Assembly: GCF_001592735.1 (NCBI RefSeq)
Contig: NZ_LUKE01000002.1
Coordinates: forward strand, 269,836 to 333,835
Source: Bdellovibrio bacteriovorus
GTDB taxonomy: Bacteria > Bdellovibrionota > Bdellovibrionia > Bdellovibrionales > Bdellovibrionaceae
DNA: 64,000 nt
Direction of reading: 5' to 3'
The notes below the pieces were generated by a model. That model was not told where the DNA came from. It ran no database searches and saw only the letters and a program-made list of their open reading frames with translations. The translations under genes were made by a program, and so were the position numbers. Numbering within the stretch: the stretch's first letter is position 1; each line of letters starts with the position of its first letter. This document shows, in pieces, positions 1 through 64,000 of the stretch.

Positions 1-37
1 AAAGCTCAAAGTAAGGGGAAGCAAGAGGGTCTGAAAG

Positions 38-598
38 TTAGACCATGTGGGCCGAATAAGTCTCTTTAACCTTAGGCCAAAACCAATCCAACTGCGGATC
101 AGAAGCAATGACATCTTTGATTAAAACTTTCACGTCCCCACGAGTGGAGATTTCACGGCGCAACCAGATTTCGATTTCGTCATAACCGGGGCCGATGATC
201 GTGATTTCAACATGACTTAAAAAATGCAATAAGTGCAGATCTTGCGTGGCAATCGACTTGCCTTCCGTTTTGCTGCGAATGAAATTCAAAACTTCGTTCT
301 TAATGTCGGCAAAACAACGATGATTGATGCGACGGATGATTAAATCCGCGCGATGATCACGATTTATCCAACGCTGATGCAAACCTCTTTGCACCAGGTT
401 AACAATAAGGGTACGTAATGGCGAAGGGACCAAACGAAAATCTTCGTCCGGTAACGACATCACCTGCATTAAATCTACGTACTTAGCCTGTTCCTGGCCT
501 CGACGTAGAGAGGTGAGTACTTCTGGAATGCGCAAAACTGATTCGCGAATTCCAAGAAGATCGATTCCTGCTCCATCCGTGAAGTAGAGAACTCTCAT
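38..598 (-). CDS. Uncharacterised protein, 186 aa
   Basis: I do not recognise this family. The product is 186 residues with no signal peptide or membrane segment, so it is probably cytoplasmic. The first residues (MRVLYFTDG) could form an initial beta strand, and the rest is mixed and rich in charged residues with several Arg/His clusters. It is transcribed away from the type II secretion operon, and the 235-base gap to gspC would hold both promoters. Its stop lies 37 bases from the window edge, so its downstream neighbour cannot be seen. Coding status rests on the long open frame and the absence of a better frame on either strand. Confidence 0.7.
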   Translation of the reverse strand: MRVLYFTDGAGIDLLGIRESVLRIPEVLTSLRRGQEQAKYVDLMQVMSLPDEDFRLVPSPLRTLIVNLVQRGLHQRWINRDHRADLIIRRINHRCFADIKNEVLNFIRSKTEGKSIATQDLHLLHFLSHVEITIIGPGYDEIEIWLRREISTRGDVKVLIKDVIASDPQLDWFWPKVKETYSAHMV

Positions 599-666
599 AC
601 TTTTATCATGACCTATGTTGAGATATTTTCGATAAATATTTTTACACTTGCGACGATGGTCTAGTT

Positions 667-697
667 TTGCCGCGAAGCCCTAGTAAAATCTTATACT
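667..697 (+). promoter_or_regulatory. Possible sigma-70-type promoter of the gsp operon
   Basis: TTGCCG at 667-672 and TATACT at 692-697, separated by 19 bases, lie about 137 bases upstream of gspC. The -10 element is good. The -35 is partial and the spacing is longer than ideal, so this is tentative. Confidence 0.3.
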
Positions 698-833
698 TTG
701 CTTGGTCTAGGCCGCACCCGAAATCGGGTAACAAGTTGCAGCCTCCCCGCCCAACTGCTAGGATGGATGGAAGTCTAAGGACTAGACTAAAAACGAAGCA
801 ATTAAGAGCACGGTTTAAAAGCAAGGCAAAGGA

Positions 834-1751
834 TTGTCATCAGTGGCTTCACGCAATACGAAAAATCAGCGCCCACCTTTTGAGCGATGGTATTCATATC
901 TTCTTTTTATTTTCGTGGGTTACTGCATTGCAGACCTTGCAATTCTTGCCTATCGCGATCGCATGCTCCCCCAAACGGCCCCCCCCGCACATCCCAAATC
1001 TCAACGCATGGATATGAGTGTCGGTCGCGGAGCTTATAACAACATAACTGCGCGAAATATTTTTGCTTCCAACGGACAAATCCCCGATGCCTTGGTCGAC
1101 AAATCTAAAGGCGAACAGCGCGAAGAAGATCCGGTCCCTTCACAGCTTCCGCTGACATTGATCGGAACATTGGTTCACTCCAACCCTGAAAAATCCATCG
1201 CGGCCATCGAGGTCAAAGGGAAAGGTCAGGTGATTTCTTACAGTCCGAAAAAAGAAATCGAAGGTATTGCCACGATCATTCGTGTTGAGCGCCAAAAAGT
1301 CGTTCTTCGCAATACAAATTCCGGGCGCTTGGAATTTATCGAAATGAAAAAAGAAGGCAAAGTGGCCTTCGGCAGTGCGCGCCCCTCCTCTGGAACCACG
1401 GGCACCGAGGTTCAACGCAGTGGTGACAACACCTTCAGCATCAAAAGAGCCGACGTTCTTAAATACACCAACGACCTTTCAGCCGTCTTGATGCAGGCCC
1501 GTGCGGTTCCGAATCGTGAACCCGGCACTGGCAATATCAACGGCTTCCGCATTCTTGATATGCAGCCCGGAAGTATTTACGAACAATTGGGCTTGCAGCG
1601 CATGGATGTGATTAAATCCGTTGACGGAACACCGGTCGACAGTCCGGCCAAGGCCATGGAGCTTTATAACTTGCTAAAAAATTCTCCGAAAGTGACCTTG
1701 CAAGTGGAACGAAATGGCAAGCAAGAGAACATGACCTACAACATTCAGTAG
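834..1751 (+). CDS. gspC: Type II secretion inner-membrane protein GspC
   Basis: GspC links the inner-membrane platform to the secretin GspD in the periplasm. A short cytoplasmic N-terminus is followed by one membrane segment (about residues 20-38, YLLFIFVGYCIADLAILAY). A Pro-rich linker leads to the homology region beginning near ITARNIFAS, which contains the GspC-like strand LTLIGTLV. A C-terminal PDZ-like domain (about 230-305) carries GFRILDMQPGSIYEQLGL and DVIKSVDG. The start is TTG at 834 with AAGG just upstream; there is no in-frame ATG before the membrane segment. It is the first gene of gspCDEFGHIJKLMN and sits 79 bases before gspD. The order and domain plan make the call firm. Confidence 0.93.
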   Translation: MSSVASRNTKNQRPPFERWYSYLLFIFVGYCIADLAILAYRDRMLPQTAPPAHPKSQRMDMSVGRGAYNNITARNIFASNGQIPDALVDKSKGEQREEDPVPSQLPLTLIGTLVHSNPEKSIAAIEVKGKGQVISYSPKKEIEGIATIIRVERQKVVLRNTNSGRLEFIEMKKEGKVAFGSARPSSGTTGTEVQRSGDNTFSIKRADVLKYTNDLSAVLMQARAVPNREPGTGNINGFRILDMQPGSIYEQLGLQRMDVIKSVDGTPVDSPAKAMELYNLLKNSPKVTLQVERNGKQENMTYNIQ

Positions 1752-1830
1752 GTTTTGGGATCGACAGAGAATATTTTTTGCGAATTTAGTTTTTATTTTA
1801 GTTTCTGTTTTAGGACGAGGGAGAAACCAC

Positions 1831-4155
1831 ATGAAAAAAAATGTCAGCATAGGAATTGCTTCATTGATGACCGCGCAGATCGTGGGACAGGCCGCGAACG
1901 CGCAGTTTGATGATTTCCCACCTCCTCCTCCACCGCCGGATTTTGGCGATTCTAACGCTGGTGATTTTGATGGAGGAATGAACAACTCGTTCCCTCCGCC
2001 CCCAGCGCCACCAAGCACGATTCCTTCGGCTAATAATGGCGGCTCTCGCGCTGGCGGGGCTCGCAGCGGATCTATCGGCGGCGGGAACGATGTTTTAAGC
2101 AAAGATGCCAAAGATAAGTTTTCTAAGGCCGCGATTGAAGACATCAACAGCCAAAACTTCCCCGAAACTATTGAGTCCTTTGATTTTCCCAATGTGGAAA
2201 TCGCCGACCTAATTAAGGCCATTGGCGAGCTGACCGGTAAGAACTTTATTATCGATCCGGGTGTCCGCGGTAAAATCACGATCGTTGCTCCGTCAAAAAT
2301 CACCGTGGCGGAAGCTTATAAAGCTTTCTTGTCGTCTTTGGCGATCAACGGTTTCACCGTGGTTCCGATGGGCAGCTTCTTAAAAGTAAAATCAGCAAGA
2401 AATGCGCAACGTGATAATATCGAGACATTCTCTGGCGCTTATTATCCGAACGCCGATCAGATGATCACACGTATTATTCACTTAAAACACATTTCTGCCG
2501 CGCAAGTGAATCGTGATCTTCGTATTTTACCTTCTAAAGATGGTGAAATGAATATTTACGAACCCACAAACTCGATCATCATCTCTGACTGGGGCGCGAA
2601 TATTGACCGTGTGATGAAAATCATCAGCCAATTAGATGTTCCAGGATTTGAAGAGCAGCTTGAGGTTATTCCGGTAAAATACGCCAAATCTAAAGATTTA
2701 TCTGATCTTGTTGATAAAATCGTCAACAAAGGAAGCAAGCCTCAAGGTGGCGCGCCCGGAACATTCACAGCGGGCGTTCCCCGCTTTTCGCGTTCTTCTG
2801 GAGCCAGCTCTCAACAAGGGGCCAGCTTTTTTATGGCGATTCCGGATGACCGCACCAATTCAATCATCGTGGTTGGTAATAAATCAGGTATCGTACGTAT
2901 TAAAAAATTGATCTCGCAATTAGACTTTAAAATCCGCGCGGAAGACACGGGTGGCGTTTACGTTTATTACGTTAAAAATGGAGATGCAGAAAAAATCGCG
3001 CAAACTCTTCAAGGTGTGACTAAAGATGCAACTCCAAAACCAGCCACGGGCGGCAGCCTTCTGTCCCCGATTGGGGCTGGTGGACAAATGCAAGCCCCGC
3101 AAGAGATCTTTGGGGGCGATGTTAAAATCACCGCAGATAAAAGCACAAACACACTTGTTATCACGGCAAGCAAACAAGACTATGAAGTGGTCTTAAATCT
3201 TTTAAACAAAATCGATATCCAGCAAGACCAAGTTTACGTCGAAGCCATCATCATGGAGATGAGTGCTACCGACGGCAACACTTGGGGGGTCGGATACTAT
3301 AAGTACAGCGATTCTGGGTACGGCAAAGTCGGCTTTAACGGTGGCATTAAAATCGAAGAAATGCTAAGCCCTACGGGTGGCAATGGCGCGGTCATCGGTT
3401 TCGGTGAAGGCAAAATGGTTGAAGTGACGGATCCTTTAACTAAAACCAAGTTATCCATCCCAAATCTTGTGGGATTCATCAACTTCCTTAAGACCACTAA
3501 AAAAGCCAACATCCTTTCAACGCCTCAGATCTTAACTTTGAACAATCAAGAGGGTGAAATCGAGGTCGGTGATAAAGTCGTCACCGGTTCACAAACGACA
3601 ACTCCCACAAATGGAACGCCGATCACCACGCCGACGTTTGAAGATGCGACGATCAAGCTAACGTTAAAACCATTTATCAGCCCGGCGACAAACTTGATCC
3701 GCATGGAAATCAAACAACAAGTGTCTCAGCTTTCAACGGCGAGCTCTCCGAAGGCTTTCCAAGACTCTACGCAACCGATTGCCAAACGTTCTATCAAAAC
3801 CACGATCAACGTGAATAACGGTGACACGGCAATCCTAGGTGGACTCATGAAAGAAAATGACATCGAGTCTATTACGAAGGTTCCTCTTCTTGGCGATATC
3901 CCCATTATCGGCTGGTTGTTCAAATCACGCACGATTGCCAAAGAGAAGACCAACATGGTCGTGTTCTTGACTCCAAAAATCGTCCGAACTGTGGCAGACT
4001 CGAACAAGATTCTTTCGCAAACTCTGGACGATCGTGTTGAGTTTATTAAAAGCCAAGGTGGCGTGGATCCTTATGGTAAAAAGATGGATCCTATTCACCA
4101 AAAAGCTCGCGGAAGTGCAACTCCGGATATTCCGGACGACACTCTACAGGAATAA
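1831..4155 (+). CDS. gspD: Type II secretion secretin GspD
   Basis: Outer-membrane secretin forming the exit channel of the T2SS. The 774 residues begin with a signal peptide ending near AANA. An unusual Pro/Gly-rich stretch (about residues 28-90, with a run of seven prolines) follows. Next come the N0 domain (FDFPNVEIADLIKAIGELTG), N-domains with the typical TNSIIISD and TNSIIVVG strands, and the C-terminal secretin domain with VEAIIMEMSA, ILSTPQILTLNN, VGDKV and the GDTAILGGL / VPLLGDIPIIGWLF signature. A short C-terminal tail may be the pilotin-binding region. The RBS GAGGGAG precedes ATG 1831. gspE begins 3 bases after the stop. Confidence 0.97.
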   Translation: MKKNVSIGIASLMTAQIVGQAANAQFDDFPPPPPPPDFGDSNAGDFDGGMNNSFPPPPAPPSTIPSANNGGSRAGGARSGSIGGGNDVLSKDAKDKFSKAAIEDINSQNFPETIESFDFPNVEIADLIKAIGELTGKNFIIDPGVRGKITIVAPSKITVAEAYKAFLSSLAINGFTVVPMGSFLKVKSARNAQRDNIETFSGAYYPNADQMITRIIHLKHISAAQVNRDLRILPSKDGEMNIYEPTNSIIISDWGANIDRVMKIISQLDVPGFEEQLEVIPVKYAKSKDLSDLVDKIVNKGSKPQGGAPGTFTAGVPRFSRSSGASSQQGASFFMAIPDDRTNSIIVVGNKSGIVRIKKLISQLDFKIRAEDTGGVYVYYVKNGDAEKIAQTLQGVTKDATPKPATGGSLLSPIGAGGQMQAPQEIFGGDVKITADKSTNTLVITASKQDYEVVLNLLNKIDIQQDQVYVEAIIMEMSATDGNTWGVGYYKYSDSGYGKVGFNGGIKIEEMLSPTGGNGAVIGFGEGKMVEVTDPLTKTKLSIPNLVGFINFLKTTKKANILSTPQILTLNNQEGEIEVGDKVVTGSQTTTPTNGTPITTPTFEDATIKLTLKPFISPATNLIRMEIKQQVSQLSTASSPKAFQDSTQPIAKRSIKTTINVNNGDTAILGGLMKENDIESITKVPLLGDIPIIGWLFKSRTIAKEKTNMVVFLTPKIVRTVADSNKILSQTLDDRVEFIKSQGGVDPYGKKMDPIHQKARGSATPDIPDDTLQE

Positions 4156-4158
4156 TAG

Positions 4159-5850
4159 ATGGCCTCTTTAGATCTTCAAAATGTCCTGTCTAAAGCCACT
4201 TCGCTGACACAGGATCAAATTCGCTCTGTTCTTAACAGTCCCTCTGTGGTTCGCCCCGTCAACGTGGGCGAAGCGCTTGCGGCCAAAGAATTTTCTTCAG
4301 CGGATGAAGTGGTTGCAGATCTTTGTAAAGAGTTGGGGTTGGATTTCATTAAAGACATCCCCGTCAGTGACATTTCGGCTGACTTAGTTCGCGACATTCC
4401 GATCAACTATGCAAAACAGCACAACATCCTTCCTTATAAAGACGAACCGGATGTTTTAACTGCGCTGACCAGCAATCCCGTCAATTTGCATTGCATGGAT
4501 GATCTAAAGGTTCTTTTCGGAAAGAAAGTAAAACCTTTAGTGACCACGACTCCTCGCCTGCAGGACGCCATCAATAAGGTTTACGAAAAAAGTACGGCCA
4601 ATCTTTCTGGTTTGGATGAAATTGACGAAGAAGATTATGATCTCGATGATCCGATTGTCGATCTTCTTGAGGCCGGTGAAGATGATGCTCCGGTTATTAA
4701 AATGGTGAACAGCCTTTTGTTCCGAGCCGTGAAAGAAAAAGCTTCCGATATTCATATCGAGCCCTATGAAAAAGACATGGCCGTGCGCTTTCGTACGGAC
4801 GGTATTTTGTTTGACGTCTTTAAACCACCTAAAAAACTGCAAAATGCCATCACCTCGCGTATCAAGGTCATGGCGAACTTAAATATCGCTGAAAAACGTT
4901 TGCCGCAAGATGGTCGTATTCCGTTGAAAGTCGGCGGCAAAGATATCGATATTCGTCTATCCACGGTGCCCACCGCTTTTGGCGAGCGCGTGGTGATGCG
5001 TATTCAAGATAGATCTAATATCGTTCTTGAACTGACTCAATTGGGTTTTTCAAAAGAAAATCTAGATAAATTAGATGATCTTTTAAGCCGCAGTTACGGA
5101 ATTTTCCTCGTGACGGGCCCCACGGGTTCAGGGAAATCCACAACCTTGTACGGTGCGCTTTCAAAACTCAATCAACCCGACGTCAACATCTTGACCGTCG
5201 AAGACCCCGTGGAGCAACGTATTCACGGGATTGGTCAAGTGCAGGTGAACTCTAAAATCGGGCTGACTTTCGCAGCCGGCCTCCGCTCTTTCCTTCGTCA
5301 AGACCCGGATACAATTATGGTCGGAGAGATTCGTGACTTAGAAACCGCCGAACTCGCGATTCAAGCCTCACTCACAGGTCACTTGGTTTTATCGACTCTG
5401 CATACCAATGACTCTGCCGGTGCCTTTCCCCGCTTGATTGACTTCGGGGTAGAGCCGTTTTTGATTGCGACGTCAATCATGGGCGTGGTGGCTCAGCGTT
5501 TGGTGCGTATTTTGTGCCCGCACTGCAAAGCCCCCCATGAGGCCACCGATTTTGAGATTCAGCTTTTAGGAATTACCAAAGAGCAAGCCAAAAACGCCCA
5601 CATCTGCCGCCCGATGGGATGCAATCACTGTGGGCAAAAAGGTTATTCCGGTCGAACGACCATCAGTGAGCTTTTAATTGTGACTGACGATATTCGTTCT
5701 TTGATCATGCAGCGCAAAGACGGTAACTCGATCAAAAAACAAGCCGTCGCTAACGGAATGAAAACCTTCCGTGATCACGGCGTACAAAAAGTTTTGACGG
5801 GAATCACTTCCATTGAAGAACTGACTTCAAATACCCAGTTGGATATTTAG
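4159..5850 (+). CDS. gspE: Type II secretion ATPase GspE
   Basis: Cytoplasmic hexameric ATPase that powers pseudopilus assembly. The 563 residues hold an N1E/MshEN-type domain (about 1-150), then the secretion ATPase core with Walker A GPTGSGKS near residue 320, an Asp-box (LTVEDPVEQ), Walker B (DTIMVGEIRD) and a His box (LVLSTLHTND). The zinc-binding tetracysteine module of GspE/PilB ATPases is present as CPHC and CNHC. It follows gspD by three bases and precedes gspF by nine, consistent with one transcript. Confidence 0.97.
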   Translation: MASLDLQNVLSKATSLTQDQIRSVLNSPSVVRPVNVGEALAAKEFSSADEVVADLCKELGLDFIKDIPVSDISADLVRDIPINYAKQHNILPYKDEPDVLTALTSNPVNLHCMDDLKVLFGKKVKPLVTTTPRLQDAINKVYEKSTANLSGLDEIDEEDYDLDDPIVDLLEAGEDDAPVIKMVNSLLFRAVKEKASDIHIEPYEKDMAVRFRTDGILFDVFKPPKKLQNAITSRIKVMANLNIAEKRLPQDGRIPLKVGGKDIDIRLSTVPTAFGERVVMRIQDRSNIVLELTQLGFSKENLDKLDDLLSRSYGIFLVTGPTGSGKSTTLYGALSKLNQPDVNILTVEDPVEQRIHGIGQVQVNSKIGLTFAAGLRSFLRQDPDTIMVGEIRDLETAELAIQASLTGHLVLSTLHTNDSAGAFPRLIDFGVEPFLIATSIMGVVAQRLVRILCPHCKAPHEATDFEIQLLGITKEQAKNAHICRPMGCNHCGQKGYSGRTTISELLIVTDDIRSLIMQRKDGNSIKKQAVANGMKTFRDHGVQKVLTGITSIEELTSNTQLDI

Positions 5851-5859
5851 GAATAAAAC

Positions 5860-7077
5860 ATGCCTATTTTTGAGTATAAAGGCTTAAGCCGCGATGGAAA
5901 AAATGTTAAGGGAGTTGTCGACGCCGACAACCTTCGCACCGCGCGTTTAAAACTCAAAAAAGATAACATCTACGTTATTGATATTCGGGATAAAAAGAAG
6001 GCCGATCCGCGTAAAAAATCAGGTCCGCGCTCGACAAAATCAGTGCAAGTTAAAGAGCTCGCACTGATGACACGCCAATTGGCGACATTGATTAAGGCCA
6101 ATATCCCTTTGGTGGATGCCTTAACGGCCGTGTCCGAACAAGTGGAAAACCCGACTTTGTCAGAGGCCTTGGCCGACTGTAAGAACATGATCAATGAAGG
6201 TTCGAATTTTCATAAATCTTTAGGAAAATACCCGAACATCTTTAATAATATTTATATCTCCATGGTGGAAGCCGGTGAGATGTCAGGCAGCTTGGATGTG
6301 ATCTTAATGCGTCTGGCAGAGTTCACCGAGGCACAAGCCGATTTGCGCGCCAAAGTTTCCAGTGCCATGACCTACCCGATCATTATGATCACCGTCACCG
6401 TGGGTCTTTTAGGTTTCTTATTTATTTTCCTTATTCCAAAAATGGTTGTGGTCTTTGAATCCTCCCCCAACCTGCAACTGCCTTGGTACACCGTCATGAT
6501 GATTAACTTTAGTCAATTCATGGTGAATTATTGGTACATCCTCGCCGGTTTTTTTACGATTGCGTTTTTACTTTTCCGCAATTGGAAGAACTCTCCTGCT
6601 GGAAAACAACAATGGGATATTCTCTCATTGAAATTACCGGTCATTGGACCGACGGTACAAATGGTCGCGGTGTCTCGCTTTACACGAACTTTAGCAACCT
6701 TGCTTAATGGTGGCGTCCCTATGCTTGCCGCATTAAGTATTGTGCGCAACGTTGTAAATAATCACGCTTTGGCGATAGCGATTGATGAAGCCCGCAGCAA
6801 TATCTCTGAAGGGGAATCTATTGCGGGCCCTTTAAAAAAATCCGGACGTTTCCCTCCGATCGTTATTCACATGGTCAACATTGGGGAAAAAACGGGCGAA
6901 CTTGAAAACATGCTCACACAAGTTTCTGATGCTTATGACTTCCAAGTAAAAAACAAACTGGAAGGTTTAACGAGTCTGATGGGTCCGGTCGTCATCGTTC
7001 TGATGGGTTTTGCGATTGGTGCCATTGTGGTGGCCGTCATGGTCCCAATGTTCGAAATGGCCAACATCGCCGGATAG
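5860..7077 (+). CDS. gspF: Type II secretion platform protein GspF
   Basis: Polytopic inner-membrane platform protein on which GspE acts. At 405 residues it is the usual family length. It has two repeated T2SSF helical domains (about 65-190 and 270-395), each carrying LATLI/LATLL and G-E-x-S/T-G motifs (MVEAGEMSGSL, MVNIGEKTGEL). Membrane segments lie near residues 170-195, 215-240 and 375-400. It starts at ATG 5860 after a weak purine-rich site. A 95-base gap before gspG is the largest in the first half of the operon and could hold an internal promoter or processing site; a partial inverted repeat (CCCGT...ACGGG) is visible there. Confidence 0.96.
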   Translation: MPIFEYKGLSRDGKNVKGVVDADNLRTARLKLKKDNIYVIDIRDKKKADPRKKSGPRSTKSVQVKELALMTRQLATLIKANIPLVDALTAVSEQVENPTLSEALADCKNMINEGSNFHKSLGKYPNIFNNIYISMVEAGEMSGSLDVILMRLAEFTEAQADLRAKVSSAMTYPIIMITVTVGLLGFLFIFLIPKMVVVFESSPNLQLPWYTVMMINFSQFMVNYWYILAGFFTIAFLLFRNWKNSPAGKQQWDILSLKLPVIGPTVQMVAVSRFTRTLATLLNGGVPMLAALSIVRNVVNNHALAIAIDEARSNISEGESIAGPLKKSGRFPPIVIHMVNIGEKTGELENMLTQVSDAYDFQVKNKLEGLTSLMGPVVIVLMGFAIGAIVVAVMVPMFEMANIAG

Positions 7078-7172
7078 ATTTAAGTCCCGTTTTGGAACCG
7101 AAAAAAGTGTGGTGCCCATCACGGGTGTCTGCTAAGATTTATGACTGTTGGACACAGAAACTAGGAGTAAAA

Positions 7173-7592
7173 ATGTCTCTTCTTAAGAACCGCCGAGGTA
7201 TGACACTTATCGAAATCATGATCGTTCTTGCGATCATCGGAAGTATCGCTGCCCTTCTGATCCCGAATTTGACTTCTTCATTGGACAAATCAAAAGTCAA
7301 AGAAGCTAAAATTCAACTCACCCAAGTCGTAAATGCCTTGCAAATGTATTACACCGATTGCGGAAAATACCCACAATCTCTTGAAGGTCTTACCGCCGCG
7401 GATTCAAACTGTACTAACTGGGGCCCGCAACCTTATTTAGAAAAGAAAAAATTGAAAGATCCGTTTGGAAATGAATTCGTTTACGAGCTGAACGGTTCTG
7501 AATACAGCTTGAAGTCCTTAGGTAAAGACGGCCGCGAAGGTGGCTCTGCATTTAACGCTGACATCACACTTGATGATGCTGAAAGCAAATAG
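7173..7592 (+). CDS. gspG: Major pseudopilin GspG
   Basis: Main subunit of the T2SS pseudopilus. I place the start at ATG 7173 because AGGAG at 7163-7167 is well spaced and it gives a normal short class III leader (MSLLKNRRG^MTLIE) of 139 residues. A longer frame opens at 7092 but would add 27 residues before the leader. The prepilin peptidase would cut after Gly and methylate the following residue. Glu+5 is present, followed by the hydrophobic helix IMIVLAIIGSIAALLIPNL. The C-terminal part has the GspG pattern YTDCGKYPQSLEGL, DPFGNEFVYEL and a final Asp-rich calcium-loop-like segment. Confidence 0.96.
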   Translation: MSLLKNRRGMTLIEIMIVLAIIGSIAALLIPNLTSSLDKSKVKEAKIQLTQVVNALQMYYTDCGKYPQSLEGLTAADSNCTNWGPQPYLEKKKLKDPFGNEFVYELNGSEYSLKSLGKDGREGGSAFNADITLDDAESK

Positions 7593-7598
7593 GCTTTA

Positions 7599-8192
7599 AT
7601 GAAGTCGCAGCGGGGTTTCACGCTTATTGAAATCATGATTGTCCTGGGGATCCTGGCGGCAATCATGGCAATAGCAACCCCGCGCTTGATGAAAAAAGAT
7701 GCTAATATTAATTCTGTCGCGCGAAAGTTTTTAGTTCTCGCCCGCGAAGTTCGCACCAAAGCCCGCCTGCAGGGCGCCACTTATCGCATCGTAATCAAAA
7801 TGGATGATAAAGAACCGCAATACTGGGTTGAAAGAGCCAGCGGTCCCCAGCGCATTGATCCTGATGCCTATGAAAAAGCCTTAGAAAAAGCGAACGAAAA
7901 AAAAGGCGAAGAGGCCCCGCCCCCCCTTTACCAGATAGACAAAAGCATCACTCGCAAAGCCCAGGACCTGCCGTCGGGTTTGCGCTTTGCTTCTTTAGAA
8001 ACCGCGAATATGAAAGCCCCTATTACCTCAGGGGAAGCTTATATTCATTTTTTCCCGGAAGGATTTGTGGAGGCCGCCGCATTGCAAATCACCGACGGAC
8101 AAAAATTAACCTGGACTCTTGTTTTTAATCCTTTAACGGGTCAAGCTGATATAGTCGAAAAAGCTCAATCGTTAAAGGGTCTTCAACGGTGA
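7599..8192 (+). CDS. gspH: Minor pseudopilin GspH
   Basis: Minor pseudopilin of the T2SS tip. It has a leader MKSQRG^FTLIE and hydrophobic helix IMIVLGILAAIMAIATPRL. The body is a GspH-type domain (FLVLAREVRTKARLQGATYRI). A charged insertion, about residues 80-115, rich in Lys, Glu and Pro, is longer than in many GspH proteins. It begins 6 bases after gspG, and its stop overlaps the GTG start of gspI. Position between gspG and gspI supports the call over other minor pseudopilins. Confidence 0.9.
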   Translation: MKSQRGFTLIEIMIVLGILAAIMAIATPRLMKKDANINSVARKFLVLAREVRTKARLQGATYRIVIKMDDKEPQYWVERASGPQRIDPDAYEKALEKANEKKGEEAPPPLYQIDKSITRKAQDLPSGLRFASLETANMKAPITSGEAYIHFFPEGFVEAAALQITDGQKLTWTLVFNPLTGQADIVEKAQSLKGLQR

Positions 8193-8692
8193 AAAAAAAC
8201 GGATTTACATTGGTCGAGACTGTCATTGCGATGGTCATTCTTTCTTCCGGATTGCTTTTATTAGCCAATTCTTGGAGCGGCAGTTTTATGCGCGTGCGAA
8301 AGACCCAAACATCCACCGAAGTCGCAGCCCTCTTAGAACGTAAGATGGCCGAAATCGAAATGCAGTACCAAGGCAAGCCCTTGGAGTCCATCGAGGAAGA
8401 GAAATCCGATGACTTCGGTTCCGAGTATCCGCAGTATTCTTGGAAAATGACTTCCAAAGAATTTGAAGTCCCCGATATCAGTGCCACCTTGACCGCACAA
8501 GCCGGGGGAGCCAATGAATTGGCGCTGACCATGATGAAAACTTTGACTGAACATCTTTCGAAATCCATTAAAGAAGTTAAAGTGACCATCATCATGAAAA
8601 CCGGCAAAAAACCTTTAGAGTATTCGGCCACTCAGTATTTTGTGGACTATGACAAGCAATTGCCAATGCCGGGCCTTCCAGGCGGAGGCTAA
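8189..8692 (+). CDS. gspI: Minor pseudopilin GspI
   Basis: Minor pseudopilin, 167 residues, starting at GTG 8189, which overlaps the gspH stop (GTGA). It has a very short leader MKKNG^FTLVE with Glu+5 retained, and a helix TVIAMVILSSGLLLLANSW. GspI usually forms the tip complex with GspJ and GspK; both follow directly. Downstream of the helix the LLERKMAEIEMQ pattern is typical of GspI. The start overlap implies translational coupling. Confidence 0.9.
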   Translation: MKKNGFTLVETVIAMVILSSGLLLLANSWSGSFMRVRKTQTSTEVAALLERKMAEIEMQYQGKPLESIEEEKSDDFGSEYPQYSWKMTSKEFEVPDISATLTAQAGGANELALTMMKTLTEHLSKSIKEVKVTIIMKTGKKPLEYSATQYFVDYDKQLPMPGLPGGG

Positions 8693-8694
8693 GT

Positions 8695-9501
8695 TTGGTC
8701 AAAAACAAAAACGGTTTTACTTTGATTGAGTTGATGATTGCCTTAGCTATTTTGGCAACACTCACCGTTTTAACTTCCCAAGCCATCAGCCAAGCCGTGA
8801 AAGCTAAGATCAAATTGCAAGATCAATTGGATGACGTCTCCCGCATGCGCGATGCCGTGCGCCTGATCGAAAAAGATTTAAACTTGGCCTATCACTATCG
8901 TGATGTGGAAAAAGAAATCCAAGATCTGATCAATAAAGCCAACGCGCCTCCACAGATCCCCGGGGCTCCCCCCCAACAGCCTCCGGTGCAACCTCAAACG
9001 GCCACTCGCCGCGAAGTTCCCCGCCGTGATCCCGAAACGCACTTTATCGGCACCACCGACTCTGTCAATTTCGTGACCATGAATAATGCGCGTGCCGTGC
9101 GCAACACGCAAGCTGCAGACTTTATAGAAGTCGGGTATTCCTTGCGCGAATGCCGTAATTTACGTTCAGACACCTCTTCAAAATGCATTTGGCGACGAAG
9201 CACGCCCTTTGTGGACCTTGATGTCACCAAAGGGGGCGACGAAGTCGTTTTGATGGAAAATGTCACCGAATTTAAGCTGCGCTATATCGGTAAAGGCAAA
9301 CAGGACTGGGTAACAGACTGGCGCACGGATGCGCAAGGTGATGCTTCCACCAAGGGAAAATTCCCCCAAGCCGTCGAGCTTTCGGTGACCATGGATAAGA
9401 AAGTCCAAGGTCGTAGCAAAAAATATTCAATGCAATTAATCATCCCGATTCACTTCCCAAATAATCCTGATGAAGGAGCCGCTAATGGGCGTACTCAATA
9501 A
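8695..9501 (+). CDS. gspJ: Minor pseudopilin GspJ
   Basis: Tip-complex minor pseudopilin, 268 residues, starting at TTG 8695, two bases after gspI; GGCGGAGG just upstream is a good RBS. The leader is MVKNKNG^FTLIE with helix LMIALAILATLTVLTSQAI. The body carries the GspJ features VSRMRDAVRLIEKDL and a C-terminal strand region (VELSVTMDKK). An internal Pro/Gln-rich linker (about residues 83-105) is unusual. Its 3' end overlaps the gspK start by 17 bases. Confidence 0.9.
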   Translation: MVKNKNGFTLIELMIALAILATLTVLTSQAISQAVKAKIKLQDQLDDVSRMRDAVRLIEKDLNLAYHYRDVEKEIQDLINKANAPPQIPGAPPQQPPVQPQTATRREVPRRDPETHFIGTTDSVNFVTMNNARAVRNTQAADFIEVGYSLRECRNLRSDTSSKCIWRRSTPFVDLDVTKGGDEVVLMENVTEFKLRYIGKGKQDWVTDWRTDAQGDASTKGKFPQAVELSVTMDKKVQGRSKKYSMQLIIPIHFPNNPDEGAANGRTQ

Positions 9502-10738
9502 AATTTGGAAAGAAGCTAAAAAACCCGTCAGCAACCAAAAAGGTGTCGCCTTGATCGTGGCGATTTCCGCGCTGATGTTGATCATGTATTTTGCGATGGA
9601 AGTTTCCTACGAATCCAATGTCGAATACATCGTCAACGCCCAAAGCTTAAATCGCGTGAAAGCCTATTATGCCGCAAAGTCCGGAATGCAACTCAGTCTT
9701 TTGCGCATTAAAATTTACCAGCAAGCGCAAAGCCAGCTGGGCGCGCAACTTGGCGACAGCCCGATGTTAGATCAAATCTGGCAATTCCCCTTTGCTTGGC
9801 CCTTGCCCGTCCCGCCTGAAATGAGCGCCGTGGATAAGGATTCATTTGCGAAAGTCGTCAAAGAATCCTCGATGGATGCCAGCTATATTGTCACCATCGA
9901 AGATGAAGGTTCAAAAATTGACTTAAACGACCTCAACTCGCCCTCAAAATATTTGCGTGAAGCCACCAAACAGCAATTAGTAAATATCTTTGAACAAAAG
10001 AAAAAAGACGACGAAGAGTTTCAGCGCAAGTATTCCAACTTTAACTTTGAAGAGCTGGTGAATAATATTGCCGACTGGCAAAGTGATAAATCGGAATCTT
10101 TAAACGGTGGCGCTAAGTCTGCGAAGTACGGCGATCTCAATCGTGACACTCAAGATTACTACCCTCCCAATCGTGCCTTTAGAACCATGGCCGAACTGCA
10201 TTTAGTGGCCGGGATGGAAGATGACTTTTACGATTTGCTTGAACCCCGTATCACGATTTATGGAATGAAGGGGATCAATCCTAATTTAGCTTCCAAAGAG
10301 GTTCTTAAATCTTTAGATCCCGCAATGACCGATGAGGCCGTGGCGGAAATTATCAAACGACGAAGCTCAGAAGAAGAAGGCGGTCCCTTTAAGTGCGATC
10401 AAAAAGAACCTAAGAGCCCTGACTTTTGGGATTTTGTCGCTTCTCGCGGAGTGCGTGTCTTAGGAAATCCCGATCAAATCCCGATGACGTGCGAAAAGGT
10501 TATGAATTTTAAAATTCGCAGCACCGGTGAGTTCGCCGGGGCGACTCGTGAAATCATCGCAATCGTGATGGATCTAAATCGCACGGCAAAAAAAGTGAAA
10601 TCCTATGTCGATAAAGAAAAAGCGCAGGCCAATCCGACGCCAACTCCGACTCCGTCCCCCACTCCTCAGCAGAACGCCAACCAAAAAGATCCCATCCCTA
10701 AAGGTGCTCCTCGTGTTGTTTACTGGAGCGAGCGTTAA
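9485..10738 (+). CDS. gspK: Tip pseudopilin GspK
   Basis: Large minor pseudopilin capping the pseudopilus. The start at ATG 9485 is supported by AAGGAG at 9473-9478. The leader ends NQKG^VALIVAIS; Glu+5 is missing, as is normal for GspK. The helix AISALMLIMYFAMEV is followed by the GspK globular domain, with IEDEGSKIDLNDL near residue 140 and a helix-hairpin-like stretch (GINPNLASKEVLKSL). The C-terminus has an odd Pro-Thr repeat tail (about 385-400) before a conserved-looking end, APRVVYWSER. The product is 417 residues. Confidence 0.92.
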   Translation: MGVLNKIWKEAKKPVSNQKGVALIVAISALMLIMYFAMEVSYESNVEYIVNAQSLNRVKAYYAAKSGMQLSLLRIKIYQQAQSQLGAQLGDSPMLDQIWQFPFAWPLPVPPEMSAVDKDSFAKVVKESSMDASYIVTIEDEGSKIDLNDLNSPSKYLREATKQQLVNIFEQKKKDDEEFQRKYSNFNFEELVNNIADWQSDKSESLNGGAKSAKYGDLNRDTQDYYPPNRAFRTMAELHLVAGMEDDFYDLLEPRITIYGMKGINPNLASKEVLKSLDPAMTDEAVAEIIKRRSSEEEGGPFKCDQKEPKSPDFWDFVASRGVRVLGNPDQIPMTCEKVMNFKIRSTGEFAGATREIIAIVMDLNRTAKKVKSYVDKEKAQANPTPTPTPSPTPQQNANQKDPIPKGAPRVVYWSER

Positions 10739-10845
10739 GACTTAGGTCCAGCATTACTCTCTCGATCTCTGTCTGATTTTTGCCTATACAATCCTACTTA
10801 CGTAACTTAAACTTAGGTCTTAAAGCCCGTTCACGGAGGAACGCT

Positions 10846-12516
10846 TTGAAGTCAGTCGGTATAGACATCGGATCCAGCAGTATTAAAATTGTCGAAATGC
10901 AGGCCTCTTCCAAAGGCTTTCAGGTCTCTCAGTATTTCGAACATGGTTTGAATGTTGCTCCGGGTGCGGATCAAGAATTAGAAATTATTGAATTCTTGCG
11001 GGACTTCACCAGCCACTATGATGCCAGCCAAACGCGCTTTATCATTTCACTGCGACAAGACCGCGTTGCCATCAGAAATAAATTCTTTCCTTTTAATGAC
11101 CGCATTAAAATTCATAAAAGCTTAGCGTTTGAATTAGAAGAAGATCTTCCTCTTTCTTCAGACAACGCGATCTTTGACGCCAAGATTGTTCGCAGCGTGG
11201 GGGCAGGGGCTGAAGTTTTGGCTTGTGCGGCCCCTAAGCTCCACGTGCAAAAGGCGATTCAACAAGCCGAAGATTCAGGCTTTGAACCCTTCCTTTTGAG
11301 TGCGGAAGGACCGGCTTTTGCCAATATCTTTGAACGCTGGAACGAACCGCCGCCCTTAACTTCCGCACCCACCTTGGAGTTGGTGGATGAGCAAAATCGT
11401 CCTCCCCGTCACGTTCAATTAGTTTTGAACATGGGCCACTCGCGCACCTTGGTGTGTGCTTTTGAAGGCAGCTCATTGATCGCCGTCCGCTCCATCCTGT
11501 GGGGTGGAAAAAATATCGCCGAAGCGATTGCAAAAAAATACGAACTTCCGTTTCTTGAAGCTTTGCGCGAACTGCAAACCAAAGCTTTCATCCTAACGAA
11601 CAAACAAGGAGCCACTTTTGATCAAGTCACTTTTTCAGACACCATCGCAAAAAGTGTCCGTGAAATGGCGCGTGACTTACAACTTTCAATCTTAGAACTT
11701 AAAGGTGAATTCAACGCGAATATTCACAGCATCGGCATGACGGGTGGCGCTTCCCAGATTCAAAATCTGGGTCCTTTCTTGACTCAGATCTTAGAAGTCC
11801 CCGTGAATCGCACCTCTGTTTTAGATTTAGTTCCAAATGTTTTATTTGAACGAAATGCCGCGGTTTCAGCCAAAGCCGGATTGGCCCTGGGTTTAGCCAT
11901 TGAAGGTTTCAAAAAACCTCGCAATCCGCCGCTTAATTTCATGCGTGGTGAATTCGCGAAAGAAAATCATCAGTTTAAATTACTTTGGGAAAAATGGGGC
12001 ACAACCGTCAAGGTCGCAACGGCCGCCATTTTAGTTCTTTTCGTGTATGCCTCCTTACGATCCAGCTTTTCCATGTCTTTAGCAGAAAGAGCCGATGACG
12101 CATTAAAAGATCAAGCCAAGGCCGTGGCCAATTTGCGTGGCCGGGCGGCTTCTGAAAGTGGTATAAAAAAATACATCCGCGACAATAAAAAACGCGCCGC
12201 CGACTTAAAAACTTTAGCCAACGTGGCGCAAATGAATTCGGCCATGGATATCGTTAAAAAAATCACGGACGCGACTCCATCAAAAACGGCCATCACCTTG
12301 GATGTACATCAATTGCAAGTCGTCGACAGCCAAGTGACGATGCAAGGGTACGTGGCTTCACAAAAAGAACTGACTCTTTTACAGCAGTCTTTGACCAACA
12401 TCACTTCCAACGGACAAGTGCAATCACAACGTTCTAATTTAAATCCTTTGAGTGGAAAAACGGCATTTTCATTTAGTTTCAGCGTAGATCGCGGAGTTCA
12501 GAAGGTGACACGATGA
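10846..12516 (+). CDS. gspL: GspL: PilM-like actin fold fused to a PilN-like membrane region
   Basis: Inner-membrane T2SS protein that recruits GspE. I choose TTG 10846 because GGAGG at 10835-10839 lies six bases upstream; the open frame extends 22 residues further to 10780 without a good RBS. The N-terminal 340 residues resemble PilM/FtsA-type actin-fold proteins, with GIDIGSSSIKIVE at the start, LVLNMGHSRTLV in the middle and GMTGGASQIQNL later. A single membrane segment follows (VKVATAAILVLFVYASL, about residue 390), then a periplasmic coiled region and a ferredoxin-like PilN/GspL C-terminus (VTMQGYVASQKEL). Its stop overlaps the gspM start (ATGA). Confidence 0.88.
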   Translation: MKSVGIDIGSSSIKIVEMQASSKGFQVSQYFEHGLNVAPGADQELEIIEFLRDFTSHYDASQTRFIISLRQDRVAIRNKFFPFNDRIKIHKSLAFELEEDLPLSSDNAIFDAKIVRSVGAGAEVLACAAPKLHVQKAIQQAEDSGFEPFLLSAEGPAFANIFERWNEPPPLTSAPTLELVDEQNRPPRHVQLVLNMGHSRTLVCAFEGSSLIAVRSILWGGKNIAEAIAKKYELPFLEALRELQTKAFILTNKQGATFDQVTFSDTIAKSVREMARDLQLSILELKGEFNANIHSIGMTGGASQIQNLGPFLTQILEVPVNRTSVLDLVPNVLFERNAAVSAKAGLALGLAIEGFKKPRNPPLNFMRGEFAKENHQFKLLWEKWGTTVKVATAAILVLFVYASLRSSFSMSLAERADDALKDQAKAVANLRGRAASESGIKKYIRDNKKRAADLKTLANVAQMNSAMDIVKKITDATPSKTAITLDVHQLQVVDSQVTMQGYVASQKELTLLQQSLTNITSNGQVQSQRSNLNPLSGKTAFSFSFSVDRGVQKVTR

Positions 12517-13187
12517 ATTTAGACGATTTAAAAGACCGCTTAGCCAGTGACGCCCGCCAAACGTGGGAGCGTGTGCAAGAAAGTGCTGCCTACAACCAAC
12601 TTCGCGATCGTTATGAAAACATGTCCCCTAGCATGCAAAAGATCACCGTGGTCGCGGCTTCCGCGGCGGTCGCTTTGCTGATTCTTTCTTTCCCTTATGG
12701 CAATCTGACAACCTCAAGTGAATACGTCGGTGAGTTTGAAGGAAAGCGGATGACCATTCGTGAGCTTTTAAAAGTCAGTCGCGAATCTTCGGAAGTTCCA
12801 GAAATTCCGCCCGCTCCTTCGATGGCCCAGCTGCGCTCGACGATCGAGGCCCAGATCAAGTCGGCCAATTTAATGGCTGAACAGATCAAAGGAACCCAAG
12901 AAGGACAAAACGATTCCAACTTGATTCCAAAGAACTTAACGGAAGGTTTAATGCAAGTCAGCCTTGCGAAATTGAATCTGCGGCAAGTTTTGGATTTGGG
13001 GCATCAATTTCAAAGCATCAGCCCAAGTGTTAAGATGAAAGATATGATCATGACCGCGAATCGCGAGGATGGTCGTTATTTTGACGTCGTTTACAAACTT
13101 GTGGCCTTAGCCGTCCCGGCTCCTCCAGAAGTCGCTCCGGAACCCCCTGCTCCGCCACGCAATCGTCGCGGCACCCCTGAGGAATAG
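12513..13187 (+). CDS. gspM: GspM-like T2SS protein
   Basis: Assigned mainly by position, size (224 residues) and topology. It has a cytoplasmic N-terminus of about 45 residues and one membrane segment (ITVVAASAAVALLILSF). A periplasmic helical and ferredoxin-like part follows, ending in a Pro-rich tail (APPEVAPEPPAPP). GspM pairs with GspL in the inner membrane. The start overlaps the gspL stop by four bases, and the next gene begins immediately after its stop, so coupling is tight. Sequence identity within GspM families is low, so the call is less certain than for gspC-K. Confidence 0.75.
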   Translation: MNLDDLKDRLASDARQTWERVQESAAYNQLRDRYENMSPSMQKITVVAASAAVALLILSFPYGNLTTSSEYVGEFEGKRMTIRELLKVSRESSEVPEIPPAPSMAQLRSTIEAQIKSANLMAEQIKGTQEGQNDSNLIPKNLTEGLMQVSLAKLNLRQVLDLGHQFQSISPSVKMKDMIMTANREDGRYFDVVYKLVALAVPAPPEVAPEPPAPPRNRRGTPEE

Positions 13188-14153
13188 ATGGAACAGCTTC
13201 GTGAATTGATCACTCTTATTCGTAATAGCAAAGGAAAGATTCTTGTTTTGATTCTTTCGGCTTTTGTTTTTACGTTCCTGCTTTTTCCGTTTGATGATTT
13301 GAGTGATTTGATTTCATCGCAAGTGTCTAAAGTCACCAACAACTCGGTTTACGTTTCATTTGAAAAACTAAAAATGAGCTTCTTCCCCCAGCCCGGTGTA
13401 AAAATGGATCAGGTTTACATTGAATCCATACGCACCCCGGCCCTTTCCGCGCAAGAGCTTGTGATCACGCCTTCTATTTCAGGATTGATTGCGCAAAAAC
13501 CTTACGGACAGGTTTCCGCGAAAGGTCTTTTAAAAGGCGACGTTGAAGTGGAAGTTGGTAAAGGCAGCCGGACCGAAAACGGCATTGAACGCCACCGCGT
13601 GGAAGTGTCGGCAAAAAAAGTATCTTTGCAAGATTTGCGTGAGCTTGCGAATTTGCCGGTTTTACTTAAAGGCGAATTGGATTTAGAAAGTACGGCCTTA
13701 GCGGATCTAACTTTCCAAGAACAGCCGGACGTTGAGATTGATTTAAAAATTAATAAATTCGAATTGCCTCCTTCGAACGTCAACACGCCGATGGGTCCTT
13801 TGACGTTACCAGATTTAAAATTAACTTCGGTAGAATTAAAAGGTCGTTTGGCCGCGGGGCGATTCATCATTGAAACCGGCACCATTGGTCGCCCGGGAGA
13901 TGAGTTGCAGGGCACTATCAAAGGTGACATCGCGATTAATATCGTGAACCGTGGTGGCGGCTTTGGACAACAGATCGGTGCTTATAATTTTAATATTGAT
14001 TTAAAAGCCAAAAAAGCCTTCCAAGATAAGGCTATTTTGTTCTTAGGTTTCTTAGATGGGTATAAAACGGCAACCCCTGAAGGTGGCCAATATAAGTTCC
14101 GCGTTTCAGCGACAAATCCCATGATGCCGCCAAGCATAAGCGCTGCGCGTTAA
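13188..14153 (+). CDS. gspN: GspN-type T2SS protein
   Basis: 321-residue protein with an N-terminal membrane anchor (ILVLILSAFVFTFLLFPF) and a long beta-rich periplasmic part. That part resembles the AsmA-like GspN family of deltaproteobacterial T2SS operons: FEKLKMSFFPQPGVKMDQVYIES, GLIAQKPYGQVSAKGLLKGDVEVEV, and a C-terminal GYKTATPEGGQYKFRVSATNP. GspN is present in only some T2SS and its role is not well defined. The start directly abuts the gspM stop. It is the last gene of the operon; a short hairpin without a U-tract lies at 14191-14207. Confidence 0.8.
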   Translation: MEQLRELITLIRNSKGKILVLILSAFVFTFLLFPFDDLSDLISSQVSKVTNNSVYVSFEKLKMSFFPQPGVKMDQVYIESIRTPALSAQELVITPSISGLIAQKPYGQVSAKGLLKGDVEVEVGKGSRTENGIERHRVEVSAKKVSLQDLRELANLPVLLKGELDLESTALADLTFQEQPDVEIDLKINKFELPPSNVNTPMGPLTLPDLKLTSVELKGRLAAGRFIIETGTIGRPGDELQGTIKGDIAINIVNRGGGFGQQIGAYNFNIDLKAKKAFQDKAILFLGFLDGYKTATPEGGQYKFRVSATNPMMPPSISAAR

Positions 14154-14315
14154 TCCGGTATTCGTTCTTCACTTCTCTTCAACTTCAATTAAGCTGGCAC
14201 ACAGCTTTGGGCAGGGTTTTGCTTAAGTCTAAAGCAAACAATTATCCGGGTCCGAGTTTTATTGACTCCGACCAGTAAACGGATCAAAACAAATACGAAA
14301 GTTTTAGGGGGTATT

Positions 14316-14762
14316 ATGTCAGGTGTAAATAAAGTCATTCTTGTCGGTCGTTTGGGAGCAGATCCTGAAGTTAAAGCAATTGGAAGTGGAAGCACAGTTG
14401 CACGTCTTAACATCGCAACAAGTGAATCATGGGTCAAAGACGGACAACGCCAAGAACGCACTGAGTGGCACCGTGTGACGGTATGGGGTAAATTGGCAGA
14501 GATCTGTGGGAAGCATCTTGCAAAAGGTCGCCAAGTTTACGTCGAAGGTAAATTACAAACTCGTCAATGGGAAGACCAACAAGGTCAAAAACGCTATACG
14601 ACTGAAATCGTAGCTAGCACTGTTCAATTCTTGGGTGCGGCAGGTGCCGAAGCGGGCGCGGGTCGCTCTTCTTCAACTTCTGCAGGTAATGATGACTTCG
14701 GTGGTTTCCAAGATTTCGGTCCAGAGCCAAGCTTCAATTCGAACGACGAAATCCCGTTCTAA
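14316..14762 (+). CDS. ssb: Single-stranded DNA-binding protein
   Basis: SSB coats single-stranded DNA in replication and repair. ATG 14316 has AGGGGG just upstream. An in-frame extension to 14262 is not needed, since the OB fold begins at once ([19 protein letters not shown]). The OB fold spans about residues 5-110 with [14 protein letters not shown] and [18 protein letters not shown] flexible Gly/Ser linker follows, then the acidic tip NDEIPF, close to the canonical DDIPF that binds partner proteins. Length is 148 residues, usual for the family. It has its own strong terminator. Confidence 0.97.
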
Positions 14763-14788
14763 TTAAAGCTCTCAATTTTGAAATATTA

Positions 14789-14820
14789 AAGCCCCCGCAA
14801 AACGCGGGGGCTTTTTTTTT
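14789..14820 (+). terminator. Intrinsic terminator of ssb
   Basis: A nine-base G+C-rich stem (AGCCCCCGC / GCGGGGGCT) with a short A-rich loop is followed by a run of T residues, 27 bases after the ssb stop. Confidence 0.93.
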
Positions 14821-14922
14821 TAGGTTCACCGCGCCGGAATGGAAACATTCATTTAACAAGACTAAAGAGACAATTTATTTTGAAGCTTTTTATTTCGTCC
14901 CGCCTCTTTTATACTTTTATCT

Positions 14923-15336
14923 ATGAAGAGTGTCGTTGTTGGCGTTTTATTATGTGTCACAGTTTCCGGATGTACGGTGTACCGTTCGGAAGGTCGCAAA
15001 CAATTTGAATCCGAAGCTCCCACCAAATTAAAAACCTCTGCCTTGGTTGAAACTTCGGCCCAACCTTTTGAGCTTGTGAGCTGCAAAAAAGAAACGCGCC
15101 TTGAAACGTGGTTGAATGAAGAGTTCCCTGCCGCCACCTATGAAATGGTCGTTGTGGAGCAGGACCTTGAAATCTGGCGCACGTTTCGTGGAAAAACTGT
15201 GGAAGTCAAAGCCCTGCAGCGCTCTCAAAATGCGACAACTTCATGCATTTATCGTTTTTCTAGCGACAAGATTTGGAATCTCTATAAAAATCAATTTGTG
15301 AAAGAACTTGAAAACAACTTGATGACTTTAGATTAG
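14923..15336 (+). CDS. Small putative lipoprotein
   Basis: 137 residues with a type II signal peptide: MKSVVVGVLLCVTVSG followed by Cys17, giving lipobox VSGC, so the mature protein should be lipid-anchored. The rest is not recognised. It has two further cysteines (in VSCKKE and TSCIYRF), possibly a disulphide, and a C-terminal helix. No clear RBS precedes the ATG, but TATACT lies about 12 bases upstream, so the message could be nearly leaderless. The next gene starts 9 bases after the stop, suggesting a two-gene envelope operon. Confidence 0.75.
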   Translation: MKSVVVGVLLCVTVSGCTVYRSEGRKQFESEAPTKLKTSALVETSAQPFELVSCKKETRLETWLNEEFPAATYEMVVVEQDLEIWRTFRGKTVEVKALQRSQNATTSCIYRFSSDKIWNLYKNQFVKELENNLMTLD

Positions 15337-15345
15337 GAATCAATT

Positions 15346-16275
15346 TTGAGTCTTAAAAATTCTCTTCTTATCAGCCTGCTTTGCCTTCTCACTTATTCAA
15401 CTAGCTTTGCCGCTTTTGTCACGACCGTAAAAGGCAATAAAGTTCTGATCAACCTCGAAGGGGATCCGGTGGATCCTGAAGACGAATTTTTTCTGATCAA
15501 CCCTGAGACGAATAAAAAAACCGCCATCATTCGCATCAAACAAGTCAAAGGCAATCGGGCCCTTGCAGATATCATCAAAGGCCGCGCAGGGGTCAATCAA
15601 ACTTTACAAGCCAAGGGCACAGCCAATCGCAGTCGTCCGATGTCGGCAGATGTTACCGACCCGGGGGCTCCTGATTCGGCGTCCTCCCCCGCCCCCAGCG
15701 CCTCGGGCCGTTACACGACGATGATTAAAGAATCTTACGGTTTGATGGGCTCACTGAACATGAACTCGATGAGCGCCAATGTCACTTATCGCGATCCGGT
15801 GGGCACAGTTTTAAAATCTAGCACAGATATGAAAGGAAATGGTTTTGGGGTCGGCGGATTTTACGATTACCCTTTCACCGATACCTTAGTGGGCCACGCC
15901 TACGCGGCGATTGAACAATTCGTCGTGAGCGGCAGTGCTGCTAATGCCGCCTGCTCTGGTTCTACCAACTGTGAAGCGAACATCAACTATCTTTCGGTGT
16001 ATGGTTTAGCAAAATGGTACTTCCTTCCGGGCAAATATCGTTCGTGGGCCGGAGGAGGCGCGGGGTTTCTTTTAGCGCTTTCGAAATCAAGCTCGGCATT
16101 AAATGAGTCTCAGATTTCGACCAATCAAGTTTTCAGTTTTGCGGGCGGTGTTGATATTCAAATGAGTCGCCAAAACTTTATCCCCGTCAGTTTGCAATAC
16201 AATATGTTCCCAGATTCAAGTTCCGTGAAAGCAAGTCAGATCATCATAAAAGCGGGTTGGGGCTGGAATCTTTAA
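15346..16275 (+). CDS. Exported protein, probable outer-membrane barrel
   Basis: 309 residues starting at TTG 15346 behind a TAGGAA site. A signal peptide ends near TSFA^AF. The N-terminal 80 residues form a small beta domain (KGNKVLINLEGDPVDPEDEFFLI), followed by an Ala/Pro/Ser-rich linker and a C-terminal region with alternating strands (YGLMGSLNMNSMSANVTY, GVGGFYDYPFTDTLVGHAYAAIEQF, GWGWNL). Ending on an aromatic/aliphatic strand fits a barrel. No specific function can be assigned. Its stop codon overlaps that of the convergent histidine kinase gene. Confidence 0.75.
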   Translation: MSLKNSLLISLLCLLTYSTSFAAFVTTVKGNKVLINLEGDPVDPEDEFFLINPETNKKTAIIRIKQVKGNRALADIIKGRAGVNQTLQAKGTANRSRPMSADVTDPGAPDSASSPAPSASGRYTTMIKESYGLMGSLNMNSMSANVTYRDPVGTVLKSSTDMKGNGFGVGGFYDYPFTDTLVGHAYAAIEQFVVSGSAANAACSGSTNCEANINYLSVYGLAKWYFLPGKYRSWAGGGAGFLLALSKSSSALNESQISTNQVFSFAGGVDIQMSRQNFIPVSLQYNMFPDSSSVKASQIIIKAGWGWNL

Positions 16276-18869
16276 ACCACCGGAAGCCAAATCACAAATC
16301 GTGTGCGGGCGGAGTCTTCGTCCAAATAAAATTTTCCGTTATGACTTTGAATAATACCTTGAGAAATACTTAATCCAAGGCCTACTCCTTTACCGACTTC
16401 TTTGGTGGTAAAAAACGGCTGCATGATACGCGAACGTAAGTCATAGGGAATACCCGGTCCACTATCGGCCACGCTGATTTCCACACCCCCGGGACGAGCT
16501 AAAGCCTCTATAATAACGCTTTTGTTTTTACTACTTTGAACTGCATCCAAGGCATTATTAAGCAAATTCAAGATCACTTGCGAAATCTGATGCGGTTGGC
16601 ATTTAATTTTTAAATCGGCGGGCACGCGCGTCTGAAGCTCCACTCCATCGGCGCGAAATCTTTCGCGGCTAAAGGACAAAGTTTCTTCTAAAAGAGCTTC
16701 CACCGTGATCCATTCATCATCACGAGAATCGGTTTCCCGGGAGAAACTGCGAAGGCCTTTAATAATTTTAGCAATCCTTTGCACGACGGACTCAATAGCA
16801 TCGACTTTTTTAACAATCTCGGCATCGTCACCCAAACCTTTTTGTTGCAGCTGTTTTCTTAAGACACCGGCGTGACCATTGATAATGGCTAACGGATTAT
16901 TAATCTCGTGCGCAATCCCCGCGGCCATCTCTCCTAAAGAGGCCATGCGCGAGGATGCTACGATTTTCATTTCTTGTTCCGCTAAAAGTTTTTCTTTGGC
17001 TTTCAGCTCCGTGACGTCTTCCAAAATTTGTAAATACCCGGTGATATTTCCTTTTTCATCGCGAATTTCGCTGGTGGAATTAATCACGGTGTAGCGTTCG
17101 CCAGAACGAGAAATTTGCGTCCACTCGGAAGCCCGGTGCAGCCCCAGCTTAAAAAGAGCATCCATAAACTCGCGGCCCAGAGTGATATTATAACCTAGTT
17201 CTAATTCCATCTTGCGCGTGAAGGCACGCACTTCCGTAGGATCATAGAACATCAATGGAGAAGTTTTTCCGGCCAGTTCGGCGGTTTCATACCCTAACAT
17301 CTTTTCCGCCGCCGCGTTCATCTCACGCACCAAGGTATTTTCATCAAGAGAAATCATTAACAATGGGCTGCTATCAATCCCGGCCTTATTCCATTCAAAC
17401 GCTTTTTTTAGCTGTGCTTCCGAAGCACGCGAAAGATTGTAAAAGCTTAAAGCCATACCTAAAAGAACCGAAACACTGACCCCGAAAAGCAAAACCACAC
17501 CTGGTAAAGCCGAGGTATTCGCGCGAATTTGCTCAGGTGTCGGTACAATCTTAATATGCCAGCGGACCCCCATGTTTTGATAAAACCCTTGCGATAACCA
17601 GTCCCGTTCATACACCGGATCTGCGGTCCCACGACTGAAAATCTTTACGTTGTCTTCTAAAATTTCAATGCTATAGCCTTCAAGCAACGATATTTGCGAA
17701 AAGAAGGGCTGCACTAAAATCGAAGCTCCGACGACACCTTTAAATACATTTTTCGTGTCATGAATTGGCAGAAACACCACGATCCCACGACCGCCCGTGC
17801 GGAAATCAAAAACTTTGGACAACGCCAATTTTTTTCCATGAACCAGCTCTTCAACCTGGGGGATCAGATTTTTATTATTACTTCCCAAGCGCATATTCAG
17901 TAAAAGACGGGCCCCGTCATCCTGCGGATGTATCCAACGCATGATACGATCTTGATCCGCCCACCACAAACGACGGATTCCGGGGAACTCCTCTAGATAA
18001 CTTTCTGCATCCGCATCCCACAAAGATTTTTGTGGATACCCTTTCATCGAAAAGCGCTTTGCCATGTGTTCCATGGACTTAATCACCGGGATAAAGGCGT
18101 TATCAATGCTGGCTCTGAATGAATCTAAACGGATTTGGGTGACCGTGCGGTTTCTTTCTTGATCTCGTAAAATCAAAAGCTGCCAAATTAAAATCGTTAA
18201 AAGCACACCCACCGTTAAGACATAAAACGGCACTAAAGCGCTACGACGACTTGAAACCTGGCGCACGTCCAAACGTAATTGCATTAAAACGGCAAAAGAC
18301 AAAAGACTAAAACACACCGAAGTGTGCAAAGCCATGCGCGCAAAGCTGCCCCAACCGTATTCGGCATTAAACCCCACGGCGTAACCAATAATGCTGATCA
18401 ACGCAAAACCCAGGACCAGCGCGGCCGTGGTTACACTGACCATCTGCCATGCAAAACGTGGGCGCTTAAAAAACATCGTGATACTTAAAAGATTAAAGCA
18501 CACCGCCGTGCTGACCGCCATACGCCCAGGCACGGTCACTCCGACACTGTAATAAGGCGTCATCAAAAAAGAATCGACAAATAGATCAACGCTAAAAAAG
18601 TACTGGGCCAATGTTAAAAGCCCAATGGCCGAGACAATTCCTGATAAAATCGTCGACAGACGCGGGAAACCCACTTCCGGTAAAACCAAGGCAAATGAAA
18701 GCAGGCCCAAGCAAAATGCGGTGTTAAACACCATCGGCGCAAACAAAGGACTTATCTGAATTAAGGACTCATTGTGCGTAAACCAACCAAACATCACCGT
18801 GGCGCTGATTGTAAAAACAATCAATGCCAAAACACGGTGAATGTTTGAAAGTATTCTAGTGTATAACAC
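16272..18869 (-). CDS. Membrane-bound PAS sensor histidine kinase
   Basis: 865-residue sensor kinase. About seven N-terminal membrane segments (residues 1-230, MASE-like) are followed by a CHASE-like extracytoplasmic domain (about 240-435), another membrane segment and a PAS domain (about 490-610). Next comes HisKA with phospho-accepting His654 in GIAHEINNP and the HATPase region (NLLNNALDA, DSGPGIP, GVGLGLSISQGII). No receiver domain or adjacent response regulator is present, so its partner is elsewhere. The start is GTG 18869, overlapping the end of rel by 14 bases, so the two are probably co-transcribed. The signal sensed is unknown. Confidence 0.9.
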   Translation of the reverse strand: MLYTRILSNIHRVLALIVFTISATVMFGWFTHNESLIQISPLFAPMVFNTAFCLGLLSFALVLPEVGFPRLSTILSGIVSAIGLLTLAQYFFSVDLFVDSFLMTPYYSVGVTVPGRMAVSTAVCFNLLSITMFFKRPRFAWQMVSVTTAALVLGFALISIIGYAVGFNAEYGWGSFARMALHTSVCFSLLSFAVLMQLRLDVRQVSSRRSALVPFYVLTVGVLLTILIWQLLILRDQERNRTVTQIRLDSFRASIDNAFIPVIKSMEHMAKRFSMKGYPQKSLWDADAESYLEEFPGIRRLWWADQDRIMRWIHPQDDGARLLLNMRLGSNNKNLIPQVEELVHGKKLALSKVFDFRTGGRGIVVFLPIHDTKNVFKGVVGASILVQPFFSQISLLEGYSIEILEDNVKIFSRGTADPVYERDWLSQGFYQNMGVRWHIKIVPTPEQIRANTSALPGVVLLFGVSVSVLLGMALSFYNLSRASEAQLKKAFEWNKAGIDSSPLLMISLDENTLVREMNAAAEKMLGYETAELAGKTSPLMFYDPTEVRAFTRKMELELGYNITLGREFMDALFKLGLHRASEWTQISRSGERYTVINSTSEIRDEKGNITGYLQILEDVTELKAKEKLLAEQEMKIVASSRMASLGEMAAGIAHEINNPLAIINGHAGVLRKQLQQKGLGDDAEIVKKVDAIESVVQRIAKIIKGLRSFSRETDSRDDEWITVEALLEETLSFSRERFRADGVELQTRVPADLKIKCQPHQISQVILNLLNNALDAVQSSKNKSVIIEALARPGGVEISVADSGPGIPYDLRSRIMQPFFTTKEVGKGVGLGLSISQGIIQSHNGKFYLDEDSARTRFVIWLPVV

Positions 18870-21069
18870 GGCTGACGCCTATGATACCCTTGATTTTTTG
18901 AATCTCATAGATCGCTTGATTTAACTGACTGGCATCCGTTACGCTGACTTCAAAATGACAGATCGCTTTTTTATCCTTGGTCGTGCGAATTTGCGCTGAC
19001 TGAATATTAATTCCTTGTTGCGCAAAGGCTTCAGACATCAGCTTTAACAACCCTGGAATATCTTGGGAAATAATTTTTAACCGCACAATGCGTTCTTGCC
19101 CTTGCCCTGCTGTTTTCACATTCCAAGTCACGTCAACTTTACGTAATTGATCAAACTCAAACGCCTTACGACAGTCACTGCGATGAATGGTGATACCACG
19201 TCCACGACTGATAAAACCCACGATCGGATCACCCGGGATGGGATGACAACATTTTGCATAGTGAACCAAGACATCATCCATCCCATCGACGCTGATAAGA
19301 GAATTTGTCTTACGAGTTTTCTGCGTGGCCGCACGCATGACCTTTTCCATAAAGGAAGAGTCATCCGTTTTCGCAGCCTCTTTGGCTAAGTTTTCTGGGG
19401 AAAGACGTTCCACTAAAATACGGGTTTCCGTTTTTCCGTAACCCACATGAACGTAAAGTTCATCTAAATCAGCATGGCCATGATCTTTTAAATACTGTTC
19501 AAAAGCGGGGCCTTTAAGATACTTCACGGCGGCCATGCCGAATTTGCGGAATTCTTTTTCCACCAGCTCTTTACCCAGCATGATCGCGCGACGGCGCTGC
19601 TCTTCTTTAACAAAAGCGCGGATCTTGGCTTTGGCTTTATTGGTAACAACAAACTTCAACCAATCTTTCGAGGGCACTTGGGTTTTCGAAGTAATAACCT
19701 CGACCGTATCCCCGTTCTGCAATTGGTATTTCAGGGGCACCATTTTTCCGTTGATACGTGCGCCGACAATGCGGTTTCCTAATTCCGTGTGGACGGCATA
19801 AGCGAAGTCGACCGGTGTGGCCCCTTCCGGGAACTCTCTCACATCCCCCGTGGGGGTAAAAACATAGATTTCCGTTTCAAATAAATCCGTTTTAACGGTG
19901 TCTAAGAATTCATCCGGGTTGCGCGTTTGCTGATGTAAGTTCACCAGATCACGCAGCCAATTAGCTTGTTGCAATTCCGGATCATCGGCCATCTTACCGC
20001 GCTCTTTATACTTCCAGTGAGCCGCGATCCCCCGTTCGGCAATCAAATGCATTTCTTGCGTGCGGATTTGAATCTCGATACGATCTCCGCCCGGCCCGAT
20101 CACCGTGGTATGCAGGGATTGATAGTTATTGGTCTTCGGCATCGCGATGAAGTCTTTAAAGCGGCCCGGAATAGGTTTCCATAAACTGTGGATCATCCCC
20201 AGGGCCGCGTAACATTCAGCGACGCTATTGACTAAAACACGAAACGCAAGAACGTCATAGACTTGATCGTACTCAATGCTGCGCGATTGCATTTTGCGAT
20301 AGATGGACCAAAGATGCTTGGAACGTCCAAAGACTTCCGCCTTAAAACCGGCTTTAGCCAGCTCTTTGGTAATCATATCTTTGACGTCTTCGATATAGCG
20401 GTTTTGTTCGGATTCTGATTTCTTAATATGTTGTACCAATTGATAGTACATATCCGGACGATAATAACGGAAACACAGATCTTCCAATTCAATTTTTAAA
20501 GAACTGATACCCATGCGCCCGGCAAGAGGCGTGTAAATTTCTAGCGTTTCTAAAGCAATGCGCTCTTGTTTTTCAAAGGGCATATAATTCAAAGTGCGCA
20601 TATTGTGCAAACGATCGGCTAATTTCACGAGCACCACGCGGACATCTTTACCCATCGCCACGATCATCTTGCGAATATTTTCGCCTTGTTTTTCATGACT
20701 GTTTTTAAATTTCATCTGCCCGATCTTAGTGACACCGTCCACTAAGTGAGCGATCACATCCCCGAACTCACGACGAATATCCTCCAAAGTGGCCGGCGTA
20801 TCTTCGACGGTATCATGAAGTAAACCCGTCGCGATTGTATCTAAATCTAAATGCAGATCTGCTAAGATGCCCGCCACGGAAAGCGGATGAGAGATGTAGG
20901 GCTCACCACTGCGACGAAGCTGTCCTTCGTGCATGCGCTCGGAAAACGAGTAAGCTTTTTCAATGATTTTTAAATCCGCATTAGGATAATAACCGCGAAT
21001 GCGCGCCAAAAGATCGTCGACAGTTTTAAGGGGCTTTTGAGATGTGGACTCTTTGACGGATTCGAACAT
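18856..21069 (-). CDS. rel: Bifunctional (p)ppGpp synthetase/hydrolase Rel
   Basis: 737-residue RelA/SpoT homologue controlling the stringent response. The HD hydrolase domain keeps its metal and catalytic residues (His61, His85-Asp86 and Glu89-Asp90 in HDTVED). The synthetase domain has RFKD at 303-306, the RXKD form typical of bifunctional Rel rather than the EXDD of synthetase-only RelA, and NNYQSLHTTVIGP. TGS (EIYVFTPTGDV), zinc-binding (YAKCCHPIPGDPIVG) and C-terminal ACT (DIPGLLKLMSEAF) domains complete the standard plan. It lies after rpoZ, the order gmk-rpoZ-spoT/rel being common in proteobacteria. Confidence 0.96.
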   Translation of the reverse strand: MFESVKESTSQKPLKTVDDLLARIRGYYPNADLKIIEKAYSFSERMHEGQLRRSGEPYISHPLSVAGILADLHLDLDTIATGLLHDTVEDTPATLEDIRREFGDVIAHLVDGVTKIGQMKFKNSHEKQGENIRKMIVAMGKDVRVVLVKLADRLHNMRTLNYMPFEKQERIALETLEIYTPLAGRMGISSLKIELEDLCFRYYRPDMYYQLVQHIKKSESEQNRYIEDVKDMITKELAKAGFKAEVFGRSKHLWSIYRKMQSRSIEYDQVYDVLAFRVLVNSVAECYAALGMIHSLWKPIPGRFKDFIAMPKTNNYQSLHTTVIGPGGDRIEIQIRTQEMHLIAERGIAAHWKYKERGKMADDPELQQANWLRDLVNLHQQTRNPDEFLDTVKTDLFETEIYVFTPTGDVREFPEGATPVDFAYAVHTELGNRIVGARINGKMVPLKYQLQNGDTVEVITSKTQVPSKDWLKFVVTNKAKAKIRAFVKEEQRRRAIMLGKELVEKEFRKFGMAAVKYLKGPAFEQYLKDHGHADLDELYVHVGYGKTETRILVERLSPENLAKEAAKTDDSSFMEKVMRAATQKTRKTNSLISVDGMDDVLVHYAKCCHPIPGDPIVGFISRGRGITIHRSDCRKAFEFDQLRKVDVTWNVKTAGQGQERIVRLKIISQDIPGLLKLMSEAFAQQGINIQSAQIRTTKDKKAICHFEVSVTDASQLNQAIYEIQKIKGIIGVSRVIH

Positions 21070-21161
21070 ACTTTCTTAAGTTTACCTGAGTCGCGAAGCG
21101 ACTTCCAACTAAGATTTTTCGAATGGTCTTGGATTAATGAGTTATTTTAGCACTTTAGCAA

Positions 21162-21183
21162 AAGGCCTCAAATATGAGGCCAT
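21162..21183 (-). terminator. Hairpin between rpoZ and rel, possible weak terminator
   Basis: GGCCTCA and TGAGGCC form a seven-base stem just after the rpoZ stop. On the minus strand it is followed by only TTTT, so it may attenuate rather than stop transcription into rel. Confidence 0.5.
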
Positions 21184-21187
21184 AAAG

Positions 21188-21427
21188 CTATTTATTAAGG
21201 TCTTTTTCGATTTGGCGAGTGGCTTCGTCCGCCGCCAGCACTTCCGCGTAACCTACGTTCCCGATAGCTACTTCGCGAAGAGCACTCACGATGTATTTGT
21301 TGCTGCGAGTAGAAACTGTGGCTTCTGCTCCTTTAAGCAATTGCTTAGCACGTTTAGAAACCATCAAAACCAAAGCAAAGCGATTTGGGACTTTTTCTAA
21401 GCAATCTTCAACCGTTACACGAGCCAT
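21188..21427 (-). CDS. rpoZ: RNA polymerase omega subunit
   Basis: 79-residue omega subunit that aids assembly of beta-prime. [21 protein letters not shown] and [10 protein letters not shown] are the recognisable family core. ATG 21427 is preceded by GGAGG (the plus strand shows cctcc at 21432-21436). It lies between gmk (39 bases upstream) and rel. Confidence 0.95.
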
Positions 21428-21466
21428 TGTGCCTCCAGATAGGACGAATAAGCAGCTAAGATACAG

Positions 21467-22024
21467 CTAACCTAGTAATTCTTCAACGATTTTTTTAAAT
21501 TTGGCGTAGGAATCTTCAAACACGTCATTGACGATCTGATAGTCGTACTTAGAGGCTTCTAAAAGCTCTTTTTGGGCATTGGCCATACGGACTTCGATAT
21601 CGGCCGGCACCCCGCCATCCCGCTTTTCGATTCTGCGGCGCAGTTCGTCAATAGAGGGCGGCAATATAAAGATGGTCTTGGTGTCATCAAACTTGCGCTT
21701 AAAGGTCTCCACCCCTTGAATGTCGATATCCATGATCGCGCAGCAGTTTTTCTTCCAGGTGCTTTCAATGGATTCGTAAGAGGTGCCATAATAGTTATTA
21801 TGAACCTTGGCCCATTCGACAAAAAAACCTTCCCGGATTTTTTTCTCAAAATCGTCGACCGTCAGGAAGTGATAAGGAGTTCCCTCACTTTCCCCTTTGC
21901 GCATGGAGCGAGTTGTGAACGTAATAATATCCACCAAGCGAGGATTTTCCTTGCTGATACGTTCCACAAAACTGCTTTTTCCCGCGCCACTGGGGGCGGC
22001 GACAATGATGAGTCTCGTCTTCAT
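21467..22024 (-). CDS. gmk: Guanylate kinase
   Basis: Phosphorylates GMP to GDP with ATP. The P-loop is APSGAGKSSF near residue 10. The GMP-binding lid region has TFTTRSMRKGESEGTPYHF, with IFILPPSIDELRRRI downstream. 185 residues is slightly short but normal for bacterial forms. Its start overlaps the yicC stop by four bases (ATGA), so it is translated with its upstream neighbour; this yicC-gmk-rpoZ order is conserved in many bacteria. Confidence 0.96.
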   Translation of the reverse strand: MKTRLIIVAAPSGAGKSSFVERISKENPRLVDIITFTTRSMRKGESEGTPYHFLTVDDFEKKIREGFFVEWAKVHNNYYGTSYESIESTWKKNCCAIMDIDIQGVETFKRKFDDTKTIFILPPSIDELRRRIEKRDGGVPADIEVRMANAQKELLEASKYDYQIVNDVFEDSYAKFKKIVEELLG

Positions 22025-22899
22025 TGGACGTTTTGCACCTGTTCTCTAAGTCGTTCGATAAGTGTTTTGGCTTCTACCACAGCTTGAGTGATCTTGGCTA
22101 CCTGAGACTTTGAACCAATCGTGTTCACCTCGCGCAGCAATTCTTGAGTGTAAAAATCAAGCTTCTTACCTTCGGCTCGTTGTGAGCCGATCAACTGACG
22201 ATAGTTCTTAATATGCTCACTCAAACGCGAAAGCTCTTCGTTAATATCGGCTTTTTCAAGTTGAATCACGATTTCTTGCGACAAGCGAGTCGGATCGATT
22301 TCATTCCCTTTAAGGCGCGCGCGGATTTTCTGCTCAAACTTCTCTTGAAGTTGCACATTAGCCTCGCCCCGTAAGTCGCTGATAATTTTCACTTGTTTTT
22401 CCAAAGTGCCCAAAAGTTTTTCCAGATCTTTACGGACCGATTTTCCTTCACGGGCTCTTTCGGCGTCACATTTTTTACAAGCTTCCGTAAACGCGCGTTT
22501 TAAAGTCTTCTCTTCGCCGGCAAAAAGCTCATAAGTTTCTTCGACTTTGATGACTTCCGGTAAACGCGCAATAACCTCAAGATGAACTTGAAAAGGGACC
22601 GCCAACTCTTTGGAAAGATGCTTATAAGCCGTGAGATATTTTTTTGCTAAGGCATCATTGATGGACATCTGGGCTTTGCTGGCCGAGTTTTTCACGCGGC
22701 GAGAAACAAAGATATCAATCGTTCCGCGCAACAGAGTTTGCGAAAGAATTCTTTTGAGATCACTTTCAAAAGCGACAAACTCGCGAGGCAAGTGAAACCG
22801 AGGTTCTAAAAACCTTCCGTTCACGGCACGAATGCTCACCTCGACGGTGACATCTTTAGATTGAACGCGTGCTGTGCCATAACCTGTCATACTTTTCAT
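22021..22899 (-). CDS. yicC: YicC/YloC family endoribonuclease
   Basis: 292-residue YicC-family protein. The N-terminal YicC domain begins MKSMTGYG and includes VSIRAVNGRFLEPRFHLP. The C-terminal DUF1732-type part has IDPTRLSQEIVIQLEKADINEELSRL and ends with GKKLDFYTQELLREVNTIGSKS. Members have been reported to act as endoribonucleases on mRNA and small RNA; that function is taken from the family and not visible here. Translationally coupled to gmk. Confidence 0.93.
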   Translation of the reverse strand: MKSMTGYGTARVQSKDVTVEVSIRAVNGRFLEPRFHLPREFVAFESDLKRILSQTLLRGTIDIFVSRRVKNSASKAQMSINDALAKKYLTAYKHLSKELAVPFQVHLEVIARLPEVIKVEETYELFAGEEKTLKRAFTEACKKCDAERAREGKSVRKDLEKLLGTLEKQVKIISDLRGEANVQLQEKFEQKIRARLKGNEIDPTRLSQEIVIQLEKADINEELSRLSEHIKNYRQLIGSQRAEGKKLDFYTQELLREVNTIGSKSQVAKITQAVVEAKTLIERLREQVQNVQ

Positions 22900-22934
22900 A
22901 GTCTCTCCATTTTGAAACGCAGCGAGTTAGAGGG

Positions 22935-23867
22935 TCAAGAATTCAGAAATTTCTCGACCACGTGAAAGGCCGCTAAATATCCTTCTTCGCCACCGGCAAA
23001 CCAATGAATATCAGCATCCCGCTGAAACCAGGTTCTTTGCTTTTTAGCGAGTTGCCGAGTGTTCTTCGCGATTTCTAATTCTAAAGCCTCTAAGCTCATT
23101 TCGCCTTTCACATAAGAAATCGTCTCGCGATACCCGACACTGCTCATCGGGGCCCATGACTCTAGACCTTGATCGAGAAGCTTTCGCACCTCGTCCACCA
23201 GTCCCATTTTCAACATGATTTCCGTGCGCCTAGCGATCCGCGCATCTAAGGCTTCTTTTTCCCATTTCGGGCCCAGCTTTAAAAGCGGATACGGGAACTG
23301 ATTTTGAGTCTTTGCAAACTCATCTTGGATCTCGGTCACACTTTTACCTTGAGACCGAATCAACTCGAGCGCCCGTCCGATACGGTAATGATCTCTCAAA
23401 TGAATTTTTGCGCCGTACTCGGGGTCTTTCGCTAAGAGCTCTTGATGCAACCTGAGAGGACCGCCCTCTTTAGCCAATTCTGTGGCGACTTGCTTTTGCA
23501 CTTCGGGATCCACGGGAATGATCGGATACATACCCTTTTCAATGGCCATAAAATAAAACCCCGTACCCCCGACGACAAAGACGGGAACGTTTTCCGGAAT
23601 TTTTTCTAAGGCCTCATAAAAATCGCGCGAATAAATCCCGGCCGTCATCTCTTGGGGAGGGGCTACGTAATCTAAGAGGTAATGCGGAACTCTTTTTTGT
23701 TCTTCCAGGCTCGGTTTAGCGGCCCCGATATCTAATTGCTGATACACCTGGATGGAATCGCAATTAAAGATCACCCCTTTAAAATGTTCCGCCAGGCGCA
23801 GGGCCCAATCTGACTTTCCTGAAGCCGTCGCACCCACGACAAAAATGACAGGCCTTTTAGAATTCAT
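22935..23867 (-). CDS. miaA: tRNA dimethylallyltransferase MiaA
   Basis: Adds a dimethylallyl group to A37 of tRNAs reading codons that begin with U; the tRNA-Leu(CAA) in this window is the type of substrate used. The P-loop is GATASGKSDWA. The catalytic/tRNA region has FNCDSIQVYQQLDIGAAKP and VGGTGFYFMA, followed by YRIGRALEL. 310 residues, usual length. Its start overlaps the last base of the mutL stop (TGATG), so the two are coupled. Confidence 0.96.
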   Translation of the reverse strand: MNSKRPVIFVVGATASGKSDWALRLAEHFKGVIFNCDSIQVYQQLDIGAAKPSLEEQKRVPHYLLDYVAPPQEMTAGIYSRDFYEALEKIPENVPVFVVGGTGFYFMAIEKGMYPIIPVDPEVQKQVATELAKEGGPLRLHQELLAKDPEYGAKIHLRDHYRIGRALELIRSQGKSVTEIQDEFAKTQNQFPYPLLKLGPKWEKEALDARIARRTEIMLKMGLVDEVRKLLDQGLESWAPMSSVGYRETISYVKGEMSLEALELEIAKNTRQLAKKQRTWFQRDADIHWFAGGEEGYLAAFHVVEKFLNS

Positions 23868-25735
23868 CAGACAATACGACCGAAATCTTTTTCAAGTTTA
23901 TAGAACGGATATTCCACGCTGACCGGTCGACCGTGAGGACAGAAACTTGAAAGCGGAAACATATCCATATCCAGTAAAAGACTGCGCATCTGCTCGTGTC
24001 CCAATGCTTGACCCGCACGGACAACGGAATGACACGCTATCGTCGCGCAAATATCACCAATGACTCGTTCTAAAGAATAACTGCCGCCCTGTTCAACGAT
24101 TTCGCTAGCCATTTTATCTAATACCGAACTTAAGCTTGCTTCTTTCACCACCAAAGGGGCGGCTTTAACCCCGAGAGTTCCGGGGCCTAAGGCTTCAACA
24201 AAAACGCCTAAGCGCTCGATGTCTTGTTTATAAGTCAGCAGGGCTTCCACTTTTTCAGGGGACATATCAATGGCCAAAGGGAAAAGGAAGTCTTGGATAT
24301 CAACCTGACCCCCTTTCCAAGCCGCCATCAGTTTTTCAAACACCACACGTTCGTGCGCGGCATGCTGATCAACGAAAACCATCTTATCGCGGCTTTGCGT
24401 GACGATGTAAGTGAGGTTGGCTTGTCCCAGAATTTCTAACGAGGACCAATAGCCTCCGCCCATGGTGACAGGTTTTTCTTCGTTAAACTGTTCACGCGAA
24501 GAGGCTGCGGAAGCCAAAGCTTGATAATCGATTTTTGGAGAGCGGACCTCGCTGCTTGAAGGAGGTGTAAAAGAAAAATCTTTCTTTTTAAACTGAGTCA
24601 CGTGCAGTGAGTTGTCATCAAACGCCAAGTTCTGTGCCGGCATCGCTGGCGTCGGCGAGTTTTGCGCATAGTTCACTAAGCCGGAGGTCGATTTATAATC
24701 TTCTGCCATGACATCATCTAAAGGAGCAGGTGGACGAGGTTGCTGGGCTGCGGGTAACCATGGCGCAAGTTCCAAAGTGCTGCGTAATGCGCCAGCCACT
24801 GCGCGGAAAGCAAGCGACGGCGTTTGAAATTTCACCGCTGATTTTGTCGGATGAATATTGACGTCCACCGCATCCGTGTCGGTTTCCACCCACACCACGG
24901 CAATCGGGTATTCGCCGTGCATAAGAAGATGCCGATAAGCTTCATTCACGGCGGCTTGCAGGCTGCGATCTTGAATCCAGCGATTTTGTGCAAACAACCA
25001 GATATTTTTAGCGGTTTTGGCGACATTATGAGGATCAGCAAATACAGCATAGGCACGCACGTTTTCACGAGCGGCTTCGCCGACAAAGAGCGGCTTGATT
25101 TCTAAGATTTGTTCCACGCGATCTTTGCGCGACTGCGTGGCTGGCCAAAAATGAACCAGCTTGCCATTTTCTTGGATGCGAATTTCGACATCAAAGTGCG
25201 AAAGCGCCATAGCCTTAAGGGTATTTTTAATCGCGCTGTTTTCCGCCGCATCGGATTTTAAAAATTTTAAACGCGCTGGCGTATTTTCAAAAAGATTTTC
25301 GATCAAGATCGTGGTGCCTAAAGACCCTCCGACTTTATCGATTTCAGACTTCTTACCGTAATGACTGATCAACTGAAAAGCTTGTTCGTCGTCTTTACGA
25401 CGCGAAGTTAATGTCAGTTTGCTCACCGCCGCGATACTGGCTAAGGCTTCCCCGCGAAAACCGAAGGTTTTTAGTTTCCATAAGTCATCGGTTTGCGAAA
25501 TTTTACTGGTCGCAAAACGTTCCAACGCTTTTGGCAAATCCTCGGGCGCCATCCCTTTGCCGTTGTCGATCACCTTGACGTGACGACCGCCATCAAAAAA
25601 CTCGACATGCACGCGCGTGGCCCCGGCATCAATACTGTTTTCAACGAGTTCTTTAACGAGATGAGCCGGACGCTCAACCACTTCACCAGCAGCAATTTGA
25701 TCCACCACTTCGGGTGGCAAAACTTGGATAGACAT
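23867..25735 (-). CDS. mutL: DNA mismatch repair protein MutL
   Basis: MutL couples mismatch recognition by MutS to strand removal. The GHKL ATPase domain shows LVKELVENSIDAGAT, DNGKGM, FGFRGEALASIAAVS and GTTILIENLFENTPARLKFL. The C-terminal domain has DQHAAHERVVFEKL near residue 456, which fits the DQHA-x2-E-x4-E endonuclease motif of MutL from bacteria without MutH. CxHxR-like and CPHGRP motifs occur near the end. I favour the third in-frame ATG (25735, MSIQVLPPE) by alignment with the family; the frame is open to 25771 and neither start has a clear RBS. Confidence 0.95.
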   Translation of the reverse strand: MSIQVLPPEVVDQIAAGEVVERPAHLVKELVENSIDAGATRVHVEFFDGGRHVKVIDNGKGMAPEDLPKALERFATSKISQTDDLWKLKTFGFRGEALASIAAVSKLTLTSRRKDDEQAFQLISHYGKKSEIDKVGGSLGTTILIENLFENTPARLKFLKSDAAENSAIKNTLKAMALSHFDVEIRIQENGKLVHFWPATQSRKDRVEQILEIKPLFVGEAARENVRAYAVFADPHNVAKTAKNIWLFAQNRWIQDRSLQAAVNEAYRHLLMHGEYPIAVVWVETDTDAVDVNIHPTKSAVKFQTPSLAFRAVAGALRSTLELAPWLPAAQQPRPPAPLDDVMAEDYKSTSGLVNYAQNSPTPAMPAQNLAFDDNSLHVTQFKKKDFSFTPPSSSEVRSPKIDYQALASAASSREQFNEEKPVTMGGGYWSSLEILGQANLTYIVTQSRDKMVFVDQHAAHERVVFEKLMAAWKGGQVDIQDFLFPLAIDMSPEKVEALLTYKQDIERLGVFVEALGPGTLGVKAAPLVVKEASLSSVLDKMASEIVEQGGSYSLERVIGDICATIACHSVVRAGQALGHEQMRSLLLDMDMFPLSSFCPHGRPVSVEYPFYKLEKDFGRIV

Positions 25736-25810
25736 AGAGGGAATTTGCATGAGGTCAGGTATCAAGTCCATCCTGAGGACGACTTATGCTGCACTGCTCA
25801 CAATGAGGAT

Positions 25811-26671
25811 TTAGAAATCAAGCCCGGCATTGGCGCCAAAGCCATAATATTGGGTTCTTTCCCAATAATACTTCGCATCTAAACGCAAGCTCACACGCTG
25901 AATACGGAAGCCCAAACCGAAGTTAAAAACCGCCCCCACCGTCATGTCGACCGCCGAATAATTCAATGTGCGCGTGCCATCAGGCACCTCTAAATTGAAC
26001 TGCGAATAACGAAACATGGGTCCGAATCCATAATAAGTCATCGCGTTCTTGCCCCGGGGGGTGGGGGTTTGAAAAAGGAAATCGGCGATAAAAATAAATC
26101 CGCCCGCACTGCGACCGGTGATATCTTCATAGTACTTCGGCGCAGACGGGGAAAAAATCAGATTTGATTCGGTATAAATCTCACCATCAAACAAAGTGTT
26201 AAAGCCATAGAACTTCACACCTAAAAAACCCATGTATTCAGACTGGCTGCCGCCGATGGTTTCTTCAGTAAAATAAATATGATCATAAGTGATACCGCGA
26301 AAGCGCGAAGCAAAAAATGGTTTTACCTTGGGCTCGGGTTTTTCCGCATCGGAAAGCGGTTTCATTTTTTCTTTTTTGGGGGCCGCCACCCTGTGCACGC
26401 CGGGCTTTACATCGGTGTCAGCAATCCAACCGACAGTTCCGGGCTTTAGACGGATTTTATAAAAAGGGCCCTTTTTTCCTGAAGAGATCGAATAGACCGC
26501 TCCCCTTTTTACAGTGCCAATCACGGGAGCATCAAAATCATCGTTTTGATAAACCATGGCGCCATCGTTGACGATGGTGGCTTGTTGAGATTGAGCGTGC
26601 GCCAACGGGCTTGCCAAGAGCCCGACGATAAGAAAACAAATCGGTAACAAAGGGTGCTTGTTCCAATTCAC
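25811..26671 (-). CDS. Exported protein with SH3-like domain and barrel-like C-terminus
   Basis: 286 residues. A signal peptide ends at AHA^QSQQ. Residues about 28-92 look like a bacterial SH3 domain (AMVYQNDDFDAPVIGTVKRG, YKIRLKPGTVGWIADTDV), which often binds peptidoglycan or peptides. A Lys/Pro-rich linker joins this to a barrel-like region of amphipathic strands (IYTESNLIFSP, GFGPMFRYSQF, GFRIQRVSLRLDAKYYW) ending GFGANAGLDF, a typical final strand. It lies between the mannose synthase-like gene (11 bases upstream) and mutL. Specific function unknown. Confidence 0.78.
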   Translation of the reverse strand: MNWNKHPLLPICFLIVGLLASPLAHAQSQQATIVNDGAMVYQNDDFDAPVIGTVKRGAVYSISSGKKGPFYKIRLKPGTVGWIADTDVKPGVHRVAAPKKEKMKPLSDAEKPEPKVKPFFASRFRGITYDHIYFTEETIGGSQSEYMGFLGVKFYGFNTLFDGEIYTESNLIFSPSAPKYYEDITGRSAGGFIFIADFLFQTPTPRGKNAMTYYGFGPMFRYSQFNLEVPDGTRTLNYSAVDMTVGAVFNFGLGFRIQRVSLRLDAKYYWERTQYYGFGANAGLDF

Positions 26672-26682
26672 TTCTTCATCCC

Positions 26683-27378
26683 CTACTTAAAGCGCATCAA
26701 CCAAACGCGATAGAAAGCCTCAAGCACGATTTTTAAAGACATCTTACTTTGACCCACCCGACGATCTTCAAAGACAATCGGAGACTCGGCCCCTTTGAAG
26801 CCCTTTTTCATGGCTTTGTATTTAAGTTCGATTTGGAAGCTATATCCGTTGGACTCGACACTTGAAAGATCAATCGCGTGTAAAACTTCTTTTTTCCAAG
26901 TGTTAAACCCACCGGTCCAGTCATTGAGCGGGAAGCCCAAAATCAGACGCGCGTAAATACCGCCACCGCGAGAAATAATCTTACGAAGAATTCCCCAGTT
27001 CACTGTTCTTCCACCCGCGATGTAGCGAGAGCCTACCGCAAAATCCGCATGATCAAGCTTTTGTAATAAGGGCCCCAAATCCTCTGGACGATGAGAAAAA
27101 TCCGCGTCCATTTCAGTGATCACGTCAAATCCATGATCCATGCCCCAACGAAAACCTGCAATATAGGCTTTCCCTAATCCTTGCTTTCCCGGACGAGAAA
27201 GGAGGTGCAATTGAGGAAGATTTTTTTGCATCTCACGAACGATGGCCCCGGTGCCGTCTGGAGAGTTGTCATCAACGACTAAAATCTCTACACCCAGATT
27301 TTGCGCAAAGATCGCCGGAATGATATTTTGAATATTTTCTTTTTCATTATACGTAGGGATGACAACTAGTTTTTTCAT
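26683..27378 (-). CDS. Polyprenyl-phosphate mannose synthase-like GT2 glycosyltransferase
   Basis: 231-residue GT-A fold family 2 enzyme resembling dolichol-phosphate mannose synthase, which moves mannose from GDP-mannose to a polyprenyl phosphate. Visible motifs are VVIPTYNEKENI, LVVDDNSPDGTG, GLGKAYIAGFRWG, the DXD-like EMDADFSHRPED and GSRYIAGG, then WTGGFNTWKKEVL. There is no C-terminal membrane region, so it is the compact catalytic type. The sugar cannot be proven from sequence. A hairpin covers the bases just before its ATG. It heads a run leading through an exported protein to mutL. Confidence 0.85.
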   Translation of the reverse strand: MKKLVVIPTYNEKENIQNIIPAIFAQNLGVEILVVDDNSPDGTGAIVREMQKNLPQLHLLSRPGKQGLGKAYIAGFRWGMDHGFDVITEMDADFSHRPEDLGPLLQKLDHADFAVGSRYIAGGRTVNWGILRKIISRGGGIYARLILGFPLNDWTGGFNTWKKEVLHAIDLSSVESNGYSFQIELKYKAMKKGFKGAESPIVFEDRRVGQSKMSLKIVLEAFYRVWLMRFK

Positions 27379-27406
27379 GCCCCCTTAACCTGTCATAAAG
27401 AGGGGC
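27379..27406 (-). promoter_or_regulatory. Hairpin over the ribosome-binding region of the GT2 gene
   Basis: GCCCC-CTT (27379-27386) pairs with AAG-A-GGGGC (27398-27406) with one bulged base and an 11-base loop. On the minus-strand message the G-rich arm AAGGGGGC is directly before the ATG, so folding would hide the likely ribosome-binding site. No U-tract follows, which argues against a terminator. Confidence 0.4.
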
Positions 27407-27415
27407 TAAAGTCTA

Positions 27416-27856
27416 TCACAACGTGCGCGAGAGAAGCTTTCCTTTGCCCTTTGTGCTGAGCGCTTCGGCTTTTTTGGCAGATATCGCCGGCAGATTCAGA
27501 GGCTTGGCAAGCATATACTTGGTGTCTACTTTGCGCAGGTCCAATTGTGCCTTGACTTTTTCAGCAGCGACTTCGGGATGCTTAAGATATAAAACAGGAT
27601 CAAAACCGCACTGGCGACACACCACCGACAAGCGCCAACGGATCTTGACGAAAACTTCTGCAAACGCCGCGCATACGACAAAGACGATAAATACACGCGG
27701 GTCATATTGTTGCCAAATCGCGAACATGAACACCACGGAGGCTAAGGCACTGGCTAAGATATTTGCAAAAGAAATATTCTTCTTGCGATAAATGCGACGA
27801 GGCGACCGGCAAAAGGCGCAGTAACAATTGTGCTTATGTTGAAAAGGAAATGACAT
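27416..27856 (-). CDS. Membrane protein with zinc-knuckle-like cysteines
   Basis: 146 residues, family not recognised. The N-terminus carries CYCAFC and, after two adjacent hydrophobic segments (about 30-72, ILASALASVVFMFAIW and VFIVFVVCAAFAEVFV), a second pair CRQC. The two cysteine clusters flank a membrane hairpin and could together bind zinc on the cytoplasmic side. The C-terminal 50 residues are basic and soluble, ending KGKGKLLSRTL. It is transcribed towards the GT2 gene with a 37-base gap, so they may share a message. Confidence 0.72.
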   Translation of the reverse strand: MSFPFQHKHNCYCAFCRSPRRIYRKKNISFANILASALASVVFMFAIWQQYDPRVFIVFVVCAAFAEVFVKIRWRLSVVCRQCGFDPVLYLKHPEVAAEKVKAQLDLRKVDTKYMLAKPLNLPAISAKKAEALSTKGKGKLLSRTL

Positions 27857-27935
27857 ATATCTAGTGTGCCGGAAATGAGGTCTAGAACGAAAGATGAATT
27901 TATGAAAAACGACAAACTCTTGATACGATCAAGAT

Positions 27936-28598
27936 ATGCAAATACCTAAATCAGTCTTATTTGTTCTAGCCATTTCCTCAGCCCTTTTCACTTCTACCTT
28001 AGTCCAGGCCGCCTCCGACAATCAAGGCGACTACCAAGAAGTGAGTTATGACGATCTTCTTAATGAACTGAGTGCGAAAAAGCGGGCCGTCACAAAAACG
28101 ACCAAAAGCGACTTAGATGAAGTGCGCCTTCACGCCGGGATTGGGTACGCCAACTCATTCACCAATATTGCCACCCAAAATCAAAACTTCAATCGCCACG
28201 CTGCCGGGATTCAGCTTTCTGTCGGCATGGATCTTTTCTCTCCGAATTGGTATTCCGAAGGGGTTTTTCGTAATTACGGACAAAACTCTTCAGGTTCCGA
28301 GGAGTTTTCTTTGCGCGAAATTGATTTAAAAATTGGCTATACCAATAAGCTTGAAAGCATCTGGTCTTACACTTTGAGCTCGGGCCTTTCCAATCGCTTT
28401 TTAAAATTCTCGGACGCAAATACGGCCATCAACGTGGACGAAACGACTCCGTCCCTTGTTATTTCCACAGGCTTTATGGGACAGATTCACCGCAATTTGT
28501 CGATTGGCGCCGAAGTGGGGGCGCGCTCTGCTTTAGTTAATCGCACGGCCGATAAAAACTCTTTTGATTTTGCATTTCGTTTGACCACATCCCTATAA
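27936..28598 (+). CDS. Exported beta-barrel-like protein
   Basis: 220 residues. A signal peptide ends at VQA^ASDN, followed by an acidic linker (YQEVSYDDLLNELSAKK). Alternating strands suggest a small outer-membrane barrel (VRLHAGIGYANSFTN, HAAGIQLSVGMDLFS, SLREIDLKIGYTN, LSIGAEVGARSALV) ending FDFAFRLTTSL. The family is not recognised. The stop codon lies in the loop of a perfect nine-base inverted repeat that reaches into the start of the next gene. Confidence 0.75.
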   Translation: MQIPKSVLFVLAISSALFTSTLVQAASDNQGDYQEVSYDDLLNELSAKKRAVTKTTKSDLDEVRLHAGIGYANSFTNIATQNQNFNRHAAGIQLSVGMDLFSPNWYSEGVFRNYGQNSSGSEEFSLREIDLKIGYTNKLESIWSYTLSSGLSNRFLKFSDANTAINVDETTPSLVISTGFMGQIHRNLSIGAEVGARSALVNRTADKNSFDFAFRLTTSL

Positions 28599-28608
28599 TG
28601 GGATGTGG
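28585..28608 (+). promoter_or_regulatory. Perfect hairpin joining two genes
   Basis: CCACATCCC (28585-28593) and GGGATGTGG (28600-28608) form a nine-base stem with loop TATAAT. The stop of the barrel gene is inside the loop and the GTG start of the next gene is inside the 3' arm. A ribosome ending translation would open it, so translational coupling is likely. It lacks a U-tract. Confidence 0.5.
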
Positions 28609-29195
28609 ATTTCTTACGTCGCCCCGATCGCATTCATTTCGACCTTAAGCCCAACTGCCTTTTAACTCGTTGGCCTGTCGTTTTTGTCACGGGCCCAAGA
28701 TCGCTATTTTACTTTCGCCGTTATTGGAATCTATATCCTATTTTTCTTGCCGAACATGGCTATGAAGTTTTCACCGTGCACCTACCGTGGCGATCCTCTG
28801 CGGCTCGACGCAAATACATGCAAGCCTTCTTAGAAAAACATAAAAACAAGAAATACCATTTCGTGATGGACTCCATCACTGCTCACGAAATGCAGGATCT
28901 TTTCGTCGGCACATCCACCGCCACCAGTGTCACAGAGTTATTAAACGCGGGCGCCACCACGAAGCTTCATGGATTTCAATTTCAACCCTTAGAAATGACG
29001 GTATGTAAGCAAGCTCCCGGCATCTTATTGAAATTTTCTTTTTGGCTGCATCAGAAGTTAATAGAAAATCCTCAAAGCCCCACCCTAGATACACTGGGGG
29101 CTCTTGAGGATTCGACGTTTGATAATTCTCGCCTTCTTTTATCCCACATGCAAAAGCTCGCGGAAGAAGACTATCAAGAAGACGCTACTTTATAG
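28605..29195 (+). CDS. Possible degenerate alpha/beta-hydrolase-like protein
   Basis: 196 residues, starting at GTG 28605; there is no in-frame ATG before the likely core. The segment PVVFVTGPRSLFYFRRYWNLYP followed by FLAEHGYEVFTVHLPWR resembles the first strands of lipase-type alpha/beta-hydrolases. Where a GxSxG nucleophile elbow is expected, the sequence reads FVMDSITAHEM, so the flanking glycines are missing and catalysis is doubtful. No signal peptide. It is translated after the barrel protein through a shared hairpin, and its 3' end overlaps that of the convergent chemoreceptor gene by 22 bases. Confidence 0.6.
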   Translation: MDFLRRPDRIHFDLKPNCLLTRWPVVFVTGPRSLFYFRRYWNLYPIFLAEHGYEVFTVHLPWRSSAARRKYMQAFLEKHKNKKYHFVMDSITAHEMQDLFVGTSTATSVTELLNAGATTKLHGFQFQPLEMTVCKQAPGILLKFSFWLHQKLIENPQSPTLDTLGALEDSTFDNSRLLLSHMQKLAEEDYQEDATL

Positions 29196-30994
29196 CTTGC
29201 GATTTCAAGCGGAGGCGTCTTCACCCACGAGGCTTTTGAGCCCAGAACCTCAGACTCTAAATTACCAATAATGCCGTTGAGATGATGCGATTCTTCGCAA
29301 AGATCTTTGGATGATGATGTCACCCTCTCAAGACCTTGTTGATTTTTCATTGATTCCGATTCGATATCATTTAAAGCCACCGAAATCTGATTGATCCCCG
29401 CACTTTGTTCGCCGGACGCCGTCGCGATTTCTTGAATCAAAGTATTTAGCTTTTGAATGTAGTTCATGATTTCTTTTAACGACGTGCTGGAACGAACCGC
29501 CCCGTCTTTACCATGGTCAATGATTTGCACGTTGTCATTCACAAGTTCATGGATTTCTTGGGCCGCTTGCGCACTCTTTTGGGCTAAAGCTCGCACGGCT
29601 TCGGCCACCACCGCAAATCCTTTCCCTTGTTCCCCGGCCCGTGCCGCTTCCACCGAAGCATTGAGTGCCAACAAGTTTGTCTGGAAAGCGATATCGTCAA
29701 TGATCGAAATCGTTTCAACAATTTTTTTACTAGAAACCGCGATGTCATTCATGGAAGACAACATCGTTTCCACCTCTTGACTGCCAATTTGGGCCGACTG
29801 ATGAGTCAGCTTGGCTAAGTCAGAAGCCTGGCGAGAATTTTCCGCCGTGGTTTTAATCATGCTGTTGATTTCTTCAACTGACGCCGCAGTTTCCTCAATG
29901 GCCGCCGATTGCGACGTCACCGAGTCATTCACCACCAAGGCGGTATCTTGAAGTTGGTTGCCGATATTCAACACCGAGGTCGAAAGATCACGCAATCTAA
30001 ACACGGACTTCAAAATGCGCTTAATGCTTCCACTGACTGAAACACCGACCACGATCGAAAATAAAATGGCAACAAAAAGAGCCAAGCCTGCAGAGTAAAG
30101 CGAAGAGCTGCGGTGGGATTTTAAGCTTGTTAAACGTTTATTTAAAAGAACATCCAATTCGGCCACCGACTGATACCACGATTTGTAACTTTGATCTAGG
30201 TTGGCAAAACCAGCCAGAGCAAACTCATCTTCCTTAACTGGCTCCCCGCGCGAAATTTTATCTAGCAAGGACGTAAATGCGTCCGTGGCTTTTTGCAGAT
30301 CACTGACGGCCATCGGGATATTTTGCTGCAAGGAGGGACTGGGCTCATAAAAGTTCTTATCTTCATTCAAAGAGGTCTGACTGTCGGCCGCGATACGGGC
30401 CATGTCGGATTCTTTTAAAAGGGCCGAATAAAGAGCGGCTTGAATACGAACAGCTTCCGTTTGGGGTGACGCAAAAAATTGTGCACGGTTGGACAGAATC
30501 GTTTGCAGACGATCTTGCATTTGCGGCAAGGCCAACAAAGTGATGTCCATGATATAGTAACTGTCCAAATCTGGATCTAAGATCAAGTTCGAGGTATCAC
30601 CTAAATGAGCAATACCTGTTTTGATCGCCCCGATCGCGTTATCCCAATCTTGGGCTTTGATGAATTTTTCTAGATCGGCCACGTTATCGCGTTTTCTTGA
30701 CGACAACCCTTCAGCCGTAAATTGCAGATCGGGACCGACCTCGGCCAACACTTTTTGAAAGGCCGAAAGCTTTTCATCCAACTTATTACTTTGAGTGGGT
30801 TTAAGCTTTGCCATCACCACTTCATGCAAAAGCTCTTCGTAAGGAAGCTGCAAGCGATTGCCTAAGGCTTCTTTTTCCCCAAACTCGATGTTCCCGGTTT
30901 CTGATTTGTACATCAGAAAGGTCAGGACCACGATCGGAACCGAAAATACCAAAACATTCAAAAATAACCTAATTCCCAAAGGGAGCTTTTTCAT
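29174..30994 (-). CDS. Methyl-accepting chemotaxis protein
   Basis: 606-residue chemoreceptor. ATG 30994 is preceded by GGAG; a TTG four codons upstream is less likely. The first membrane segment is near residues 8-26 and the second near 305-330 (GLALFVAILFSIVVGVSVSG). Between lies a periplasmic four-helix-type sensor domain of about 275 residues with a long helical spacer. The cytoplasmic signalling hairpin has the conserved tip IDDIAFQTNLLALNASVEAA and GKGFAVVAEAVRALAQKS. No C-terminal CheR-binding pentapeptide of the NWETF type is present. The ligand is not predictable. Confidence 0.93.
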   Translation of the reverse strand: MKKLPLGIRLFLNVLVFSVPIVVLTFLMYKSETGNIEFGEKEALGNRLQLPYEELLHEVVMAKLKPTQSNKLDEKLSAFQKVLAEVGPDLQFTAEGLSSRKRDNVADLEKFIKAQDWDNAIGAIKTGIAHLGDTSNLILDPDLDSYYIMDITLLALPQMQDRLQTILSNRAQFFASPQTEAVRIQAALYSALLKESDMARIAADSQTSLNEDKNFYEPSPSLQQNIPMAVSDLQKATDAFTSLLDKISRGEPVKEDEFALAGFANLDQSYKSWYQSVAELDVLLNKRLTSLKSHRSSSLYSAGLALFVAILFSIVVGVSVSGSIKRILKSVFRLRDLSTSVLNIGNQLQDTALVVNDSVTSQSAAIEETAASVEEINSMIKTTAENSRQASDLAKLTHQSAQIGSQEVETMLSSMNDIAVSSKKIVETISIIDDIAFQTNLLALNASVEAARAGEQGKGFAVVAEAVRALAQKSAQAAQEIHELVNDNVQIIDHGKDGAVRSSTSLKEIMNYIQKLNTLIQEIATASGEQSAGINQISVALNDIESESMKNQQGLERVTSSSKDLCEESHHLNGIIGNLESEVLGSKASWVKTPPLEIASYKVASS

Positions 30995-31187
30995 GCCGTA
31001 CTCCAAAGATAAATCCTAACCACATATCGAGATTTCTTTAGATTTGCTCGAGTCCAGAGGCCCAGACCTTCATCTGGTTTTGTTAAGATTTATTCATTAC
31101 AATGCAAATTAAACTTATATTTGTATAAACAAGACCTCGACTCATAGACCTTGCGCAAGGACCTAAGCCCATGCTGAAATCTAATTT

Positions 31188-31754
31188 ATGAATGACTATC
31201 GTGACGTGACACCTCGCCAACACACTGAAACTGTTAAGCATGTTTTTCGCTATGTGGTTGATTACCTCCGCCACCCTGTTGAAAAAATAAAAACTCTTCC
31301 GGACTGGAATTGGACCGTTTTATTAATCACGTTAATAGTTATCAGCATGGCTTCGGGTGTGATCACCGGTCTCGTTCCTCCCAGCTTTTTTCGAGTCATC
31401 GGTGGCATTATTATCTCGCCCATCGTGGGGGTGGTGACAACGGCCGTGGGTTCATTGACGATTTACTATTACTTTCAAGTCTTTGAAAAGCGCACGTGTT
31501 CGCTGCGCAAGATCTTTACTTTGCTTCTTTTTGCCAATATTCCATTTTTCATTTTTCAAGTAGGCTCGGAAATCATCCCACCGATCACTCTTGTGGGTTT
31601 TGCTTTTACCGCATTGCTCATGGCGGTGGGACTGACTGAAAACTTTCAGATGGATAAACGCCGTGCTTTAAGACTGGTGACGATTCTTTTTGCCATCGTC
31701 TTTATCATCTGGCTGTGGAACCGCATTGACATTTCACGCATGGATCGTTTTTAA
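31188..31754 (+). CDS. YIP1-family membrane protein
   Basis: 188 residues. A short N-terminal soluble part (VEKIKTLPDWNWT) leads into about five membrane segments: LLITLIVISMASGVITGLV, VIGGIIISPIVGVVTTAVGSL, IFTLLLFANIPFFIFQVG, ITLVGFAFTALLMAVGL and LVTILFAIVFIIWLW. The pattern, including loop residues F-R-V-I-G-G and a late R-R-A-L-R, resembles the Yip1/YIP1 family of unknown bacterial function. No clear RBS is present. A 12-base palindrome lies 28 bases upstream. Divergent from the chemoreceptor; its 3' end overlaps bphO by four bases. Confidence 0.75.
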   Translation: MNDYRDVTPRQHTETVKHVFRYVVDYLRHPVEKIKTLPDWNWTVLLITLIVISMASGVITGLVPPSFFRVIGGIIISPIVGVVTTAVGSLTIYYYFQVFEKRTCSLRKIFTLLLFANIPFFIFQVGSEIIPPITLVGFAFTALLMAVGLTENFQMDKRRALRLVTILFAIVFIIWLWNRIDISRMDRF

Positions 31755-32311
31755 GAAGCGCGCAGCCACTTTTCAAGTTTCATGAAAGTGTCCTGCGCGG
31801 CTTTAACGGCCAAGGCTCTTTCTTCGTTGGACAAGACATGGGCTTGCAGTTCTTTTAAAAATCCCTGCCACATTTTTCCCGTCATGGCGCCATAGCCATT
31901 AAAGAAATGACAAATCTCTTGGGGAAATCCCATTTTATGCAAATGCGCCGTGATCACCTGCCCACCCAGGCTAGATCCTTCAATCACATACAAGCCACCA
32001 TAAAGTTCAGGCCAAGAACTGTATCGCGGCAAATCTGCACATCGCGGTAACGCGGCAAGCGTTTTATCGTCGTGAAAATAAGAAAGATCTTTTTGCAAAG
32101 ACGGGGTTCTTTTTCGCAAAGGCATTTCTAGATTTTTAGTCTGCTGCGAAAAGGCGTCGGAATGAAGCTGCTCTAAGGGGCTATAAAAACCCCAAAACTT
32201 TTCCAGCAACTGACGATAGGCTTGGATCTCAATCTGGGGAAATAAAGGCATCGCCCCTTCAATAGATTTATGGTTCGCAGCGGTGGCTTCCCTTAATTGG
32301 GTTAAGATCAT
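31751..32311 (-). CDS. bphO: Biliverdin-producing heme oxygenase (BphO-like)
   Basis: 186-residue heme oxygenase that opens heme to biliverdin, the chromophore of bacteriophytochromes. The N-terminal helix LREATAANHKSIE carries the proximal heme ligand His14. The distal helix has the Gly-rich stretch GGLYVIEGSSLGGQVI. It is the last gene of a three-gene unit; its ATG overlaps the stop of the phytochrome (ATGA), so enzyme and photoreceptor are made together. Symbol assigned from context and family. Confidence 0.92.
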   Translation of the reverse strand: MILTQLREATAANHKSIEGAMPLFPQIEIQAYRQLLEKFWGFYSPLEQLHSDAFSQQTKNLEMPLRKRTPSLQKDLSYFHDDKTLAALPRCADLPRYSSWPELYGGLYVIEGSSLGGQVITAHLHKMGFPQEICHFFNGYGAMTGKMWQGFLKELQAHVLSNEERALAVKAAQDTFMKLEKWLRAS

Positions 32312-33876
32312 GACGGGCGCCCTTTAAGACTTTCCGTCAGCATGTCAATGGCCCCTTTTTTTACCAAAGCCGAATCGAACAAAACTTCCTTCATAAAGGA
32401 AACTCCATCAAGTTCATGAGAGCTCCAAGGGATGGACTGATTTTCAATTTTTTCTTGCCAAGATTCGAATGAGGCCCGGGGGTTGATCTGTCCGGAAAAA
32501 TTTTTCTTTTCAAGGCTTTTAACAGGGTCTCCTCCCCAAGTGATCATGCGCACCTGCTCAGGGCGGAAAATCATTAAAAGAGAGTCTTCTTTATCGTGAA
32601 TTCGCACCGCTAAAACCCCACAAGCCATCTTAAGTTTGCTGGCAATATCGGGCATGATAGTGGTCAAACTATTGATCGCAAAAACTTCTTTTTCTGTCTT
32701 TTTCATCTCATCGATGATTTTAGCATACAGATCTTTAAGTAAAGAACCAGCAGGAACCAATCCCGAAATATCTTGAGTTTGCGCATTGCAAATGGCAACG
32801 CCTGTCGCATTAAAAGTTTCCATTAGTAAAGCATGTTGCTTTAAAAGGCCCCCCAAGATGTCTTTAGAAATTAAAGTCATCTCAATAATCTTGCGCAAAC
32901 GAGCATCAAAAGAGGACCTCAATAAGTGCCCCTCAAGATCCTCCATCAAAGTGGCTTGCGATGAAACAACATCGGCAATCGCACAACAAATGGCGCGATG
33001 GGCGTTGGTCATGGTAAACGGTTTTGAACTATGGCAAGCAATAAGACCCCATAAGGAGCCTTTGACAATCACCGCAAACGACATGGAGCCTGCGACCCCC
33101 ATGTTTTTAAGATACTCGATATGAATCGGAGAAACCGACCGCAATCGAGAATCACTGAGATCCCAAACCTTCCCTGTTTCTGGATTTTCTTTGGGCTCAA
33201 TGGCCGAAATGTGACCTTGAGAATCCGTGATCAAACGCACTTTATTTCTTAAGTAAAGGTCCCGCGCAGGCTTAGGGATATCCGACGACGGAAAACGATG
33301 ATAAAGAAAGGAATGACTTCCCATCACGCGATCTTCGGCAATGACTTCACCATGCCAAGAAGGAGGTAAAAATCGATACATCATCACGCGATCTATGCCC
33401 GCCACTTGCCGAATATAGCGGCATGCAACGCTCGTCAAATCCACCACCGTGCGGGCCTCTTTAACCTCGGCCATAAAGTCTTGCAGAACATTTTGAGACT
33501 CGAAGAATTCGGCAGATTCACGCAAAGGTTCAAATTCTAATCCGAAGTAGTTTCCGCTGGAAAACATGTACACGTCAAATTTTGACTTGCCGATGGGGGT
33601 CGTCAAGTACATCCCCTTAGATCGCCAAGGGTGCTGCTTTTGAAGGGCCAGAATGTTCTGCACAAATTCTTCGGGCAAAACGTGCGAAAGTTTTGCGCCT
33701 AGAATATTTCTTTGTCCTAAATCCAGAACGGCCGCGACGTTTTTGGAAATCGCTTGAATCCTTTCGTCGGCGGAAAACATCATGAGGGCCCCATGACCTT
33801 GGACCGCCCCGGAAAGATGAATCTGCTCGTTATTACATTCCTGAAGATCGCCAATACGTAGACTGATTTCCGGCAT
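32308..33876 (-). CDS. bphP: Bacteriophytochrome photosensory module without output domain
   Basis: 522-residue PAS-GAF-PHY red/far-red photoreceptor. Cys14 in LQECNNEQIHLSG matches the biliverdin-binding cysteine of bacteriophytochromes. The GAF domain has RVMMYRFLP and the chromophore-pocket motif RFPSSDIPKPAR. The PHY tongue shows WGGDP and NPRASFESW (PRxSF motif). The protein ends about 50 residues after the tongue, so the usual histidine kinase is absent. Its ATG shares one base with the stop of the upstream CheB-CheR-kinase hybrid, and its stop overlaps bphO. Output is therefore likely through another protein, with the hybrid the obvious candidate. Confidence 0.93.
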   Translation of the reverse strand: MPEISLRIGDLQECNNEQIHLSGAVQGHGALMMFSADERIQAISKNVAAVLDLGQRNILGAKLSHVLPEEFVQNILALQKQHPWRSKGMYLTTPIGKSKFDVYMFSSGNYFGLEFEPLRESAEFFESQNVLQDFMAEVKEARTVVDLTSVACRYIRQVAGIDRVMMYRFLPPSWHGEVIAEDRVMGSHSFLYHRFPSSDIPKPARDLYLRNKVRLITDSQGHISAIEPKENPETGKVWDLSDSRLRSVSPIHIEYLKNMGVAGSMSFAVIVKGSLWGLIACHSSKPFTMTNAHRAICCAIADVVSSQATLMEDLEGHLLRSSFDARLRKIIEMTLISKDILGGLLKQHALLMETFNATGVAICNAQTQDISGLVPAGSLLKDLYAKIIDEMKKTEKEVFAINSLTTIMPDIASKLKMACGVLAVRIHDKEDSLLMIFRPEQVRMITWGGDPVKSLEKKNFSGQINPRASFESWQEKIENQSIPWSSHELDGVSFMKEVLFDSALVKKGAIDMLTESLKGRPS

Positions 33877-36800
33877 TACTCACCCTTCCCTTTAAGATGC
33901 AAGGACCACCGAGATAACATTTCTTTTAAAACATCAATGCGAATAGGTTTCGTCAAATAATCATTCATGCCCGCCTGCAAACACTTTTCCGCATCTCCGG
34001 ACATCGCATTGGCCGTGAGGGCGATAATAGGCAACTGCGAAGGAATAGTGGGATCTTTGCGAATCATGCGCGTCGTTTCATACCCGTCCATACCCGGCAT
34101 TTGCACATCCATCAATACCACATCGATAGGATTGGCTTTAAGAACTTGGATGGCCTCAAGCCCTCGGCCTGCTGGGTACACCTTGTGACCCAAGCGTTCG
34201 ATAAACAAGCGAATGACATTAAGACTTTCTTTATTATCATCCACCGCTAAAACATGAAGCTCTGTGGGGTCATCCAAATCTACGCGCATCAGTTGCTGAC
34301 GACGTTGTTTAGCTCTGATTTCTGATTGGGCCGCCGAATGCAATTTTACCGAAAACCAGAATGTACTGCCATGACCCTCTTCACTGTCAAAGCCCATGGT
34401 TCCTTTCATCATCTCCGCAATCTGACGAGAAATCACCAGTCCTAAACCTGAACCTCCAAAACGTCGAGAATGTCCAGATTCCACTTGCGAAAACTTCTGA
34501 AAAATCTTGCCGTGATCTTGTTTTTTAATTCCGATGCCGGTGTCTTTGACTTCAAAATAATATTCTTTTTCACCGGCAAAATCATAGTATCCCGGGCGCA
34601 CCGTGACGGTGACCTGGCCCTTGTCCGTAAACTTTAAAGCATTACCAACGAGGTTTACAAGCACCTGACGCAAACGCCCCGGATCCCCAACCACGAGCTC
34701 TTCACTTGGAAAGTCCATGGCCAATTCCAGCGCAATCCCTTTACTGCTAGCGCTACTCTCAAACATCCGAACGGACTCTTTAACGAGTTCTCGCAAATCA
34801 AATGTTTCGGCACTCAGTTTGATTTTACCCGACTCGATTTTACTAATATCCAGAATATCTTCGATCAGCGACAACAACGCCTTGCCGGAACGATCAATAC
34901 TGCCCACAAACTCTTTCTGATCTTCATCTAAATGCGTTTCTGAAAGAAGTGTCGACATTCCCAAAACAACGTTTAAAGGCGTGCGCAATTCATGGCTCAT
35001 CGAAGCTAGGAAATCACTTTTTGCTTCGTTCGCAACTTCGGCCGCTTCTTTAGCAATGCGCAAGTCATGCTCAATCACCTTGTGGGCGGAAATATCTTTA
35101 CATAAGACCGCCACACGATCCACACCATCAGAAACGACCGAGGAACGCAAAGGCACCACGGTGTATAAAAGATAAAGCTCTCGGGTGCCAGCAAACCAAT
35201 GATCTTCAAAGGTCACACTTTCATTGGTATTTAAGGCATACTCAAACATCTCATAAAGACGGGTCACGCGCTCTGGGGCCCGCGTTTGGCTTAAAGGACG
35301 GCCCAACAAAGGCCCTTCACTTTTTAGGATCTCTTCGGCAATCTTATTAAAATACTCCGGCACAAACTCGTTCTCTTGACGATGTAAAATCACCGCCATA
35401 TCCGACGTATTGCCTAGAATCGTAGAAAAAATGGCTTCCTTTTCCAACAATCGATCGGTTTGGGTGCGATAATCCGTGATATCAAAACCGATGGCTTGAA
35501 TTTCTAGGACCTCACCCGAGGCATCAAAGATTCCTTTTAAAATCCAACGAATCCATCTAGCCACGCCGTTTTTACGATACACGCGGTATTCTGATTGCAT
35601 GATCGGTTGGCGAGTTGAGATCGATGAAAGATCCCCTTGCACCTTGCCCATATCATGACGAGGTAAGAAGTTCTGAAAGAAAGAACCTTCCACGCTGCGA
35701 CCTGCGTCTGAGAAATGAACCTCAAAAAGATTGTTGGCATAAATCAACTCCCCTGAAGGCGTCATCCGGCAGACAAAGACAGCTTGATCTTCAATCAGAG
35801 CTTTATAACGGGATTCACTTTCCGCCAGTTGCGCCTGCATTTCCGTCTGCGCCGTGATATCCACCGCGATCATGCCGATCGCATAAGGCGTATCTTGTCG
35901 CCCTTCGTAAAGTGGAAATCGGCTGGAATAAAGCACCCGCTTTTTTCCATGACGATCTAAAACATCTTCACTTTGTCTTAAAGGATCTCCGCGGAACATG
36001 ACCTCTAAGTCCGCCTTGCGCATGGCACTTGCCATAGCATTGTCGAACAAATCTTGATCCGTGCGTCCCAAAACCTGATCCATAGAAAGATTGAAAAATT
36101 TTAAAAAGGTCGAATTCACCATCAGGTAACGTCCATGCGGATCCTTCATGCTGACCGGGCCAGTGAAACTTTCTAAGATCGCTCGCAGCTGAGTTTCACT
36201 GCGTTGAAGTTTTTGACGAGTTTTGGTGATAGCCGTTTCATCGATGAACACCAACGTGGCTCCCACGATTTTACGATTTTCATCGTAAAAAGGCTGGCAG
36301 CGCATTTGATAAACCGCATTCGCACCTTCACAAACAGTTTCAGATGTTTTTCCCTGTTCAATAGCTTCATTGACGTGTTTCTGAAAGTCCGGCAGCTCCA
36401 GGTAGGCTGAAACTTGAGCCAAAGATTTACCAATATGAGAGGTGTTTAAAGCGAAGATCTTTAGGACTTCCTGATTAAAGCGAACCACCTGTCCGGATTT
36501 ATCGACAACGACCAAACCCGCCCCAATACTTTCTTGAATGTTTTCCAAGCTGGTATTGGTTTCACGAAGCTGCTGACTTTTCATATTGAGTTCTTCGTTC
36601 ACCGTGGTCAGCTCTTCATTACCACTTTGCAGCTCTTCATTGGTGGTCTCTAACTCTTCATTGGTGGATTGCAGTTCTTCATTGGCCGATGAAAGCTCTT
36701 CGTTTAATGATTGCAATTCTTCATTGGCTACGCCCAACTCTTCGATCACCGTCTGAAGGTGTTCGCGAGTTGCAAAAAGTTCTTGCTCCATCTCTAAAAC

Positions 36801-38717
36801 ATGAGACGGCAACTCGTCCGCCGACAACGAGCGGCCGGCCGGAGCCGTCGACACATCTTCTCGGCGCGATTCAAAGCTGATTAAGAACAAAGAGTTCCTT
36901 GCGTCTCGAGAACTTTCTTCTGACATCATGCGCACGGCCATGCGAAACTGGGTCTTTTTACCCGAAGAAGTGTACCAATGACTAAAATGGATGTTCATAT
37001 CATCGGTGGCTCTTTTTAAAAGCATCGGCAATTCTATGCCCACCTGTTTTGGCAGAAGACTGATTAAACGGGAATCAGACTGAGAAGCAGAAAAAGAAGC
37101 AAATTCCGAGATATCCCCTAGGACTTGGACCATGTTAAGATCCTTATCTACAATCACCCCGCTGTGACCATAGTCTCTCAGTATTCTTAATAAACCCTTT
37201 TCTAAAAGCGAAGGTCCATTGGACTCGGGCCTGCGCCGTGCCGGGATGAACTCTGCCTTAGAGGTTGTTGAAAATCGATTCATCTGCAAACTTGAAGCGA
37301 CGTCATTCTTTTTATAGATTTTTAATTTTTTATCGAAGGTCTCAAAAAAAGTACTATCACTGCCCGGAGATTCCGATTTTCCTAAACACAAGTAACCAGA
37401 ATTTGTCAGGGCAAAGTGAAAGATCTCAAGGACCCGTTTTTGTAATTCGGGTTCAAAATAAATAAGGACATTTCGACAAGTCACTAAATCCAAACGAACA
37501 AAGGGTGGATTTTGAATCATGTCTTGCTTAGCAAAAACCACCATATCACGAATACGTTTTTGCAATTCGAATCGTCCATCGGAAAGTTTGGTAAAATATT
37601 TCCTTAAATAATCCTTAGGCAAGGCTAAGAGTGAATCAGAATCGTAAACCCCTTTACGTCCTTCGGCGATAGCATCTTGATCTAAATCCGTCGCAAAGAT
37701 TTTTACGGGGACGTTGCGATGAATCTTTTCCAAAGCTTCGCACGCCAGAATCGCCAGAGAGTATGCCTCTTCACCGGTCGCACATCCCGCGACCCAGATA
37801 CGCAAATCTTCCCCGGCACGTTTGGTGGAGATCTGAGTTTCCAGAATTCGTCCCAGTTCTTCAAAAACTTCCGCGTCCCTAAAAAAACTTGTCACGCTGA
37901 CCAGAAGCTCTTGAGATAAAATGCCCACTTCGCCGGGGGTCCGTTTTAAATACGCTAAATATTCGGACAAAGACTTACAGTGTACCTGCAGCACCCGACG
38001 CCACAAACGACGCTGCAAAGTGGAGGGTTTGTACTGAGAAAAATCACTGCCCGTTTTATCGATAAGAATTTTTAGGCACTCTTTCCATTCGGGCGTATTT
38101 AACAAGTCGGCTTTTCGCTCTTGAATATGCTCTTCAATCAAGCTCGCCAAGGTTCGACCCATTTCATCAGGCGACAGAATCACATCCACGCAAGCGGTAT
38201 CAATCGCTGCCTGAGGCATCCCATCATATTTCGCCGAAAAGCCATCTTGGGCCAAGGTCAAACCACCCGCGTGATGAATCGCTCTGATCCCTTCAGATCC
38301 ATCAGATCCCGTTCCTGAAAGGATAATACCGACACCGTTCTCTCTCCAAAACTGACCTAAAGAAATAAAAAACGTGTCAATAGATGGAATGGGTCGTTTA
38401 TCAATATCTGATTCTTCCAGAAACAAAGATTTATCATCGACGCGGATATTCATATTCGGTGGAACGATGTAAATATGGCCTTTTTTTAATCGCGCTTCGT
38501 GAGTGGCCGCGATAACGGGAATCTTGCTTTGCTTTGCAAGAAGCTCTACCAGCATGCTTTTACCATGGGGTGCTAAATGCTGAGCCACTATCAACGTGTC
38601 TGAAAAGTCTTTTGAGATATTAGAAATAAGAGATGTCAACGCCTCAAGACCGCCAGCTGAAGCGCCCACTCCAATCAGTCTTTTCGGGGAATTTTCCACG
38701 GGTGTTTTACTGGGCAT
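33876..38717 (-). CDS. CheB-CheR-PAS-histidine kinase-receiver hybrid
   Basis: 1613-residue multidomain signalling protein. The CheB methylesterase domain (about 10-195) keeps Ser20 (GASAGG), His47 (AQHLAPHG) and Asp139 (GTGSDGSEG). The CheR methyltransferase (about 215-480) has WVAGCATGEEAYSLA and CRNVLIYF. A PAS-like segment is followed by a regular coiled coil (about 646-726) of repeated N-E-E-L heptads. About four PAS domains follow (730-1235), then HisKA with His1242 (SHELRTPLN), HATPase (LVNLVGNALKF, GLGLVISRQIAE) and a receiver with Asp1537 (VLMDVQMPGMDG). GGAGG precedes the ATG. It is the first gene of the light-sensing operon. Such fusions usually act outside classical chemotaxis. 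Confidence 0.93.
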   Translation of the reverse strand: MPSKTPVENSPKRLIGVGASAGGLEALTSLISNISKDFSDTLIVAQHLAPHGKSMLVELLAKQSKIPVIAATHEARLKKGHIYIVPPNMNIRVDDKSLFLEESDIDKRPIPSIDTFFISLGQFWRENGVGIILSGTGSDGSEGIRAIHHAGGLTLAQDGFSAKYDGMPQAAIDTACVDVILSPDEMGRTLASLIEEHIQERKADLLNTPEWKECLKILIDKTGSDFSQYKPSTLQRRLWRRVLQVHCKSLSEYLAYLKRTPGEVGILSQELLVSVTSFFRDAEVFEELGRILETQISTKRAGEDLRIWVAGCATGEEAYSLAILACEALEKIHRNVPVKIFATDLDQDAIAEGRKGVYDSDSLLALPKDYLRKYFTKLSDGRFELQKRIRDMVVFAKQDMIQNPPFVRLDLVTCRNVLIYFEPELQKRVLEIFHFALTNSGYLCLGKSESPGSDSTFFETFDKKLKIYKKNDVASSLQMNRFSTTSKAEFIPARRRPESNGPSLLEKGLLRILRDYGHSGVIVDKDLNMVQVLGDISEFASFSASQSDSRLISLLPKQVGIELPMLLKRATDDMNIHFSHWYTSSGKKTQFRMAVRMMSEESSRDARNSLFLISFESRREDVSTAPAGRSLSADELPSHVLEMEQELFATREHLQTVIEELGVANEELQSLNEELSSANEELQSTNEELETTNEELQSGNEELTTVNEELNMKSQQLRETNTSLENIQESIGAGLVVVDKSGQVVRFNQEVLKIFALNTSHIGKSLAQVSAYLELPDFQKHVNEAIEQGKTSETVCEGANAVYQMRCQPFYDENRKIVGATLVFIDETAITKTRQKLQRSETQLRAILESFTGPVSMKDPHGRYLMVNSTFLKFFNLSMDQVLGRTDQDLFDNAMASAMRKADLEVMFRGDPLRQSEDVLDRHGKKRVLYSSRFPLYEGRQDTPYAIGMIAVDITAQTEMQAQLAESESRYKALIEDQAVFVCRMTPSGELIYANNLFEVHFSDAGRSVEGSFFQNFLPRHDMGKVQGDLSSISTRQPIMQSEYRVYRKNGVARWIRWILKGIFDASGEVLEIQAIGFDITDYRTQTDRLLEKEAIFSTILGNTSDMAVILHRQENEFVPEYFNKIAEEILKSEGPLLGRPLSQTRAPERVTRLYEMFEYALNTNESVTFEDHWFAGTRELYLLYTVVPLRSSVVSDGVDRVAVLCKDISAHKVIEHDLRIAKEAAEVANEAKSDFLASMSHELRTPLNVVLGMSTLLSETHLDEDQKEFVGSIDRSGKALLSLIEDILDISKIESGKIKLSAETFDLRELVKESVRMFESSASSKGIALELAMDFPSEELVVGDPGRLRQVLVNLVGNALKFTDKGQVTVTVRPGYYDFAGEKEYYFEVKDTGIGIKKQDHGKIFQKFSQVESGHSRRFGGSGLGLVISRQIAEMMKGTMGFDSEEGHGSTFWFSVKLHSAAQSEIRAKQRRQQLMRVDLDDPTELHVLAVDDNKESLNVIRLFIERLGHKVYPAGRGLEAIQVLKANPIDVVLMDVQMPGMDGYETTRMIRKDPTIPSQLPIIALTANAMSGDAEKCLQAGMNDYLTKPIRIDVLKEMLSRWSLHLKGKGE

Positions 38718-38864
38718 TCACGATCCTCCGAAACGAAGCCTGGGGACAACTTTATCAGACTTCCGGCGCAGAGTCTCGGTATATACGCACACAGTCCCTC
38801 TTCTGCCTTTGGTCAATTTCGTGGATGTAATTTAAAAGTTTTTTGTAGAAATGCAAAAAAATAA

Positions 38865-38892
38865 AAAAGATGGCGTTTGCCATCTTTTTTTT
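38865..38892 (-). terminator. Terminator downstream of dut
   Basis: AAAAAAGATGGC and GCCATCTTTTTT form a 12-base stem with a four-base loop, 30 bases past the dut stop. Both flanks are A/T-tracts so it can work on either strand; only minus-strand transcription arrives here. Confidence 0.85.
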
Positions 38893-38922
38893 AAACTTGC
38901 TTTGCTTTATCCGAACTTAAAT

Positions 38923-39372
38923 CTAAGCGCGACCCGTAGAGCCAAAACCGCCCGCACCGCGAACAGTTTCTGAAAGATCCCCCACCACTTCAAATTGCGC
39001 TTGGTAAACCGGGGCAATCACCAACTGCGCACAACGTTCTTGATCGTTGATCGTCACCGCTTCCGTCCCCAGATTGATGATGATCAACTTTACTTCGCCG
39101 CGGTAATCCGCATCGATCGTTCCGGGAGTATTTAAAACCGTGATGCCGTTTTTAGCGGCAAAACCACTGCGCGGACGAGCTTGAATTTCAAAGCCCAATG
39201 GAATTTCAAAAGAAAGACCCGTTGGGATCATCGCGCGTTGACCCGGGTTTAAAACCACCGGGGACGCCAGCTGCGCGCGCACATCAAAACCACTTGCGCC
39301 CACGGATTGATATTGCGGAAGCTCGCCATTGAAGTTTTCTAATTTTTTGATTTTAACGTTCACTTTTTGCAT
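38923..39372 (-). CDS. dut: dUTP diphosphatase
   Basis: Homotrimeric dUTPase that converts dUTP to dUMP and keeps uracil out of DNA. ATG 39372 has AAGGA nine bases upstream; the TTG two codons earlier is too close to that site. Family motifs are present in order: SGFDVRA, RPRSGFAAKNGI, GTIDADYRGEVKLI, RCAQLVI and the C-terminal lid RGAGGFGSTGR. 149 residues, normal length. It follows the M16 peptidase by 12 bases and ends the rpsO-pnp-peptidase-dut run. Confidence 0.96.
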   Translation of the reverse strand: MQKVNVKIKKLENFNGELPQYQSVGASGFDVRAQLASPVVLNPGQRAMIPTGLSFEIPLGFEIQARPRSGFAAKNGITVLNTPGTIDADYRGEVKLIIINLGTEAVTINDQERCAQLVIAPVYQAQFEVVGDLSETVRGAGGFGSTGRA

Positions 39373-39384
39373 CTTCAAATTTCC

Positions 39385-40653
39385 TTATAAAGAAAGATCT
39401 TCCCACCAAGTTTTTAGCTCGTTCACACCGTGACCCAATAAAACCCCGGATGCTTTGTCTAAATGCAACTCGCTTCGAATATAGTCATTCACCGTATCGA
39501 CGGTCACTTTTTTAATTTCTTCGATCACCGTGTCGACCGACTTATAACGTCCAAAAACGATTTCGTTCACGGCTAAAGACGTCATGCGATTTTCGATATC
39601 ATCCGAACCCAACAAAATGTTCCCAATGACTTGGGTTTTAAACATTTCCACATCTGATTTAGTGACGCCATTTTTACGCAGTTTTTCAAATTCTTTAGAA
39701 ATTAGATCGCCCACTTTGCGCGCATTCTTGGTTTCAGTCCCCGCGTAAATCGTAAGCATGCCCGAATCGATATGCGAATTAAGCATCGAATGAATGGTAT
39801 AAACCAGGCCTTTCTTTTCACGCACACTTTGATAAAGCTTCGAGGTCATACCTCCGCCCAACAAAGTATTCGCAATCACCGCTTCAAAACGGCGAGAGTC
39901 TTTAAAGCTGGCGGTCGGCAAACCCAAAAGCAAATGCACTTGTTCTGCCGGTCTTTCAACGACGTGACGACGCTTTAACCAACGAGGCGCTTTGCGCGTG
40001 TCTTTCAGCTGGGACTTTTTCTTCTTACCCAAGCGTTTTTCCACACCCTTCATAAGCTCCGTGTGATCTAAACATCCCGCCGCACTGACGATGATGTTTT
40101 TGCCGGTGTAGGTTTTTTTATAATAATCTAAAACTTGGCTTTGCTTCATGTTAACCAATGAAGCCGGTGTCCCCAAGATCGGACGAGCTAAAGGATGATT
40201 TCCATAAACTTGTTCATAAAACACGTCATAAATCAGCTCTTCATGATTGTCTTCAGACATAGCAATTTCTTGTAAGACCACGCTTTTTTCTAAAGCGAAT
40301 TCTTTTTGCACAAGATGCATATTAGAAACAAGATCAGAGAGTACATCTAAAGCCATTTCCCAGTGATCTTTTAAAACAAGCGCATGATAGCAAGTATATT
40401 CCCGCGTGGTGTACGCGTTTAATTCCCCACCCAAGGCTTCTAAAGATTTTGCGATCTGATAAGCGGAACGAGATTTTGTTCCCTTAAAAACCAGGTGTTC
40501 TAACAAGTGAGAAATCCCCGCCACGGCCGGCGCTTCATCTCGAGTTCCCGTTAAAACCCAGATACTGATAGAAACAGCACGGGATACGGGGTGAAGTTCA
40601 CTCACCACTCGTATCCCGTTAGAAAGTTCAGATTTGTTGAACTTTGTATTCAT
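39385..40653 (-). CDS. M16-family zinc peptidase
   Basis: 422-residue single-unit M16B peptidase of the processing-peptidase type. The inverted zinc motif HxxEH is seen as HLLEHLVFKGT near residue 50, with a downstream glutamate in VVLQEIAMSEDNHEE. The second half carries the inactive-type domain with ANTLLGGGMTSKLYQSVREKKGLVYTI, which forms the peptide-binding cleft. No signal peptide, so probably cytoplasmic. It lies directly after pnp, as the M16 gene does in many Gram-positive and deltaproteobacterial genomes. Confidence 0.93.
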   Translation of the reverse strand: MNTKFNKSELSNGIRVVSELHPVSRAVSISIWVLTGTRDEAPAVAGISHLLEHLVFKGTKSRSAYQIAKSLEALGGELNAYTTREYTCYHALVLKDHWEMALDVLSDLVSNMHLVQKEFALEKSVVLQEIAMSEDNHEELIYDVFYEQVYGNHPLARPILGTPASLVNMKQSQVLDYYKKTYTGKNIIVSAAGCLDHTELMKGVEKRLGKKKKSQLKDTRKAPRWLKRRHVVERPAEQVHLLLGLPTASFKDSRRFEAVIANTLLGGGMTSKLYQSVREKKGLVYTIHSMLNSHIDSGMLTIYAGTETKNARKVGDLISKEFEKLRKNGVTKSDVEMFKTQVIGNILLGSDDIENRMTSLAVNEIVFGRYKSVDTVIEEIKKVTVDTVNDYIRSELHLDKASGVLLGHGVNELKTWWEDLSL

Positions 40654-40663
40654 TTATTTTTAT

Positions 40664-42760
40664 TTACTGACTTAAAAGCGCTTTGCGAGAAAGTTTCACG
40701 CGACCTGAACGGTCGACTTCTAGAACTTTCACGTCGATCACTTCGCCTTCTTTCAATACGTCTGTAACGGCACGAACGCGCTCGTTAGAGATTTCAGAAA
40801 TATGCAAAAGACCTTGAGTGCCTGGAAGGATCTCAACAAACGCTCCGAATTCGGCGATCTTAACGATCTTACCTTTGTAGACCTTGCCGACTTCCGCTTC
40901 CGCAATGATGTCGTTGATCATCGCAATAGCTTTTTTCGTTGCTTCAGGATCCGCCGAAGCTACGTGGATAGTTCCGTCGTCTTCGATTTCGATTTTAACG
41001 CCCGTTGCTTCCGTGATGCCACGGATGACTTTACCGCCAGAACCGATAACTTCGCGGATCTTGTCTGGTTTGATTTTGATCGTCTCAATACGCGGAGCAA
41101 ATTCAGAGATTTGACCACGAGGAGTTTTGATCACTTTTTCCATTTCATTCAAGATATGCGCGCGGCCTTCCTTCGCTTGTGCTAAAGCCGTCTCCATCAC
41201 TTCAAAAGAAACAGAATCAATCTTAATATCCATTTGCAGGGCCGTGATACCTTGTGAAGTCCCCGCCACTTTAAAGTCCATATCTCCTAAAGCATCTTCA
41301 TCACCCAGGATGTCAGAAAGAACGGCTACGCGGTTCCCTTCTTTGATCAAGCCCATCGCGATACCCGCAACATTGGCTTTTAACGGAACACCCGCATCAA
41401 GAAGTGCTGTCGTCCCGGCACACACGGTACCCATTGAAGATGAACCATTCGATTCAAGAACCTCAGACACGATACGGATGGTGTAAGGGAATTTTTCGAA
41501 ATCAGGAAGAACCGATTTCAAAGCGCGCTCTGCTAAGTTTCCGTGACCGATCTCACGGCGACCTGTACCGCCCATACGACCTACTTCGCCCACTGAATAT
41601 GGAGGGAAGTTGTAGTGAAGCATGAACTTGCGTTTTTGCAAACCCGTCAAAGCATCGATCATTTGTTCGTCATCACCCGTACCCAAAGTCACCGTGCCAA
41701 GAACTTGCGTCTCACCACGAGTAAAGAGTCCTGATCCATGCGCACGTGGCAACAAGCCCACTTCATTGGCGATAGGACGAACCGTTTTTACATCACGACC
41801 GTCAATACGAACCGCGCGATCTAAGATCATAGAACGAGCTTCTTGGTATTTTAAATCATCAACGATAGCGCTCAGTTCTTTTTTACGTTGTTTCAAAAGA
41901 TCTTTGTCAGTCACAGTGCTTAGCAAAGCTTTTTCAGCTTGAGCTGCCGCCTCGTTAGCTGCTGCATAACGATCTTGCTTAATGCGGATCGAAAGAGCTT
42001 CGGCGATTTTCGGACGAAGGAAATTTTCAGCCGCTGTTTTGAAATCAGCATCAATAGCAGGAGGTGTAAACGCACGTTTCGCTGTTGATCCTGTTTTTTC
42101 ACGCAATTCATCCTGCGCGTTTAAAAGAGGCATCATGGATTGGTGACCGAATTTCAAAGCTGCTAGTACGTCCGCTTCAGAGATAAACTTCGTTTCACCT
42201 TCCACCATCAAAAGACCATTGCGAGTACCCGCAACGATCAAATCCATGTCTGATTTTTCCATTTGTTGTGGTGTTGGATTGGCAATAAATTGACCATCAA
42301 CGCGACCTACTTGAATCGCACATGTTGGACCGTTGAATGGAATGTCAGAAACGTGCAATGCGGCTGAAGCCCCAAGACTTGCCAAAATTTCTAATGGGAA
42401 TGAACCGTCTGCAGAAAGAACTGTACCGACGATTTGTGTTTCGTAACGGTAGCCCTCAGGAAATGAAGGACGGATCGGACGATCGATCAAACGCGCGGTT
42501 AATACGGCATCGTTTGTTGGTTTGGCTTCACGTTTGAAGTAACCACCGGGAATTTTACCAGTCGCATAGAATTTTTCGATGTATTCAACTGTCAGTGGGA
42601 AGAAATCTAGTTCAGAAGCTTTTTTAGAGGACACTGCAGTAACAAGAACCATGTTGTTACCACAAGAGACAAGCACGGATCCATCTGCTTGTTTTGCCAA
42701 ACGGCCTGTTTCGATGGTAATCTGTTTTCCGCCCACCGAGGTAGTTACAGTCGTTTTCAT
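40664..42760 (-). CDS. pnp: Polyribonucleotide nucleotidyltransferase (PNPase)
   Basis: 3'-5' phosphorolytic exoribonuclease of RNA decay. Two RNase PH-like domains (about 1-230 and 315-540) flank an alpha-helical linker; GGYFKREAKPTNDAVLTARLIDRPIRP and RREIGHGNLAERAL are recognisable. A KH domain (IREVIGSGGKVIRGI) and a C-terminal S1 domain (GKVYKGKIVKIAEFGAFVEI) follow. 698 residues, standard length. The RBS GGAG precedes the ATG. The 223-base leader after rpsO holds a terminator-like hairpin and two inverted repeats. Confidence 0.97.
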   Translation of the reverse strand: MKTTVTTSVGGKQITIETGRLAKQADGSVLVSCGNNMVLVTAVSSKKASELDFFPLTVEYIEKFYATGKIPGGYFKREAKPTNDAVLTARLIDRPIRPSFPEGYRYETQIVGTVLSADGSFPLEILASLGASAALHVSDIPFNGPTCAIQVGRVDGQFIANPTPQQMEKSDMDLIVAGTRNGLLMVEGETKFISEADVLAALKFGHQSMMPLLNAQDELREKTGSTAKRAFTPPAIDADFKTAAENFLRPKIAEALSIRIKQDRYAAANEAAAQAEKALLSTVTDKDLLKQRKKELSAIVDDLKYQEARSMILDRAVRIDGRDVKTVRPIANEVGLLPRAHGSGLFTRGETQVLGTVTLGTGDDEQMIDALTGLQKRKFMLHYNFPPYSVGEVGRMGGTGRREIGHGNLAERALKSVLPDFEKFPYTIRIVSEVLESNGSSSMGTVCAGTTALLDAGVPLKANVAGIAMGLIKEGNRVAVLSDILGDEDALGDMDFKVAGTSQGITALQMDIKIDSVSFEVMETALAQAKEGRAHILNEMEKVIKTPRGQISEFAPRIETIKIKPDKIREVIGSGGKVIRGITEATGVKIEIEDDGTIHVASADPEATKKAIAMINDIIAEAEVGKVYKGKIVKIAEFGAFVEILPGTQGLLHISEISNERVRAVTDVLKEGEVIDVKVLEVDRSGRVKLSRKALLSQ

Positions 42761-42781
42761 TAATTCTCCTTGAATTCTTTT

Positions 42782-42837
42782 ACAAAAGCTTTTGTGCTCT
42801 TGTTGTTTTGTCTCCTGTTTTTTCTTTTTTCAGGAGA
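42782..42837 (-). promoter_or_regulatory. Inverted repeats in the pnp leader
   Basis: In the minus-strand leader, TCTCCTG (42811-42817) pairs with CAGGAGA (42831-42837) across an A-rich 13-base loop, followed by a perfect 14-base palindrome ACAAAAGCTTTTGT (42782-42795) before the pnp RBS. In E. coli the pnp leader forms a stem processed by RNase III for autoregulation; a similar role here is inference. Confidence 0.4.
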
Positions 42838-42938
42838 GGTTTTTTTCATTACCGCTTTTTAGAAGCGGGTGTATTTTTATTTGGGATAGCGACCCTCTTG
42901 CCGACACTCCATCTTCGACGCAGTGAAAACTTAGGGCC

Positions 42939-42974
42939 AAAAAAACCAGAAGGGGCTTTTTTAGCCCCCTCAGG
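42939..42974 (-). terminator. Terminator downstream of rpsO
   Basis: On the minus strand a GGGGCT/AGCCCC stem with partly paired flanks (CC...GG) is followed by seven T residues. It lies just after the rpsO stop and would limit read-through into pnp. Confidence 0.8.
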
Positions 42975-42983
42975 ATTGTCTTA

Positions 42984-43253
42984 TTACTTACGGATATCAA
43001 GTGCTTTGATAAGCGCTTGGTAGCGTGTTCCGTCTTTGCGGTGAAGGTAATCCAAAAGCTTACGGCGTTTGTTAACCATTGTTACTAGACCACGGCGACC
43101 GTGGTGATCTTTTTTGTGAGTTGCGAAGTGAGTGGTCAAATCGTTGATTTTTGCAGTCAACAACGCCACTTGAACTTCTGGAGAACCCGTATCAAGATCT
43201 GCTGTTTTGAATTTTTTAACGATTTGCGCTTTGTTGTCTTTAGTGACCGCCAT
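42984..43253 (-). CDS. rpsO: 30S ribosomal protein S15
   Basis: 89-residue S15, which binds the central domain of 16S rRNA. Recognisable core: [47 protein letters not shown], and a C-terminal [18 protein letters not shown] precedes the ATG. A perfect eight-base hairpin sits about 20 bases upstream of the start and could be the site of S15 autoregulation. It is followed by pnp, the usual pairing. Confidence 0.97.
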
Positions 43254-43273
43254 TAAGGTCTCCTTTTGTTTGC

Positions 43274-43292
43274 ACTTCGACTTTGTCGAAGT
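43274..43292 (-). promoter_or_regulatory. rpsO leader hairpin
   Basis: ACTTCGAC and GTCGAAGT form a perfect eight-base stem with a three-base loop, located 21 bases before the rpsO ATG and just upstream of its RBS. S15 commonly represses its own translation by binding leader structures, so this is a candidate operator. Confidence 0.5.
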
Positions 43293-43381
43293 ATTTTAGG
43301 CTTCTAAGGCCTTGCCAATATTGATCTCACCCAAAGGTCGTCATGGCTGTCGATCCCCCGAGTTTTTATAAGTTTTTAGGT

Positions 43382-43409
43382 TCTATCCTGGGCTCTAGTA
43401 AGAGGTCAA
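43382..43409 (-). promoter_or_regulatory. Possible rpsO promoter
   Basis: On the minus strand TTGACC (43404-43409) and GATAGA (43382-43387) are 16 bases apart. The -35 is strong and the -10 is poor, so this is tentative. Confidence 0.3.
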
Positions 43410-43564
43410 GAAGTGATAATCTCTATTTAAATCTAAATCCCAGTCATTTTACTTAGGCACCTTAATATGGGATCGATTAGAACATTACACACCAGTAATT
43501 AAGCCGAGCAGTCCTCAAGTATCCCAACTAAATAACCGAAAAATACTCATAGAGGTCGTACCGA

Positions 43565-46500
43565 ATGGAATCTAAGGGAACGTATCGACATATTCTATGG
43601 GCTCTTATGCTTGGTTTTGCGGCACTTTCGGCAAAAGCAGCCCCTACCTATCTCACTTATCAAGGTCGCATCGTAAAACCCAACGGCCAGGCTCTAGAAC
43701 ATAACAATGTCAGTTTTCTTTTTGAAATCACTTCGTCCAATGGATCTTGCGTGCTTTATCGGGAACAAGTTGACGGCGTAAACATGCAAAACTCTAATGG
43801 GGTTTTCGACGTTCCTATCGGTAATTCCCACAGCTATCCGGCCGCGCCCTCCTTTACCATCTTAGATGCCTTCAATAATTCAGGGGGTTTGACGTGCTTT
43901 GGGGGAACTCCATTTTCTCCCACTTTAAGCTCCGGTCGTCTTTTACGCGTTCAATTTCATGACGGCACCGCTTGGAGATTAATCTCCCCCGATTCTGCCA
44001 TTCGCTCTGTTCCTTACGCGGGCCATGCGGAATCTTCTAATAAGTTGGGCGGACATCTTGCTGACCAATTTGTACTAAAATCAGAAATTAATTTGGGTGC
44101 CGACTGTAAATCAGGATTTTTCCTTACGTGGGATGCGGCTTCAAGAACTTTTGGCTGTGCTGCCGACGCCGCAGGCGCGGGCGGAGGTTTAAGTTCACTT
44201 AACGGTCAAACCGGAGCGACACAAACCTTCTCTCCTCTAGCGACGGCCACCTCTTACGGTTTTGGTTCCTCAGGCAATGTTCACACTCTAACAATTCCAT
44301 CAGCATCCACGGCGGGGGTCACCGCCGGAACGATTTCAAAATCAGAGTTTGATGCTTTCTCTGCCAAACAAGCCCCTGGCAATTACATCGTTACCTTAAG
44401 TGGTGACGTCACTTCATCGTTATACTCAGCCGGAACGGTGACGACCACCATCGCCAATAATGCCGTAACCACGGTGAAGATCGCCGATGGCGCGATCACC
44501 GGACAAAAACTTGAAAACTCGGGAGTGAGTGCCGGTACCTACTCCTCTGTCACCGTCGATGCGAAAGGGCGCGTGACAGCGGGTGGAACTTTGGCCTCGA
44601 CTGATATTCCAAATTTGGATGCTTCAAAAATAACGACAGGCACCTTAACTCGCGACGTGAGTGCCGCCAATGTCACGGCCACCAACATCCGCATCTATGA
44701 TGGCGTCAGCCAATATTTAACGATGCGCCTGCCCCCTGGCGGAACCGGTTATACCCTAAACTGGCCTAACGCGGTCGGCGCTGCTGGCTCAATCTTACAA
44801 ACCGATGCCAGCGGAAATCTTTCTTGGGTGACCCCTCCATCAGCGCCCGTCAGCAGTGTTGCGGGAAGAACCGGTGCGGTGACTCTTTCAAATACGGACA
44901 TCTCGGGTCTTGGTACAGCTGCGACTCGCAACGTCCCCTCATCCGGGGACGCCGCTGCGGCGGAGGTTGTTTTAGGTAATGACACTCGCCTTTCGGGACC
45001 ACGAGCACCGAATGGCTCCGCGGGCGGAGATCTTTCAGGAACTTATCCCAATCCAACTGTTGCCAAAATCCAAACTCGCGCGATGTCCAATACGGCGCCA
45101 CTGGATGGACAAGTCATCCTTTGGGATAATGGAAATACCACCTGGACGCCCCAGTACGTGCGCATGCAAGACATTCGCAATACCTGGGGTGGAACCGCGA
45201 TGCTTCCCTCCACTTTATGTACGGCAGATCAAGCCATGGTCTGGAACTCACTGGTGGATCGCTTCACTTGTCAAAACATTGGATCTTTGGATGCGGCGGC
45301 GATAACAACAGGTGTATTGGCGGCAGCAAGATTAGGTACCGGGACTGCGGATAATACAAAATATCTTCGTGGTGATGGAACGTGGCAGACACTTTCAACA
45401 AGTGATGCCACCAAGCTTCCCCTTGCCGGCGGTCAGATGTCTGGCGACATCGATATGAATACTCATAAAATTATCAACGCTTCTAACATCCCTTGGACGG
45501 CGGTAAATCCTGGTGGCAGTAACGATATGCAATCACTTCGTTGGGATGACACCGCGAAAGAGTGGAAATGGTTCACGGCGGGTGCCGCCGGTGCGGGGAT
45601 CGCCACAATCAACGGTGCCAACGGGACAGCGCAAACTTTGGCGCCTACGGCTTCCGCCACCTCCTACGGATTTACGACAAGTTCAAATACTCACACGTTC
45701 TCAATCCCTTCAGCCAGTGGCGCGGGTGTGACGGCGGGTACGATTTCAAAAACTGAATATGATAGCTTCGCCGCCAAACAAGCCGCAGGAAATTACGCCA
45801 CGGCCTTAGCCGGTGATGTGACATCCACAGGTTATTCTGCGGGCACACTGACCACCGCCATTGCCACCAATGCCGTGACCACGGCGAAAATAAACGATGG
45901 CGCGGTGACGGGTGTCAAACTTGAAGATGTGTCCGGTCTCATTGTTGGCACTTATCCCAAGGTCACCGTGGATGCCAAGGGTCGCGTGACCACGGGCGCA
46001 GCCCTTTCCGCAACAGATATTCCAGATCTTGATGCCGCGAAAATAACCACCGGGGTGTTCTCTGTCGCAAGACTAGCCACGGGAACTCCAGATGGGTCTA
46101 AATTCTTACGCGACGATGGGACCTGGGCCGCTTTACCCAATTTAGGCTCGGGCTATGTTCTTAAAACGGGCGATACCATGACGGGTCCCTTGCAAGTGAA
46201 TTCATCTTCGACAGCGGGGCTTGTCAGCAGAGGTTTTGGTGTCAGTGTTCCTGGCACCATTGATCTTTCAGGTGCATTGGGCACGGCGGGTTCTCCGGGA
46301 AAAGTGGCCAATGGCGCCGAAATCGGTCGCGTCAGTTTTTCTGGTTACGTAAGAAATCCAGCCGACACTGCGGACGCCTACACCCCGCTTGCTTCTATTC
46401 GCGCCAAAACAGTGAACATGGATGCCCAAGGACGTGCTGGTGGTGGGTTTGGTTTCTTCAGTAGTTATTTTGGCAGTGGATCTGAAGTGGAACGAATGAC

Positions 46501-49500
46501 CTTCCTTCCTCCATCAAATTTGGGTATCGGAAACACCAATCCGCAAGTAGAGATTCATATCGGGAATCTAGGTGGTTCAATCCAGATCGGCGCTGATGCC
46601 ACGACCAATCGCAATTTCTATATGATGAATTCGTCCGTAAGTGCCTTGCGTGCTTTTGATATCGGAAACGGAAACGCCAGCGGCGGCGGAACTGTTTTAG
46701 CACGATTTCAAAATGACGGAAAAGTTGGTATCGGAGTTGCCAACCCCACAGAACGTCTTGATGTCGGCGGAAAAGTGAAAGCCACAGAGTTCTGTATTGG
46801 AGCCACATGCATTTCTTCATGGCCTTCAGGTGGTAGCGGTTCTGTAACAAGTGTCGTGGCAGGCTCAGGTTTAACCGGCGGAACAATTACGACCACGGGA
46901 ACTTTGGCCGTTGATGTCGGCACGAACGCCGGGCAAATTCCCCAATTAAATGTTTCTGGTAAACTACCAGCGGCGGTGATCCCCACAGATATCCTGACCA
47001 CTTCGACAACATTGGGCGGTGATCTTTCAGGAAGCTTGCCCAATCCGACCGTCGTAAAAATCCAAGGCCAAACGGTGGCGAACACGGTTCCGTCAACTTC
47101 GGGACAAGTTTTAGTCTGGGATCAAAGCACCACCCGCTGGACCGTGAACAACATCCGTGCGCAAGATATCTCGACCATATGGGGTGGGACACAAATTATT
47201 CCGTCATCATCCTGCGGTGCTCATCAAGCCATGGTATGGAGCACGATCACCGATCGCATGACTTGTCAAAATATCGGCTCATTAGATGCCGCGGCCGTCA
47301 CCACCGGCACATTTGCAACAGGTCGCCTTGGTACCGGCACGGCGGATAACACTAAATATCTTCGGGGTGACGGAACGTGGGCCGCGATCTCAGTGAGTGA
47401 AACGGATCCCAAGGTGGGCGCCAACACAACGAACTATGTTTCTAAGTGGGATGGTTCTGCTTTAGTTGCCAGTGGTATTTCCGAAGTCAGTGGCAATGTT
47501 GGTATCGGTATCGCCTCGGCTTCTAATCCTTTGGAAATCCAAAAAAATCATAATGGTGAAACTTTTCTTGTCATGCGCAATACCAATACCGGCAACGCTT
47601 CGGAAGTCGGAATTACTATTGAAAACAACGCAGGTGCCGCCGGAAGTATCTTTAGTACTTCATTTAACTATTCAAGTGTCACCGCTTATCAAGATCGGTT
47701 TAATATAGTGTCAACGCCCAACGTGACCGGTCTAACTCTTGCCGCTGAAAATGGCGATATGCGCTTTCTGACCACAGGTCAAACTGAACGCATGCGCTTA
47801 ACGGCCGCCGGTGATTTTGGCATCGGCACGACCAACCCGGGCGCAAAACTTGAAGTGGGTGGTCAAATTAAAATCACGGGCGGAAGCCCCGGATTAGGCA
47901 AAGTTCTAACTTCCAACGCGACCGGCTTAGCAACTTGGCAAAATCCGGCGACCAGCGGTACGGTGACAAGCATCACTGCTGGCACAGGTTTGACCGGGGG
48001 AACAATCACGGGGTCAGGTACAATTGGTTTAGGCACCGAATTGACCGGCCTGAATGGTCTGAGCACGAATGGCTTTGTAAAACGCACCGGAGCGGGAGCT
48101 TATTCAACGGTGTCTTCGGTCACCTTAACTTCTGAAGTCACTGGGGTCTTACCTATCGCCAACGGCGGTACAAATTCCAGCACAGCATTGAATAGCAACC
48201 GTTTGATGGCTTCGATCAGTGGTGCGATTCAAGAATTAGGTGCGATGGCCGATGGACAAGTTGTTGTTGGTAAAAATGCATCTGCTCCGCAAATCGTGAC
48301 CTTAGGCGGTGACGCCACGATTTCAAACACGGGCTCTTTGACTTTAGGAACGGGTTCAGTAAATTCAGCCAAAATTTCAGATGGCACCGTCGGTGTGGTC
48401 GACCTTAACTTCACTGGCACAATGACGACTAATACCGGGATCGTTGTTCGTGATGGCACTCAATTTCATAATAAAACTTGCTCCGCCAATCAGGTTCTGA
48501 TTTGGACAGTTTCAAACGGTTGGGCTTGTAATTCGTTGGTTTTAACTGAAACCGATCCTAAAGTGGGTTCGAATACGACAAACTATGTTTCTAAATGGAA
48601 TGGCACCGCCCTGGTTGCCAGCGGCATCTTTGAAAACGGATCTGGCAATATCGGCATTGGAACCACGAGTCCTGGATACAAACTGCAGGTGAACACCACT
48701 TCTGCTGAAGTGGGTGCTTGGGATGTGGCTTCGGCATTTAATTATACTTTCGCAAATCCTACGGCAACTAGCGCCACCCGTTTCATCGGTCAAATTAATG
48801 GGACTGAAAATGGAAATACCGCGGCGATCACGGGTGAAATCATTGGACAAGTGAATTACGCCAATAACAGCATGCCATCCGCTTTAAATAAACTCAGTGG
48901 CTCCTGGCACGGCGTAAAAAACAACAATGGCGCGGGTGCCGTGACCACGGCCGTCGGTGTTCAAGGACAAATTGAAAACGCATCGACAAATACTATTGCC
49001 ACGGCCATGGGTCTTCAATCCTCTATTTTAAAGACAAGCTCGGGTGCGAATACCAACGGCTTTGGCTTGTACGTCGGAAACATCCAAGCCACTAACGCTT
49101 GGTCAGTCTATGCAAGTGACGCCACCGCCCCTTCTTACTTCGCGGGAAGCGTCGGCGTGGGAACAGTGTCTCCAGCGGTGAAACTAGATGTCGTCGGCGG
49201 TTCCGCGGCGGTGGACAATAGCTTCCTCATTAAAAAAACCAATAGCGCTTCCAACCGCTATAACGCGGTGGAAATCAACCCTTGGGTGTATGACTCCACC
49301 TCCACCAGCGAGGACACCGCCCTCTTAATCGCGACAAAAATAAATGGCACAACAAGCAACGTTGCCGAGTTCGGCTCCGAAAATTATTTTTATACTCCTA
49401 CAAACTTTGACGGCAGCTGGACATATTTGCGCCGGGACGGAAACAATGCCAATGGCCCGTGGCTTTACGGAGAAAAATTCCGTGGCTCCTTTGGCACAAA

Positions 49501-50281
49501 AGGCGCCGTCGCTAGCGGTGATGATCTTTTAAATATCGGGGGGCTTGGCTATAATAGTTCCGGAACGAATAATTTGGGGGCATTGATTTCATTTCAAGCT
49601 ACGGAAGCCTATACGAACGCAGCTGGAGGCGCGAAAATCTATTTTGCGACTACTCCCAACGGCAATACATCTTTTCAAACACGCATGACCATTGATCAAA
49701 CGGGTTTTGTCGGCATCGGTACAACCAGTCCTTCAAACACCTTGCATGTAACACAAGCCGCAGCCGGGGTCGTCGCAAGGTTCGCTAACTCTGCGGGTTC
49801 GTGTACTCTAACACCATCAAGCAGTGCCGCGAACTGGGCTTGTACGTCTGATGCGAGCTTAAAAGAAAATGTGCAAAACATTTCCGGTGAAGAGGCCTTA
49901 GACAAAATGTTAGGTTTAAATGCCGTTACCTACACTTTGAAAAAGGGTGATGATGGCTCACGACACACGGGATATATCGCGCAAAATGTGCGCGACGTAG
50001 CGCCGGAGTTCGTGCGCCAAGATGAAAGTGGAATTTTACAAGTGAGTTATACGGGCTTCATCCCGTGGATCACGGAAGGCTTAAAAGCTCTGCACCTTAA
50101 GGTAAAAAATCTTATCGATATTCAAGCGGCCCAAAGCCGCGAATTGGCTTCGCAAGGACAAGCTATCTTACTTTTAGAAAAACAAAATCGAGAAAAATCA
50201 TCTGAGATCGAGGCCCTTAAAAAAGAATCTGAAGATTTAAAAGCACGCTTCGAAAAACTAGAAAAGCATCTGGCGAAATAA
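43565..50281 (+). CDS. Giant secreted tail-fibre-like protein with C-terminal S74 chaperone
   Basis: 2238 residues. A signal peptide ends near SAKA^APT. A first domain (about 26-150, YLTYQGRIVKPNGQAL) is followed by a long array of fibre modules: repeated S-Y-G-F / G-V-T-A-G-T-I-S-K blocks, GGDLSG-x-x-PNPTV blocks, TKYLRGDGTW linkers, and NYVSKW / NIGIGTTSP blocks typical of trimeric beta fibres. The C-terminus (about 2090-2190) is an S74 endosialidase-type intramolecular chaperone with CTSDASLKENV (Ser2095 and Lys2100 candidates for self-cleavage) and GYIAQNV, ending in a coiled coil. There is no transmembrane anchor or cell-wall signal. The domain plan matches Bdellovibrio mosaic adhesive trimer fibres, proposed to bind prey. 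No phage genes are nearby. Confidence 0.9.
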   Translation: MESKGTYRHILWALMLGFAALSAKAAPTYLTYQGRIVKPNGQALEHNNVSFLFEITSSNGSCVLYREQVDGVNMQNSNGVFDVPIGNSHSYPAAPSFTILDAFNNSGGLTCFGGTPFSPTLSSGRLLRVQFHDGTAWRLISPDSAIRSVPYAGHAESSNKLGGHLADQFVLKSEINLGADCKSGFFLTWDAASRTFGCAADAAGAGGGLSSLNGQTGATQTFSPLATATSYGFGSSGNVHTLTIPSASTAGVTAGTISKSEFDAFSAKQAPGNYIVTLSGDVTSSLYSAGTVTTTIANNAVTTVKIADGAITGQKLENSGVSAGTYSSVTVDAKGRVTAGGTLASTDIPNLDASKITTGTLTRDVSAANVTATNIRIYDGVSQYLTMRLPPGGTGYTLNWPNAVGAAGSILQTDASGNLSWVTPPSAPVSSVAGRTGAVTLSNTDISGLGTAATRNVPSSGDAAAAEVVLGNDTRLSGPRAPNGSAGGDLSGTYPNPTVAKIQTRAMSNTAPLDGQVILWDNGNTTWTPQYVRMQDIRNTWGGTAMLPSTLCTADQAMVWNSLVDRFTCQNIGSLDAAAITTGVLAAARLGTGTADNTKYLRGDGTWQTLSTSDATKLPLAGGQMSGDIDMNTHKIINASNIPWTAVNPGGSNDMQSLRWDDTAKEWKWFTAGAAGAGIATINGANGTAQTLAPTASATSYGFTTSSNTHTFSIPSASGAGVTAGTISKTEYDSFAAKQAAGNYATALAGDVTSTGYSAGTLTTAIATNAVTTAKINDGAVTGVKLEDVSGLIVGTYPKVTVDAKGRVTTGAALSATDIPDLDAAKITTGVFSVARLATGTPDGSKFLRDDGTWAALPNLGSGYVLKTGDTMTGPLQVNSSSTAGLVSRGFGVSVPGTIDLSGALGTAGSPGKVANGAEIGRVSFSGYVRNPADTADAYTPLASIRAKTVNMDAQGRAGGGFGFFSSYFGSGSEVERMTFLPPSNLGIGNTNPQVEIHIGNLGGSIQIGADATTNRNFYMMNSSVSALRAFDIGNGNASGGGTVLARFQNDGKVGIGVANPTERLDVGGKVKATEFCIGATCISSWPSGGSGSVTSVVAGSGLTGGTITTTGTLAVDVGTNAGQIPQLNVSGKLPAAVIPTDILTTSTTLGGDLSGSLPNPTVVKIQGQTVANTVPSTSGQVLVWDQSTTRWTVNNIRAQDISTIWGGTQIIPSSSCGAHQAMVWSTITDRMTCQNIGSLDAAAVTTGTFATGRLGTGTADNTKYLRGDGTWAAISVSETDPKVGANTTNYVSKWDGSALVASGISEVSGNVGIGIASASNPLEIQKNHNGETFLVMRNTNTGNASEVGITIENNAGAAGSIFSTSFNYSSVTAYQDRFNIVSTPNVTGLTLAAENGDMRFLTTGQTERMRLTAAGDFGIGTTNPGAKLEVGGQIKITGGSPGLGKVLTSNATGLATWQNPATSGTVTSITAGTGLTGGTITGSGTIGLGTELTGLNGLSTNGFVKRTGAGAYSTVSSVTLTSEVTGVLPIANGGTNSSTALNSNRLMASISGAIQELGAMADGQVVVGKNASAPQIVTLGGDATISNTGSLTLGTGSVNSAKISDGTVGVVDLNFTGTMTTNTGIVVRDGTQFHNKTCSANQVLIWTVSNGWACNSLVLTETDPKVGSNTTNYVSKWNGTALVASGIFENGSGNIGIGTTSPGYKLQVNTTSAEVGAWDVASAFNYTFANPTATSATRFIGQINGTENGNTAAITGEIIGQVNYANNSMPSALNKLSGSWHGVKNNNGAGAVTTAVGVQGQIENASTNTIATAMGLQSSILKTSSGANTNGFGLYVGNIQATNAWSVYASDATAPSYFAGSVGVGTVSPAVKLDVVGGSAAVDNSFLIKKTNSASNRYNAVEINPWVYDSTSTSEDTALLIATKINGTTSNVAEFGSENYFYTPTNFDGSWTYLRRDGNNANGPWLYGEKFRGSFGTKGAVASGDDLLNIGGLGYNSSGTNNLGALISFQATEAYTNAAGGAKIYFATTPNGNTSFQTRMTIDQTGFVGIGTTSPSNTLHVTQAAAGVVARFANSAGSCTLTPSSSAANWACTSDASLKENVQNISGEEALDKMLGLNAVTYTLKKGDDGSRHTGYIAQNVRDVAPEFVRQDESGILQVSYTGFIPWITEGLKALHLKVKNLIDIQAAQSRELASQGQAILLLEKQNREKSSEIEALKKESEDLKARFEKLEKHLAK
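44192..44650 (+). repeat. Fibre module A, copy 1
   Basis: About 153 codons (from residue 210) encode a block from S-S-L-N-G-Q-T-G to I-T-T-G-T-L that recurs at 45602-46060 with similar order and many identical residues, including GVTAGTISK and VTVDAKGRVT. One codon of length difference lies between the copies. Confidence 0.8.
45023..45397 (+). repeat. Fibre module B, copy 1
   Basis: 125 codons running from GGDLSGTYPNPTV through a two-cysteine segment (LPSTLCTADQAMVW ... FTCQNIGSLDA) to TKYLRGDGTW. It recurs at 47015-47392. Confidence 0.8.
45602..46060 (+). repeat. Fibre module A, copy 2
   Basis: Second copy of the block at 44192-44650. It starts exactly 1410 bases (470 codons) downstream in the same frame. 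Codon-level differences throughout show that it is an old duplication. Confidence 0.8.
47015..47392 (+). repeat. Fibre module B, copy 2
   Basis: 126 codons matching copy 1, with GGDLSGSLPNPTV, the cysteine pair (SSCGAHQAMVW ... MTCQNIGSLDA) and TKYLRGDGTW in the same order. It is followed by an ETDPKVG-NYVSKW block that itself recurs at 48548. Confidence 0.8.
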
Positions 50282-50324
50282 CCAGCACCGCCGGCCCGAC
50301 AACCGACGGCTCAAAGTTTGGAAT

Positions 50325-51533
50325 CTACTTACAATCGGCCTTGTATTTCAATAGCTCTTTGATTTCATCCGAAGTCAGCACCATTGGCGGCAAAGCACAT
50401 TGGTGAGGCTGATTTTTTTCTAAATCTGCTAACACCGATGCATATTGATCGCGTCCCATTTCCCAAATACCAGAAAAACGCTGGTGATAGGCCGGAATGA
50501 CCTCTTGGGCTTTGGCACCCGTCAAAATAACGATATTCTCAATATGATTGAATTCACTGCTTTGGGACCAATTAAAAGATCCCGCAATCAAGGTCTCTCC
50601 ATCCACAATCATAAACTTGTTATGCATCTGAAATTTTAAGAAATCATTGATGTCTAAGTTATAAAACTTAATACGCACTTGGATGTTCTTATGCACTAGG
50701 TAACGAGCACGGCGCCCTAAATCCCGGAAGTCATCTTGACCAATCACCGCTTGCACTTGCACGCCCCGATTGGCGGCGGTGCGCAGAGCTTCTAAAATCG
50801 GCACCAGACGAATGCGAGCCGTGGCGATTTCAAGAGTCTTTTTGGCGCCATTAATATGCCCCACGATTTCATCCGTCAGCATTGATTTTTCCGGAGATTG
50901 AGGTTCAATCGTGCGCGGAGAATTAAAGACGACTTCAACATCTGATTCATCCACGAAAGACACCGGTTTTTGTTCCGTGGAGGGCAAAGTCGCGCCGAAC
51001 TCTTTAGACGCTTTCCACAATCGTAAAAACTCTTGTTGATAGCGGGCGGTCACTTCTTTTTCAGCGGTAAAAAAAAGGAAATTCTCATCGTAACCTTCTT
51101 GTGACATGACAGCCCAGTTTGCACTGCTGGTCACCACTCGCGGCAATGGGCCGTTAGCATCAATCACCGCGAACTTATGATGAATTTTAACGTCTTTATT
51201 ATCTAAATAACGAACATCCACCCCTAAATCTTCAAGCGCTTGTCTTTTAGCCGTGTTGGCTTCGGGGCTGCTATAAAGTTCTAAGTTCACCCGAATTTTC
51301 AGTTCTCCCGAGTGAAGGCGTGCCTGGACAGCCGCACTTTTCAACGTGGCAATGATAGGCGAAGACTCTTTGACGTCCATGTTGTACATGGCAATGTCCA
51401 CGGTGGATTGCGCTTCAGAAATCCATTGGGCTATTGTTTCTAAAGTGGGACCGTTCGGGTGAAAGAGGGCTTCAACTTTCGCAGAAGCGTTGAATGCGAA
51501 AAAGATAACTAAGACTGAAATTAAATATTTCAT
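50325..51533 (-). CDS. Secreted phospholipase D-family protein
   Basis: 402 residues with a signal peptide ending near ASA^KVEA. Two HKD motifs mark the PLD superfamily: HHKFAVID with downstream SSANWAVMSQEGYDEN, and HNKFMIVD with GSFNWSQSSEFNHIEN. The paired motifs form one active site able to hydrolyse a phosphodiester, either phospholipid or nucleic acid; sequence alone does not separate a lipase from a nuclease. The C-terminal 60 residues are additional and contain two cysteines. It is convergent with the fibre gene (43 bases between stops). Export suggests action in the periplasm or in prey. Confidence 0.9.
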   Translation of the reverse strand: MKYLISVLVIFFAFNASAKVEALFHPNGPTLETIAQWISEAQSTVDIAMYNMDVKESSPIIATLKSAAVQARLHSGELKIRVNLELYSSPEANTAKRQALEDLGVDVRYLDNKDVKIHHKFAVIDANGPLPRVVTSSANWAVMSQEGYDENFLFFTAEKEVTARYQQEFLRLWKASKEFGATLPSTEQKPVSFVDESDVEVVFNSPRTIEPQSPEKSMLTDEIVGHINGAKKTLEIATARIRLVPILEALRTAANRGVQVQAVIGQDDFRDLGRRARYLVHKNIQVRIKFYNLDINDFLKFQMHNKFMIVDGETLIAGSFNWSQSSEFNHIENIVILTGAKAQEVIPAYHQRFSGIWEMGRDQYASVLADLEKNQPHQCALPPMVLTSDEIKELLKYKADCK

Positions 51534-51612
51534 GACCCCACCCCTTTTATGGATTTGAGATCTAGCGAAATAATGAGGACTTGTATAGCTGTGTTTAGGC
51601 AGCAGGCCTGAT

Positions 51613-52533
51613 TTAGTACTTAAAAACTCGGCGCAGTGCGAAGCCTTTGCCCGGTTCTAAGCCAATAATGGCCAATAAATTCCCAGATTCTTGATCAAGA
51701 ACTTGGATATATTGGTCCACGTCAGGATTGAATGACGTAATAAGCTGGGTGCGCAGATCATGACTGATTTGCCCGTTGCCCAAAAGAACACGATCCTGTC
51801 CCTTAACGCGGACACGCTTTACTTGCGGCAAAGCCTGATCCATCGGAATAAAGGCATCGCGATTGCCATTGTTTTTCACCGAAAGCTCAATGGATTCTAA
51901 CGTCTGCCCTTGAGCAATCACGTAAGGTGCGGACCAAGTTCGGCGCAACTCGCTCATCGCAGCGCCACAGCCTAGTTTTTTTCCTAACAGGTCCACCCAG
52001 GTACGGATATAGCTGCCCTTGGTGCATTTGATATCAAACTCGGCCCAATCAGGTCCCGTCGCCACGGGCTCCACATCCCAAAAAGTCATAAGTTTTTTAG
52101 GAACTTCGACCTCTTTTTCTTCACGAGCATATTCATAGAGCTTTTTGCCTTGGATTTTGATCGCCGAATAAATCGGAACTTCAACTTCCATCTCCCCCTG
52201 CAGTTTTTCTGCCGCCGCCAGGATCTGCTCTTTGGTGATATCCACCGGCTTTGTTTCTAAAACCGTCCCCGTGGTATCGAGCGTGTCGGTGCGAACTCCA
52301 AACTGGGCTTTAACGCGATAACCTTTATCGCCTTCCAAAATGTATTGGCTGAGCTTGGTGCCTTCGTTAATTAAACATGCCATCAAACCTGACGCCATCG
52401 GATCTAACGTGCCCGAATGTCCCACGGCTTTTGTGCCTAGAATACGACGCAATCTCGAGACGACATCGTGACTCGAGATACCTGAAGGTTTATCGACTAA
52501 TAAAAGACCATGGAATATTTCGTTATTCGTCAT
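51613..52533 (-). CDS. truB: tRNA pseudouridine-55 synthase TruB
   Basis: Makes pseudouridine 55 in the T-loop of tRNAs. I place the start at ATG 52533 (MTNNEIFHGLLLVDKPSG), an 11-base overlap with rbfA; the frame is open to 52605 but that would add 24 residues inside rbfA. The catalytic Asp is in GHSGTLDPMASG. Also visible are AKFGVRTDTLD-like (AQFGVRTDTLDTTG), YSAIKIQGKKLYEYAR and KCTKGSYIRTWVDLLG. The C-terminus is a PUA-like extension. The product is 306 residues. Confidence 0.95.
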   Translation of the reverse strand: MTNNEIFHGLLLVDKPSGISSHDVVSRLRRILGTKAVGHSGTLDPMASGLMACLINEGTKLSQYILEGDKGYRVKAQFGVRTDTLDTTGTVLETKPVDITKEQILAAAEKLQGEMEVEVPIYSAIKIQGKKLYEYAREEKEVEVPKKLMTFWDVEPVATGPDWAEFDIKCTKGSYIRTWVDLLGKKLGCGAAMSELRRTWSAPYVIAQGQTLESIELSVKNNGNRDAFIPMDQALPQVKRVRVKGQDRVLLGNGQISHDLRTQLITSFNPDVDQYIQVLDQESGNLLAIIGLEPGKGFALRRVFKY

Positions 52534-52927
52534 CAGACTCTGGAGTCTCGCCGGTTCCTTCACGTTTTTTACGCTCATTTTCAAGCTCGTGAAGAATCTT
52601 TTCAACTTTGATCACTTGTTCAGTGGTGTGATCCACATAGAAAGTCAATTTAGGGCAATAGCGCATTTTTAGTTCTTTGCCGATGAAGTTTTGAATTTCA
52701 AAAGCACGTTCTTGAAGTAAGTCTAACGCCTCTTCTTGTTGTTTTTCAGAACCTAAAACACTGACATAGACCTTCGCGGTGCGAAGGTCGGCTGGCATCT
52801 TTACTGAAGCCACCGTCACCAGACCTGGCAACGGTGTTTTAAATCCGCGAATCAAAAACTGAGCGACGGTGGCCTGGATTTCTCGTTCTACACGCGCAAC
52901 TCGGCGCCCATCACCCATATTCTTCAT
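52523..52927 (-). CDS. rbfA: Ribosome-binding factor A
   Basis: 134-residue KH-type factor for late 30S subunit maturation. Family features include RVARVEREIQATVAQFL, VTVASVKMPADLRTAKVYVSVLG and KELKMRYCPKLTFYVD, with an acidic/basic C-terminal tail. Its start shares one base with the infB stop (TAATG), and its end overlaps truB, so the infB-rbfA-truB unit is tightly coupled. Confidence 0.95.
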   Translation of the reverse strand: MKNMGDGRRVARVEREIQATVAQFLIRGFKTPLPGLVTVASVKMPADLRTAKVYVSVLGSEKQQEEALDLLQERAFEIQNFIGKELKMRYCPKLTFYVDHTTEQVIKVEKILHELENERKKREGTGETPESDDE

Positions 52928-55845
52928 TACACTTGAGCTCCGGCACCTAATTCACGTGCCACTTCTTTCTTAACGAAAGCTTCCATCATATCGCCGACTT
53001 TAACGTCATTGTAGTTTTCAATGCCGACACCGCACTCATAGCCTTGGGCCACTTCTTTAGCATCGTCTTTGAAACGTTTAAGCGAAGAGATTTTTCCTTC
53101 GTAGATAATTTTATTTTCACGAAGCAAACGGATTTGGTTATTACGTTGGATTTTTCCGTCAATGACGAAGCAACCCGCGATAGTTCCGACTTTAGGCACG
53201 CTGAAGGTATTACGAACTTCAACACGACCCATAACTTCTTCCACGATATCCGGAGTCAACATACCCGCCATCGCGGCTTTGATTTGATCCATCAATTCGT
53301 AAACGATTGAGTAAGTACGGATATCCACACCCATTTGCTTAGCTTTAGCTTGCGCGCCTAAGTCCGGTCTGACATTGAAACCAATAACGATACCTTTTGC
53401 GGTGTTCGCCAAAGTCACGTCACCCTCGTTGATACCACCCACAGCCGAGTGGATAACGCGTGCTTTCACTTCCGGAGTTGAAACCTTAGCAAGCATTCCG
53501 TTGATGGCCTCTAAAGATCCATGAACGTCGGCTTTCAATACGATCGCCAACTCTTTCACGTCTCCCGATTTCACTTTTGAGAAAATATCCTCTAAAGACA
53601 TTTTCGCATTCGGAGTTGCTGAAGACTTCTCTGCTTGTTCTTTTCTTAAAGTAGAAACTTCCACGGCCGTGGCTTCATCTTTGACGATGTCAAACTTATC
53701 GCCCGCAGCTGGAACAGCCTCAAGTCCCAACACTTCGACGGGAAGACCCGGGCCGACAGATTGAACTCTTTCGCCTTTATCATTAGTCAATGAACGAACG
53801 CGGCCTTTCATATGACCAGCAACGATGTATTGACCCACTTCAACAGTTCCATCTTTAACCAGCAATGTTGCCACAGGCCCTTTGCCTTTTTCCATTTTCG
53901 CTTCGATCACAAGACCTGTGCCCGAACGTTTTGGATTGGCTTTAAGCTCTGCAACCTCTGCTAACAACTTCACTTGCTCAAGCAATTCTTTGATACCAGT
54001 TTTTTTCAACGCTGAAACTTCAGCGAAGATGGTGTTACCACCCCACTCTTCCGGAACGATTTGCAGCTCTGTTAATTGCTGCTTAATGCGATCTGGATTT
54101 GCACCCGGTTTATCCATCTTGTTGACCGCTACGATCATCGGAACGCCAGCGGCTTTCGCGTGATTCACGGCTTCTTGAGTTTGCGGCATCATACCGTCAT
54201 CGGCAGCCACCACGATAATTGCGATGTCTGTCGCATTCGCCCCGCGCGCACGCATCGCCGTAAAGGCTTCATGGCCCGGAGTATCTAGGAATGTAATTAA
54301 ACTGCCGTCTTCTAATTTAACACTGTAAGCACCAATGTGCTGAGTGATACCGCCAGCTTCACCCGCCGCCACGTCGGCATTGCGGATCGCATCCAACAAT
54401 GATGTTTTACCGTGGTCGACGTGACCCATAACAGTCACAACCGGAGGACGAATGATGCTTTCTGCCTCAAGATCACCGAAAGCGGTTTCTTCGGCACGAG
54501 CATCAGCCGTCTTAAAGACGTTTTCGGCTTCCCACTTAAATTCCGGTACAATCAAGGCGATCGTATCAAAATCTAAATCGGTATTCATGTTCGCCATAAC
54601 ACCATTTTGCATAAGGACTTTAACTAATTGAGGAGCTTTTACGCCCATCTCCATCGCTAAATCCGAAAGCTTCATAGTGTTATTAACTTTCACCACACGC
54701 TTATGTGCAGCGGCGACAGTGATTTGCGTTTTAGCGCCACCAGCCATCGCGATTTTTTTCTTTTTAGGTTGGAAGACCATCTCACGCTTACGGAAATCCG
54801 TGGCGTTAAAGACCTTTACTTCTTCTTCCTTCTCTTTTTCTTTTTCACGACCCGCACCGAAACCACCAGCTCCGGCAGGACTTGGAGTGACGGCCTTTTT
54901 ACGGCGATCAAAATCACGCGAACGATCATCACCTACCGGCATCGGCTCAGGAGCGGATTGCGCGATAAAACCGGTACGGATGTTACGAGTGGGAGCTCCA
55001 CCCGCTGGACGATTGAAACCGCCAGGACGAGGAGCGCCCGAATTAAATCCACCTTGCGGGCGATCGCCACCGCGATCTCCACCCGGCCCACCACGGAATC
55101 CACCTTGCGGACGGTCTCCTTGAGGGCGCTGTGGAGCTTGCGTTTGCACGCGAGAAAGGTCCATACGGCCGATAATATTTCTTTTCGGAGCCGAGGCTGG
55201 AGTGGAAGAGCTTGCGACTCCGCTTGTTCCCACCACGACTTCTTTTTTACGTGCTTGAGGAGCTGGCGCAGCCGGGGCTGGAGCTTCAGGCGCAGGAGCT
55301 GCTTCTTTGGCAGCGACAGGTTCTGCTTTCGCCTTTACTTCCGGAGCCGGGGCCGCAACTGGAGCTTCTTCTTTAGCAACCACTTTTGTCGTGGGAGCTT
55401 TTTCAACGACAGCGGCTGACGCTGCAACGTCTGCTTCTTCCTCGACCTCTTTGGCTGCTGTTTTCTTAACAACAACACGAGTGGTCTTAGGAGCTGACTC
55501 CTCAGCCTCTTCAGCTTCGGTCGCTTTAGCCGCTTTCGGAGCTTCTTCATCTTTTTTGCGACGAACAACCGTCGACTTCGCCGGAGCTGCCGCCGCAGAT
55601 GCGGCTTCAGTTTCTGCCGCGGCCTTTTTAGGTGCCGCTTTACGAGTCGCCGCTTTTTTCGGCTTAGCTTCAGGTGCTGGAGAGTCTCCACCACTTAGTT
55701 TGATTTTAATTTGCTCTAGAACCTCTGGTTCTAGCTCTGCCATGTGACTTTTCACTGGCAAGTGCCACTCACGGATCTTGTCCATAAGGGCTAGCGGGGT
55801 CATCCCGACTTCTTTTGCAAATTCAAAAACCTTTGGATTACTCAA
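52927..55845 (-). CDS. infB: Translation initiation factor IF-2
   Basis: 972-residue GTPase that places initiator tRNA on the 30S subunit. An IF2_N domain ([18 protein letters not shown]) is followed by a long Ala/Lys/Glu/Pro- and Gly/Arg-rich linker (about 50-370) and a second IF2_N domain. G1 ([10 protein letters not shown]) is near residue 473, followed by G3 (DTPGHEAF) and G4 (NKMD), then domains II-IV. The repetitive linker creates long artefactual open frames on the other strand. Part of rimP-nusA-infB-rbfA-truB. Confidence 0.97.
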
Positions 55846-55894
55846 TTTGATATCTCCTTGCTGCTTCAGCTAGCGCTCTGCCGGCATCCGCCGC

Positions 55895-57289
55895 TTATTC
55901 TTCATCCTGCTGAGCATTCAATTTTGAAAGCTCTTGCTTCAGAAGAAGGTCCGCTTGTTCTTTAGCGGAAGTATTCGATTTAGTTTCTTTAGCAGCTGTT
56001 GGTGCCGTCGGTACCGGCACGCCATCAGCTTCATATTTCGCGACCAAAGCTTTGGCTTCATTTGCCAATTTTTCAGCTTTATCTGGATCATCATATCCTG
56101 GAATCGTCATCAACTCTTCAACGCGCGCTGAGGCCACCGCTTGGAATGAACCAAAGCCGGATTGGAAGATGTTTTGCGCCATGGTTTCGCTCATGCCTGG
56201 GATCAACATCAAGTTGAAGATGGATTCCGCAGTACGAGACGAAGCTGATGATTCAGAAATGATATCCAATTTCCAAGTTGTCAGTTTTGCTGCCAAACGC
56301 ACGTTTTGACCACGTTTACCGATGGCTAGTGACAATTGAGAATCTGGAACCACGATTTCCATTTCGCGATTCGCATCATCCATGAAGACACGGCTGATTT
56401 CCGCTGGAGCCAAAGCATTACACGCAAAACGCGTAATATCTTCGTCCCAAGGAACGATATCGATTTTTTCACCACGAAGTTCTTGTACGATGTTTTGTAC
56501 ACGAGAACCCTTCATACCAACGCAAGCTCCTACGGGATCTACCGAGTTGTCGTTAGAACGAACTGCGATTTTTGCACGCTGTCCCGGTTCACGAGCCGCG
56601 GCCATGACTTCCACGACGCCGTCATAGATTTCTGGAACTTCCATTTCAAAAAGTTTCATCAAATAACGTTCATCAGCGCGAGACATAATGATCTGAGGAC
56701 CCCGAGTTGTTTGACGAACTTCCGACAAATAACCTTGGATACGATCGCCGGGTTTGTATTGCTCACCTGGGATTTGTTCACGAGGTGGGATGTAAGCTTC
56801 CGTACGGCCCAAATCGACAACAATCGCGCCTTTTTCCACGCGGCGAGCGATGCCCGACGCGATCTCGCCTTTTCTTTCTTCAAATTCATTGAAGATGATG
56901 TTGCGTTCCGCATCACGGACTTTTTGCATGATGATTTGTTTTGCCGTTTGCGCGGCAATACGACCTAAATCGGTCGCTTCCATCTTAATACCGATAGAAT
57001 CATCAAGTTGCACGTTGGGATCTAGTTTTTGGGCCTCGTCATAAGGAATTTCAACTTCTTCATCCACGAATTTTTCACGAGGAACAACTTCTTTAAACTC
57101 AAAAAGTTCAACTTCACCAGTCTCTTCGTTGTAAGCCGCTTCGATTTCACGGTACGTGCCGTATTTTTTGCGAGCTGCTACAAGCATTCCTTGAGTGATC
57201 GCGTCGATAACAATTTGCTTATCGATACCTTTGTCTTTACCAACTTGTTCGATCACTTTGGAAAGATCTGAAAACATATTTTCAGCCAT
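55895..57289 (-). CDS. nusA: Transcription termination/antitermination protein NusA
   Basis: 464-residue RNA polymerase-binding factor. The N-terminal domain (DLSKVIEQVGKDKGIDKQIV) is followed by an S1 domain (about 135-200), two KH domains (GACVGMKGSRVQNIV, AIGKRGQNVRLAAKLT) and one helix-hairpin-helix-rich C-terminal segment (IPGMSETMAQNIF, TIPGYDDPDKAEKLA). A short Pro/Ala/Thr-rich tail ends it. It follows rimP by 15 bases and precedes infB by 49. Confidence 0.96.
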   Translation of the reverse strand: MAENMFSDLSKVIEQVGKDKGIDKQIVIDAITQGMLVAARKKYGTYREIEAAYNEETGEVELFEFKEVVPREKFVDEEVEIPYDEAQKLDPNVQLDDSIGIKMEATDLGRIAAQTAKQIIMQKVRDAERNIIFNEFEERKGEIASGIARRVEKGAIVVDLGRTEAYIPPREQIPGEQYKPGDRIQGYLSEVRQTTRGPQIIMSRADERYLMKLFEMEVPEIYDGVVEVMAAAREPGQRAKIAVRSNDNSVDPVGACVGMKGSRVQNIVQELRGEKIDIVPWDEDITRFACNALAPAEISRVFMDDANREMEIVVPDSQLSLAIGKRGQNVRLAAKLTTWKLDIISESSASSRTAESIFNLMLIPGMSETMAQNIFQSGFGSFQAVASARVEELMTIPGYDDPDKAEKLANEAKALVAKYEADGVPVPTAPTAAKETKSNTSAKEQADLLLKQELSKLNAQQDEE

Positions 57290-57304
57290 GGTTATTCCCT
57301 CTCG

Positions 57305-57823
57305 TTACTTTTTTTGACCTTTAGTCATTTCAAAAATTACTTTAGCTTTGTCGATCATCGCGTACGGAATATTGATTTCCACATCTTTGATGACAAAACG
57401 GATGCCGTTATCATCTGCAGATTCCAATACGTCCTCTACAGTTTTTGCGGCTTTCCACTTCTTATCTTCAACACCAGCACTCTCCAATGATTTGGAGGTT
57501 TTGATATAAATCTTTTTGCCCACAGCTTTTTGGAAATGCCATGGTTTTGTGAGGTGACGCTCTAACCCCGGAGTAGAGACCTCCAAATTGTAGGCTTCAC
57601 CTGGAACAAGATCTTCTTGCGCATCCAAGATCTCATTCAAGCGGCGGGACACATTCGCGCAATCATCAAGCCCTACGCTGCCGTCATCTTTATCGATGTA
57701 CAAACGGAGAGTACGTCCCTTACCAATTCCGACAAACTCAATATCATATAAAACACAGGATTCTTGCGCAGCTATATCGCGCACAATTGCTTCAAGCTTA
57801 TCCATCCACGCCATTTCTGACAT
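57305..57823 (-). CDS. rimP: Ribosome maturation factor RimP
   Basis: 172-residue factor for 30S assembly and the usual first gene of the nusA-infB operon. Recognisable core: LYDIEFVGIGKGRTLRLYIDKDDGSVGLDDCANVSRRLNEIL and YNLEVSTPGLERHLTKPWHF, with a C-terminal RimP-C barrel (KAAKTVEDVLESADDNG). It starts at ATG 57823 behind AGGAG. The 257 bases upstream contain the terminator of the next operon. Confidence 0.95.
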   Translation of the reverse strand: MSEMAWMDKLEAIVRDIAAQESCVLYDIEFVGIGKGRTLRLYIDKDDGSVGLDDCANVSRRLNEILDAQEDLVPGEAYNLEVSTPGLERHLTKPWHFQKAVGKKIYIKTSKSLESAGVEDKKWKAAKTVEDVLESADDNGIRFVIKDVEINIPYAMIDKAKVIFEMTKGQKK

Positions 57824-57977
57824 AACTAGATCGTCTCCTAGAGTTAACTTTCCCTACGAAACATCCGTGCTCTGTAAGAAAACGCTATACGCGACTGGAC
57901 GGAGTCCAATCCACAAGAAGAAGTATGTGGGCTGAAAAGTAGAACTGGTCAAAGACCCTTTGTACCCGTCCGGGCGC

Positions 57978-58003
57978 AAAAAAAATGGGCCTGCTGGGCC
58001 CAT
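57978..58003 (-). terminator. Terminator of the acetyltransferase operon
   Basis: On the minus strand ATGGGCC and GGCCCAT form a seven-base stem with a five-base loop followed by eight T residues, about 78 bases after the acetyltransferase stop and upstream of rimP. Confidence 0.9.
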
Positions 58004-58080
58004 CGAACGTCTCTGAAATTAGCAAAAAAAACCAGAGGAAGCAAGGATTTATCTTAGCTGACAAAGCCGCACCCTAGACT

Positions 58081-58518
58081 CTAGGCCCGCGAGTACAACA
58101 CCGCCGTGCCCCCGTCCTTATAATAGCGAGGTCGCCTTCGTGTTTCCTTAAACCCCAGTTTTTCATAGAGTTTTTGCGCTGCTACGTTTTCTTCATGCAC
58201 CTCAAGCCACAACTGTCGCTCTTGACCTTTTGCGTTAATCAAGTGGTCAAACAGAAACTCCATATACCCCTGACGCCGATACCCCGGGTGCGTGGCCACC
58301 AAAGAAATCTCCCAGACCCCAGGAAGCTCGCGATACAAAACCACGCCCGCAAGAACTTCGCCTTCAAAAACCCCTAAGATTTCCGCCGAGGCGATTTCGG
58401 GGTCGAGCAATTCATCGGGCCAGTAAAATGCCGCGACCATGCCTTGCTCATGGTGAATAGCGCCCACCAAAGATTTAATCTTGGGCTTGTGAGAGATATT
58501 TAAGACTTCAACATGCAT
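58081..58518 (-). CDS. GNAT-family N-acetyltransferase (RimI-like)
   Basis: 145-residue acetyltransferase. The acetyl-CoA-binding motif is VATHPGYRRQGYMEFLFDHLI. Preceding strands (EGEVLAGVVLYRELPGVWEISLV) and following motif B (LWLEVHEENVAAQKLYEKLGFKETRRRPRYY) match RimI-type enzymes that acetylate ribosomal protein S18. The substrate cannot be proven, since RimI-like proteins vary. It starts three bases after the stop of the SurA-like gene. Confidence 0.85.
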   Translation of the reverse strand: MHVEVLNISHKPKIKSLVGAIHHEQGMVAAFYWPDELLDPEIASAEILGVFEGEVLAGVVLYRELPGVWEISLVATHPGYRRQGYMEFLFDHLINAKGQERQLWLEVHEENVAAQKLYEKLGFKETRRRPRYYKDGGTAVLYSRA

Positions 58519-58521
58519 GCT

Positions 58522-59163
58522 CTAAGGTTCCGCAACGAAGGTGCGCACGCGATATTTTCGTTTGATCACTTCAAACCAAGAGCGGATGCGCTCTTCAAGC
58601 TGCTGTTGCGCCAGATAAGTTTTGATATTGTCTTTAAAAGAATCAAACGACGAGGAGCCAAACTTCACTCGGTTGCGCTCGTAATAATCTTGCGCCTCTT
58701 GATCGGTAATAATTCCTGACATCGAACTGGTTTTAAATTTCAAAAAACTTTTCGCCATCAGTTTGCGAGTCGTAAAAGTTTTTAATTCTTGCGCGGACAC
58801 CTCAAGCTCATTCCAATATGCACGACCCGCCACCATTTTTTCAACTTGCGCGACCGCCGCATTCACTTCTTCGCTAGAAATATTAGCAACATTAAAATTT
58901 TCGGCCTCGATAGCCACGACAGCCTCTAACAAAACCGCGGTAACGGCGGTACGGAAATCGGGGTTACCGGGACGCGTTTCATTTAAACTTTTTGCTGGCG
59001 ATTTCGGCGAAGGAAACAAAACCCCTTCAATAGCCATAGCAATTTGCACTTCACGACTTGTAACCACGTGATCGGACACCTGTCCCACGGTCTGGGTTAC
59101 CAAAGTCGCGGCCGTCGCCACCTGGAATGTGATTAAAATAAAAAAGCCCGCCAGAAAATTCAT
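58522..59163 (-). CDS. Exported SurA-like chaperone without PPIase domain
   Basis: The start at ATG 59163 gives an immediate signal peptide (MNFLAGFFILITFQVATA^ATLV) and 213 residues; the frame is open 12 codons further. VTQTVGQVSDHVVTSREVQIAMAIEGVLF resembles the beginning of SurA/PrsA-type N-terminal domains, and the helical rest (ISSEEVNAAVAQVEKMV, ITDQEAQDYYERNRVKFG) matches their chaperone core. No parvulin-like PPIase domain is present, so it would be a holdase-like periplasmic protein. It is translated just ahead of the acetyltransferase. Confidence 0.72.
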   Translation of the reverse strand: MNFLAGFFILITFQVATAATLVTQTVGQVSDHVVTSREVQIAMAIEGVLFPSPKSPAKSLNETRPGNPDFRTAVTAVLLEAVVAIEAENFNVANISSEEVNAAVAQVEKMVAGRAYWNELEVSAQELKTFTTRKLMAKSFLKFKTSSMSGIITDQEAQDYYERNRVKFGSSSFDSFKDNIKTYLAQQQLEERIRSWFEVIKRKYRVRTFVAEP

Positions 59164-59212
59164 ACTTAAACTATGACCTAGGAGCGCCTTGTCTAGCAAG
59201 GACTTAGACGTG

Positions 59213-59244
59213 AAAAAAGCCTCCTCCCAAATTTAGGAAGAGGC
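59213..59244 (-). terminator. Terminator of the Gly-Tyr barrel gene
   Basis: On the minus strand GCCTCTTCCT and GGGAGGAGGC form a near-perfect ten-base stem with a six-base loop followed by six T residues, 81 bases past the stop. Confidence 0.92.
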
Positions 59245-59325
59245 TTAACCACTGAGGACTTACATTATTAATTAAAACTGCTTCAGCCTGCGCGCCACTG
59301 GCGCTTCGGCTCTGCGGCCGTAGGC

Positions 59326-60558
59326 CTAAAAGTTCACTTTACCTGCAATAGACATTACGTAGTATTGCAATTTTTCGATCGGAGTACCGTAGCCAGTACC
59401 AGATCTCCAAGTGTTGCCACCGTTAACGCGGCTTGAAAGATTCCACATATAACGGAAATCTAAACCGATCGCGTACTTCGGAGAGAACTCTAGATCCGCA
59501 CCAACAAGTGTACCTACGTCGATCGCATGTGAACTTGCAGTTGTATCATTTTGAATTCCTGTGATGTTATTCCAAGAAAATTGTCTGTAAGAATAAGCGA
59601 CCACACCGCCGAATACGGGTTTGATCACGCCCGAGAACAATTGAACTTTCGCCGCCAATTGACCCGAGTATTGTCTTACGTCTACTGTATCTGGAACAAA
59701 GTATCCGTTGTTGTAGCCATAGCCATAGCCGTAGCCATAACCGTAATTACCGCCGGTAGGGTAACCTTGACCTTCAACGGTGTAGTTAGAATACAAGAAA
59801 GATCCTTCAACTACGAAGTTATCAAACTTAGTACCTACGGCCACACCCAGGGCATAGTTCCCTTTAACGTCTTTAGCGTCTGGATAGTCACCGATACCCA
59901 AAAGACCGGCGATATATTTTTGCTCTGTTGGAGCTACCATCGCGTCTTCTTCCGCTTTTAACGCCGCCGTGATTTCTTCTCGAACGATGTCACGCGTGTT
60001 TTCTTTTGGTTCTTCTACTTTTTGTACAGGAGCTGGAGCTTGCTGAACAATAATAGGTTGAACTTGTTGAACCGGAACAACTTGCTGAGGTTGTTGCTGG
60101 TTATTCATATTATCAAATTTATCGCCGAACAAAACGTTGGCACGTTTTCTCTCGTCTTCCATACGAGATTGCTCAAGCTTTTCAACGATACGTTGTTCTG
60201 TCGCCGTCTCTGCATCTTGACGAGCGCGACGGATTTGTTCCGCACGTGACTCCGTCAACGGAGAAGCTTCAATAACAGTCGTAGGCTGTTTTTGAACTTG
60301 AGATTGTTGCAACTGCGCATTCGCGTTGGCATTGGAAGTCGGTGTCGCCTGATTTAAAATATAAATCGGCTGACCGCTGACAGGTGCCGAGTTGGCAATT
60401 CCTGCACTGGGCGCAGTTGTTGGTGAAGCCGCTTGCGTCGAGCTTGCACCGGAATACATTTGGTCAAGCTCCGCATCAACGTCGCTTTCCACACTTTGCG
60501 CGATCGCGAATGTAGGCGCGATGCTCAAAGCAGCAAGTATATAGAAATACTTTTTCAT
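59326..60558 (-). CDS. Outer-membrane barrel protein with Gly-Tyr repeat
   Basis: 410 residues. ATG 60558 is preceded by GAGGAG; the open frame runs nine codons further. A signal peptide ends at AIAQ. Residues about 20-200 are Ala/Gln/Pro-rich with coiled-coil stretches (RIVEKLEQSRMEDERKRAN) and a Gln/Val/Pro-rich linker, perhaps spanning the periplasm. The C-terminal half (about 210-410) looks like an eight-strand barrel (YALGVAVGTKFDNFVVEGSFLYSNYTV ... YYVMSIAGKVNF), ending in Phe. A run of five Gly-Tyr pairs sits in one loop. Function unknown. Confidence 0.82.
   Translation of the reverse strand: MKKYFYILAALSIAPTFAIAQSVESDVDAELDQMYSGASSTQAASPTTAPSAGIANSAPVSGQPIYILNQATPTSNANANAQLQQSQVQKQPTTVIEASPLTESRAEQIRRARQDAETATEQRIVEKLEQSRMEDERKRANVLFGDKFDNMNNQQQPQQVVPVQQVQPIIVQQAPAPVQKVEEPKENTRDIVREEITAALKAEEDAMVAPTEQKYIAGLLGIGDYPDAKDVKGNYALGVAVGTKFDNFVVEGSFLYSNYTVEGQGYPTGGNYGYGYGYGYGYNNGYFVPDTVDVRQYSGQLAAKVQLFSGVIKPVFGGVVAYSYRQFSWNNITGIQNDTTASSHAIDVGTLVGADLEFSPKYAIGLDFRYMWNLSSRVNGGNTWRSGTGYGTPIEKLQYYVMSIAGKVNF
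59711..59751 (-). repeat. In-frame six-base repeat coding for Gly-Tyr
   Basis: About five tandem six-base units, variants of TACGGT/TATGGC, encode alternating Tyr and Gly between two predicted strands of the barrel. The units differ at third positions. Confidence 0.75.
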
Positions 60559-60814
60559 AGGGTCTCCTCGTGGTACTGGTTTCAATAACCTTTTTAAGTC
60601 ACTGGCCAGTAAAGCAAGGCCAGTGCCAAGAAAGCCAAAAAAAGTCCCATCACCATAAGTGCTTGAATTAAAAAGATTTTTTACGTCTCAAGATGAAACA
60701 CCTTCGGGGTCCGCTGTTAACAAAAGTGACAACTCCCAGTACGATTTCTGAAATTCTTGCAAACGGGGTCGAAGGGCCACCGACTATTAAAAGACTATGG
60801 AAACTAAGCAGCAG

Positions 60815-60852
60815 AGAACCGTAGAACCGTAGAACCGTAGAACCGTAGAACC
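60815..60852. repeat. Tandem eight-base repeat
   Basis: The unit AGAACCGT occurs four times without change (60815-60846), followed by a partial copy. It is noncoding and lies 25 bases from the tRNA terminator. Confidence 0.95.
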
Positions 60853-60876
60853 CAACGCCGGAGTGCTAAGGACAAA

Positions 60877-60905
60877 TAAAAAAACCGCCAAAGGGCGGTT
60901 CTTTT
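60877..60905 (-). terminator. Terminator of tRNA-Leu, probably bidirectional
   Basis: AACCGCC and GGCGGTT form a seven-base stem with a four-base loop. On the minus strand a T-tract follows directly; the plus strand also has CTTTTT. It begins within a few bases of the tRNA 3' end. Confidence 0.9.
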
Positions 60906-60909
60906 TATT

Positions 60910-60995
60910 TGGTGCGGGTGGAGGGACTTGAACCCCCACGGACGTGAATCCAAGAGATTTTGAGTCTCTCGTGGCTACCATTACACCACACCCGC
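60910..60995 (-). tRNA. tRNA-Leu (anticodon CAA)
   Basis: The minus strand folds as a class II tRNA. The acceptor GCGGGTG pairs with CACCCGC, followed by discriminator A and an encoded CCA. The D-arm contains AATGGTAG. The anticodon stem AGAGA/TCTCT encloses the loop CTCAAAA, giving CAA, which reads UUG. A long variable arm of about 15 bases fits leucine. The T-arm is GGGGG-TTCAAGT-CCCTC. Confidence 0.95.
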
Positions 60996-61123
60996 GCGTG
61001 AGGAACCTTTGTACGTGAATGAAGGTCCTTTGCTCAAGCCAAAACGCACCGCACAATGCACGCTTATGCAGGTCGAGTTTTGGATTTATGACAGCATTCA
61101 TAAATACATATCGTTTTCTGCCA

Positions 61124-61173
61124 CTCCTTTAAGCGAACCTTCTTGTGATTAAGAAGATTCACACTTAAAGGAG
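61124..61173 (+). promoter_or_regulatory. Long leader hairpin masking the RBS of the sugar dehydrogenase gene
   Basis: CTCCTTTAAG (61124-61133) pairs perfectly with CTTAAAGGAG (61164-61173), which contains the ribosome-binding site. Inside, GAA/TTC (61135-61137 with 61158-61160) and CTTCTT/AAGAAG (61139-61144 with 61151-61156) extend the stem around a six-base loop. Total pairing is 19 base pairs with one mismatch and one small internal loop. No U-tract follows, so this is a candidate translational switch rather than a terminator. Confidence 0.75.
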
Positions 61174-61180
61174 GCTTTCG

Positions 61181-62380
61181 ATGCGCAATTTACTAATCAT
61201 CCTATTTGGCTTTGCTTTCGGGTTTATACTTTTAGCAGCCGCCCCGCCCACAAAAAAATCCAACGAGACTCCTCACCTAGTCGTTACCGACGTCTTAACG
61301 GCAAGGCAAAGTCCTTGGGATATGGCGTTTCTTCCCGACATGACCATGTTCTTCACCGAAAAATGCGAAGGGCTGTCCGTCCTTCATCCCGATGGCAGCA
61401 TCGACAGATTGTTTGGAACATCAGGTTCAGCGCTGGAAGCCACGGATTTATTTTGCGTCGGCCAATCCGGTATGAATGGCGTCACTTTAGATCCTGATTT
61501 TGCCAACAATCGATTCATTTATGTCTTTATGTCTTCCAACCTCTCCACCAACCCACGCACCAACCGCGTGATTCGCTTGGTGGTTGCTAACGACAATAAG
61601 GCCGTCTCGGATCGCGTGGATATCGTGACGGACATTGCATTTAAAGATCAACCCAACGCTTGGGGGGAAGCCGGATCGCACAGCGGAGGCCGCTTGCGCT
61701 TTGGACCCGATGGATATCTTTACATCACGACGGGTGACAATCACAACGGCACACTCCCCCAAGATCCCGCTCGTTTGGGGGGAAAGATTTTGCGCGTGGA
61801 TCGTGACGGTGTCGCCGCACCTGACAATGCCTTCCCGGCGGGAGGCGATATACGAATTTTCGCTTATGGTCTGCGCAATCCCCAAGGCATCACGTTTAAG
61901 CCTGGCTCGGGCCGCGCGATGATTGCCGAACACGGCCCTAATCATTCCGATGAAGTCACGGCCCTCACGAATGGCGGCAATGGCGGCTGGGATCCAAAAC
62001 CAGATCCCGGGGTTGTGTGCGCCGATGATTACTGTGGGTACATTTCAAACAAAGCTTCGGGCGAGTTAACGCCCATGACCGATGACACGAAATTTCCAGA
62101 CGCCATGAAACCCTTGTGGATCTTGCAAGACTCTCAAGGCATGGGACCGGCGACATTTATCACCGGAGCACAATGGAAGACGTGGGATGGAGCTTTGCTT
62201 ATTGGCGTTATGGCCGAAATGAAAGTGCATGCTTTAAACTTAAATGCCAATGACGAACTTATCGGGACAACCCCCATGGCTTTACCCGCCGTTCGTTACC
62301 GCAGTTTAGTGCAAGGACCCGATGGCAACTTATATGTGGCCACCGATGAAGGGCAAATTTTAAAGGTCACACCACAGTGA
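61181..62380 (+). CDS. PQQ-dependent aldose sugar dehydrogenase-like protein
   Basis: 399 residues. The N-terminus MRNLLIILFGFAFGFILLAAA is a signal peptide or anchor. The rest is a six-bladed GSDH/SGDH-type beta propeller: LTARQSPWDMAFLPD, GMNGVTLDPDFANNRFIYVF, GSHSGGRLRFGPDGYLYITTGDNHN, GGKILRVDRDG and YGLRNPQGITF with AEHGPNHSDEV. The His in GSHSGGRL and the Asp in TTGDNHN match active-site and calcium/PQQ positions of the family. It would oxidise sugars in the periplasm; the electron acceptor is not known and no PQQ biosynthesis gene is in the window. The RBS AAAGGAGG is strong but lies in a hairpin. Confidence 0.88.
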   Translation: MRNLLIILFGFAFGFILLAAAPPTKKSNETPHLVVTDVLTARQSPWDMAFLPDMTMFFTEKCEGLSVLHPDGSIDRLFGTSGSALEATDLFCVGQSGMNGVTLDPDFANNRFIYVFMSSNLSTNPRTNRVIRLVVANDNKAVSDRVDIVTDIAFKDQPNAWGEAGSHSGGRLRFGPDGYLYITTGDNHNGTLPQDPARLGGKILRVDRDGVAAPDNAFPAGGDIRIFAYGLRNPQGITFKPGSGRAMIAEHGPNHSDEVTALTNGGNGGWDPKPDPGVVCADDYCGYISNKASGELTPMTDDTKFPDAMKPLWILQDSQGMGPATFITGAQWKTWDGALLIGVMAEMKVHALNLNANDELIGTTPMALPAVRYRSLVQGPDGNLYVATDEGQILKVTPQ

Positions 62381-62384
62381 TATT

Positions 62385-63260
62385 TTAAGGACTTTGCTTA
62401 GCAAAATATTCTATCAACGGACGCATCCAATCCGAAAGAGCTTGTGCTTGAAATCCCGCCGCATGAGCTTTTTCGGTGTTTAAATACCAATCCTGAGGAA
62501 TGCCGTAGGGCGACCAATCAGCGTCAGAGCGTTCCTTAGACAAGACCGCTTTTTTGCCAGTCACCTTTTCAATTTCTTCGATAAATTCTTTTAATAAAAT
62601 CGGCTCTGGTGAAGCGAAGTTAAAAATCCCCGTATGCTTCCCGTGAAGCAACCACAATAAAGACTTCCCGGCATCCGCCGAAGTCACAAAAGAAAATCTG
62701 GCATTCAAGTTAGGAAAATAGAGGGGCTTTTCTTGTTGGACTTTTTCAACATGCAAGGCAAATCTGTGCGTGTAATCGTCTTCGCCGACCACGACCGGAT
62801 ATCGTGCAAAGGCCCAGTGGAAACTTGCATGATTGGCAAAATAATGTTCCGCCGCTCTTTTACCCTCAGCGTATTCTTCGGCAGGATTTGTGGGTGTTTG
62901 TGGTTGATAAAGATAAGGATTAAAATCTTCTTCGCGCAAACCAGAACCAAAATGATAAACCGACATGGTCGAAGTCATGATGTAGTAAGGAGTTTTGTTT
63001 GCAAAGACGTCACAAGCGATCGCGGCGTCCTCCGCCGTCATACAAATTTGATCAACAACAGCATCAAAGTGCAGATGTTCCACAGCCGCGGCCAAAGATT
63101 TTTTATCGCGACGATCGGCTTTCAAGCGATGCACCCGGGCCCCAAAGTCATCCGCTTGCTGACCTCGCGATAAAACCCAGACGTTATTACCTTCTTTGAT
63201 TAAGCTATGAACCAGATGACGCCCGAAATATCTTGTACCACCCAAAACTAGAACCTTCAT
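62385..63260 (-). CDS. NAD-dependent epimerase/dehydratase-like protein
   Basis: 291 residues of the extended short-chain dehydrogenase class. ATG 63260 has GAGG upstream and puts the Rossmann motif at once (MKVLVLGGTRYFGRHLV, GxxxxxG). Instead of the usual YxxxK, AEEYAEGKRAAEHYF supplies Tyr and Lys with the correct spacing (YAEGK). RYPVVVGEDDYTHRF and FNFASPEPILLKEFIEEIEKVTGKKA match nucleotide-sugar-type or isoflavone reductase-like members. The substrate is not predictable. It is convergent with the sugar dehydrogenase, four bases apart, without a clear terminator between. Confidence 0.85.
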   Translation of the reverse strand: MKVLVLGGTRYFGRHLVHSLIKEGNNVWVLSRGQQADDFGARVHRLKADRRDKKSLAAAVEHLHFDAVVDQICMTAEDAAIACDVFANKTPYYIMTSTMSVYHFGSGLREEDFNPYLYQPQTPTNPAEEYAEGKRAAEHYFANHASFHWAFARYPVVVGEDDYTHRFALHVEKVQQEKPLYFPNLNARFSFVTSADAGKSLLWLLHGKHTGIFNFASPEPILLKEFIEEIEKVTGKKAVLSKERSDADWSPYGIPQDWYLNTEKAHAAGFQAQALSDWMRPLIEYFAKQSP

Positions 63261-63427
63261 AAGACCTCGCTTGTCAGTTACCATTGTCGCTAGTCTTTTT
63301 CATTTGGCATAGTCTTTTTTGTGATTCTCTTTTTTGTATTTTTCTTAGCGCCATTGAGCTCTGTCTTATTCTTACTTAAAACCAAAGGAACAACCAACTC
63401 CGGCAACGCCGGTATTAAGGAGAATTT

Positions 63428-63745
63428 ATGAAATCAGTTCTTGCTCATGGATGGCGACTGGCGATGCCCTTATTAGCCGTTCCTCTATTTGTGGCGACAG
63501 TATACGCCGCCGGAAACTCTGGCTCTGCAGGTAAACCTCTAACGACTCATCCAGAGGGTGCTGGCGAGTTATCGCGGGATGCCGCTTCTATGGATGATCA
63601 CACGGACTCTGCCTTGAATAAAAAGTACGATCGACGTCAAACTCCTGGACCTCGCACCTCAACCACTCGCGGGGAATCCATGGATCCACACGGGGGACGT
63701 GGGGCTGGCGGAACTAGCAACACGAGTGATAGTGCCACGGAATAG
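63428..63745 (+). CDS. Small exported polar protein
   Basis: 105 residues, not recognised. A signal peptide (LAMPLLAVPLFVATVYA^AGNS) is followed by a short polar mature protein rich in Gly, Ser, Thr, Asp and Arg with no hydrophobic core, probably disordered. AAGGAG precedes the ATG and a small CCGGC/GCCGG hairpin lies just upstream of that site. A hairpin without a T-tract (63759-63780) follows. Confidence 0.68.
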   Translation: MKSVLAHGWRLAMPLLAVPLFVATVYAAGNSGSAGKPLTTHPEGAGELSRDAASMDDHTDSALNKKYDRRQTPGPRTSTTRGESMDPHGGRGAGGTSNTSDSATE

Positions 63746-63862
63746 CCATCTGACAAAAACCTCCGACCAAAGGCGGAGGTTCGGCGGTGTTTCTCGACAG
63801 GGACTCTATCGCCTCTCCACCAATGGGATTAGTTTTTAAGCAGTGAAAGCAAGGAGACCTTT

Positions 63863-64000
63863 ATGGAAGCAAAAATAAATGCAACAGATTCAGGTGCCGA
63901 GTCCTTTGATTACAATATGAGCTGGGAAGGCAGTCGCATTATTTCGATTGCTCCGGAAGCCACTATTAAAGAAGCAGCAAAGATGATGAGAGATGAACAA
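63863..64000 (+). CDS. CBS-domain protein, 5' part only
   Basis: The gene starts at ATG 63863 with AAGGAG nearby and is open to the window edge (46 codons seen). After about 25 polar residues, IISIAPEATIKEAAKMMRDEQ is the start of a CBS domain, which often senses adenine nucleotides. Everything beyond this is outside the window, so partner domains are unknown. Confidence 0.7.
   Translation, partial: MEAKINATDSGAESFDYNMSWEGSRIISIAPEATIKEAAKMMRDEQ

Follow-up and report, generated by a model that had tools for sequence, protein, structure and literature searches.

The usual description of phytochromes is of sensor and output joined covalently in one protein, with signalling via a helix. In the stretch of Bdellovibrio bacteriovorus DNA analyzed here (64,000 nucleotides, hereafter the window), this helix is the free C-terminus of a phytochrome encoded directly downstream of a CheB-CheR hybrid, which raises the question of how, and to which partner, such a protein could signal. 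A previous sequence-only reading had reported three genes overlapping by one to four bases, namely a hybrid with kinase, receiver, methylesterase and methyltransferase parts, a PAS-GAF-PHY phytochrome with intact Cys14, SDIP and PRxSF motifs but no kinase, and a heme oxygenase. The ORF listing, Pfam and alignments bore out the gene coordinates, the domain content and the intact motifs and active-site residues. The hybrid and the phytochrome overlap by 1 bp at the junction GAGTAATG (TA-ATG), where one base is common to the TAA stop and the ATG, and the phytochrome and the heme oxygenase overlap by 4 bp (ATGA). A GGAGG lies just 5' of the hybrid ATG, and a promoter scan at the locus performed no better than chance. 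The features of the locus are as follows.

33876..38717, minus strand: CheB-CheR-PAS-HisKA-HATPase-REC hybrid (CheBR hybrid), 1613 aa (ORF; Pfam; 42-50% identity across 6 full-length paired orthologues)
38148..38675, minus strand: CheB methylesterase domain, aa 15-190, without an N-terminal receiver; catalytic S20, H47, D139 (Pfam; alignment)
37335..38069, minus strand: CheR methyltransferase (CheR_N and CheR), aa 217-461; R280, E317, D344, N416 and Y420 present (Pfam; alignment)
36522..36821, minus strand: Glu-rich signalling coiled coil with NEELQS heptads, aa 633-732 (AlphaFold helix 633-732; 76% mean pairwise identity)
35088..36548, minus strand: PAS region, aa 724-1210, about four PAS folds (Pfam; 33-42% conserved)
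34341..35024, minus strand: HisKA and HATPase_c kinase, aa 1232-1459, phospho-acceptor H1242 (Pfam; H1242 invariant in paired hybrids)
33915..34253, minus strand: C-terminal receiver, aa 1489-1601, D1537 and K1590 (Pfam; both invariant in paired hybrids)
32308..33876, minus strand: output-less bacteriophytochrome PAS-GAF-PHY, 522 aa (Pfam; AlphaFold mean pLDDT 81.9; Foldseek)
33835..33837, minus strand: codon of the biliverdin-ligating Cys14 (alignment with known phytochromes)
32323..32421, minus strand: C-terminal signalling helix, aa 486-518, which stops where canonical phytochromes continue into the kinase DHp helix (AlphaFold; tail alignment)
31751..32311, minus strand: biliverdin-making heme oxygenase of the BphO type, 186 aa (Pfam PF01126)
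31755..38922, no strand assigned: inserted block (tblastn synteny; a Yip1-like gene and dut are adjacent in 10 congeners without these genes)

The phytochrome, whose PHY domain is the sole one that this genome encodes, was assigned PAS_2, GAF and PHY domains by Pfam (PHY at residues 329-504 of 522); Pfam found no output domain, and the chain ends 18 residues past PHY. Alignment revealed a bilin pocket with Cys14, the SDIP aspartate D199, histidines 252 and 282 and Tyr167/Tyr255, together with the tongue residues W447 and PRxSF (466-469). Foldseek matched the predicted structure to the PsBphP, Agp1 and DrBphP photosensory modules (E about 1e-41 to 1e-39, TM mostly 0.7-0.8), and the NCBIfam BphP model matched at 3.5e-76, with 257 bits versus a cut-off of 1040. 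The protein thus has the photosensory core and the pocket and tongue residues of a bacteriophytochrome, but not the covalent output module, kinase or GGDEF. It resembles the bacteriophytochrome histidine kinases with bphO (DrBphP, PaBphP, Agp1) in its PAS-GAF-PHY order, biliverdin Cys, SDIP/PRxSF motifs, fold and linked heme oxygenase gene (Pfam Heme_oxygenase 3.6e-19, 69.8 bits versus a cut-off of 23), but its chain breaks off within the signalling helix, ahead of DHp, and its partner is a separate CheB-CheR hybrid. Nor is this a classical bphO-bphP-bphR two-component system, as the phytochrome lacks a kinase and the trio contains no separate receiver gene.

The hybrid carries CheB and then CheR on one chain with intact catalytic residues, followed by the NEELQS coiled coil, PAS, HisKA-HATPase (Pfam limits 1232-1297 and 1344-1459) and REC (1489-1601), which is the order of other CheBR fusions with PAS and kinase parts. 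The catalytic residues of CheB and the listed residues of CheR are present in every CheBR aligned, and the kinase His and the receiver Asp and Lys are invariant among the phytochrome-paired hybrids. The best-conserved region is the coiled coil, modeled by AlphaFold as a single 100-residue helix. CheB and CheR, the enzymes that would carry out the reversible methylation of chemoreceptors in a chemotaxis adaptation system, are thus both encoded. CheB is normally activated through phosphorylation of its own receiver. Since the CheB of the hybrid has no such receiver, it would need another control input, and the phytochrome could serve as that input.

A PHY domain was found in 27 of 369 Bdellovibrionota genomes, from which short PHY-containing frames were retrieved and annotated. 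Eight genomes besides that of the window (G142, G195, G083, G084, G206, G217, G248, G157) have an orphan phytochrome downstream of a CheB-CheR hybrid, at protein identities to the window locus of mostly 35-50%, lower in G157. The G157 hybrid has a different architecture; the other eight of the nine paired hybrids are of one type, with one common architecture and 42-50% identity. Every orphan phytochrome with readable neighbors in this phylum (9/9) directly adjoins a CheBR gene or its C-terminal end, and at most paired loci the genes overlap or are all but contiguous. Many of the genomes compared are MAGs, and contig ends interrupt some loci. The hybrids of G084 and G206 are truncated in this way, with the N-terminal part on another contig, and in G207 orphan and hybrid are both present, but on contig ends. 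The orphans of other lineages stop at about the same place as that of the window. Its pocket and tongue residues recur in all the other orphans except that of G195, where the ligating Cys is replaced by Tyr and one pocket Tyr by His and yet the pair is kept. The G195 lineage may be blind or have a different chromophore arrangement, so that light sensing may not be universal among these pairs.

The association was also approached from the side of the hybrid. A search with the CheB-CheR part detected CheBR fusions in 75 of the 369 genomes, and the best matches (44-53% identity) came from the phytochrome-paired genomes. As a control, 40 further CheBR loci were read. Four of these (G207, G216, G206, G084) proved to be paired-type fragments at contig ends, and in the 64%-complete genome G216 an orphan phytochrome was not found; none of the remaining control loci shows a phytochrome immediately adjacent to the CheBR. 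In the tree of the CheB-CheR part, all paired-type hybrids and that of a Silvanigrellales MAG, L063, form one clade (100/99), and the orphan phytochromes from these genomes likewise group in a single clade, separate from the full-length ones (SH-aLRT 96-98). Among the control loci, that of G069 has a full-length phytochrome about 6 kb from the CheBR gene.

A profile search of genome contigs yielded 80 loci. Eight were orphans, each from a Bdellovibrio-like bacterium; of the 72 longer phytochromes, two (L105 and L122, both Campylobacterota) lie next to a CheBR. Searching samples of Bacteroidota, Campylobacterota, Planctomycetota and Pseudomonadota for PHY domains added three further intact orphans. 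Their gene orders are heme oxygenase, phytochrome and CheBR-PAS-HK in L211 (Bacteroidota); CheBR-PAS-GGDEF-EAL and phytochrome in L213 (Pseudomonadota); and CheBR-PAS, GGDEF-EAL, phytochrome and heme oxygenase in L212 (Pseudomonadota), where the CheBR is one gene away from the phytochrome. The survey of the trio in other genomes that the sequence-only reading had proposed was therefore positive, in that all 12 intact orphans that could be placed (9 Bdellovibrionota, 2 Pseudomonadota, 1 Bacteroidota) stand beside a CheBR, compared with 2/72 full-length loci; the Fisher value of 8e-13 gives an effect size only, as the sequences are related. L063 is outside the 12 and would make the count 13/13, and these counts include kin sequences and correspond to about three or four independent pairings. 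The arrangement is not due to chance, because it recurs in eight more Bdellovibrionota genomes and in two other phyla. In the phytochrome trees, L211, the L212/L213/G157 group and the group of the window stand apart, which indicates that the pairing has been established, or re-established, on more than one occasion.

Several short frames were set aside as orphans or counter-examples. Two phytochrome-like frames in G918 have an incomplete PHY, one standing next to GGDEF as a gene of its own and the second with GGDEF in the frame itself, and look like degraded phytochrome-GGDEF proteins. An unannotated 565-aa frame in Methylobacterium FF17 ends at one stop that is followed by a 281-aa frame in the same frame, and was taken as a broken full-length gene. 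The short frames in G352, G333, G207 and G878:C6 lie at contig ends.

Taken together, gene order, intact active sites, co-inheritance, recurrence elsewhere, and outputs that vary while CheB-CheR-PAS stays make it likely that the phytochrome is a detached, trans-acting light-sensing subunit of the CheB-CheR-PAS switch encoded just upstream. Biliverdin made by the heme oxygenase would load the phytochrome, and red/far-red photoconversion would refold the PHY tongue and turn the C-terminal signalling helix. From the missing CheB receiver and the free C-terminal helix of the phytochrome, we infer that this helix would dock in trans on the coiled-coil/PAS region of the partner. Docking would then bias the opposing CheB and CheR activities, and a relay through the PAS domains and helices would also carry this bias to the kinase-receiver output. 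The methylated substrate would presumably be glutamate residues, of chemoreceptors or of another target. CheBR proteins are common without a phytochrome, as in the Shewanella CheBR-EAL protein, so they must have other inputs too.

A kinase-centered version of the sequence-only reading would have the phytochrome replacing a covalent sensor and mainly controlling the HisKA-REC kinase, with CheB and CheR as passengers or kinase tuners. Kinase and receiver are indeed intact, HisKA is 69% conserved in the paired hybrids, the PHY helix of classical bacteriophytochromes feeds a histidine kinase, and the L211 partner likewise has HisKA-HATPase. We nevertheless consider this explanation unlikely, as the pair persists in L063 without any kinase, and GGDEF-EAL takes the place of the kinase in L213 and L212. 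The CheBR of L063 ends after two PAS domains, without kinase and receiver, and its phytochrome keeps the ATGA (4-bp) overlap with the shortened gene; a CTP-synthase-like ORF, so named from its sequence, comes next downstream in the opposite orientation. In this single MAG, the loss of kinase and receiver with retention of the overlap indicates that the bond between phytochrome and CheBR outlived the kinase. Partners elsewhere comprise CheBR-PAS-HK without REC (L211), CheBR-PAS-GGDEF-EAL (L213) and forms with no output of their own (L063, L212), which points to a common core of CheB-CheR-coiled coil-PAS with an interchangeable output. The occurrence of GGDEF-EAL as a separate unit in L212 and as a fused one in L213 supports one common pathway. 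The coupling of phytochrome and hybrid claimed from the window thus holds up on comparative genomics; the kinase is probably one interchangeable output rather than the conserved recipient and essential target.

It is improbable that the phytochrome instead signals to kinases or receptors elsewhere, such as the product of the MCP gene at 29174-31006, with its position beside the hybrid reflecting membership in the same wider chemotaxis pathway. The MCP gene lies about 0.7 kb beyond the heme oxygenase gene; in congeners both it and the trio are missing from there. In addition, Ppr, a phytochrome-like protein of Rhodocista, binds CheW through its kinase domain (PMC2993699). However, no MCP is conserved beside the pair in relatives, whereas CheBR always is, and the MCP was rejected as an obligatory partner on this ground. 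That the phytochrome is itself methylated and demethylated by CheR and CheB, leading to light adaptation, is very improbable, although every partner has the opposing CheB and CheR as its constant part.

The reading of the phytochrome as a trans-acting subunit of the CheB-CheR-PAS switch can be extended to a general class of two-protein light switches. Here the output-less phytochrome would set the CheB/CheR balance, and glutamate methylation, possibly in the Glu-rich coiled coil of the hybrid, would store a light memory that gates exchangeable outputs (kinase or c-di-GMP enzyme). We regard this extension as quite speculative. A match to the chemoreceptor methylation consensus occurs in the coiled coil of every scannable paired Bdellovibrionota hybrid of the window's type, L063 included, and in the window it is SSANEELQST at aa 676, in low-complexity sequence. 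The consensus is also matched in a good part of the unpaired relatives, and the coiled coils of L211-L213 contain no match.

Among known systems, CheBR fusions appear in genome papers, for example on Rhodospirillum centenum (RC1_3878) and Geobacter (cheBR) (PMC2890560, PMC8396549). Those read here are otherwise unpaired, but the clade of the window hybrid adjoins an orphan phytochrome wherever the neighbor is readable. Ppr of Rhodocista/Rhodospirillum centenum is likewise a bilin-binding photoreceptor tied to chemotaxis proteins through CheW binding by its kinase domain (PMC2993699), but it is one polypeptide (PYP, bilin domain, kinase) and acts via CheW/CheAY rather than CheB-CheR. In the phytochrome-GGDEF proteins (Idiomarina, 5LLW) a phytochrome controls a c-di-GMP enzyme, and L213 similarly links an orphan phytochrome to CheBR-GGDEF-EAL; those proteins are covalent fusions, whereas the arrangement here is in trans. 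A search of open-licence papers on phytochromes with CheB/CheR, output-less phytochromes and CheB-CheR fusions, a scope that makes it weak evidence of absence, returned no description of the pair, and this literature says almost nothing of the function of the common CheB-CheR-PAS fusions. In the present cases, truncation at the same helix has occurred repeatedly, with the phytochrome linked to a CheB-CheR scaffold on another chain, and the similar pairs in at least two other bacterial phyla suggest a recurring two-protein light switch. A light-switchable partner would make the substrate and logic of CheB-CheR-PAS directly testable, and a trans-acting red-light module for methylation, kinase or c-di-GMP output would, if confirmed, be a useful optogenetic part.

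The heme oxygenase is a looser member of the trio than the phytochrome and the hybrid. It is close to the pair in 5/9 Bdellovibrionota loci, window included, adjoining it in the window and G142 and lying upstream or on the opposite strand in G248, G083 and G084; it is not near the pair in G195, G217 and G157, and the G206 contig ends too soon to show whether it is there. The base composition of the inserted block is unremarkable. The trio of G142 lies far from dut, at a different chromosomal position than that of the window. This difference, together with the empty site in ten congeners, indicates that the operon was inserted as a unit, or moved as a block. Only 2 of the 24 genomes from this genus have the trio, which marks it as an accessory function rather than a trait of predators in general.

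Two features of the window lie beside the trio (CheB-CheR hybrid, output-less phytochrome and heme oxygenase):

29174-31006, minus strand, gene for a methyl-accepting chemotaxis protein (MCP), near the trio
38863-38890, minus strand, perfect hairpin with a T-run, between dut and the hybrid

The MCP gene, like the trio, is absent at the same place in ten congeners, and the Yip1-like gene of the window therefore lies between two lineage-specific insertions, one on either side. The hairpin and T-run are likely a terminator, setting the trio apart from the upstream dut transcript. In genome G151, the gap between the Yip1-like gene and dut contains another insertion of roughly 4 kb (L209 7986-11912), unlike that of the window; it encodes one protein that resembles beta-propellers and one unknown protein of 519 aa. 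The presence of this different insertion suggests that the gap may be an insertion hotspot.

The Bdellovibrionota genome G157 (L038 3232-9807) has its own, independent form of this set, composed of a CheBR-HATPase protein, a separate HK-REC protein and an orphan phytochrome that belongs to a different lineage. In G195, the orphan phytochrome (L035 9025-10614, minus strand) has Tyr in place of the ligating Cys and His in place of one pocket Tyr; no heme oxygenase lies near it. Despite these replacements, it retains its CheBR partner.

At two Campylobacterota loci (L105 6959-12874 and L122 6959-12980), the gene immediately after a phytochrome encodes a CheB-CheR protein. The two phytochromes carry their own output, GGDEF or kinase, and the CheB-CheR proteins are about 1100 aa long with an unannotated C-terminal half. 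Additionally, a ribonucleotide reductase with a LAGLIDADG intein (L214 9879-13139) is encoded near a broken phytochrome-GGDEF gene of genome G918.
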